Source of the DNA: Acanthochromis polyacanthus
Lineage: Eukaryota; Chordata; Actinopteri; Pomacentridae
DNA length: 64,000 nt
Direction: 5' to 3'
NCBI RefSeq assembly: GCF_021347895.1
Contig: NC_067120.1
Span: forward strand, 13,563,361 to 13,627,360
Below are positions 1-64,000 of this stretch, piece after piece. Under the pieces are notes generated by a model. The model saw only the letters and a program-made list of their open reading frames with translations. It was not told the DNA's origin and did no database searches. Position 1 is the first letter of the stretch; every line of letters begins with the position of its first letter. Both the position numbers and the translations under genes were made by a program.

Positions 1-589
1 AGCGCTCACACAGTCAACCCCTTCTGTCCGGAATGAAATATCGCAACACGATTTTAAATAGACATGCCCGGTCCCCAGTGGCTAAACCCCGAGCACTTAG
101 GTAATTAAATTTTCCTCCACATCGCCATTAGATTTGCATCTGGTACTCTGCAAAAAAAAAAAAAAAAAAAAAAAAAAACAATATTGCATGGGAGGATCAA
201 ATTCTTGTTCTAATTCTTATTTTCAGACCATTTCAGAGCTTAAATACTTTGGTTTCTTCTAACTTCAGGTACTCAAAATGATGACATTATGAAGTTTGTA
301 AGAATCAAAACTAGCAAATATGCAGACATACCAGGATGCACTGTTAGAGAGTAAACATTCTCCATTTTTGAGAAATTTGAGAAAACAGACATGGTGGAAA
401 CTTGCTGTGTGTTTTCAACATATGGTAAAATACACTGCTCAGCCAAAAAAAAAAGTTGCACACTGTATTTTGTTGGACTGGCTTTAGCTTTGAGTATGGC
501 ACTCATTCACTGTGGCATTGTTTCGATAAGCTTCTGCGATGTCACAGCATTTATTTCTGTCCAGAGATCAAATGGATTTTTTTCATGAT

Positions 590-800
590 AAGATAAGATG
601 AGACATAATAAATTTTATTGATCTCTCTGAAGCGAAATTGACACGTTGCAGCAGCTGGAGACCGATAAGGCATGAAAGAAGCAGAACAAGAATTGCAAAA
701 TTACAAAAAGGCTATAAAATAAAGATACAACCGTAAAGGTCCTATAGAGACAATATACCAGGAATGATAAATCTATATATCATTCTATTTATAAATCCAG
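590..800 (+). repeat. Dispersed repeat, LINE-tail-like, copy 1
   Basis: This block matches, in reverse complement, the block at about 55,235-55,430. Shared landmarks in order are the TTTATTGAT run, CAGCAGCTGGA, AGAAGCAGAACAAGAATT and AATATACCAGGAAT. Two diverged copies in opposite orientation, 54 kb apart, show a dispersed repeat. The start resembles the 3' tails of fish non-LTR elements, but the exact family is not established. Confidence 0.6.
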
Positions 801-1425
801 GAGGAGGAAGTGTAGATACGGTGGGGGAGTGGCCGGTTAGAGTCTCTCTGGGACCATGGCCACCTCAGGTAAGTCTGTGGTGTAAAGTAGCAGCTGTGTC
901 TTTATCTCAGAGCTGCCAGCTTGTGACCAGACCTGAGAGTGACATTTGTTTTGTGTGGGATGCTGACAGGGGGTCCTCCCCTAGAAAAGTTTGAAAATGA
1001 TTGACCCTGTTTCCTGCATTCTGGTATAATTTAAGAGCGTTTTGCCTGTTAAAATCTTATTATAGAGATAACATTAAGGGGTAATAAAAAAAAAACATTG
1101 AGCTTAAAAAAAATGAAAAAAAAACAGAGCAAGGGCAGGCAGTGTTGAAAATAGTTCTTCATGTAAAATATGGATGAAAGTTCTGTGGCTGGATGTGTAC
1201 ATCACATTTCAGGATTTTACATAAATATATGCATAATTTAAGAACTCCAGCAACCATTTTGTAACATTTGTCTTGGAGGATTTTAATGCACACACTCAAC
1301 AGCTTCAAGTTGACCACGTCAGCCAACTAAATAATAAAAAGTGCTGAAGCAAAAACAAAGCATAACTTCAAAACTTAAATTATCCATTCACTGAACAGAA
1401 TTACAATCAGACACTAAACTCTCTA

Positions 1426-2672
1426 TTAAATGTCAAAACAATCCATGTGACTCTAAAAAATCAACAACTTTACAAACTCTAAGATTAAACTCTCCACAAG
1501 GATCCAAAAGAAGTTGGACTTCTACATGAGAGCTTTAATTATTCTTCATCTACTTCCTGAAAAGTTAAAGTTTTTCGTCAGTAAAAAAGACAAAAACTAA
1601 TACTTTCAGCTGAACTAAAGACAGACTTTGTGATTTTTCTGCTCACATGTTGTGTTGTTGTAAACTTACTCTTTCAAATAAATAGGCGCCTAACCCCCTG
1701 GAAACCAGTGGTTGTTCTTTTTTATGTCACTCCTCAGCAACCCTAGACAGCCGGTCATAATGTTTTTTGAGCAACACACCATACTATGATGTTTTTACAG
1801 TGAAGGTTCTACTATGAAACCAGTTTGACATGCTCAGGTGTTTTATGTGTGAAAACTCAGAGATTTCAGGTATCAGAAGGTGGTTTTCAACTTTCTTTGT
1901 TAACTTTCTGCTTCAACTTTAAACTAAATTTACTTCACTAAGCCAGCCCTCTGGACTTCCAGTAAGCTGTGTTCCTATTGGCTGTCCAGGTGGCTGCTTG
2001 GGGTTATCAGGAACACCTGAGCAGCTCAGTGTCTTCCTGCTTTATGTCTGCAGTCAAACATTTCCTCTGCTTCTCTTCACTGAACCGAGTTTTTGCTCCG
2101 TTGCTTTAATTTGTTCTTAAGGTGTTGGCTTGCAGCTTCCAGCAGTAAAATCCTCTTGAATGTGTTTCTTGGTGTGTTTCAGGGCTTTGTACTGGATAGT
2201 TGTCTTGGTAAATGTGGTTCTTTAGCCACAGTTAGCACATGGTGCTAACATATGCAGTGATTAGTGGATTTGGTGCAGGTGAGTTGTGTCTTTGTCTTGG
2301 CTGTAGTGAGTCTTTAGAGGTTTTTGGTCAGACACATTCTGTATTCTTGTTTGTGAACCAGCGTTGGTTGTCCAGAAGGTGAGAGTTCCTGTCCTGATTC
2401 TCTGTTTAAAGAGCTTCTCTGGTAGGCTGCAGGAGACTTTAGTGTTTGGGTTGTGTTAGTTTGGTTTTTGTACGGTTTCATTTGGACGACTATCTTGAGG
2501 CCCCTCCATGTGGAGCAGCAGAAACATTTGTCAGCAGTTTGAGCAGGAGAAGGTGAGCTTCAGAGTAGAAATGAGAAGGAAACCTTCTTGACCCGTGTGG
2601 TGAGTCTGTAGTTCTTTGGTCTGAAAGCACCAGAAGAGTCGCCTCATTAAAGGAGAAAACGGGAGATATTGT
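1426..2672 (+). repeat. Dispersed repeat family R1, copy A (5' truncated)
   Basis: Nearly collinear with 37,995-39,224 (copy B, same strand) and with 52,363-53,690 reversed (copy C). It lacks the roughly 50-bp tandem array found at one end of copies B and C, so it is truncated at that end. Compared with B it also lacks about 100 bp between the CCATGTGG motif near 2,512 and AGCAGCAGAAAC. No intact reading frame is apparent. I do not recognise the family. Confidence 0.7.
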
Positions 2673-3639
2673 GGTTCTTCTGTCGCTCTGCAGTTTCCTT
2701 AGACTAAATATCAAGTTTCTATTTCAAATGATTTACCATGTGAGCCCAAGAAGACTTCAGTAAACTCCTTCCATCCCCTGGACAAAACAGATTTTATTCC
2801 CATGTTGAATCTTTTTAAATATGTTTGAGTTTTTTTTTTTTTTTTTCCATAAATGGCAAATATGAGGCTTTTATTTTTCTGGAAGTAAAAGGAAATGTTA
2901 CTTATCCGTAGTTTCACTAACTTTAGCTGCACTTTCACCATGTTCTAATTGATAGATCATTTTTTAAAATCTTAAAATAGCTACACTTCCTTTGCATATT
3001 TGGTCATTTCTTATGTTGCTGCTGTTTCATGGCAATTACATTTTAATACCACTTTAAATACAGATAACTGAAAAGATTTTTTTTTTTAAAAAACATGGCT
3101 CTGAAGTACTCAATGAACTGATGTGTCAGATTTCAGTCAATTAAATCTTAAATTCATTTACCTAAGAAAACCATCCTTTAATATCTTACCTTAAAATGAC
3201 CAACATTTAAAAAAATATAGGTGCAAAGTAAAAGTTTCGCACTAAAGATGAATCACTGATGAACATTTAGGAAACGGATATCCATTTCTAATATTTCTAT
3301 CAAATATGTTTGTCTATAAAATATACTGGAGATCAATAAAAATGTCTGCATAGTGAAATATATGAAGTTCATCTGCATTTATACATCATATTTATGTTTA
3401 AATAACTTGAACTGCAGCCCACATTCAGTCAAGTTAGCGGACTTACGGAATTAAACGTTTCCAGGTTTCTGACAAAATAAAAGCTTTATGGAAAAATTAC
3501 ATGATTTCAAAAATATTACTTTGAAAATGTAAATAAAACAGTAATAAGTGTTAGCTAGCTGCTTGAGTTGCTCTGAATATTTTTGTTCTCGTCATTGTCA
3601 TTAGTTATTTAAATTTTAATAAAAATGTATGCAGGATAT

Positions 3640-3830
3640 ATCCCATGGACTTCAAAAGTCCCACAATTATATATTCATCTGGACAAGTTCTGTATGATTT
3701 TCAACAAGTTCTATGTCAGTTTGGATCGTTTCTCATCTTTTTGGATCATTTTTGTGTCTTTGGGATATTTTTTGAGTCATTTAGGACAAATTTCGTGTCA
3801 TTCTGGACTAATTTTACAGCTGAGGCTGCA
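3640..3830. repeat. Degenerate low-complexity tandem repeat
   Basis: A T/G-rich stretch in which variants of a short unit (roughly TTTGGATCATTTTTGTGTC) recur about every 20-25 bases with much divergence. The two overlapping open frames across it are a product of this composition, not genes. Confidence 0.4.
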
Positions 3831-6800
3831 GGTTCTCAGTATTGAATACAGAATAAATGCTTTCAACTTTGAAAATGCAAATGTGAATAAAGTCTGATAT
3901 TAAATTGATTTCATTTGATATCCTAAGTTTATTGAACATATTTTGTCAAGTTCAGTTAATCTAACTCAGCTCAGTTTACATTTCCATAACTTATAAGACA
4001 ACTTTGTACTAAAAAAATAAGTGAAGTGTAGTTTATGCACAACTTTAAAGCAGCAGGAGAACTCATGTTTCTCCGCTGAATCAACTCAAAGTGGTTTACA
4101 GTGCAGTATTTGTTAAAGTATATTTTCCCAGAGCCACCTGCATAACTGTAGAGTCTTGTATTACACTCACATGCAGACTGCCTTTATATTTTTATCAGGT
4201 CAGTGGGCTGGAGTGTAGTCTTTTGCTGGCTCTTCTAATTAAACTCTGAGATCCATCTAAAATCTGTTTGAAGCATCTGAACTGACAGCACATCTGGAAA
4301 GTTTAATTTGCATAGAGCAGGAGCTTTGTTCATAAACTGTTCGCTATTTTTAAAATCTGATGAGATAATTGCTGCTTACCAAATGAAGACACTCTTGGGA
4401 ATACAACTGAACCATTTTGAGTAATAGGAATATTTTAAAATTCAAATAGTATAAATGTTTTTTTCTATATGCAGGATGTCGATAATACATTTTGCACAGC
4501 AGCTGGTGAAGATAAAAAGCCTTGCGGGGTGAAAGCGGGGTGAGATTCAGACATGAAGCGTGAGTAACAGCAGTGACGGATGAGTTGACCTGAGTAAAAC
4601 CTGCTGCACTTACAAGCAGCGGCAGCCTCGAATTACTCTGCAGAGTTGGTATGATTCATCCTATTATCTGCAAATAAAACTTCAGTTATGATCACCACCT
4701 TTGCTACGTTTTATCGGACACACTAGTATAAGTAATGCATGTGTGCTGGCATATCTAATGGTGTTTCTCATGATGCTCACCTCATTTAATCTGTGCCTCA
4801 GGATGAATGTGTGCATCATTTTTGCATTTGCCTGCAGAATTTCCCCTCAAACACTGACAGCACAGTGCAAGCTGTTCCACGGCAAATATATGCTAATTAA
4901 ACCAACATGTTGTCCCCTCATGTAATGTGATGTATAGCATCTTCTTGGCCACTTTAACACTTGTCTTACTGGTTTATTTCGGTGCTCTGCAGTCAGGATT
5001 TATCTCTAAATAGTAATAAATAGATTCTGTGATTATGCAAATGTTTGTTGGTTCAGATGCTGCCGGTGTTGGAGAAAATTATACACACCAGACATAAGCA
5101 ACTGATATTAGCAGAAGCTGAGTGAGATAATCAATGATTGTTTTTGTCAATGATGGGTTGAACATTCCAGAAATATCCACAGATTTGACCAGAAACTCCA
5201 TAAATCATTATCTTGCAACAGCAGCAGACATTAAAACATTTGTTAAACTGCAGTAAGACACAGTCAACAGATCTGCAGGTGCTCAAATTTTAAAAAAATT
5301 TTGCACAGAAAGACTGCACTAAGAGGAGTGAGGAAGCTGAGGGACAGTCCAGCAGTGAAAAGCAAGCTGAGTTTTAACAGAAACCATTTGTTTACTCCTG
5401 GCTTTATCTGCAAATAATTTAAAAAACGACAAGCAAGTCTTCCACACATATAATAGTTCCAGTCTGTGGAGGAGCTGAAGCCTGGAAGATATTGTTTTCA
5501 GTGGAGAGAGTCCAGAGAGCTGGGGTCAAAAGTGAAGCGGAGGTTATTTTTCATCAGCATTGTTTCACTTAACTCTATGAGGGGCATTATGGAAACTAAT
5601 CCTCTCATTTGCACCTTTGAATATACATTTATGACCTTCAGTGGCTTCGCTTCCAGTTGATTCATTATTTGATGCTCCCACTTTCCAGAGGGCTTTGTGA
5701 CCTTATTGCTTTTAAACAGCGGTGAGCGTGTGGGCTTTGAAAGTGTCGTCATTCAGCTGTGTTTCATACGTGTAGGAAGAGAGGCTGAAACCTCCTGCAA
5801 CTTACAATGCTGCAGATAATGAAAGATAACCGGGAATGATAGGTCTTGTAGCTGTGTTGCATTAAAGTCTATAGAGGCTTCTGACAGGAGAACAATTACC
5901 TCCTCAGCTTCAGTACATTCCTCCTTCCTCCTTGGAAGATTGTTAAACAGTGGAGAACACTGAGCCAGAAAAATCTCTTCCATTTGCAGCTGATATCAAA
6001 GCCTGAGGCTTACACTTTGTGCTTCTGATGTATTTTCTGTAGCCAACTGCAGCTGCACTGGGGAACAGTTTTGATATCAAGTGATCCGGCTGTATTTGGC
6101 ATGCTATCTATAAGAATCAAAACAGTATTATTCCGATTTAAAATGTAAGCACAGCATGCAAGATGTTATTGAATTCTGTCCATTCTTGTTAACATAAAGG
6201 AAAGGGGATATATAGTTGCAACTTACGGCATCTCTACAACAGAACAGACATCATGAAACAATCGAGGATGTACTGTATCGGAAATGATAACAGGCAGACT
6301 GAGAATGGGGTCATAGAAAGTAGCAGAGTAGTCAGCCTCATATCTGCGACGGATAGAGTTACAGAGGTAGTTAGTGCTGCTTGGTGAACATTGTTCCACT
6401 CCTCCTGAAGCGTCAGGTGTAGCTGACTGACATTTTGGGCACCAGATCTTCCAGAGCATCCCACAGTGACACATCTGGAAAGTCTCCAGGTCGTAGCAGG
6501 GCTGTGACATTTTCAGGTGCTATACAAAGGCGGTGCAGGTTCTGGTGACAATACGAAACCTTTTTTTTTTCATTCAAGGTTTGATTAATTTTAAACAAAC
6601 AAAACCAAACAACATTAAATATTAAAATAAAAAACATAAACAACAAAACTGACACATTGCTAAAAATGATGTGGAAAAGATATGTGGTGACCATGAGTCA
6701 ATAAAGAAAAAAATGCAAACAAACAAAAAAAAACAGGGCAGCAATCACATATCAGTTTTACATCTCATGAATATCATAGATTTCATACAGATGTTATGCA

Positions 6801-7569
6801 TCACTAATGCGAGCCAGAAAAGCCTGCCACATTTGGTTAATTTTACTTGGGACAGTGCTTATCCTGGTGATCATATTCTCAAAAGCAACTGTCTTTGTCA
6901 TAAGCTTACGCCACTCTGAAAATTCTGGCTTCCATGGGCTCTTTCCACACAGCCTGTTAAAATCAGTCTAAGCTCTGCCTTACACAGGTTTGATGGTATA
7001 AACAAAAGGACATTAGGAAACCTTGTTAAAATGTCATGTTTTGGTGGTGAGTGAACGGGATAACAAGGTGTAAGGGTTTTATGTTGATATTGAGCATTGT
7101 CATCGTCACTGATGAAATGCAGGTGTGTTTCTGTCCATATCATCACTCCTCCACATCCATGGAAGGATCTCGTACGACGTCGACATCTGCAGTATTCTCC
7201 TTTACAACAGCAGATGTGATGTCCACCATCTGCTCCATACAGATGAAAACAACATCCGTCAGTGAAAAGAGCCCATCCTCCATCCTGCTAGCGTCCAACA
7301 GAATAAAGTGTTTTCCAACTGGAGCCAATAACACAGCAGTTTACAGGCAGATTAGGGCCTTGATGGGGCCTTTCCTCACAGTTAAAGCAGATATAATCCA
7401 GTTATGCACTCCCACAACTTCATCAGCAGTCTGCAGACGATCACAAATGGTTTCGCAGAGGGCAGATTTAATAACCCTCAGACTGTGCTGTAACGTGTCT
7501 GCAACGATCTCTTAGTTGTCAGCTGTGGACATTCAAGTACCTGAAGGTCTAACCGACAGCCAGCATGCA

Positions 7570-7760
7570 GCATACCAACAACCCATTCTCATCTTTCTCT
7601 TGACATCTGTGGCAGCGTGTCATTTGAATAAAGCTGCATTTTAAAGTGGCCTTTGATAGCCACTGGTCAAAGGAGCGTCTGTGTTCTGGTCACACTCTCT
7701 GATCGTTGTACTTTAAAACCACACTCATTTGCATTTAAGTCCCTAACAAACAAAAGGACT
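7570..7760 (-). repeat. Degenerate dispersed repeat (possible family of three)
   Basis: Read on the minus strand, this block shares an ordered set of landmarks with plus-strand blocks near 15,560-15,740 and 26,300-26,520: a GACCAGTGGCTATCAAAG-like start, a GCAGCTTTATTCAAATG-like core and a GCTGCATG-like end. Similarity is weak. The family is unidentified. Confidence 0.35.
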
Positions 7761-10700
7761 ATTGCAAACATAGTTTTTTTAGGTTGTCCACATGCATTTA
7801 TGAAGAGCTTTATGTTTTACTGCTAAACCATGAGATATAAAACAATTTTTTCCCTTCGATATACCAGTCCATTTATGTCTACTTTAATGTTTTATTTCCA
7901 GTTTTTCACCACTGCTCCCAGAAATGTTCTCCATCATTTGTTTTTTGAGTATCCCACATTCGTTTCTTACATATTGCTCCCATATGACACAACTGCTACC
8001 TCTCTTGAATATTCTTTGCAGTTGCAATCAACCCTGAGGGCACATGGATGAATATGGACATGATGCAGTCCTCCAGAATTAGCATTTTGCTCTTAAGCAA
8101 CATGATGCATTTAAATGGCCGTCAGACGGCGGTGATGAGTTGGACTCATTTGAAATTTTCAAAAGGAAATCCTTGCAGAGAGTCCAATTATATTCAGACA
8201 GGATTTACCCTAAGTAGCTAAATCCAAAACTCATGGCCACCAGCGGCAAAGCATGACTGTCTGTCTCTGTGTATGATTTTGAAGCAGCTCTGTTTCCAGA
8301 TGCAGATTTAAAACCTCACAGTAAGTTACAGCACAATTAGAGGACTGTGCGGAGCCTCGTGGCCTCTGGCGGCTTCTATTTGTTTTTCAGCTGATTGTTG
8401 ATTAGCAGAGGTCAGTGTCATACATATAAATGAAATTAGCTTCGGTGCTGATAACTGATGAAATGATCTCTCTGATATGAATGATGAGATCTAAATAATT
8501 CTGTCTAATGAGCACGAAGTCATTGAGATTCAGTGTGAGACTGTGAGTCAGTCTGTGCAGCTGCCCACACATCCTGCAGGCCCTCGACCTCCTGCTCCCT
8601 CAGATCAGCGCTGTGAGGAAACCATCTGAAAGTCATCCAGTCCTGTCCAAACTACGGCCTGAAGCCTCCCCGTGCGCACACACAAACACAGCATAATACA
8701 ATAGAGGATCAACAAGAACATCCCTTCCAACCCCAAACTAAATTATATTTGTTGTTACATGTGTTGCTGCATCTGCTTCCACCCTGCAGTACCCCGCTCT
8801 GCCTTGGCGAGCCCGTCAGTTTACTCTGTTAGTGTTTATGTTGTGAGACGCTGTATTTATTCAGGTGTGTGACTTAAGAAGAAGCTGAGAAAGTCGGCAT
8901 GCCAAGAAGCCTCAAGCTGTCTCTGCTTGTATCCTTCGTTCAACACTGTGTTCGGGAGCGCAACAGTGTTTTATTCAAAGTGTTTCTCCGTCGAACCAAA
9001 GCCGAAACGAAAAAGCAAAACGTGCATTTGCTGTATTTCTCACACTTGTTCTAAAGTGCAATTGCAACATGTTTCCTCGCATTTGCACAACGTATTATGA
9101 CAGTGTTGTGGTGCGGTGACCCCTCAGTGACCCAAGTGAAAACATGTTATCAACTGCTGTTGACTTTCACATGAAAGTCAGTGAGCAGAGAGAACAGCAG
9201 TTTCTGTTCAAGGTTTGCAAAATGAAACCCTGTTCAACAATATTTACAGAGGGATAAGACGTCTGAGGATAAAGATCTTTTCAAAGCTCCACTAATTAAT
9301 ACCGCAAATTAAAAATAGATTAGATTGTGTTTGTAATGTGAAAGGGGTCATTCAGTTCCCTTGAGCTCTGCTGAGGTTTTTAAGCGCATTGTCTTCTGGG
9401 GCTTTTATCCGTTGTGCAATTTTCAGCTGAAGCAAAGTTTTGATTCTGTCACATTACACGATACACACAGCTAGCATCAGACTGGTGAACATTGTGTAAC
9501 TTTTAGCTGTTAAAGAGGTGGTGGAGACTCAAAATTGAGCTAAAAGGAGAGAAAATACTGAATTTGAAATAATCAAGTGGCCAGAAGAACATCTACAAAT
9601 ATATTCTAATGTTGCTCTGTATCTGCCTATGTCAAAACAGACAACTGGATGCAAACATATTTATCCATATCAACTTTTTGTAGTACTTACACTTGCTCTA
9701 CTGCTCCTGTCTGACCCAAAACTCAATTATGGCTTCTTAAAATGCAACTCACAGTGTACAAGTAAGTAAATGCAATCTTACTGAGATATTTGAACAATTT
9801 TAGGTAATTATGGGAAGAACCAAATTAGAATCACGATGTAATTTCGCCAAAAACCCTGAAAATCAGCAACAAAACACTTCATTGCTGCGTGAAAACAAGG
9901 AACTAAACCATCTGATTAGTCGCCCTGCAACAGACTTCCCTGCTAACCTTTTAGGAGGCATTTTGACAGGAAACCCACACATTCAGCTACTAATATTAAC
10001 AATTCCTACACTCTTACTACTGTGTATGCTGACGTGACTTACAGATACACTTTCACTATACTGTGACGAGTCCTATTTTAACACCTATTCCTGTTTCCCA
10101 CTATTTTCAATGGCTCCCATTACACTACAGTACTCACATTTGTCCATGTTTTCGCTTCTGCCTCACAGCTACACCTGCTTTTCAGATTTCCTTGCTGATG
10201 TCTTCAGGTTTTTGTTTGCTTCCCTCTTCCTGACCTGTATCCTTGCACTGACAAAGCCTTTAAACCTGCTTTCATCCCGCTGCTGCTGCTGCAACCTGCT
10301 TGTTGATCTCAGCTGAGAAACTGAGAATGCCAAGTAGAAGCCACTGGCAGTTTGATCACACATTGTTCTATTTCCCTGGGTTCTGTTCAGCAACAAAGAC
10401 ACAACCCTCTGCAGCTCCACATACTGTATGGACTATGAATGCATAACAAAGGACAAGACCAGACATTTCCATCCCTGTGTTTACATCTCCCCCATATGTT
10501 TCCAGTTTGTGTGAGTATTGCTGATGTGCTGAGAGACATATCTGAGACCACCCTGGGATGATGTAATTATCCTACACAGGATATGCAGCAGAGGAGATCT
10601 TAGCCCAGGGGACCCTCCCTCCATGCAGTAATGTAATCACCTGACTGGAGTCATCATGGTGAGCCCTAAATACACTCTCACAGTCTGAGGATATGATAAA

Positions 10701-12194
10701 TACGCATCAACCTCCAAATCTATTGCTTTCCTCATTCTCTTGTGTACTTTTTGGAACAGAAATATGAAACTTTTATTCTCTGGATTATGATAAATCGCTT
10801 TTTCTCACCACTTACAAGACAAATTGGAAGCTAAAATAACTGATGCAATTTATTTGACCTATTAATTTTGACCTATTAACTTGATTTAATGACTGTATTT
10901 TTGGCAAAATGTTTTGTTTTATTCAATCTTTATCACTGTTGAAGTCACATATGCACTAATGGGTCATAATTAGGTCACAACACTGATACTTCAGGCAGAC
11001 GGTGATTCAAATGTTAGCCCCAAATCTGTCTTGTTTGAAGGGGCTGTAATGACTGACAAAAACTCTAAGTTTCCAGATTTTGTAATCTGAATGAAAAAGT
11101 AAAGATAAAAACATAAACTAATTTGTACAAAATATACAATTGATCACAAGTGATGGCAGATGTATTTCTAAGAACTAGACAACCGCTTAATAGGCGACTT
11201 AATTCATTCTAAAGTACTCTGCTGTTAATATAATTTACTGGAATATACTAAGTACATCAACTCAAGCACTGTCCTGTGAGTGTTTTCTTTCTTTTACTCT
11301 GCTACATCTCAGAGGGAAACACTGCATGTCTTACATTCGGACAGCTTGTGTTATGAAGATTTTTGTGCATCAAACATATGAAAGATTTATAAAATGCATT
11401 TTCTTGTAAATGATTCTACTGAACTTTTAACACAATGTTGTTAATTGATGAATTAATTAATAAATTGATAGTAAATTGGCAACTATTTTCATCGATTAGA
11501 GTAGTTATGACATTATTATCAGAATTTATGCAAACCAAACAATCAAATGATTTATGGATAAAACATATATATAATCAGCAGATTAATCAATTAAATGAAA
11601 ATAATCCCTACTTGCAGTTGAAAATAGAACAGTAAAATTCTGCTATTACACTGATGCAAGAGTAATAATAATCTAATTATATATCATATGATAGTATACC
11701 AGCAACTTTGGGCCACTTTTCTGTACTTTTACTTTTCATAGGTCTTCTTTTAGTACATTTTTGAGATAATATTCACATTCTTTTACTAAATATTTTCATT
11801 GCTGGGATTGAACAGTGTGATATCAGTACTTCTACTTAAATAAAGGGTGTGAATTTTTTAAAGATGTGTTTGGATGAAAAAGACAAAAAATGATTTTGCA
11901 CCTAAAGATCTAATTTTTTGCTGAGATCCTGCTTCAAAATAACGTGGTCTGAATATACAGATGAAAACTACATTTTAAATACGATACAATCTATAATCGT
12001 TTTGCGCTGTATTGACACTGGGTGTTACTGTGTGCTTCCAGTGTCCAGGGGCCTCCAGGGGCCCCTCTGACTTTAACTGGCAGTCTGCGCCTTTTAGGTG
12101 ACGGCGGATCGTGTAACATGAGTCGGGATGAAAACTGCTGGCTGGATCCGGCTGCCAGTCCAGATGCTGCTCGCCAAAGAGAGAGAGGAGGTGC

Positions 12195-12824
12195 ATGATG
12201 GATCCCGTCCCACTGCTGCTCATCTTAGTCGCATGTGTACCGCTGAGCCCAGCGGTCTACACCGGGCCCCTGCAGGCGGAGATCTCCAACGGAACCTTCC
12301 ATCACTTCTTCGTCCCGGACGGAGACTATGAGGAGACGGAGGACCCGGAGCAGTGCCAGATGCTGTTCAAGTTCTCGGACGTGTTTCCTTGCGGAGCCTC
12401 CGAGGACACAGACTCGGTGGTGCGCGACGACTTCGTCATCACCAAGCTGCAGGCGGAGGACGCGGCGCGCCTTTTGGAGAGCATCGGCCGGACCGTTGCG
12501 CACGACCTGGACGGAGAGGACAGCTACGGGAAGTTCCTCCAGCGGGAGATCAGCCAGATCAGCGAGGCCTTCTCCAGCGTGGACAAGTCGCTGCTGGAGC
12601 TGGAGGTGAAGTTTAAGCAGAGTCAGGAGACGGAGCTGAAAGAGGAGCAGCAGCTGAACGGCTACGTAGTGAAACAAGTGAGCGACATCAGGGGCGCGCT
12701 GAGGGAAACCACCGACATCTCCCAGGGACTGAAGGACAAACACGAGCTGCTGTCCCTCATCATCCGCAGTCATGGGACCAGACTGAGCCGCCTGAAGACT
12801 GAGTATCTCAACGTGGGCTCTTAG
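12195..12824 (+). CDS. fibin: Fin bud initiation factor (FIBIN)
   Basis: A single-exon gene of 209 codons. FIBIN is a small secreted vertebrate protein first linked to pectoral fin bud (forelimb) initiation; its biochemical action is poorly defined. The product starts with a hydrophobic signal peptide (residues about 2-20, MDPVPLLLILVACVPLS). The family hallmark NGTFHHFFVPDGDYEE follows near residue 32 and includes an NGT sequon. Further family blocks are DLDGEDSYGKFLQRE, the heptad-like region around SSVDKSLLELEVKFKQ, and the C-terminal IRSHGTRLSRLKTEYL. Length and the intronless structure match the family. Two ATGs are adjacent (12,195 and 12,198); the first is chosen, and the second would change the product by one residue. 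The coding region is much more GC-rich than its flanks. Identification is from recalled family sequence. Confidence 0.95.
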   Translation: MMDPVPLLLILVACVPLSPAVYTGPLQAEISNGTFHHFFVPDGDYEETEDPEQCQMLFKFSDVFPCGASEDTDSVVRDDFVITKLQAEDAARLLESIGRTVAHDLDGEDSYGKFLQREISQISEAFSSVDKSLLELEVKFKQSQETELKEEQQLNGYVVKQVSDIRGALRETTDISQGLKDKHELLSLIIRSHGTRLSRLKTEYLNVGS

Positions 12825-13162
12825 TGGGCTTGTGGCAGCTTAATGTGAGATAGAGGAGCCTCCAATTTAAACAAGTGGAAAGTTCACTGTGGCTTATGAG
12901 TATCCTCCTTAAGTATCCCAAATCCTCTGATCTCCAGTTAGTCCCATTCTTTGGAGCTGTGTCACTGAAGGAGCTCAAACACAAATATCAACGCATTCCT
13001 CTGAGTCAGGAGGGAAAAAGGAAATGGGAGCATAAAGGAGCTCTGTGGTGCCACATCTGAGAGGAACTTTATACAGAAGAGATTCCAGAATTGAAATCTA
13101 AATGACCCATTTGTATGATTTAAACCATGATGTTTACAGTTTTAGGTTATTATAACTGATTA

Positions 13163-13168
13163 AATAAA
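13163..13168 (+). promoter_or_regulatory. fibin: Candidate fibin polyadenylation signal
   Basis: An AATAAA hexamer about 340 bases after the fibin stop codon, the first good one downstream. Assigned by position only. Confidence 0.4.
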
Positions 13169-15559
13169 TATTGACTCCATATCCTTATTTTCTCTCTTCA
13201 TTCTACTCTCTTTTCTTTTTCACACTTTCTCCTGAGACATATGTCCGGTGTCACACAGTGTTATAATGTAAAACCTCCTCCATCCTTTTAAGCCTGAGCT
13301 CTGCGTAAACAGCGACAACATTTACAATCTTCATCTTTGATTTTCAGCAGTGAGAAGTGACCCCGCTCCTCCTCGTCTGCCATGTCTTTACGTCACCGTG
13401 TTTGTTGTTGGCACTACAAGTGGCAGACTCGACTGTCCCTTGAAGTGGCCCTGGTTAATTGGCGTTTGAAGTCTGTCACTGCCTCCCACTTCCATCTGGA
13501 AGTCATCTACTCCAGTATGAAATATGTTTGTTCAAAGGCAGCGATTGTTGTCACTATCTGCTCTTTGGTCTGTCACAATCCATTGAGATCGCGTTTGATA
13601 TGAAATGTTACTGCACTGAGATTCTCCGCTCTTTCAGATGATTGTGTTACTTAAAGTAGACCTATAATCGACCTGCAGCTTGTTTGTATCTCTGTCGAAG
13701 CGCTCCTCAGCTGCTGAATACAACATTGTGTTTCAGAGACTCTGTTTATGGGAGAAAAGTTGTTTTGAATTCTGAATAAGGCATTAACTTTGCCCACCGG
13801 GGTCACACACACAAACCAGTCGGTCAGGCTGTTTTAATTTGCTTTGCCTTGAATTTAATATTTTGAATTCCTCCAGTAGTAATCTGTCTATTTTCTGTCT
13901 TTAACTACCATTTAAAAGGCTCTTGTTCCAGCCAGCGTCTGCAACAACCACAAAGTAACTGCCATAAGCATGCCCACTTTTTTTTTTTTCCAGAGATAAT
14001 GTCTCTGCAGATGTGAGGGAACCATGAGCGCAACTGGGTGTGATTTCCTCTGTCTGGTTTTCCTCACAGTCCAGCTTCCCCTGAGGGACCCCTTTTTAAA
14101 AACAGCTCTCTGTAGCTCAGCTCAGCACAGGCCAACCCCGTCAAAAACCCCGAGCGGCAGGAGCTCCATGTGCAGAGAAATCCTATATCTCTGCGAGGCT
14201 CTAAATTTCCAGGGGCGCTGCACAGGGCTCTCAGGAGTTGATTAAAATATTTGGTTAAAATTTCCACTGTTAAAGAAAAGGTAGAGCGAGTCGCAGAAGA
14301 AATCCACCCATCATACTTAATTTGTGTATTTTGGCTCAAGTCATTAAGTCCACCTATAGAAACGTGTTTTTTCTGCGGGTTGGACTGAGGTCCCTGATGC
14401 TTAGAAGCATGAAGGCCTGAGCCTGCTGTTAGAAGAATGTAATCTCCTCACTGACACATCTGAAGGACAAACAAAGAAAGGTCAGGAATGCAGAGGAGAG
14501 TTGACCTGAGAAAACTCTGACCCTTCAGCGCAACGACACCAGAACGACATGCCTCTGTACTGTTGTTGCAAGAAACACGAGAGCTGCTAAAGACTACATC
14601 TGCTACTAATCCTGCTGTTACTATCACTGCTGTGAATGCTATAGTACAACTACTACTAACAGTTTTACCATCTTTCAGCTGTACGGCTGATGCATTTTCA
14701 TTCAGGAGCTGCTGTTTAAGGAAAACACAGACTCTGGTCATAGTTCAACTCCATGACAACTAAGCTATTAGAGGAGCTGCATGTCAAGTGGGAAAATTCC
14801 AACTGAGCAAAGTCTGTCTTCTAATGAAGGATGTGAGATGTTGTTAACAAGCTGACCTACAGTGAAGATTCGTTGGTCAAGCTGCTCTTTTAGAGGCCAA
14901 AAAAACCTTTTATGCTCAAGTATAGATTGAATTTAAATGAAGAAACATTATTGACATGAGAAAACAACATCATCTAATATTCATTCAGACACTGAGAAGA
15001 ACTGTAACACAAGTAGCCATACAAGAGTGTAAAAATACTACAAGTAAAGCCCTGAATTTTCAATTTTACATTTGTACAAGTAGTATTGATATCAATTACC
15101 TTCATATTTTATGTAGCTTATTTTTAAATTGATGGATTATCTTTGGTTTTGTTTGTTTGGTTTTACTGTAACAACTTTGTATACTGCTGGTTTCCTTAAT
15201 CTATAATATACCATCACAATTTCTTGGTTAATTAGTTTTTCTTAATCTATATTAATTATAATATCGTGAAGAATAAGACAGCATTAAGTAGAAATACTTA
15301 AGCAAAGTACCCTCTAATTGTACTTAAGTGCAAACCTTTAGTAAATGTATCAAATTTTATTCATACTATTGAACAAAAGTATGAACGCTGTATGAAAAAC
15401 TATCTTCTACTGTTTAAATTTAATTTCTGTTGTTGTAGTTAGAAATTAAATGTATCCAGTTGTGTAGAAAAGGTGTTTGAGCTTTTCATTTGTGGCAAAT
15501 TCAACCACTAAATTAATCCACACCTTAGTAAGGAGGGGCCTTAAAGCACAATGATCAGA

Positions 15560-15740
15560 TGAGGTGACCAGCACACAGATTGTCTTTTGACCAGCATTTA
15601 AAAAAGGCCGCAGGTTTATTTAAATGGCTCAGCGGCACATATGACAAGAGAAAACTGAGCTGCTGGGACGCTGGATGCTGCATGTCACTCAGGGCTATAA
15701 CCAGGCACTTAAACGTCCACAACTCCCATCATTTGTCATC
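15560..15740 (+). repeat. Degenerate dispersed repeat, second copy
   Basis: Shares ordered but weak landmarks (TTTTGACCAG, a GGTTTATTTAAATGG-like core, GACAAGAGAAAACTGAGCTG, GGATGCTGCATG) with minus-strand 7,570-7,760 and plus-strand 26,300-26,520. Family unknown. Confidence 0.35.
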
Positions 15741-17708
15741 TGGGAAATACTTTCAGACAGCGTAATATGACAGACAATCTGCCACATGATGCTCTGGATA
15801 AACGTGTCTACGACATGATCCTGTCCCAAAAAAATGTCCTCCAACCTCGCCAAGCCCTTCAGGTAGAGTGAGACAGCATTTCAAAAGCAGCAGCGTCAAC
15901 GTTTTCCAACACAGTGCGTACTTGGTTGTAGGGATTTTACTGTGTTGGAGGAACAAATACTTGCCTTTATGTTAAAGTTCAGTATACACATGTGCACTTC
16001 TTTACTTTACTACAAATGCCAGAGCCATAAATAGCCACTGTGCAGGCTGTGGTTTTACATGCAAACATAGTCTGAGGTCATGCAATTTAATGCACTTATA
16101 GACTATAAACTGTCCAGGAGTATGTGCAGTAGTTAGACCACCTATAATAATAAATGGCTTTTTAATGATGTGGCCACATATAGGAATTGTAGGTTTTCTG
16201 TCTTTAAACACACACTGCTTTGTATCACCGTTACCAGAATGTAAAAGCAGCCAATGAGCTTTGATATGTCAACACATTTTACTGCAAATAAGTTTTGTTT
16301 GCTAGATTTTTCCACAGTGGAATTGTTAAGGAAAACTCAATGACAATGAATTACTGCTGCCGTAATATACTAACAGAATAGAACTGTTTAATCTCAAATA
16401 AGCTCATCTTTCACCTTGTCATAAAGTGCAGATAATTTAATAAGCAAATGCATTGTCTGCTTTATAATACACAGCAAATCATATTATGATCTAATGTCTG
16501 CTTATGAAAACACCGTCTCCGGTTCGGTCTTAACCATCAGCAGGGATTTCTTCCAGGACTTCGTCTGCATGTAATAACTCTATGAAGATAATAAACACAA
16601 TCTGAGTAATACAAAGAACAGTGGAGGTGCAAAGGAGCAGAGAAATCGCAGGAAATGAGCGAAGCCAGCGTCTGAATTAGATGTCAGGAAGATTTAAATT
16701 CTCATAAACGCTGTGGCAAACTAATTACAGCTCACAGTGGCCGCTGTGTATGTTGTTAATGGAACAGAACTCTTCAGTGCAATCAATCAGGCAGAAGTGT
16801 GCAGCTGTCAGCAGTTTTTAAGTTCGCGATCAGAGAGAGTTATCTGGATTTTATTTCTGATTTTGTGTCATTGATGCTTTTAAAGGGGATTTTATTTCGC
16901 TATAACACCCGGCATAAAATGACTTCACTCTTTGTGTTCCATTTTATTTGGACTGACTTATTTTTGTCCGTTTTGTCGCTCACTTTTGGTCACTGACTCA
17001 TGCTTTGGCCACTCACATTAGCAAATATAAGTGTTTAGAAGTGGTTTGCATAAAGCGGCGGCCTGCACACAGCTCCTCGTAACACAACAGAGCTATATCC
17101 AGCCACTGGTTTTAAAATAATGCTGTAAAACTTTGGACACCATACTGAGTGCGTTACACAGAGGGGAAAATACAGTTTTGCATGGCTGTTTTATTTCTCA
17201 AAAATATTTTGATGGGGGTAAGACCTCAAGAACAACAAAACATTTCCCTCAAACACAGTCTGGTCTTAATGCTCATATTTTTCCTTGAATAAACACAAAT
17301 GCATCTGCATACATACAATTCAAAAAGTACATGTACATATCTTGTTTTGAACGGGTACATAATGATACACAGTTGCCCTTTTTCAAATCTGACGGTACAC
17401 ATCCATAGTTTGATCTTCAATACAGACTTCAAAGTTGTCCTATTGATCTTCTGCCAGTGTTTGTCTTTTTCTTGTTGTTTTTTTTTCTTTCTCAAACTAG
17501 CAGATTTTACAGGAAGAAATTATTATATTCTCCTCTTGAAGAGCAAGCAATGACACTGAAGAGTTCATTCATAAAGAGGGACGAGGGAGAAAAAAAGCAC
17601 CAGAGGAACTGAAAATCGTCTTCAGTCAAATCTCACTTCTTCATCATTTTCATGTGAGTGAGAGCCAGTGTTCTGTGCTTTCTTTGTGCCGAGCTGTGTA
17701 AAGGCTCT

Positions 17709-17768
17709 CCATCCATCCATCCATCCATCCATCCATCCATCCATCCATCCATCTCTTTCTCTCTCTCT
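17709..17768. repeat. (ATCC)n microsatellite followed by (CT)n
   Basis: About eleven perfect CCAT/ATCC tetranucleotide units followed by a short CT tract. It lies just beyond the tmem178b stop, so it probably falls in the 3' UTR of that transcript. Confidence 0.95.
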
Positions 17769-17852
17769 GCTCTGAGTCCCTGCATGGGTAAAACTGTCTC
17801 TGGAACAGGGCTCGTCACTGTTTCAGGATGAGACAGGTGTCTGTTAGATGTG

Positions 17853-19644
<1,792 letters not shown>

Positions 19645-19699
19645 TCACCGAAGCCCTCATTTCTTTGATTTGTCAACCATCTTCGAACAGAGCCAAATT

Positions 19700-21337
19700 C
19701 TCCGGGGGGGAAGGATCAATAAATTTGGGCCTCGATGAGCTATTTTGGTTGTCTCCTCTAATGCCTCTGAACTCAGTCTAGCCTAGATACTGGTCAATCC
19801 AACATCTCTGCCCAGTAGATGGAGACAGAGCAAATATTTGGAGCCCCAGAGCTGCACTTTACGCACTGTAGGAAAAGACTGCTGGAGTCTGCAAAAGTCA
19901 GACAAGAGGAATACCCTGCATTTGTTTTTCTCTGTGTGTGTTTTGGTTTTTTAATTGAGCCTCTCTAGTATCGCCTCATCTGCTGTAGTCTAAAGGGATA
20001 AGTTAAGAAGCACCATAATAAAAAGGGCCTCAGTTTTTCTCTGTGTTTGAGGAAACACTTGCATCACATCCAGCACATTGCTTCTGGTAAATTTCCATCC
20101 CAAGAGTCAAACACATGGAAAATATTGCAGAACACTGCTTGGTTTAGTGCATTATTTTGAGAGCAGGTGTAAAAGTGTATACATAATCAAAAAAAGTCAA
20201 AGGTGGTTATAATAATATCTGTCTCACAGTGTGTCTACAATTCTACAGTTTATTTAGCAGATGCTTTTATTCAAAGCAACGTACATGTGAGAGTAGAAAC
20301 AACACAAGCAAGGATCTAATTAGGAGAAAACAACCTGGATAAGAACCATAAAACAACTTCAAGTGTGATACTAGGACCGTGGTGTCTACAGGCAGTGCAG
20401 AATAGGATTTTTTATTTATTTTTTATTTTTTTGCAGTTTGTCGAGTACAAAGGTGTTCAGTGAAGATCTGGTTTTTAGTCTTTTCATAAAGACTGAGAGG
20501 GACTCGGCAGATGGAGACACAGTTTGGTAACTCGTTCCACCACCGGGGAACCACAGAGGAGAAGAGTCTAGCTGTCGATCTGGGTTTATTGCACAACTTT
20601 GCACAAACAGGCTGCACAGTGGCTCCATCCATGTCAGTCGTGTTTTCACTGGTTTTATTCTCATAATCAGAACTTCCTCATTGAAAACCATAATTCCAAA
20701 CTAAAAGAGGAACAAAGCCAGTTCCAAACTTCACTTTTGGTTTCAGCCCGTGTGCAGCAACTAGAAAAAAATCCTACATGAAGCTGTTGTGATTGAAAAT
20801 GTGATGTGTGAGAACACTGGTAGAGTTTTAACTGAATTGCTGGTGATTTTATAATAGATTTTACATTGTGTTAGGAAGGAGTGAAGGATTAAAGTCACTC
20901 AAATCGCACCACAGCATCACGTGGACTGATGAGAGTTGAAGCACAAAAGGGCTCAATGTTTCATATGTGTGATAACCGTCCACGCTCAGTCCATCTATAT
21001 TTTCTTTTTGAGACTTTCTACACAAATATCTGTAGATATTTTATGTATAACTTAAAGTGTAGACTAAAACAAAGCCATATTTTCCTGTATGATTTAGAGA
21101 CATGCATTTATGTATGACGCTCGCTCGGCCATCAGGAACCAGTTGATCACACCAATCTGACATGTGAATGATGTGAATGTCGCCTGCATATAGTCCAGCT
21201 TATTTCTCACTTTCAGTTCCCTTTGTGTTTTGAAGTCAGCGCTCGGCAACGTTGCGTGTTTTTCAGTGAAGAAATAGGAAAAAGTTCGATTTTGTCACAA
21301 GCTTCAAGAACCACGAAGCTCATGCTGCCTTGTTTAC
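19700..21337. other. Intergenic region tmem178b - spi1
   Basis: The two genes are divergent, so both promoters lie here. Apart from the LINE remnant at about 20,260-20,700 I see no gene. No obvious TATA box lies near the assigned starts. Confidence 0.5.
20260..20700 (-). mobile_element. 3' remnant of a non-LTR retrotransposon (LINE)
   Basis: On the minus strand at about 20,450-20,600 the translation includes FSSVVPRWWNELPNCV followed by LSLYEKTKNQIFTEHL. This resembles the C-terminal end of many fish LINE reverse transcriptase polyproteins (pattern APRLWNSLP...FKKRLKTHLF). The sequence towards 20,260 would be the 3' UTR. It is only a tail and has no catalytic motif. The clade is not assigned. 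Confidence 0.6.
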
Positions 21338-23796
21338 ATGATGGACGGATTCGTCATATCACCTGTAAGTTATTCGTTTCAGATTTTAACACAACCAATG
21401 AAGTTTTTGAGTATAGTTTGTTAGAGAGAATAGGCTATTTGACAAATTAATCTGTGTGAGTTACTAGAAGTTATATCTAGTGACATTTAAATGTTGTTCT
21501 TGTGGACAAGGTGGAACTTTAGGACATTGGGATTTTCATTTATTGACTATGTAGATACGAGAAGAGGAGTTTTGCTTGTGTTTAATAAGAATCACTAAGT
21601 AAATCTATTCTCGTAGTCTATTTGTTAGTTTATTATATTGATTTTTCTGTCTTTATATTCTTCTGAAAGCTTTTTAAATTCTAGAGTTAAGAACTAAAGG
21701 TCATATTTGACTTAGTTTTGCCCGGACAGAGAGATTCAGACCTTGAATTTTTCCCCTTCAAAGGCTTCAGAGGAAATTATTCCAGGCGAGCCAGAGAATT
21801 ATCGCCCTCCGGTAGAGCTGTACCCCTACCTCAGTACTGTGGGGGAGATTTATGAAGGTGAGGAGACTGGATGTACCCACTATATAAAATAAAAATCCTT
21901 ACACAGCCAGGTGCTTAAACTTACATAACTTTCCAGACCATAGATGGACCTTCCACTCTGAGCGAGTCCAGGCGTCAGACTTTGAGAATTCCCCGGTGAA
22001 TCACCTCACAGAGCTGCAGGCTGTGTCTCCTCAGCAGCTCATACAGCCCTACAGATACAGCAGCGAGTCTCTGCCTCTTCACCTGGACCCTCCACTCGTC
22101 CCTCTGTCGGTGTCGCCACAAGTAAGTCTACAGATGGAAGATTATGAGAGTGAAAAGTCACAGCGCCTGCATATATGACTGGAAATATAACAGTCCTGAC
22201 ATGAAAGATCGATATGATTACATCCTCTCATTATTAAATTCCATACAGTGTCTGTTTTGGCTGTCATTTTATTAATAGCAGGCAACAGTGATGCTTTGCA
22301 GTGACATTATATCAACTGTTACTACAGCAGTGATTCACATAAGTCTGTTTGCTCACGGAGAGATGACACATTTGCTCAGTGCAAGTGTAAGGATCTCAAG
22401 CATGAAAGGCCACTCACAGGAAAAAACTAAATCTGGGCTGATTCTCATCACGTTTGGGCACACTTGGCACTAATGTGACACAGCCTCTTTTCACATTTTA
22501 GGAGAACTTCACTTGACATGGAATTTAAATGTTAATTAGGGCTGTTGGTAATGGTTATTTTCATTAACGTTGTCTATTCTATTAATCCTTTAGCTCATGC
22601 ACTGATAGAAAATTATGAACAATGCCCAACAAGATATTCCAGAGCCCAAGTAGCATCGTTAAATAAAATCAGCAAATATTCGCAATTAAGAAGCTGAAAT
22701 CTGAGAGTTTGGAGTAAATGTTCAATTTAAATTGTGTTTCATTTATAGAGCACCAATTCATTACAGACGCAATCTGAGGTCAAGACCTTACAATATTACA
22801 TTATAGACGGAAGCCCAACAAATCCAACGAGTCTCTGTGAGCAGCTCTTTTGTGGATATGTGAGCTCCAGAATTTAATACTGTGATGTGTGTCTGTAGAA
22901 TCAATCTGCTGCTGCCTCCAAAATGAAAACACACTATTTTCAGGAATCATTCAAAGAAAACATTACGGATTTAGAGCTTTTATAATGTCCTTTTTTATAT
23001 AAATGCAATTTAATCTCCACAAATACAGAACACAATGTGGACAGTCTGGAATATTTTCACTGAAATGTCATCTGCACCACGTGGTACTGCTGAGCACTGA
23101 ATTCTATTTTGGCCGAGCAACTTCCTCTTTTGGTACAATGGCAGTGTTTAAAATGTCAGACGGTGAATAATTGCAAAACAGAACATTGCAGCCCGCTGCC
23201 TTCTTTGTGTAATCTCCAACTATTTATATTTCCCCTAAAGATCCAGTATTTCAACTACCCATACCAGGCCTCGTCCTCACCTGGACAGTACTACTCAGAG
23301 GAGGACAGAAGAGGAATCAGTCCTCCACTGGAGGTATCAGAGGGGGAGGAAGAATTTGAGGACCGCAGTCATTCTTCCTTCAGGAAAGACACTAGTGAGT
23401 ATTTGACACAAAAAATGCACTGATGTTAATACTGAAGTCTTCGTAAACTGACAGAAATTGCTTCAACAAATATCATATCTTCCAGACAATAAGAGGAAAA
23501 TCCGCCTGTACCAGTTTCTCCTGGACTTGCTAAGAAACGGCGATATGAGCGACAGCATCTGGTGGGTGGACCAGGACAAGGGCATCTTCCAGTTCTCCAC
23601 AAAACACAAAGAAGCTCTGGCAAGCCACTGGGGATTTCAGAAAGGAAACCGCAAAAAAATGACGTACCAAAAAATGGCTCGAGCTCTGAGGAACTATGGT
23701 AAAACTGGAGAGATCAAAAAAGTAAAGAAGAAGCTGACCTATCAGTTCAGTGAGGAAGTGCTGAGGAACCTGTATTTATGTCAGTATCCTCACTGA
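21338..23796 (+). CDS. spi1: PU.1/Spi-1-type ETS transcription factor
   Basis: Five exons: 21,338-21,364; 21,764-21,857; 21,937-22,121; 23,241-23,394; 23,486-23,796. They give 771 nt (256 aa) with clean GT-AG borders and consistent phases. PU.1 binds purine-rich GGAA sites and drives myeloid and B-lymphoid development. The N-terminus [15 protein letters not shown] parallels human MEGFPLVPP..SEDLVP, and the acidic/Gln part keeps LYPYLS, WTFHSE and [12 protein letters not shown]-like stretch ([16 protein letters not shown]) precedes the ETS domain (about residues 157-240). The ETS domain carries [18 protein letters not shown], the recognition helix [19 protein letters not shown] and KKKLTYQF. 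The tail after TYQF ([15 protein letters not shown]) differs from mammalian PU.1, which suggests one of the two teleost spi1 paralogues; which one cannot be decided here. Confidence 0.93.
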
Positions 23797-25382
23797 TGAG
23801 CGAACACAGGCTGTCTTTTATCACGCTGAAATCACGAAAATAACCCAAATTCTGTTTTGCCTGTACAATTGTAATTTCACCTTGTTTTACTTCCAAGTTT
23901 CGATACATATTTATTTGTAAGGCCAGTGTGTTTCCTCTTGCAAAATTCTATATAAACGGCTTCATTTCAAAATCAACTAAGCTTGTCTGTGTTTGTGTAC
24001 GAGAATTGAGGAATGATTAAAGATCAGACGCTGCCAAACCCCCCACATGATCTGTGATATTTTGAGAGGTAGAGCAAAGCAAAACAGCAACAACTTAATA
24101 TTTGATTAATTTCAAGTCCTGATAATATCAACCTCAATCACATCTTTTATTATGAATACCGACTGTTCAGAATCAGTGTCTTGAGTAACTTTTGTCTGCC
24201 AGTGAATGCAGTGACACATCATTGTACAAACCAGAAACAAACAAACAAGAAAAATTACACCAGTTGGAATTCAGACAAAAACATTTGCCATGTAATCCAG
24301 GTAATTGTCCCTTATGGTAGTGAAATTTGGGGTCCACTCAGTCATCAAGACGACAGTAGATGGGACAAGCGTGCAGAATTCTGTGGGTCCATATTAAATC
24401 CAAAGAAAAACACAATCGAATGCATGTAGGGCATAACTGAGCCATTACCCACTAATTATTGACATGACACAATGAGATTTCAGGTACTACAAACCCATAT
24501 AACATCTAATACTGATCAACCTCAGACCAGCACTGCTCTTAAACAGCCAATCAGCCAGCCACAACGTTACACAAAAAAAATGTGTATCTGGAACACTGGA
24601 ATAATCAAAGCAAAACTCAAAACAAATTTAACAGGATATCTCTTTACTGTCTGAGATGCAAAGCAGTTTCAGATCCTGACCAAATACAGATCCAGTGACC
24701 ACAGTGAAGTCACAGCAAGAGGATGACACACATCCATGGCAACAAAGCATCCTGAACTGACCTGAATTGTAAAAAACAAAGGAGGGATGTGTGTGTAGGC
24801 CTGCTTCAGTGTTCATCATAGGTGGGCTTTTTTAAAATATTCTGAATTGTATATTATTATTTTTATTGTTTTATTTTGATATGATTATAGGTTTTGTGAC
24901 GAGTTGCCCATTTGCCCTGATAATAATAATCCCCGTTTGAGTCCAAGCATTTAATAAAAACACTCAGTGACAGATTATCACAACTATCGATTGAAACACA
25001 TTCAGTTGAAAACCTAGTGTGTTACCTGGGCGGTGTTGTAGTAGCTACAGACACTCGACACAATTTAAAGTTCTCAGATCTACTTTTCTTTTGAAGAAAC
25101 GACTCATTCTTTGTCTCAGCTGTAGTTGTTTCTCTCCTACAGTCGCCGCCTTCAATGAACCGAGTCTGACAGGAAAAAAAAACGAAGCTTCCGCTGACGT
25201 CTATTTAATCAGCCAATCAGAGCGCAGACGTTGTTTCGGTGCAAATTTCAAACGTAGTGAACAAACGGACAGAAAGCAGGATAACTACAGCTGCACCGAC
25301 ACGAACCCAGCCAGCTTCGTACCAGGGAACACAGCCTGGGCGTCGAAGATTGTTTTTAATATATTTTAACTGTCTGAGCAAC
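23797..25382. other. Intergenic region spi1 - prc1
   Basis: Contains the spi1 3' UTR, AT-rich sequence and the prc1 promoter and 5' UTR. No gene is recognisable. The open frame at 25,019-25,369 overlaps the prc1 upstream region and has no family resemblance. Confidence 0.5.
25213..25252 (+). promoter_or_regulatory. prc1: Candidate prc1 cell-cycle promoter: CCAAT box plus CHR-like element
   Basis: About 130-170 bases before the prc1 ATG is a CCAAT box (AGCCAATCAG; CCAAT at 25,213-25,217). About 30 bases later comes TTCAAA (25,247-25,252), the reverse complement of the CHR core TTTGAA. NF-Y CCAAT boxes close to a CHR are a known arrangement at G2/M genes, and mammalian PRC1 is such a gene. The function is inferred from motif and position only. 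Confidence 0.45.
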
Positions 25383-28300
25383 ATGAGAGTGAGGTTCGTA
25401 CTAGATGGTGTAAATAACTTGTTTATTTAATTCGTGTTTTCTGTTAGCAAACTTCCTGATTAGCCTGTCGCACATCGCATGTACCATCGAGGAGCTGTCT
25501 GTGTTTGTTGCCACAACTAATTCTGAGTTGTTAGTGTTTTGTTTGGTTCCTGACGTGCTAGTTGTGACATTAGTTATTCGACGTTACATCTAATGCAGCA
25601 TTCATAGTCTTTAGCTATCGATGACAGCTAGCTAAGGTTAGCTTGTTCTGTCGATGATTTGATTGTAGCGTCTAACGCTAGCTTCTGGCAGCTAACTGAG
25701 TTTGCTAAAAGGGCTGAACAATTATTCCATGTCAAATTAAAATGCAATGTAATAAGCGAATTTCAAAGGCTACAAATTAGTGTATATTTGTTCTACAGGA
25801 GGTCTGACTTAAGTTTTTAACTGTTGTCATTGGTATGACAGACATCCTTTGATGGTGTCTATCATAATGCTCCATCACATGTTTAAATCGGTTACACAGT
25901 GAATGTTGAACGGAAGTTTGACTTTTGAAAATCTTATAACAAAGAGATCGCTATGATGTCGCTCAAATCACCCAGCCCTATTTGCTACTTTATGTCAAAC
26001 TCCTACTTTGCTGATTAGTCTAATACAGGTTTAACTCCCAGAGTACTAACCAACTTGACCACTTGCTTTCCTCCAGTGAAGTCCATGCAGCCGAGTCTGT
26101 TGCCTACATGAACAGGGCAATGGTCAGGCTGCAGAATATTTGGGATGAAATAGGGATACCTGAAGAGCAGCGTGTGCAGAGAACCAATGATGTTAACAAG
26201 CACATTAAAGTAAGTCCAACAATGAAGTACATTACACTGTACAAAAATGTGACTGTTTTTCTTAGAGAAAAGTTCAATAGGCAATAGTCCACAAAAGGTT
26301 TTTGTGCTTTTCGTTGATCCACGCCCTAGTTGGGTGTGGCTTTAAATGACTGATCAAATGGTGTAACCAGGAGACACACTCCTCTGGTCAATGACTATCA
26401 AAGACCAACCTAAAAAATGCAGCTTTATTTAAGTGACACGATGCAAAAGATAACAGAAAGAAGAGAACGAGCTGCTGGATCCTGGCGGATAAAATATTAC
26501 ATGCTGCAGTTAGTCATTGCTCAGAACTAAACTAACAACCCCTTTTTTCCCATTTTCCTTCCCTGCAGGGTTTGCTGGACCTCATGATTGCAGAAGAAGA
26601 AGATCTCAAAAACGACTAATGAAAAGCATAGAGTCTGCTCGCGAAGAACTCAGTCAACTGTGCACTGAACTTCAGCTGCCCCTCTTTGAGGTACACTCTT
26701 ATTTAAGAAATGTGTGGTCGCTTCCTTGTCCATGTCCAGAAAATGTTGGTGTTTTTGGGGCTAACTTCTTGTCTTTCTTTGCAGGAGGAGGAAGGCTGCA
26801 CCGTGCTGCAGATGGAGAAGAACAGCCGCACACAACTAGAGGTGATGAGGGAGCACAAGAAGCAAAGAATGGAAGAGATTAAAAGCCTCAAAACCAAAGA
26901 CCGTGAGCTGTGTGACATTATGTGCACCACCCCCTTCAGCATCGACCACAACTCTGTTCCATCGCTGAAGCAACTGGAAGCCTATCGTGCCTACCTTGAT
27001 GAGCTGACTAAAGAAAAGGTGGAACTGGCATTCTGCTTCGCTAAACTGTTTCCTTGCATTTATTATTAGGTTTGTAACCCGTCTCACCATTTCAGGAGCG
27101 TCGTCATGAGGAATTTGTGGGCATCAAAAAGGAGATCGTTGTTTACATGGATGATCTGGAGCAACAACCAGAGACCAGTTTTGAAACGGATGTGATGTGT
27201 GAGGATGAGGAGGAATTCTGTCTGTCAGATGACAACATCGCAGCTCTGAAACTGCTTCTCAGTCAGGTGAGTTTAGGATATTTGCCTCAACATGTTTGCT
27301 TGTCTGCAGTATAATGTGTATATATAATATATTTGGTGTATTATTTGTGTCTCCCTCCAGCTACAAGAGCGCAAGGCAGAGAATGAGCTTCGGTGTTTTG
27401 GTCTCCGTACTAAGATCCGAGAGTTGTGGGATAGGCTTCGTATTCCTCAAGAGGACAGGGATGCCTTCGCAGAGCATATGGTCAAGTCAAAGAAGAAAAC
27501 ATTGAGGCAGTAAGAAGTTGACCTCCTGTGGTGTTTTACAATAATGATGAATGATTTCTGATAATGGAGTAGTGCGTTGTTTTCCCCAAGCATGCTTCTC
27601 CATATGAATTTGTAATACTGTCTGTGTGTTTCCAGCTCCAGACTGAGGTCCAGCGTCTAGAGGTGCTAAAAATGCAGAGCATGAAAAGTGTCATTGAGGC
27701 CATCAGAGTGGAGATTGCCCTTTTGTGGGAGAAATGCTTCTACAGCCAGGAACAGCAGCAAGCTTTGTTTCATATCATGACGGTGAATAGCTGTTGTTGA
27801 ATGAGGACGCCCTTACACCGAATCTAAACAACAAGTTTCGCACAAGAAGTGACTCAATGCATGTTTTCTTTCCACAGAGGATTTCACTGAAGAGCTTCTC
27901 AACCTGCATGAGGCAGAGGTCAGCACCCTGAAGAAGTATTACGAGAGCCACAGCGAACTCTTTGAGGGAGTTTCAAAATGGCAAGACAACTGGACCCTGT
28001 ACCTGGAACTTGATGTGAGTATTGTTCTCATTAGTGTGGCGTGGATGCTTTTCACCCTCGGGTCACAATTGACCTGTTTTAAAGTTCGAAAAATGTGGAG
28101 GAAAAAATACATATTTTCACAGTGAAACTTCTGATGTCTACATTTTCAACATTTTTAGGAAATCTTTGAACATTTTTGGTGGGGAAAAAAGAAATGTTCA
28201 AAATATTTCTTAAGAACATTCACATAAAAATTAGAAGTTTTACTGATTTATATGTCATAACTTCAGATATTTTTAGATTTTTGGGAAGATTCTTACTCAT

Positions 28301-31111
28301 TTTTTAAAAATATTTACAAGAACTTTCTTTCTAAATTTGGGGAGATTTTTTTTTTTTTTTTTAATTTTTAGGGAACTTTTTCAGGAATTATTGAAATTTT
28401 CTTCCTGAGGGGTTTAGCAAATTTTGAAAAAATTTGGGCATTTTTTTTGGCTGAATTTTGGGATTTTTTTTCAGACAAGAAAATCATATTTTTTGGTTCC
28501 TGTAAATGAGGACAACAGGAGAATTAAAGCAGATTTCTTTTGGTAAAGTGACGCATATGCGCTTCTTTTCAGAAAAAGGCTAATGACCCTTCAAGGTTCA
28601 ACAACAGAGGTGGGAACCTTCTGAAAGAAGAGAAGCAGAGAAGTGACCTGCAAAAAAGTTTGCCTAAGGTAAGGAAAAACTGACATCTTCAGTTTATCCA
28701 GTAAAAATGTAAACATGATTATATTGTGAGCAAATGTCTGCTAGTAGAAGCACGAGTTTTACACGAGCTGCCAATGAAAGTGATGAGGTCAGGCAAACCA
28801 TCTGTGTGAAGAGTGAAAATGGCAGGTTGTCAGTGCATTACTGCTTTTAACCATCAGGTGGGGATGCTAAAACATCACCTCAGTCTGTAATTTATGTGCA
28901 TTTTGGACTGTGATCTGACCGTCAGTGTAAATCTATTAATATGGCAACAAGGTAAAAAGAATGCTCTGTTTGTTTCAGCTGGAGAAGAATCTGAAGGCCC
29001 AAATTGATGCTTGGGAAGAGCAACATTGCAAAGAGTTCCTGGTCAATGGACAGAAATTTCTCGAGTATGTGCAGCAACAGTGGGACCAGCACCACAGTGA
29101 AAAGGAGAAGGAGAAGCTCGAGCGGGTATGTTATGTTACTGCTTTAAATTAAAAATGTATCCCTGAAAGAAGCTAATATTACACTTCTATTTGTTTGTAA
29201 ACAGCAAATGAAGAAAACAAAGCAGACCCAGGAGGATATGTTATATGGGACAGTAATGAGAACGCCATCTAAAAGGCGGTTAGCAGGGACTCCCACACCT
29301 GGAAAAGTAAGAAAGGTAAGATGCTCTTACATTTTCATCAGAATTGCTGAGTTTCTGTACCATGTCTTTAAATTTAAAGTATGGCAGCAGAAAGGCAATG
29401 GAAATGACTGTCACGTAAGGTGGTTTTTGACTTTTGAGAGAATTAAAGGGCACGGTTGGTGATTAAAAAACCTTTTTCGAAAAGTTCTGACATAGAAAAC
29501 ATTAAACTCACATGACTGATCAGATGTGTCTGCTTCTTTTACAGACAGTGTGAAACCTGTCCAATCCTAGCTGACATGAAAGAATTACAGCTTGCCTGAT
29601 TAAAAACAATTCCTGGAGACCTCTGAATTTATCTCATAGATGGGCAAAGATTTTTTTTTTTGTCTTTTAAGGTTTTTTTTCGCAATTGACAAATGACTGA
29701 TTTTCTTTCCACCTTCTTATACTGTTTACTACAGCAATGTAGCTAATACCACCAGCTTCTGAAAACATTTACTCCAAAGCAGTGATAACAAAAAAGGTGT
29801 AATTTGCTTTCATTTTCTGTGACATTTCAATAGTGAGCTGAACGTTTGGTTGATAACTGTGGAAACGCAGCTATTGAGTGTAAATACTTTTACATGATGT
29901 ACAATGACAGGGATTTGACTGTAGCTGGATTAATAAAGAGTTGACCCTTCTATTTCTTCCGTCCATGTAGCTCAACGGCACCTCGACTATCTCCACTCCT
30001 ACCAGCTTCCTTAGTTCAGGCCTCGGTGGAACCATGTGCCAGTCCTCCGTCCAGAAGCCACCTCTGTCTGCCAGCAAGGTAGGCTCACTGTGGTCCTTGT
30101 GACTCATCTCACTTTGTGTTCTGACAGCGATCAAATCATTAAACGTAGGCTGGTTGGTTCTGTATTTTATTTTTTTAAATAGATTCATACCTCAATGATC
30201 GTCTTTGTTCTTTACTCTTAAACACACTGATTGAAACCGCTGGCTAAAACCACACTGTCATTGTTGGTCTTCCTGTAGGGTTTTGGCCTGCGAACGCCTG
30301 GAAACGGACGGACACCCCGTGCACTCGACCGAAACAAGGAAAACATGTCCCATCTAAATAAAAACACTCCAAGTGGCGCTCTAAGGTCTCAGGATACTCA
30401 AGATCACACCTTCACCTTTAACTCTATTGCTGGCTCCTATTCGGAATTTGCGGTAAATGGGGGGTTTTGCATCTGATTAATCCTTAATTACACAAAGTCC
30501 TTTGAAGTACAGGCTAAAATTCTGCGGGATGAGGATTGCATCACTACCAAGAAGCAATATGTATTTTCTGGTCAGTATGAGGGATTATATTAGGACTAAA
30601 TTTCCGGTTTCTTTGGATGGATTTAAGTCATAGAAGTGCCTTTTTAAATCTCAAGGAAGGGTTGTCCCTCTTTTAATGCCTTTGTTGCTATAAAACATGT
30701 TTATTTTTCTATATCTACATTTATCTGTAATGTGATAAATTTCGTGATGACAAAATTTTATTAAAAAGATTTGAGCCATCTCTAGTGTTTTCTTAACCAT
30801 ACAGTGAAAACCTAGACAACTACAACAACTTAATAAAAACTAGGTCTACCATATCATATAAGCAGCCTTTATTTATTACATATTAAACAAGTTTAGAAAC
30901 TGATAATCTGCATAATTTTTATGACTGACAGCAAGTTTGAATCTTCAACTGTAAATCTTTCAGAAATCCCAAACATACCAGACTCAATAATTGTGAATGC
31001 AGGTAAACTGAAACCGTTTTTAATTTTGACTCTTTACAGAGAGACCTCTCGAAGGCTTCTAAATCGAATGTGAAGTCGGGACTGTTGAACTCCACTGTCA
31101 GCCATCACTGA
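25383..31111 (+). CDS. prc1: Protein regulator of cytokinesis 1, frame disrupted in this sequence
   Basis: Fourteen exons: 25,383-25,393; 26,077-26,209; 26,569-26,690; 26,785-27,018; 27,096-27,266; 27,361-27,509/10; 27,636-27,782; 27,878/80-28,014; 28,573-28,668; 28,979-29,125; 29,205-29,315; 29,971-30,078; 30,279-30,452; 31,040-31,111. PRC1 (Ase1/MAP65 family) cross-links antiparallel microtubules at the spindle midzone, with kinesin-4. Family blocks are visible along the whole length: IWDEIGIPEEQR, EEFVGIKKEI, FCLSDDNIA, IRELWDRLRIP, MKSVIEAIRVEIALLW, CFYSQEQ, ELFEGVSKW, DPSRFNNRGGNLLKEEK, NGQKFLEYV, MRTPSKRR, and C-terminal TYSEFA-like SYSEFA plus DLSKASKSN. Expected length is about 603 aa (human about 620). 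Exon 3 is 122 nt, not a multiple of three. The exon 6 donor also lacks one base, and the exon 7/8 junction is ambiguous. See findings. Exon 1 uses a GTTCGT donor. Confidence 0.9.
26300..26520 (+). repeat. Degenerate dispersed repeat in prc1 intron 2
   Basis: Ordered landmarks (CTGGTCAATGACTATCAAAG, AATGCAGCTTTATTTAAGTG, AGAGAACGAGCTGCTGG, ACATGCTGCAG) weakly match minus-strand 7,570-7,760 and plus-strand 15,560-15,740. Family unidentified. Confidence 0.35.
28052..28527 (+). mobile_element. TTAA-type MITE, copy 1 (prc1 intron 8)
   Basis: Collinear with the element at 61,344-61,852: the left end is ACCCTCGGGTCA-like, the interior has CACAGTGAAACTTCTGATGT and GATATTTTTAGATTTTTGG-like stretches, and the right end is GACAACAGGAGAATTAA. 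The left TIR is decayed. It lies wholly within the intron, so coding sequence is not affected. Confidence 0.75.
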
Positions 31112-31493
31112 TTGTTCAGAGGAGCCGCTCCACACCGAGCCATCCAGCTCAGCGCTAGTTTATTCCACCAGTGGACAAGGAGAGAACCTCATTGTAAACT
31201 TCTTCCAAAAGTGTAAATATTTGAATCTGTGTGAACATTTTGAGTTTCTTTTCTTCAGGGTTAACTGCTGTTGCAGTTTTCGTCTCTGTATGTAATTCTG
31301 TGCATCTTTAAATGATTGTTTCTTTTTGGGTTACAGCTTTTCAAAGGGGGAAACATTCACTATCTAAAGCACCGCTTATTTCAGAATATTAGCATTTATC
31401 CAATGAAACATGGCTTCCCTCCTACATCTGGTGTGACATCTACATTTGTGCTTTAGTCACTGCACTTTTATTTTATTTTTACATCAAGCTGTA

Positions 31494-31499
31494 AATAAA
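31494..31499 (+). promoter_or_regulatory. prc1: prc1 polyadenylation signal
   Basis: An AATAAA about 380 bases after the prc1 stop, followed by an A-rich stretch. This is the best candidate before the convergent ubap1l 3' end at 31,657. Confidence 0.6.
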
Positions 31500-31656
31500 C
31501 AGTAAAAAAAACTAAGTCTAAGTGTCTGTTCTTGCCTCTGTTTTTCAGTTGCACACGTTTTATGTCCACTGAGTCCAAGTAAGAATGCGAAGGCAGGATC
31601 AATGGAGTCTTTTCACTGTCTGTGTGAAAAATGATTTTCTGTAGAAGATGGTTTGT

Positions 31657-35549
<3,893 letters not shown>

Positions 35550-36298
35550 CAGTCACCACAGCACGCCAACAAATCTCCTGCATCACGAGAGTCAAAATGA
35601 GCTCCTGGGTTTTCTAGCTATAGGCCACATTAATTTTTTCATTTCTATAATTTCTTACCTTTGTCAGGAATTCTCCTCCAGGTCCACAGACCTCTGAATC
35701 ATCGACAGGTGTTTGGAGTAAATGACACAGACATCACTGAGTGATAAACCTCTTCATCACTAAGCCTCTGACATCATCACAGGGTTTGTTTACCAATAAT
35801 ATCCCAGACGCCTGCTGTAATCCAACCTGCACGGGTCCACTACAAATAACAGGGGCTTTAAACACGGATACAGTCAATCATATGACAAAGTAATTGTAAA
35901 ATAAAGCATATTAAAAAATAGCACTGACATTAAAGGTGTTTGTGAATACTCCATGTGTTATTATGAACACATTCACAACATCATTTACTATACATTTCTT
36001 CTCAATTTTATCAGCTTTTTTTCTTGACTGCAGCTTTTTTTTTTCTTATCCATATTCAAAGCCACATTACAGGCAGTTATTTCCATGTGCACTGGATGGG
36101 GGATTAGGGAAATGCTGAGGTATCGGGAAACAAAGCACAGCACGATACTTTCCAGAGATTAGCTGATTACATAAAGGTGACAGCCTGACAGTGTTGTACA
36201 ACACGAGAGCATCTCTGACATTCATTTGTCATTTGTTATGTGTTGTGAAGGTCTAAGAAACATTTCATGATATCTACTTTGACAGGTAACAAAATAAC
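35550..36298. other. Upstream of ubap1l
   Basis: Region 5' of the ubap1l start. No gene is recognised and no strong core promoter motif is seen. AT-rich with short homopolymers. Confidence 0.45.
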
Positions 36299-37440
36299 AG
36301 GGTTCCCACTCTTTCCCTGAAATTATTTTCCAGGACTTTTCCAGGACATTTTTGGCCGACACGTTATCACGTCATACACTAATACAGTTCCGTCCCCCTC
36401 ATTCTTTGGAAGTGATTGTTTCCATATTTATTACTCAGACATTTGATGTGCAGTCTGTGGCTATAATTTATCTGTGAAAAATAATTCTGATAAATGTATA
36501 ATAGAATAATGCTATTACATATATAAATGTAAAATTTACACTGTAAATAATGATATATTTAGCTATATGAACAAAAAAGAGAAAGATAAAAAATATACAT
36601 ATATAGAAATCTGTTTATAGATCAAAAGATTTAATTGTAAAGGTAATCAAATAATAATTTCTATTTATTTATCTCTTTCTACAGCTACAGACTGTTACAT
36701 ATACTGTAACATGGAGATAGAATAGAGTTTATTGCCATTTGCAAGAAACAGGTACATTGAACTGAATCATTAAGCATGACAAAAATAATTTAAAATACTT
36801 AGACATACACACAATGGACATATAATGAGCATATCAATGCTAAAAGCATGAAAGCAGGGATACAAGCAGGTATTTGTTATCTATTTAGATACAAACACAA
36901 GTAGGGAGAACAATAAGTGTGCATTGGGTCACAGTGGGTCGTCTATAAAGAAACAGTAAAAGTGTAACTTTTCATAAAAATAATGAAACTCAATAAAACT
37001 GAGTCGCTACATCCTTGTCAATGATGCACGTCCTCTTCCAAGATGAGCCAGGAAGTTTGAGTCCTAATCTATGTCTGTGTGTTTGTTTCTTTACACCACT
37101 GTTAACAGTTCAGGCTGTTAGATTGTTCCAGACAAGTACAAGATACCTCAGAGCCGTTCTACCACAAGCCTGACAGGAAGAACTCCAACAGCTACTGAAT
37201 GTTCCTGTGGTCCCCTCAAGGCTACAGGAGGAGTCCTATGAGGACAAGCCGGTCCACCTGATGCCGGCCAGTTGCTGCGGTCCAAAGCCAACACCGACTA
37301 TGTGGACTCCTACTGGACCACATGTAGGCCTTCAAACCGGACCAACAAGTTCACGGCTCCCCAACTCGTGGGTTTGAGGATGCCGCTGAACCTCGGCCTT
37401 GCCTGTCTGTGGGTGTTTGAGTGCTGAGAGGTTTGTGGAT

Positions 37441-37865
37441 GCATGTGAACGTTGGAGGATTTTAGGTGGAATGTTCTTCCAAACTGTCTCTTAGTCTACA
37501 TTTAAGGATGTTTAGGATGGTATATTCTTCCAAAACCAACTTCTCAGTTCTACATTTCAGGTGGAATATTCCTCCATACTAACTTTTTTAGTCTACATTG
37601 AAGGATTTTTTCGAAACCATTCTTTCAGGTCTATATTTGAGGTTTTAGGTGGAATATCCCTTTTAACCAGCCCCTCAGGTCTCTTTGAGGATTTTGGATG
37701 GAATACTCGGTTAAACCAACATTTTAGGTGCATGTCCAGGGATTTTTGGTGGAATGTTCCTTTAAGGTGGATGTGTGAGGACCTTGTATGTGGAATACTT
37801 CCTGAAACCAATCTTTTAGGTCAAAATTCAAAAATTTAAGGTGGAATATTCCTTTAAACCAACCG
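37441..37865 (+). repeat. About 50-bp minisatellite within R1 copy B
   Basis: Roughly nine diverged units with the core GGTGGAATATTCCTTTAAAC. Matching units occur reversed at 53,820-54,058 in copy C, so the array is part of the element and not a local expansion. Confidence 0.7.
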
Positions 37866-39224
37866 AAATTTCATATTTTGATCATTATCAAGTGAGAAAT
37901 CTCAATCTAGACTCCTCATAATGATGTTTGAGATTTATGCTGCTGTTATTTGTTTCATCCAGACTAAATGACAGAAATCCACAGCTGGAATTTTATTTCA
38001 CGACTTGGTTATTAAATGTCAAAACAATCCATGTGACTCTGAAAACTCAACAGCTTCACAAACTTTAAGATTAAACTCTCCACAAGGATCCAGAAGAAGT
38101 TGGACTTCTACATGAGAGCTTTAATTATCCTTCATCTACTTCCTGAAAAGTTTGGTCAATAAAAAAAACAAAAACTAATACTTTCAGCTGAACTAAAGAC
38201 AGACTTTGTGATTTTTCTGCTCACATGTTGTGTTGTTGTAAACTTACTCTTTCAAATAAATAGCCTCCTAACCCCCTGGAAACCAGCGTTTGTCCTGTTT
38301 TTGTGTCACTCCTCGGCGACCCCAGACAGCCGGGTTGTAATGTTTATTGAGCAACACACCATACTATGACGTTTTTACAATGATGGTTCTTCTATGGAAC
38401 CAGTTTGACATGCTCAGGTGTTCTTTGTGTGAAAACTCAGCGATTTCAAGTATCAGAAGGTGATTTTCAACTTTCTTTGTTAACTTTCTGCTTCAACTTT
38501 AAACTAAATTTACTTCACTAAGCCAGCCCTCTGACTTCCAGTAAGCTGTGTTCCTATTGGCTGTCCAGGTGGCTGCTTGGTGTTATCAGGAACACCTGAG
38601 CAACTCAGTGTCTTCCTGCTTTATGTCTGCAGTCAAACATTTCCTCTGCTCCTCTTCACTGAACTGGGTTTGGCTCCATTGCTTTAGTTTGTTCTTTAGG
38701 CGTTGGCTTGCAGCTTCCAGCAGAAATTTCATCTTTAATGTGTTTCTTGGTGTGTTTTAGGGCTTTGTACTGGATAGTTGTCTTGGTAAATGTGGTCCTT
38801 TAGCCACAGTTAGCACATGGTGCTAATATACGTAGTGATTAGTGGATTTGGTGCAGCTGAGTTGTCTTTATCTTGGCTGTAGTGAGTCTTTAGGTTTTTG
38901 GTCAGACACATTCTGTATTCTTGTTTGTGAACCAATGTTGGTTGTCCAGAAGGTGAGAGTTCCTGTCCTGATTCTCTGTTTAAAGAGGTTCTCTGGTAGG
39001 CTGCAGGAGACTTTAGTGTTTGGGTTGTGCTAGTTTGGTTTTTGAACGGTTTCATTTGGACGACTATCTTGAGCCCCCTCCATGTGGTTTAGTGAGGTTT
39101 TCTGTAACAGTTCTACAAAGCAACCTGCAGCAGAGACTTGGAGAGTTTTTAGGAAGTTCTGGAGATCAGACTTTAGAGCAGCAGAAACATTTGTCAGCAG
39201 TTTGAGCAGGAGAAGGTGAGTACA
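37441..39224 (+). repeat. Dispersed repeat family R1, copy B (with tandem array)
   Basis: The fullest copy in the window. It opens with about nine degenerate units of about 50 bp (37,441-37,865), each carrying GGTGGAATATTCC and TTTAGGT-like motifs. About 1.35 kb of unique sequence follows, matching copy A (1,426-2,672) and, reversed, copy C (52,363-54,058). Open frames inside are short and not conserved between copies. Confidence 0.75.
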
Positions 39225-39608
39225 ACGTAGTGTGCAACTGTATGCAGCGCAGTGAGACGGCATACTTGTTTCCGTTTTCATGCCGTCTACATCAACAGAA
39301 TGCACTTTGCCCCCACTAGCTTAGCCTCGCCATAGCACGCAGCTCAAAGAGGCGTGGCCTATCTACTGATTCATATTTATGAGTGCTATTATATATAATA
39401 TATATGTATGCCTTAATGTTGCCAAGGTAAAGTGACAACAGACATGCATGCGCATAACATTTAACATGTTTGCATTGACTGGGGGAGGAGAAATATTTTT
39501 CCAGGATAAGTTAACTGCTTCCAGGACATTTGACCTTTTTCCTTATTTTCCATGACTGGAAAATTGGTCAATCATTTTCTAGGTTTTCCAGGACGCATGG
39601 TAACCCTG

Positions 39609-40993
39609 AATAAATTTAAATCGCACACTGTGATTTGAACACAAATTCAGAGCTTACGAACTATTAAAATTTTTACAGATATACATTTTATTTATAGATC
39701 TTAAACAATCACAATAAATTTAAGGGTCACAAACTTTCTCATAGGGGTTTACAGGTTTGTAACAGATCTCTGAAAAAAAAAAACTAAAGCGAAGAGAACA
39801 AATCTAGTTTAATCTAATTTTATAGCACAGACAGCATCTTAGAGAGTACAGCAGCGTGGTTCAGTCAGAGCATTTAGGTAGAGACGTGACTACAGACTTG
39901 TATTGAGGTACCATTTAGTAACAGGTTAACATCACTAAAGGCAAGGTGAGTTTCTGACAGTGGGGAACACACAGAGAAAATAAGAATATCTGTTTTGCTC
40001 TGAGGGCTGTTTGACAAAGCAGGTTTGGAGAAGAAGCTGGTTGATTTCAATCTGCACGATAAACTTAACATCTGGCTTAGCGATATGATTCAGTCATGAA
40101 CATTGGAGAACACTACAAAACAGAACTTGAAAAGATGTTTCATTAACACTTCGGAGTTTCCCAGCTAACCTGCTAATCCGGCTTTGTGAAGCAGCCCTCT
40201 GATCAGGTCCTGTGATACAGAGGCCTGCAAGTAAACACATATACATTTCTTAAAGAGCGGGCTGAAAGAGGAAGCAAAACACGGGAAAAAAAATAACCAT
40301 TCTGGTCGTTTAAAAGGTCACCCTTATTTGTCACCTGCTGTGTTTAGTGTGCTGGTGCGTCATACTTCACAATATGTTCTCCCAATTAGAGGTTGTGTCA
40401 TACAAACTGCTTATAAATGCTACCTATGCAGCGTAGCTAAACATTTACAGCCGATTTCATAGTGAGCACCATTATTACAATGGTGGTAAAGAAGAAACAT
40501 CAAAATATTGATGTGCTCATGGAATACCGTGCCCTTATGATGTAAGGCATTACTTGACATGGTAACATCACATTTACACTTTCACCTCGCCCCCGTTTTT
40601 CAAGTGTACAGTATGATCCCATTAACTTCCATTTGCTTCCCATGCCATTACAGCCCATCACCACGACAAGAGAAAAAGAAACTAGCTACAAATACTTTAA
40701 TGAATAAAATTGCATTATCTTTATATAGATAAAATGTTAACAATCCCCAGAGATTGAAATATTTTATTAGGTCCACCCTGCGAGTACACCACTACAGAAT
40801 TAATATCTGATGCACAGGACCAGAGGTTGTTACACTCTCTCAACTTGTTCAGGATGAAAACCTCTTCAGCAATGTCCAGAGCTTATTATCAGGGGCTATA
40901 ATAAAAGAGTTGGTACCAAGCTCAGTATCCAAAAGGTTCATAGTACTCTAATGATTTGTGACAACAGCCTTGAGGTGAAACGAGTCACGTGGT
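39609..40993. other. Region 3' of clpx
   Basis: No gene recognised. AT-rich, probably containing further old repeat sequence (about 39,820-40,200). A TTTATT at 40,763-40,768 is a plausible reverse-strand polyadenylation signal for clpx, about 230 bases after its stop. Confidence 0.45.
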
Positions 40994-50605
<9,612 letters not shown>

Positions 50606-52090
50606 CTCTTCCTTCTGTTTCTAAATCCTGAAAACGAACATAAAGTTAGCACCAAGGGGAGGCGGCTAGCTAAGTTAGCTGGCGGCTAAGACGGAGAGGC
50701 CAGTTACGTGAAACACATAACTTCAACGTCACTGTTAGCATTAGCAGGCCATTAAGTGGTCGTCTGCTCACCACTGAGGAAATGGTTTAAACAACAATAA
50801 ATGTTGAGCTATCGTGGCTGACCAAGTACATCCAGCTAGCCTTAGAACTGTGTGAAAAAATAAACAACGTAGCCAGTCAGCACTGATAAATGGGTGACTG
50901 TTAGCTACTTAAGCTAGGACCAGGCCAGACCCACCTAGCGTCTCTACCAGAGGGAATGACAAACAGCTCTGGTTGGACACACAGCCAAAGCTGCACAGCG
51001 GTAGAGAACAGCGGCTTCCTCCTGCTAATTAAGTAGGCTGGCAATAAACACGGCTAGCTTAACTCTTAGGTGTACAGCAGCAAATAAAAAGAAAACAACG
51101 TGTGACTAGCTAATTTTACTCACAGTGAACGATGAAACCAGTCGCGTCTTGACAGCCCGCTAGGAAAAGCGAATTTGCTAAGTCACTACAGCTGTCGCCT
51201 TCTTGTTTCAGTGTGACAGGTTAGTGTGTCATGCTAATGTCACGCTAATGTCACTGTGCCTATTGCATGGATTCGGGAGAGTCGCTTCCTTTAGGCCGTT
51301 ATTTCCCAGGTGGGACACGACCCAAAGTGATGTAACGCTGCTGCGAAGTAGGTTAGGTCAGATACTCGGCTAGCAGGCTAGCCCTGCCTGTCAGTACAGT
51401 AGCTAGCACATCTGACTGGATCGATGTAAACGGTGTAAGTAACATGGAGGCTGCATTCATGTTCATGCAGTCCACTCCCATCCAGACATTTACAGATCTG
51501 CTCAAACACGGACCCAATGCTGCTCCGTTCAGGAGTACCTCGTAATATGAACCACTGGCAGGGGGTTGCGAAATTAGGTTGCCTTTGAATGATCCTCGTA
51601 AAAGCCTGACACATTAAAACCAGGACGTTCAGGTTTGAGTCCTCAAAATTAACAAAGTACAAATAACACTGCTTCTCCGCCCCCAATCCACACCATAGAC
51701 GAATGCATTACTATAATGCACAGCTTTTAAACAGGATTATTATCCCTTTGCACATTTCAGGTTGTTCACATACATACAGGCTATGACTTCATACTGTCAC
51801 TTTCCACATTCCCAGCCAAATAAACTGTACATTCCTACAAAATGTCTCATTTAAAAACTTTGTAAACATTTATTTTTTTTATATTAGCTTTAATTTGCTA
51901 CACTCACTTGTTACTTGTCTTTGAAGACTTACTGCTTATTTAACTTCCAAAGCATTTTTGTATTTGCTTGAATGTTTCATTCTGTTAAAATTTTGTAGTT
52001 TACCACCATGCACTAACACCTGGTCAAATTCTTGTTAAAAGTAAATAAAATTCCAGTAAACATAAGTCAGTCAATCAATAAAAAAGGTTA

Positions 52091-52121
<31 letters not shown>

Positions 52122-52362
52122 TAGTTATAGTTTATTACATGGTATGAAGAAAATTAAGAGGATCACAAAAAATAAACAGGAGAATGGCAAAAAAGTGAAA
52201 AAAATGTTAATGTGTTGTGCTTGCCATATATATTAAATGCTATGTCAACATAACTGCCATATTCATTGTTTTAATAATGCATCTTCCTCCTTGTGACCTG
52301 CTGCTTGTCTCCTTTCGTTGTCTATTTCTGTGTAGTTTGGGATTAACAGCTCAACCTTTTCA
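50606..52362. other. clpx promoter region and intergenic sequence
   Basis: Contains the clpx 5' UTR and presumed promoter, with many GCTAGC/TTAGCTA words, and no recognised gene. The open frame at 51,378-51,686 has no family resemblance. A TA-rich microsatellite lies at about 52,090-52,117. Confidence 0.5.
52090..52117. repeat. (TA)n microsatellite
   Basis: About 13-14 uninterrupted AT/TA dinucleotides, followed by TAGTTATAGTTATAG. Confidence 0.95.
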
Positions 52363-54058
52363 ATGAGTCGACTCTTCTTGTGCTTTCAGACCAAAGAAGT
52401 ACAGACTCTTCATAACCTACTCAATCTCTTGGTACAGGACCTCACCACCCGGGTCAAGAAGGTTTCCGTCTCATTTCTACTCTGAAGCTCACCTTCTCCT
52501 GCTCAAACTGCTGACAAATGTTTCTGCTGCTCTAAAGTCTGGTCTCGAGAACTTCCTAAAAAAACCCGAAGTCGCTTCTGCTGCAGGTTGCTTTGTAGAA
52601 CTGTTACAGAAAACCTCACTAAACCACATGGAGGGGCCTCAAGATAGTCGTCCAAATGAAACCGTACAAAAACCAAACTAGCACAACCCATACACTGAAG
52701 TCTCCTGCAGCCTACCAGAGAAGCTCTTTAAACAGAATCAGGACAGGAACTCTCACCTTCTGGACAACCAACGTTGGTTCACAAACAAGAATACAGAATG
52801 TGTCTGACCAAAAACCTCTAAAGACTCACTACAGCCAAGATAAAGACTCAACTCAGCTGCCCCAAATCCACTGCACACATTAGCACCATGTGCTAACTGT
52901 GGCTAAAGAACCACAACTATCCAGTACAAAGCCCTGAAACACACCAAGAAACACATTAAAGTCGATTTTACTGCTGGAAGCTGCAAGCCAATGCCTAAAG
53001 AACAAACTAAAGCAATGGAACAAAGCCGGGTTCAGTGAAGAGAAGCAGAGGAAATGTTTGACTGCAGCCAAATAAAGCAGGAAGACACTGAGCTGCTCAG
53101 GTGTTCCTGACAACACCAAGCAGCCACCTGGACAGCCAATAGGAACACAGCTTACTGGAAGTCCAGAGGGCTGGCTTAGTGAAGTAAATTTAGTTTAAAG
53201 TTGAAGCAGAAAGTTAACAGAGAAAGTTGAAAACCACCTTCTGATACCTGAAATCTCTGAATTTTCACACATAGAATGCCTGAACATGTCAAACTGGTGC
53301 CATAGTAGAACCTTCAATGTAAAAAACGTCATAGTGTGTTGCTCAATAAACATGACAACCAGCTGTCTAGGGTTGCTGAGGAGTGACAAAAACACGACAA
53401 ACACTGGTTTCCAGGGGGTTAGGCGGCTACTTATTTGAAAGAGTAAGTTTACAACAGCACAACATGTGAGCAGAAAAATCACAAAGTCTGTCTTTAGTTC
53501 AGCAGAAAATATTAGTATTTGTCTTTTTCTTGACCAAATTTTTCAGGAAGTAGATGAAGAATAATTAAAGCTCTCATATAGAAGTCCAACTTCTTTTGGA
53601 TCCTTGTGGAGAGTTTAATCTTAAAGTTTATAAAGCTGTTGAGTTTTCAGAGTCACATGGATAGTTTTGACATTTAATAACAGAGTCGAGAAATAAAATT
53701 AGAGTTGTGGATTTCTGTCATTTAGTCTGGACTAAACAAATAACAGCAGCATAAATCTCAAACATCATTATGAGGAGTCTAGATTGAGATTTCTCACTTG
53801 ATAATGATCAAAATATGAAATTTCGGTTGATTTTAAGGAATATTCCACCTTAAATCTTTGAATGTTGACCTACGTAAAAGGTTGGTTTCAGGAAGTATTC
53901 CACCTACAAGGTCCTCACACATCCACCTTAAAGAAACATTCCACCAAAAATCCTGGACATGCACCTAAAATGTTGGTTTAACCGAATATTCCATCCAAAA
54001 TCCTCAAAGAGACCTGAGGGGCTGGTTAAAAGGAATATTCCACGTAAAACCTCAACTA
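52363..54058 (-). repeat. Dispersed repeat family R1, copy C (inverted)
   Basis: The reverse complement matches copies A and B along nearly its whole length, including the CACCTTCTCCTGCTCAAACTG block, the CCTATTGGCTGTCC block and the tandem array at 53,820-54,058. Relative to A it carries about 35 extra bases near 52,405-52,440. The nmrk2-like retrocopy begins about 170 bases after its array end. Confidence 0.75.
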
Positions 54059-54230
54059 GGGCAGTATGTGTAGCAGCGACAACCCAAACAGGTCCTCTTG
54101 GTGGAAGAACTGCGTCCGAATGGCAACTCCCTTTGTGCTCTTACCTTACTCACTGAACTCAAGTGCCATGGAGGACTCGAGTAGTTGACGTTTCCTGCTG
54201 CAACCTTCTCTTTTTCAGCTTTCTTCCAAG

Positions 54231-54731
54231 TCCGATCACGTAACCAATGGAGGGAAAACCACCTTCACCAACTGCCTGATCAAGAACCTGCCCAACTGCT
54301 GTGTGGTCCATCAGGATGACTTCTTCAAGCCCCAAGATCAGATTGAAGTTGGTGAAGATGGCTTTAAGCAGTACGATGTCATCACTGCTCTGGACATGGA
54401 TGCCTTGATGAGTACGATATTCGCGTGGCTGGAGAACCCGGTGAAGTTTGAGAAGTCTCATGGCGTTAATAACACCCTGGACACAGAGATCGTCCCGAAG
54501 TCCGACCACGAGGAGGAGGAGACTCACATCCTCATTGTGGAGGGCTTCCTGCTTCACACCTACAGGCCTTTGATGGACGTGCTAAACCAACGTTACTTTA
54601 TTTCCATCCCATATGAAGAATGCAAAAAGAGGAGGTGCTCTAGGAAGTACACGGTGCCAGACCCCCCCGGCCTGTTCGATGACCACGTCTGGACCATGGA
54701 CCTGCCACACAAGAACATCTACTCACTGTGA
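54231..54731 (+). pseudogene. nmrk2: Intronless, truncated nmrk2-like retrocopy
   Basis: An open stretch encodes the NMRK2 kinase core without any intron. NMRK2 phosphorylates nicotinamide riboside on the way to NAD. Visible are the P-loop [39 protein letters not shown], an insertion-bearing middle, [19 protein letters not shown] and [15 protein letters not shown]. Vertebrate NMRK2 is a multi-exon gene, so a continuous copy across these regions implies reverse transcription of an mRNA. The start is degenerate: before TNGGKTT the expected MK-I-GIGG residues are absent and no in-frame ATG precedes the P-loop. The end is truncated: a stop follows the [11 protein letters not shown] stretch, roughly 50 or more residues early. 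The core lacks internal stops, so the copy may be young. A still-expressed fragment cannot be excluded. Confidence 0.75.
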
Positions 54732-54896
54732 AAGATTCAGAGCAGCTTTTGGTGATTTCTATGCAGAACACTATGATGTTTGCTGAGCTGTGCACTATTA
54801 AATGACTGAAGAATATGAGATAGTGTTCCTGTTTATTATTCTCAGGTTTATTGTTAAATGTAAAACAATTTACATTACAATTTACTGTTTATTGTT

Positions 54897-55155
54897 AACA
54901 GTAAAACTTCTAATATTTTCTTTCAGAACATTCACAAAAAAAAAAATCAACCAAAATCCAGTGAAATTCGCTGGATTTTGGTTGATTTTTTGTGAATGTT
55001 CTTAAGAAGCTTTTTAGCTTTTTTTTTCTTTTTGTTCAAAAATTTCCCTAAAACATTGCAAATGTTGACATCAGAAGTTTCACTGTGAAAATATATTTTT
55101 TCCCACATTTTCAAACTTTAAAATGGGTCAATTTGATCCTCAGGACGATATGGCC
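54897..55155 (-). mobile_element. TTAA-type MITE, copy 2 (partial) with hairpin
   Basis: The reverse complement matches the 61,344-61,852 element from near its GGGTCAAATT end to its internal hairpin. The hairpin here has arms 54,926-54,961 and 54,971-55,001, about 31-36 bp each. The outer end on one side is missing. Confidence 0.7.
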
Positions 55156-55234
55156 TGTCTAACAATTTACTGTTTCTGATATTCCCGTCGTACATGCTGC
55201 TACATTAAACATTCCTGTGCGACATACTGATAGC

Positions 55235-55430
55235 TCTCTCTCTATATATATATTTATATATATGATTCCTGGTATATTGCCTCGATGGGACTTTTATTAT
55301 TGAATCTATTTTTTTAGCCTTATTGCACTTCTGTAATTCTTGTTCTGCTTCTTTGATGCCTCATCTGTATCCAGCTGCTGTAAATTTCGACTCAGTAATC
55401 AATAAAGTTTATCGTATCTCATCTTAATCC
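55235..55430 (-). repeat. Dispersed repeat, LINE-tail-like, copy 2
   Basis: Reverse-complement match to 590-800; see that entry for the shared landmarks. It lies between the nmrk2 retrocopy and the olfactomedin gene. Confidence 0.6.
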
Positions 55431-55794
55431 ATTTGAGCAGTCAGGAGTGCATAAAACTGGGGTAGAAGTTTTGTTAGAATAAACAGAATTTTACTTATAT
55501 TTTTTGAAATCTCAAATCAGACAGTTGTTGCTGTGAACCTGAACAAGTTGGGATATTACGCAGTGATCCAATATCTGTAGCACTGCAGATGATATCATGC
55601 TGTGAAAATCCAGCATTGTGATCTCTTGGTATCAACACGTGCTTCAGTAGTCCGTAATTTGGGGTTATGTTTTTATTACAAAAAGAAAAAAAAACAAAAA
55701 ACTTGTCTCTGGTCACTGTTTCAAGAAATTCACATAAAACTCATAAGATATAAAAGTAGTTTTTATCTTTACTTTATAAGGTTTGATTATCGTT

Positions 55795-58700
55795 TTAGTT
55801 CTGTTTGAGTTTAACTCTGCAGGTTGTCACACTGCTGTTGTCCCACATGTACAAAAGCTTTTTGTTGGGATAGTATGACAGCATTGCCAAGATGCCGTTC
55901 GCTGGCCTTAAATCAAAGCTTGCATCCAGAGGAGTCTCTTTCTTTAAATCAAACGCATACGTCACTCTCCTGTCGTTGTCGTCTGTAAAATATAAAACCC
56001 CACACACAATGAAAGCGTTTCCTGCTTTAGTTGTTGGGTAAGCAGTGTTAATGACCGACTCCACAGAGAAAGTGTCAGGGTTGAGCTTTGCAACCATCGT
56101 GTCGTCGTCTGTCTTCGAAGCAAAAACAACCCAAAGTCCATTTTCATCCACTGCAAACTTGAAATACGTCTTTGAGTTGTGGAAAAGATAAGTGAGGTTG
56201 TTGTATCTGCTGTTGGGCATCATCAGAATGTTGGATCTCCTCGTGTTCAGGTCAAATCTGTAGAGTCAGAATATCATTCATGAGTAGCATAATAAGCTGA
56301 CAATAGGTGACTTCAGATGTCTTTGAAATAAAATAAAAGTTAATGAGAGAAAGCAAGTTATACATATTTTACACGAACACTTACTTTACAAGTCTGTTTG
56401 TTCCTGCGTTGTGGAAGTAAAATGACCTTTTGTAAACGATGTGACCACACCCCTGGTAGAACCTCTTGATGTCGATAGTTCTATAGCTTCCATCCTGAAA
56501 AGCTGAAATGTTCCTGGAATGCCCCAAAACTCGACCTGTTGGAGAAATGTTCCGGAGTTCAATCTAAATCTCACAAAACTCTGTTACGAAGTGAGAATTC
56601 GTGTCCACTGTTTAAACTACCTGAAAAATGTTCAGCCAGCCAGTATCGACCTTCATCCGGCTGAGACACATCAGACATCCAGGCTCCATAGGTGTTTTGC
56701 ATTTTGGTGGATCTCTCCGAGCATTTAATGGTTTTTATTTTACACTCTAAATAAATAGAGAATACTTCAGAATTTAAATATACTAGACATATAAAATAGA
56801 ACACTTAGATAATCAGCTAAAATGTTCTCACCAGTTTTCGTCCACATCTCAGTGGTGGTCACGTTGATCATATTAGAGGTCTGGAAAGACGATGAGTCTG
56901 AAGTAGAGGAGAAGGGTAAATTTACATTTTCATTACATTTAAAAGATAGATGTTTATTCTGTCTTCTTTCTTTTCTTTTCTGTCATTTTTATAATCATGT
57001 TTCAAAGTTCACAGTGACCTTTTGAGAGAAATTACAGAAATGACACAAGAAAAATTTAGATGTGCTAAGGTCAAAACTGAAACAACACATGGCAGATTCT
57101 TACCGCTTTCCATGGGTTTATCATTAACGTTTCCACTGCTGTTGAGAGTATTTCTCTTTTGATCCAGATCAGCAGACACCGAGGCTGCAAAATGAAAAGA
57201 AGCACATATACAGAAACACATTAGATAGAAATGAGGTTATATTCCAGTAAGTAAGATAAAATAAATAAATGAATTCATGCTTTTAAGTCAATTTTGCTTT
57301 AACATGTAATTCAGACGTCTCTTACTTGTTAATAAATTGTTTGGTGCCTCTGTAGCATTTTGTCTTTCGGCAGCATTTGAGGTGTGATGGTTGTTTTCTT
57401 GATGAAATAATATGGACTCTAAAAAACAAAGTATTCAGTTTAACAATAATCAAAATTCAACTGTCATTTACCGTCTCAGTGGTTTACCATTTCCCCTTTT
57501 TGTGTCCAGATGTTTCTTAGAGTCAGCAGCATTGAAAGTATCTCCATTTTGTTCTGCATCAGATGTGGCTGTAGAGATAAATAACACATTAAAGCATTGC
57601 AGTGCAGCACTTTCAATTTGAATATAATCTGCAGAAGGAGAGACGATTTTAAAGAGGCTTTGAATGAAGGAAGAAATTCAACTTTTCAATTCAACTTGAC
57701 CATTAAACTTGACAATCAGCAGTCTGTGCATCACTATGGATATTTATTCTGTTTTCTGCTATCATAAGCATTAAAGTAATCATTAAATATATCTTAAGGT
57801 GTTTAAAATAAGGCTTTGAATGAAAATATTCAAACTAGCTTTTTGAAGATCACAGTGAAATTTAAAGTAGTCATTTTTTACCTCTCTTCATGGGTGTTTC
57901 AGTGACAGTTCTGGAGGTATCTCTGGTTTGTTCTGCATCAAATGAAGCTGTAGAGTCAAATTTACATTAAATGTTACAGGGGAACACCTTTACTGTGAAT
58001 TCAAGCAACAGCAAGAGTGTGTGTTCAAGTTAATACGTTACAGATCTTTAATTCTTACCTGGTATTAATTCTTCTGGTCCCCCGGTAGCATTTTTAGAGT
58101 CAGTACCTTTCCAAGCGTGATGGCCGTCATGCTGATGAAATGGTGCTAAAATAAAGAAAGTATTGCTTTTAACGTGTTCTTTTCAACATAGAGTCAAAGT
58201 TTAGTTTGTCTCTACAGTCTTGATGGTTTACCAGGTTCTGTGTTTGTGTCCAGATGTTTGTCAGAGTCGGTAACACTGAAAGAATCTCTGGTGTTTTCAG
58301 CTGGATGTGATGTAGAGGATTCTGCAGGAAGGAAGATAAAATTGTATATAAATAACATCTAAATAATAATATAATAATAAATGTTGCATATTGCTGTAAT
58401 TTGAAACATAAATGTACTCAGTTTTTAGTAGTCTCTAACTCCTTGTTAAAAGTAGTATGAATTCAAAAGTCTGACATTTTTCATGTTTTAGTATTTTGAA
58501 ACTTTCAACTTTGTAACATTCAACATACAACTAATTTAGACAGCAGCTTGTGCATCTATTCAGTTATCAGCTGCTCTTTCTCATAAGAATGTTAAGTATT
58601 TATTAATCAAATAACTGTTAATGTGTTTCAAGTGAATCTTTTTGTAAATCACTGATTTTTTTAAGACTAGTGTGACTTCATCAGAAATAATATTAAATAC

Positions 58701-61700
58701 AAAACAACAGTTGTTACCGGTCCTCTTGTGCGTTTTATTGATGGTTCTCCTGTGATTTGAGGCGTCACTGTTTTTCTCTTTGTCACGTAGATCTGTAAAG
58801 TCAAATGACACATTGCAGCCTTACTTTAACACAAGACACAAAAAGAGAATGTTTTTAAATGTAACATTTCACAGCACAGGATTTCCTACCTGGTAATAAC
58901 ATTACTGGTCCCTCTGTGACATTTTTAGTGTCGGTATCACCGCTGTGATGTTCATGAAAAGGTCCTAAAACAGACAGTACTGGATTTTATATATTTGTTT
59001 TCCACACAGTCAAAGTTTGGTTTGTCTCTACAGTCTTGATGGTTTACCAGGTTCAACATTTGCGTCCAGATGTTTTCCAGAGTCGGTAACACTGAAAGCG
59101 TCTCTGGTGTTTTCAGCTGGATGTGATGTCGGTGATGCTGAGGAGAGAAAGATAAGATTCAACACAATTTCACATTCATATTTAAGTGTTGTGTGTTGCT
59201 GTTATTTAAAGCTTTAATTAAGATTTTCAAGGTCAAAGACCAATGTGACCCAGTCAGTAGTGATATTAAATACAATATGACAGTTCCTACCAGTACTCAT
59301 GTGCGTTTTATCGATGGTTATCCTGTGATTTAAAGCATCTCTGGTTTGTTCTGCATCAATTGGGGCTGTAGAATCGAATAATACAATAAATCTTACAGTG
59401 CAGCTCTTTTATTTTACTGAATATGAGCAACAAAAACAGGAAAATTAAGAATTCACAGCACCAGATTTCCTACCTGGTAATAATCTCTCTGTGGTATTTT
59501 TACTGTTGATATCACTGCTGTGATGTTCATGAAAAGCTCCTAAAAATAAAGAAAGTATCGGTTTTAACATGTTTTATCCCCACGTTGTCAAAGTCTGGTT
59601 TGATGGTTTACCAGGTTCCATGTTTGTGTCCTGATATTTCTCGGAGTCGGTAACACTGAGAGCATCTGTGGTGTCTTCAGCTGGATGTGATGTTGGTGAT
59701 TCTGCAGCAATAAAGATAAGACTGTAGATAAATAACAATTAAACAATCTACTCTTGTATATAATTGTAATTTGAAGCTTAAACTCACCATTTACTCCTTG
59801 CATTTTTATCAATCTCTAATTGCCAGTTAAATATAGTTCATTATTCTTGGATAAGTATGAATTCTAAAGTCTGATTCACATTTTTTCTTGGATACCTCAT
59901 GTTTCATGAGATGTACTTGTACTGTAGCATTCAACATTCAACTAACTTAAACAGCAGCTTGTGCATCGTGGATATTTGTTCCGTTTTCAGCTGCTATATA
60001 AAATAAGAATTCAGGTAATTCTGAATCATATTCCTGTGCATGGATTTCAAGCAAATCTTAGAGTGAAAAAAAATGATTAAGATCATGATGAATTATAAAG
60101 ATTAATGTCAATATTAGTATGAAAAACAGCATGGCATTTTTTACCAGTCTTCATGGGTCTTTCATTTACGGTTCTCCTGTGATTTAAGGCGTCGTTTTGT
60201 TCTTTATCAAGTGGAGCTGTAAAGTCAAATGACACATAAAAAAATACAGTGGGGCAGTTTTGCTTAATGTAAGAGACTAAAAGTTAAAGTTGATAATTCG
60301 CTGTACACAGGACTTCCTACCTGGTAATAATTTTACAGCTTCCTCTGTCACATTTTCAGTATTGATATCTTTTAAGGTACGGATGTCATCTTGAAATGTT
60401 ACAGGCTCTAGAAAGTTTTAAAAAATGCTATGTTTAACTTGTTTTCTGTCCCTTTTTGACACAGGAATGTGCAGTTTGTTATTGCAGTCTTGATGGTTTA
60501 CCAGGCTCCATGGTTGTGTCCAGATGTTTCTCAGAGTCGGGAACAATAAAAGCATCTCTGGTGTTTTCAGCTGGATGTGATGTTGGCGATTCTGCAGAAA
60601 GAGAAATAAGTGCTGGAAATATTTAACTGTTGTATACTTCTATCATTTGAAGCTTAGATTCACAACTTTCTCATGACTTGTTATCAGCCTGATTGCAAGC
60701 TACATGTAGATTGTTATTCTGGGATGAAAATAAAGTGAAATTCAGATTTTTTTTCACATGTATTCCATGTATCAGGACAAATATTTATGCTGGTAATGTC
60801 CTGTAATACTGACAAGTGAAACTTAACATGTAACATTCAACACACCAACTACAGTTTGTTACTTTAAAGTCACTACATCTAGTAAGCATTAAAGTAACAG
60901 TATGACAGTTTTTTTTTTACCAGTCCTCATGGGTGTTTTATTCATGGTTCTCCTGTCTTTTAAGGCATCTCTATTTTGTTCTGCATCATCTGGGGCTGTA
61001 GAGTCAAATAAATATTACACCTTTACTGTGAATACATGCGAGAAAAATAAGATGTTTTTAGGGTAATAATTCACAGCACAGGTTTTCCTACCTGGCAATA
61101 ATTTTACTGGTTCTTCTGTCACATTTTTGATATCATTCAAGGTGCCTTCGCTGTTGTGCTGATGAAATATTATCGGCTCTAGGGGAAAAAAAGAATAAAA
61201 GTATAAGGTTTCACATTTTTTTGTTTGTTTTTCATTTTGGCATGGGAAATGTCCAAGAATACAGACTATTAAACTTAACAGGTAGTCACCACGCTACCTG
61301 ATTTGAACAGCAGTCTGTGCATGTTTATTCTGTGCCATCTTAACCCTCGTGTCGTCCGGGTCAAATTAACCCCTTTTTAAAATTTGAAAATGTGGGAAAA
61401 AATAAATATTTTCACAGTGAAACTTCTGATGTTCACATTTTCAATATTTTTGAGAAATTTTTGGACATTTTTCGGTCAAAAAAATGTTTAAAAAATGTTT
61501 CTTCAGAACATTGACCAAAAAAAATCAACCAATTTTTTTTGTCAATGTTCTTAAGAAAATAGAAGTTTTACTGATATATATGTAACCATTTTAGATATTT
61601 CTAATCATTTTTTGGAAGATTTTTACTATTTTTTTGAAAATATTTACAAGAATTTTCTTGCCAAATTTTGGTGATTTTTAAAATAAAAATTTTAAGGGAA

Positions 61701-63023
61701 ACTTTTAAGGACTTACTGGAATTTTCTCCCCAAAGGTTTTGCAAATTTTCAGAAATTTGGGGATTTTTTTTTTCTTTTGCTGAATTTTTGGATTTTTTTT
61801 CAGACAAGGAAACAATATTTTTTGGTGCCCACAAATGCAGACAACAGGAGGGTTAAGCATTAAAGTCATTATTAAATATATCTTAATGTGTTTAAAATAA
61901 TTCAAACTAACATTTTGAAGATCATAGTGAGTTTAAGCATCAACTTCAGTCAGTTTTTACCTCTCTTCATGGGCGTTTCAGTGACAGTTCTGGAGGTATC
62001 TCTGGTTTGTTCTGCATCAAACAGAGCTGTAGAGTCAAATGATACATTAAACGTTAAATGGGAACACATACACTGTGAATCCAAGCAACAGCAAGAGGAT
62101 ATTTTAAGTCACAGCACGGAATCACCTACCTGGTATTAATTTTTTTGGTCCCCCTGTTGTATTTTTAGCGTCGGTATCTTTCAAGGTGTCGTGGCTGTCA
62201 TGCTGATGAAATGGCACTAAAATAAAGATTTTAGATTTTACATGCTTGCTTTCCACAAAGTCAAATTTTGGTTTGTCTCTACAGCCTTTTGATGGTTTAC
62301 CAGGTTCTGTGTTTGTGTCCAGATGTTTCTCAGAATCGGCAGTACTGAGAACATCTCTGGTGTCTTCAGGTGGATGTGGTGTTGAGGATTCTGTAGAAAG
62401 AAAGATAAGATTCAGCAACAAGAGCTGGTAGACACATGAAATACGTATACTATGTTAATAGCATGATAATATTTAAGTGTTGTTTACTACTGTGATATGA
62501 AGCTTTAAGTCAGCTTTCAAGGTCATGGTGAATTTTACACCATGATGTGACCCAGTCAGCACTGATATTAAATACAATATGACAGTTAATACCACTCTTC
62601 ATGGGTGTTTTGTTGATGGTTCTCCTGTGATTTAAAGCATCTCTGCTTTGTTCTGCATCAGTGGGGGCTGTAGAATCAAATGACACAATAAATTTTGAAG
62701 TACAACACTTTAAACACAAGAGACAAAAATAGAATATTAGAAGTTAATAATTCACAACACAGGATTTCCTACCTGGTAATAATTTTACTGGTCCCTCTGT
62801 AACATTTTCGGTGTTGATATTACGGCTGCCACGATCAGCTAAAGGTCCTAAAATAAATTAAGTATTGGTTTTAACATGTTTTGTTACCCACGTAGGGAAA
62901 GTTTCGTTTGTCTCTACAGTCTTGATGGTTTACCAGGTTCCATGCTTGTGTCCAGATGTTTGTCAGAGTCGGTAACACTGAGAGCATCTGTGGTGTCTTC
63001 AGCTGGATGTGATGTTGGTGATG
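55795..63023 (-). CDS. Gliomedin-like olfactomedin-domain protein, 5' end outside window
   Basis: Twenty-seven exons seen (889 codons). The 3' exons are 56,832-56,897; 56,621-56,746; 56,385-56,535; 55,795-56,257. They encode a complete olfactomedin beta-propeller of about 246 residues: KCSERSTKMQNTYGAWMSD, WLAEHFSG, FYQGCGHIVY, YLFHNSKTYFKFAVDENGLW, MVAKLNPDTFSVE, NTAYPTTKAGNAFIVCGVLY, LAMLSYYPNKKLLYMWD, and the end RVKLKQN. The two cysteines (KCSER, IVCGV) are where the domain's disulphide is expected. Among families I recall, gliomedin is closest (its WVTEHFSG and SKAGNAFI blocks). Gliomedin clusters sodium channels at nodes of Ranvier, but it has collagen repeats where this gene has the exon array at 57,104-63,023. 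No collagen repeat or start codon is in the window, so the N-terminus and exact orthology are open. Confidence 0.82.
57104..63023 (-). repeat. Tandem array of three-exon units in the olfactomedin gene
   Basis: Twenty-three exons, all phase 1-1, 66-93 nt. In transcription order they repeat as A-C-B. A exons: 62,934-63,023; 62,301-62,390; 60,502-60,591; 59,612-59,701; 59,048-59,137; 58,232-58,321; 57,488-57,568 (core SEKHLDTNTEPG). C exons: 62,773-62,847; 62,130-62,216; 61,092-61,178; 60,321-60,407; 59,474-59,539; 58,890-58,964; 58,059-58,145; 57,326-57,418 (core KNVTEGPVKLLPG). B exons: 62,593-62,667; 61,961-62,026; 60,921-60,995; 60,145-60,216; 59,291-59,365; 58,718-58,792; 57,882-57,947; 57,104-57,184 (core DAEQTRDALNHRRTINKT). 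That makes eight units, the third lacking A, and 621 residues in all. C and many B exons carry N-glycosylation sequons (NVT, NTT, NAT, NKT). Cysteine is essentially absent. Introns are duplicated with the exons. Confidence 0.88.
61340..61856 (+). mobile_element. TTAA-type MITE, copy 3 (complete, with target duplication)
   Basis: Bounded by TTAA at 61,340-61,343 and 61,853-61,856. The terminal inverted repeats are CCCTCGTGTCGTC and, reversed, CCCTCCTGTTGTC. About 509 bp, AT-rich, with an internal hairpin near 61,505-61,555 and no transposase. TTAA targets with CCCT ends suggest a piggyBac- or Kolobok-mobilised element. It is inserted in the intron between a C and a B exon of the olfactomedin array. 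Confidence 0.9.
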
Positions 63024-63233
63024 CTGCAGAAAAAGCTGGTACACACATGAAACATTATTACCATAACACAGAAGAAAATATGGAGGCATAATTCATAGAC
63101 AGCATAGAGTTTCCACATCAGGATTATTATATCAGTCATTGTTGTGTACGAGTTTTATTTGCATTTGATTTCAAGTCACAAGTTTTTGTACATCCCTCGC
63201 TGTGGGTTAACCAACACTGTCAATTCTTGCTTA

Positions 63234-63508
63234 TTAACCCTCCTGTTGTCCTCATTTACAGGTACCAAAACATATTGTTGCCTTGTCTGGAAAAAAATCC
63301 AAAAATTCAGCAAAAAAAAAAAATTCCCCAAATTTCTGAAAATTTGCAAAACCTTCAAGAAGAAAATTCCAATAATTCCTTCAAAGTTTCCCTTAAAAAT
63401 TTTGATTTAAAAAACATCCCCCAAATCAGGCAAGAAAATTCTTGTAAATAATTTCAAAAAATGAGTAAAAATCTTCCCAAAAATTCTAAAAATATCTAAA
63501 ATGATTAC
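63234..63508 (-). mobile_element. TTAA-type MITE, copy 4 (truncated)
   Basis: Starts TTAACCCTCCTGTTGTCCTC and runs as the reverse complement of copy 3 through the GGAAAAAAATCCAAAAATTC and ATTTCTGAAAATTTGCAAAA stretches. It breaks off near 63,508, where the THAP-element sequence begins. Confidence 0.8.
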
Positions 63509-63840
63509 ATATAGACCCTTTAATGACCCACGTCATGAATGACGTCACAACTTTAGCTGGAGGCAAAAGAGGAAGCCCGCGGCCAGACAGAAAGGCGAAA
63601 AACTGAGGGACTAGGCTCTATCAACTTTTCTAAAATGTCGTCCTGCTGTGTTTTTGGATGCCAGAATAGGAGGGATGACATTGGCAAACGCAAATTAAAG
63701 TTTTATAGGATTCCACCGAACACTCGTGCTCAGAGGGAACGAAAACAGTTGTGGTTAAATGCACTGAGGCGAAAAGACTGGACAGAGACGATCAGCTGCA
63801 GTCAATTCCAGCCATTTTCAGTACAAAAAATCGCAAATAT
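63509..63840 (+). mobile_element. THAP-domain transposon fragment
   Basis: From the ATG at 63,634 the frame gives MSSCCVFGCQNRR, then KLKFYRIPPN and QLWLNALRRKDW. This is the N-terminal part of a THAP (C2CH) zinc finger: CxxxC near the start, the FxxxP turn and the conserved W. The expected C-terminal C-x2-H is damaged: CSQF stands where CSxHF is expected. The frame runs into repeat sequence around 63,830. THAP domains occur in P-element-like transposases and domesticated derivatives. Only a fragment is present, so it is probably dead. Confidence 0.65.
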
Positions 63841-64000
63841 TCTATTTGTAAATAAAAAATATTCAATTCAATTCAATTCAGCTTTATTCCAGACACTGGG
63901 TCCAAATACACACACCATAAGAACAAGGACACAACAAGACACAGAAAAAAATACAATCAAAAACAATAACCCGTTAAATATGACAAGAAATACAGGGAAT
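63841..64000. repeat. Repeat tail at the window edge
   Basis: Four AATTC pentamers lead into a GCTTTATTCC-type stretch and A-rich sequence, as in the 3' ends of many fish retroelements. It is cut by the window end. Confidence 0.45.

Follow-up and report, generated by a model that had tools for sequence, protein, structure and literature searches.

A gliomedin duplicate with a long linker of ordered phase 1-1 exons, a candidate adjustable tether, in the spiny chromis

Gliomedins and the two copies in the spiny chromis genome

At nodes of Ranvier, gliomedin binds neurofascin-186 and NrCAM. Its N-terminal helix, furin-like site, collagen helix and olfactomedin head are shared with the protein studied here, as are exons of 52 and 18 nt, a first olfactomedin exon of 126 nt and phase 1-1 exons in between. 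Release of gliomedin by furin and BMP-1 is described in passages of PMC3810605. Passages of Castro et al. (2005, PMC1215479) describe COL1b as a second colmedin gene of ray-finned fish, ascribed to an extra genome duplication; a second fish colmedin is likewise present here, and those passages make no mention of a repeat array. Within the literature passages on the gliomedin/colmedin family a short linker is not given as a defining feature, and a passage of PMC10449831 notes raised gldn in female tuna gonads, the copy not being distinguished. No description of the array was found in titles and abstract beginnings of the best-matching papers.

LOC110950355 of the spiny chromis (Acanthochromis polyacanthus), a coral-reef fish, occupies the minus strand from position 55795 of the window (the whole 64,000-nt stretch of DNA analysed) to about 5.5 kb past its end. 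The predicted protein, of 1219 residues, mapped without mismatch onto 37 exons. The 5' exons that the initial annotation had placed beyond position 64,000 were found there: ten exons, reaching 69534, that encode the N-terminus, the collagen part and five linker exons. Exons 3 to 35 form a run of 33 consecutive phase 1-1 exons, which extends past the view given by the window.

The olfactomedin domain matched PF02191 at 218 bits, and a homologue search of the PDB set placed gliomedin nearest (215 bits, versus 102 for noelin), in agreement with the initial assignment to an olfactomedin protein. Gliomedin is a type II membrane protein; the array copy has a hydrophobic N-terminal stretch, and the AlphaFold model of a relative shows a helix at residues 8-64. 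A furin-like RIRR occurs at residue 79, compared with RNKR at 107 in Stegastes gliomedin. Collagen (PF01391) was also identified, as a shortened helix of 12 Gly-X-Y triplets (29 in Stegastes gliomedin) upstream of the array and outside the window. The idea that the array stands in for collagen was thus rejected.

The same genome also carries an ordinary gliomedin, with exons of 52, 18, 99, 102, 117, 84 and 126 nt; the corresponding exons of the array copy are 52, 18, 72 and 90 nt, followed by 29 linker exons and then 126 nt. The short linker of gliomedin type, encoded ahead of the olfactomedin domain by one exon of 84 nt, has 29 exons as its counterpart here. In a tree of 71 olfactomedin domains, chosen by hand out of 239 proteins, the two copies fell on separate branches, split at 100/96, and both were present in 16 of 16 species chosen by name matching. 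Olfactomedin matches listed in the genome numbered 43, two places among them being followed. COL1b and the array copy are likely the same gene. On sequence evidence, we lean towards regarding LOC110950355 as a gliomedin duplicate in which the olfactomedin head of a membrane-anchored protein would be borne on a long tether, disordered and N-glycosylated, whose length could be adjusted.

Exons of the array and their irregular slots

The features considered below, all on the minus strand, are as follows; array exons were assigned from splice sites, phase and protein mapping.

68205-68188, 68108-68037 and 67223-67134, minus: collagen-part exons, from protein mapping
62934..63035, minus: A1, acceptor at 63035 in the annotated protein
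62773..62847, minus: C1, sequon NVT
62593..62667, minus: B1, sequon NKT
62301..62390, minus: A2
62130..62216, minus: C2, sequon NTT
61961..62026, minus: B2
61179..61960, minus: intron of 782 nt in place of a third A exon
61092..61178, minus: C3, sequon NVT, missing from the listed clownfish isoform
60921..60995, minus: B3, sequon NKT
60502..60591, minus: A4
60321..60407, minus: C4, sequon NVT
60145..60216, minus: B4
59612..59701, minus: A5
59474..59539, minus: C5, sequon NTT
59291..59365, minus: B5
59048..59137, minus: A6
58890..58964, minus: C6, sequon NVT
58718..58792, minus: B6, sequon NKT
58232..58321, minus: A7
58059..58145, minus: C7, sequon NAT
57882..57947, minus: B7
57628..57641, minus: 14-nt piece upstream of X8, like an A-type acceptor (13/14 nt)
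57488..57568, minus: X8, mixed exon in the eighth A slot, with an A-like 3' part and donor and a B-like 5' part
57326..57418, minus: C8, sequon NAT
57104..57184, minus: B8, sequon NSS
56832..56897, minus: last linker exon, phase 1-1, of no clear class
56621..56746, minus: olfactomedin exon 1, 126 nt, phase 1-1, of the size found in ordinary gliomedin
56385..56535, minus: olfactomedin exon 2, from protein mapping
55795..56257, minus: olfactomedin exon 3 and stop codon, from protein mapping

The 23 array exons proposed in the initial annotation, between 63023 and 57104, proved sound. All were preceded by AG and followed by GT, had lengths divisible by 3 and were phase 1-1; the coding frame was open in each of them, as opposed to 11 of 46 readings of the other two frames, and 621 residues were encoded where about 620 had been claimed. 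Only the start of the first exon, put at 63023, differed from the acceptor used in the annotated protein. Length differences between exons of the same class were always multiples of 3 (A, 90 nt; C, 66-93 nt; B, 66-81 nt), a pattern that the introns did not show. The best-scoring peptide belonged to the same class for 22 of 22 classed exons, and the mixed exon X8 was closest to A7. The eight-fold A-C-B order originally described was seen in full for C and B (eight exons each) but not for A, with seven A-slot exons, one A missing and one A slot mixed. A remnant of A3 was sought between B2 (61961) and C3 (61178) and none was found. The 3' part and donor of X8 aligned with an A exon over 64 nt (78%) while its 5' part and acceptor resembled B, as judged by eye.

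That the array is a cluster of pseudo-exons, or an assembly error, outside any working transcript seems scarcely credible. Every protein compared in this work is a predicted model, as such an artefact would allow, but splice sites, frame and phase are intact in all 23 exons and clownfish have the array as well, as do proteins from 85 named species (among 120 listed of 223 relatives). The copies have moreover diverged from one another and are therefore not recent assembly duplicates. A pseudogene was judged very unlikely from the intact exons, the clownfish array and the order kept across species.

Composition, glycosylation sequons and predicted disorder

The regular sequons previously claimed were evident in class C (8/8) but not in the other classes. 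Sequons in the stretch within the window numbered 13 compared with a shuffled mean of 8.4, a marginal excess (p = 0.057), whereas the whole 812-residue linker contained 20 compared with 12.0 in shuffles (p = 0.008). Across the family, 71 of 86 linkers had more sequons than their shuffles (z > 2), the class C sequon was retained in 397 of 476 units, and the units of all 86 linkers contained no cysteine. Of the supposed richness in Ser, Thr and Asn, that in Thr (12.7%) and Asn (7.1%) held against typical values while Ser, at 8.2%, was not raised. The proposed long spacer is predicted to be disordered, at least by the proxy of low pLDDT in the AlphaFold model of a Stegastes relative, where linker residues 63-554 fell below 50.

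A mucin-like coat that repels cells or microbes, with sugar load mattering more than length, would fit the sequon excess, the Thr and the Pro (7.7%) of the window stretch, and the names mucin-2-like or adhesin-like given to relatives by some sources. However, S+T reached just 21% in the window stretch, with a family median of 23% of units, and the repeats thus fall short of the Ser, Thr and Pro content usual in the densely O-glycosylated mucins; the composition is acidic and mixed, the exons are many and small, and both the N-terminus and the head are of gliomedin type. The likeness to a mucin stalk is accordingly weak, and a glycan shield is improbable. Still more so is the view that each of the classes A, C and B has a binding partner, copy number setting avidity or serving as a decoy. 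Three conserved classes in a fixed order, with class motifs common to distant fish, are what such recognition modules would lead one to expect, yet a Pfam search of the array gave no match, cysteines are absent, model confidence is low and array copies diverge in sequence.

The array across fish and its bearing on function

Comparison between fish, as the initial annotation had suggested, revealed 6-27 recognisable units per protein in the 85 species, whose names, like the unit counts, refer to the 120 listed proteins and were transcribed by hand. The counts are approximate, a unit being a profile match of at least 7 bits in a predicted protein, and the same profiles recovered 25 of 28 array exons in the spiny chromis protein. 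Steps in the order A-C-B made up 775 of 1145, compared with a shuffled mean of 396 and maximum of 453. Annotated isoforms from 18 species, compared only when in separate 90% clusters, differed by at least 15 residues in 38 instances, and all 38 differences lay inside the linker.

The arrays of clownfish and spiny chromis align end to end, the missing A and the mixed exon being common to both, which indicates that array length is not in constant flux. Of the initial suggestions, a spacer of varying length was supported by unit numbers that differ between species, whereas uniformly rapid evolution was not. That these two fish have nearly the same set of units weakens the case for length tuning.

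With respect to age, class profiles were compared with 200 shuffles per relative. A toadfish scored 41.7 bits for class A, and Diretmus 17.9, 40.5 and 12.5 bits for A, C and B, with 0/200 shuffles as high in each case. The same was true of three salmonids, for which class C scored 17.4, 18.7 and 10.2 bits and class A, weakly, 9.8, 8.9 and 7.2 bits. In pike the profile search gave no A, C or B match, and for two gadids the single hit was a borderline one, to class B in one of the pair (3.2 bits compared with a shuffled maximum of 3.0). Pike repeats of period 14 were alike at 50 of 141 positions, a value without shuffled control. In position, phase and size (84 nt compared with 66-93 nt) the array is compatible with the ordinary linker exon. 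When ordinary linkers, 104 of them distinct, were combined into a profile, however, it did no better on the eight relatives tested than on shuffles, 12 to 107 of 200 of which reached the observed score, and descent of the array from that single exon is accordingly no more than a conjecture; the top score of class C against ordinary linkers was 9.7 bits, again without shuffled control. A common origin of the classes was examined by comparing the A, B and C profiles with one another, which gave P values of 0.0027 (A-B), 0.0096 (B-C) and 0.16 (A-C), with probabilities below 5%.

A rather unlikely account, but one with evidence of its own, is permissive drift, in which length grew and shrank without selection and to little effect, duplication and skipping being tolerated because the linker is disordered and its exons symmetric. 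Consistent with drift, dN/dS between array copies was 0.58-0.70, indicating weak constraint, 164 of 266 units found their best match inside their own protein, and identity between spiny chromis and clownfish was lower in the linker (656/796) than in the olfactomedin part (223/245). The mixed exon and the missing A also resemble accidents of exchange. Against it stand the intact frame and splice sites of every array exon, the unit order kept between species, the retained class C sequon and the absence of cysteines from the units.

In the adjustable-tether reading of this gliomedin duplicate, the 33 phase 1-1 exons would allow whole exons or triads to be gained by unequal exchange with the frame intact, and the same exons could be skipped in splicing, likewise in frame. 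With one phase throughout exons 3 to 35, gain and skipping would be safe for the frame, and the reach of the head could therefore be set by copy number in evolution and by exon choice within an animal. By analogy with gliomedin biology, the protein may oligomerise through its N-terminal part, may be released at the furin-like RIRR site, and may bind cell-surface partners through its olfactomedin head. More speculatively, and in our view doubtfully, this copy may have turned its single linker exon, after the duplication in teleosts, into a splicing-controlled ruler; up to 29 symmetric exons in ordered A-C-B triads would then adjust, one exon at a time, how far an axo-glial adhesion head reaches and how much glycan goes with it, while the sister kept its short collagen stalk.

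The gliomedin-tether reading would explain the misleading names that several database entries of this gene bear, mucin-2-like, FLO11-like and splA kinase among them. If it is right, one genome holds a matched gliomedin pair: the heads are related, but one has a short stalk and the other a tether of 29 interchangeable exons. What tether length contributes to cell adhesion could then be tested within one animal, and the locus would show clearly how an existing exon-phase frame can give rise to a new stretch of protein.

Compared with mucin-type stalks, the linker is similarly a repeated, Thr-rich and probably glycosylated spacer; it differs in its lower S+T, in N-sequons regular in one class, in its many small symmetric exons and in its gliomedin ends. 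With genes that have long series of in-frame exons, such as those for collagens or titin, it shares an extended segment whose length is fixed by the number or choice of exons, although here three ordered classes make up the linker of a single fish gliomedin paralog.

Exon organization of the array gene

The protein joined from the window exons was identical across 889 residues to isoform X3 of LOC110950355, a gliomedin-like gene of Acanthochromis polyacanthus whose 1219-residue predicted product (P0001) contains Pfam collagen and olfactomedin domains. With upstream DNA included, 37 exons, running from 69534 to 55798 and followed by the stop codon, covered the whole protein without mismatch, and exons 3 to 35 formed 33 phase 1-1 exons in a row.

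The phase 1-1 exons of LOC110950355 (minus strand, window positions)
Collagen helix exons of 18, 72 and 90 nt
Five exons of the linker, outside the window
63023 to 57104, array of 23 short exons
One last linker exon
First olfactomedin exon

Phase 1-1, claimed in the initial annotation for all short exons of the array, was confirmed in 23 of 23, each of which was flanked by AG before and GT after, had a length divisible by three and was open in the coding frame, the other two frames being open in 11 of 46 readings. Together these exons contribute 621 residues and zero cysteine; the annotation of LOC110950355 begins the first of them at 63035. Pairwise scores separated the exons into three classes that run in the proposed A-C-B order, with 8 C, 8 B and 7 A-slot exons rather than eight full triads. 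The third A exon was absent from the array, and a search for its trace found none. The last A slot was occupied by a mixed exon, the 3' part and donor of which match an A exon while the 5' part and acceptor are B-like as judged by eye, with a 14-nt piece of A-type acceptor upstream. This exon appears to be a scar left by a past exchange that involved two of the classes.

Similar-looking A/T-rich stretches with 'tttttgg' and 'aaatttttg' runs were noted by eye at 54940-55120, 61360-61850 and 63300-63560, and are possibly copies of one mobile element; one lies within the enlarged intron at the position of the absent third A exon. Elsewhere in the window, Pfam matches to Fibin, a claudin-like family, Ets and MAP65/ASE1 were noted in neighbouring frames (12132-12824, 17853-18455, 23452-23796 and 26707-27069), and an open frame at 54189-54731 matched AAA_18 below cut-off.

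Variation of the array among fish

Identity between spiny chromis and clownfish was 153/162 for the N-terminus plus collagen, 223/245 for the olfactomedin part and 656/796, with 29 gap columns, for the linker. The two arrays aligned end to end, both without the third A and with the mixed exon, and C3 (class and triad number) was absent from the listed clownfish isoform. Taken singly, 19 of 23 exons were matched best by clownfish exons that follow the same order, the exceptions being B2, C3, A6 and C7, three of which prefer another copy of their own class. Best matches of profile units lay in the other species for 43 of 52 spiny chromis and clownfish units, and inside the same protein for 164 of 266 units from 14 proteins of different families, indicating both retention and local amplification. 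Among the matches listed, 18 species had more than one predicted isoform cluster; in 34 comparisons, all 38 differences of at least 15 residues were within the linker (19 to 207 residues), with 8 substitutions in total among aligned residues.

Class profiles were built from 120 of 223 matching proteins, representing 85 named species and one unnamed. Among these listed matches, each named species had 6-27 units, with a median of 14, and A-C-B order was followed in 775 of 1145 steps between neighbours (shuffled mean 396, maximum 453); the profiles undercount, recovering 25 of the 28 exons that make up the P0001 array. Outside profile building, units were present in a toadfish, Diretmus and three salmonids; the profile search gave none in pike and a match that was marginal at best in one of two gadids. 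Residues 1-155 of the pike protein (P0161, Esox lucius) contain a different repeat before the olfactomedin domain, with a period of 14 residues, noted without a shuffled control. Source names given to relatives of the array gene included mucin-2-like (P0009), splA kinase (P0042), dentin sialophosphoprotein-like (P0063), Ras GEF P (P0064), FLO11-like (P0071) and serine-rich adhesin-like (P0111), misleading names that are probably due to repeat composition.

Relationship to the ordinary gliomedin

The olfactomedin domain of the array gene was closest to gliomedin, at 215 bits against 102 for the next family. A hand-chosen set of 71 such domains gave a tree in which a split at 100/96 separated 33 rows including the array gene from 38 others that include same-species ordinary gliomedin and shark and land-vertebrate gliomedins. 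With the shark and land-vertebrate gliomedins taken as the outside reference, the array copy and the ordinary copies of teleosts appear as sister groups, some forks being weak, as expected from teleost duplication; one long-branched Denticeps row lies beside the array copy. Both copies were present in 16 of 16 species selected by name. The array gene is likely to be COL1b, the second, ray-fin-specific colmedin that Castro et al. (2005; PMC1215479) attributed to a further genome duplication.

Exons of the ordinary gliomedin in the same genome measure 52, 18, 99, 102, 117, 84 (the single linker exon) and 126 nt, compared with 52, 18, 72 and 90 nt, then 29 linker exons, then 126 nt in the array gene, which indicates that the phase 1-1 frame pre-existed. 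The array copy retains 12 Gly-X-Y triplets as opposed to 29 in Stegastes gliomedin. The ordinary gene (G000:C2:4057221-4059016) is compact, and its 102-nt collagen exon is apparently followed by a GC donor.

The linker as a putative tether

N-glycosylation sequons were present in 8 of 8 window C exons and, with one protein per species, in 397/476 C, 256/338 B and 223/417 A units; they exceeded shuffles at z > 2 in 71 of 86 linkers. The excess was marginal in the window stretch alone (p = 0.057) and clearer in the whole P0001 linker (p = 0.008). An AlphaFold model of an 801-residue Stegastes relative, run with 20 aligned sequences (mean pLDDT 46.5), had pLDDT < 50 over residues 63 to 554; it also placed a helix at the N-terminus (8-64) and strands in the olfactomedin part. 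Gliomedin is described as a type II colmedin that is released by furin and BMP-1, oligomerises and binds NF186 and NrCAM (PMC7848082, PMC3810605, PMC4206993). Taken together, the sequon counts, the low-pLDDT linker and these published properties are best read as a gliomedin-like head carried on a long, glycosylated tether, the length of which would depend on copy number and exon choice. The main rival is that a permissive linker is drifting, which is consistent with the weak constraint indicated by dN/dS among window copies (A 0.63, C 0.70, B 0.58; simple counting method). A tuna study (PMC10449831) reports that gldn, which may be either the array or the ordinary copy, is up in female gonads.

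In databases the array-bearing duplicate is named uncharacterised, gliomedin-like or misleadingly, and no description of a gliomedin duplicate with 29 triad-ordered linker exons was found in the open-access literature searched. Gliomedin, its teleost duplicate, symmetric exons and glycosylated linkers are each already known; what appears to be new is their combination in a gliomedin duplicate that carries 29 linker exons in ordered triads.
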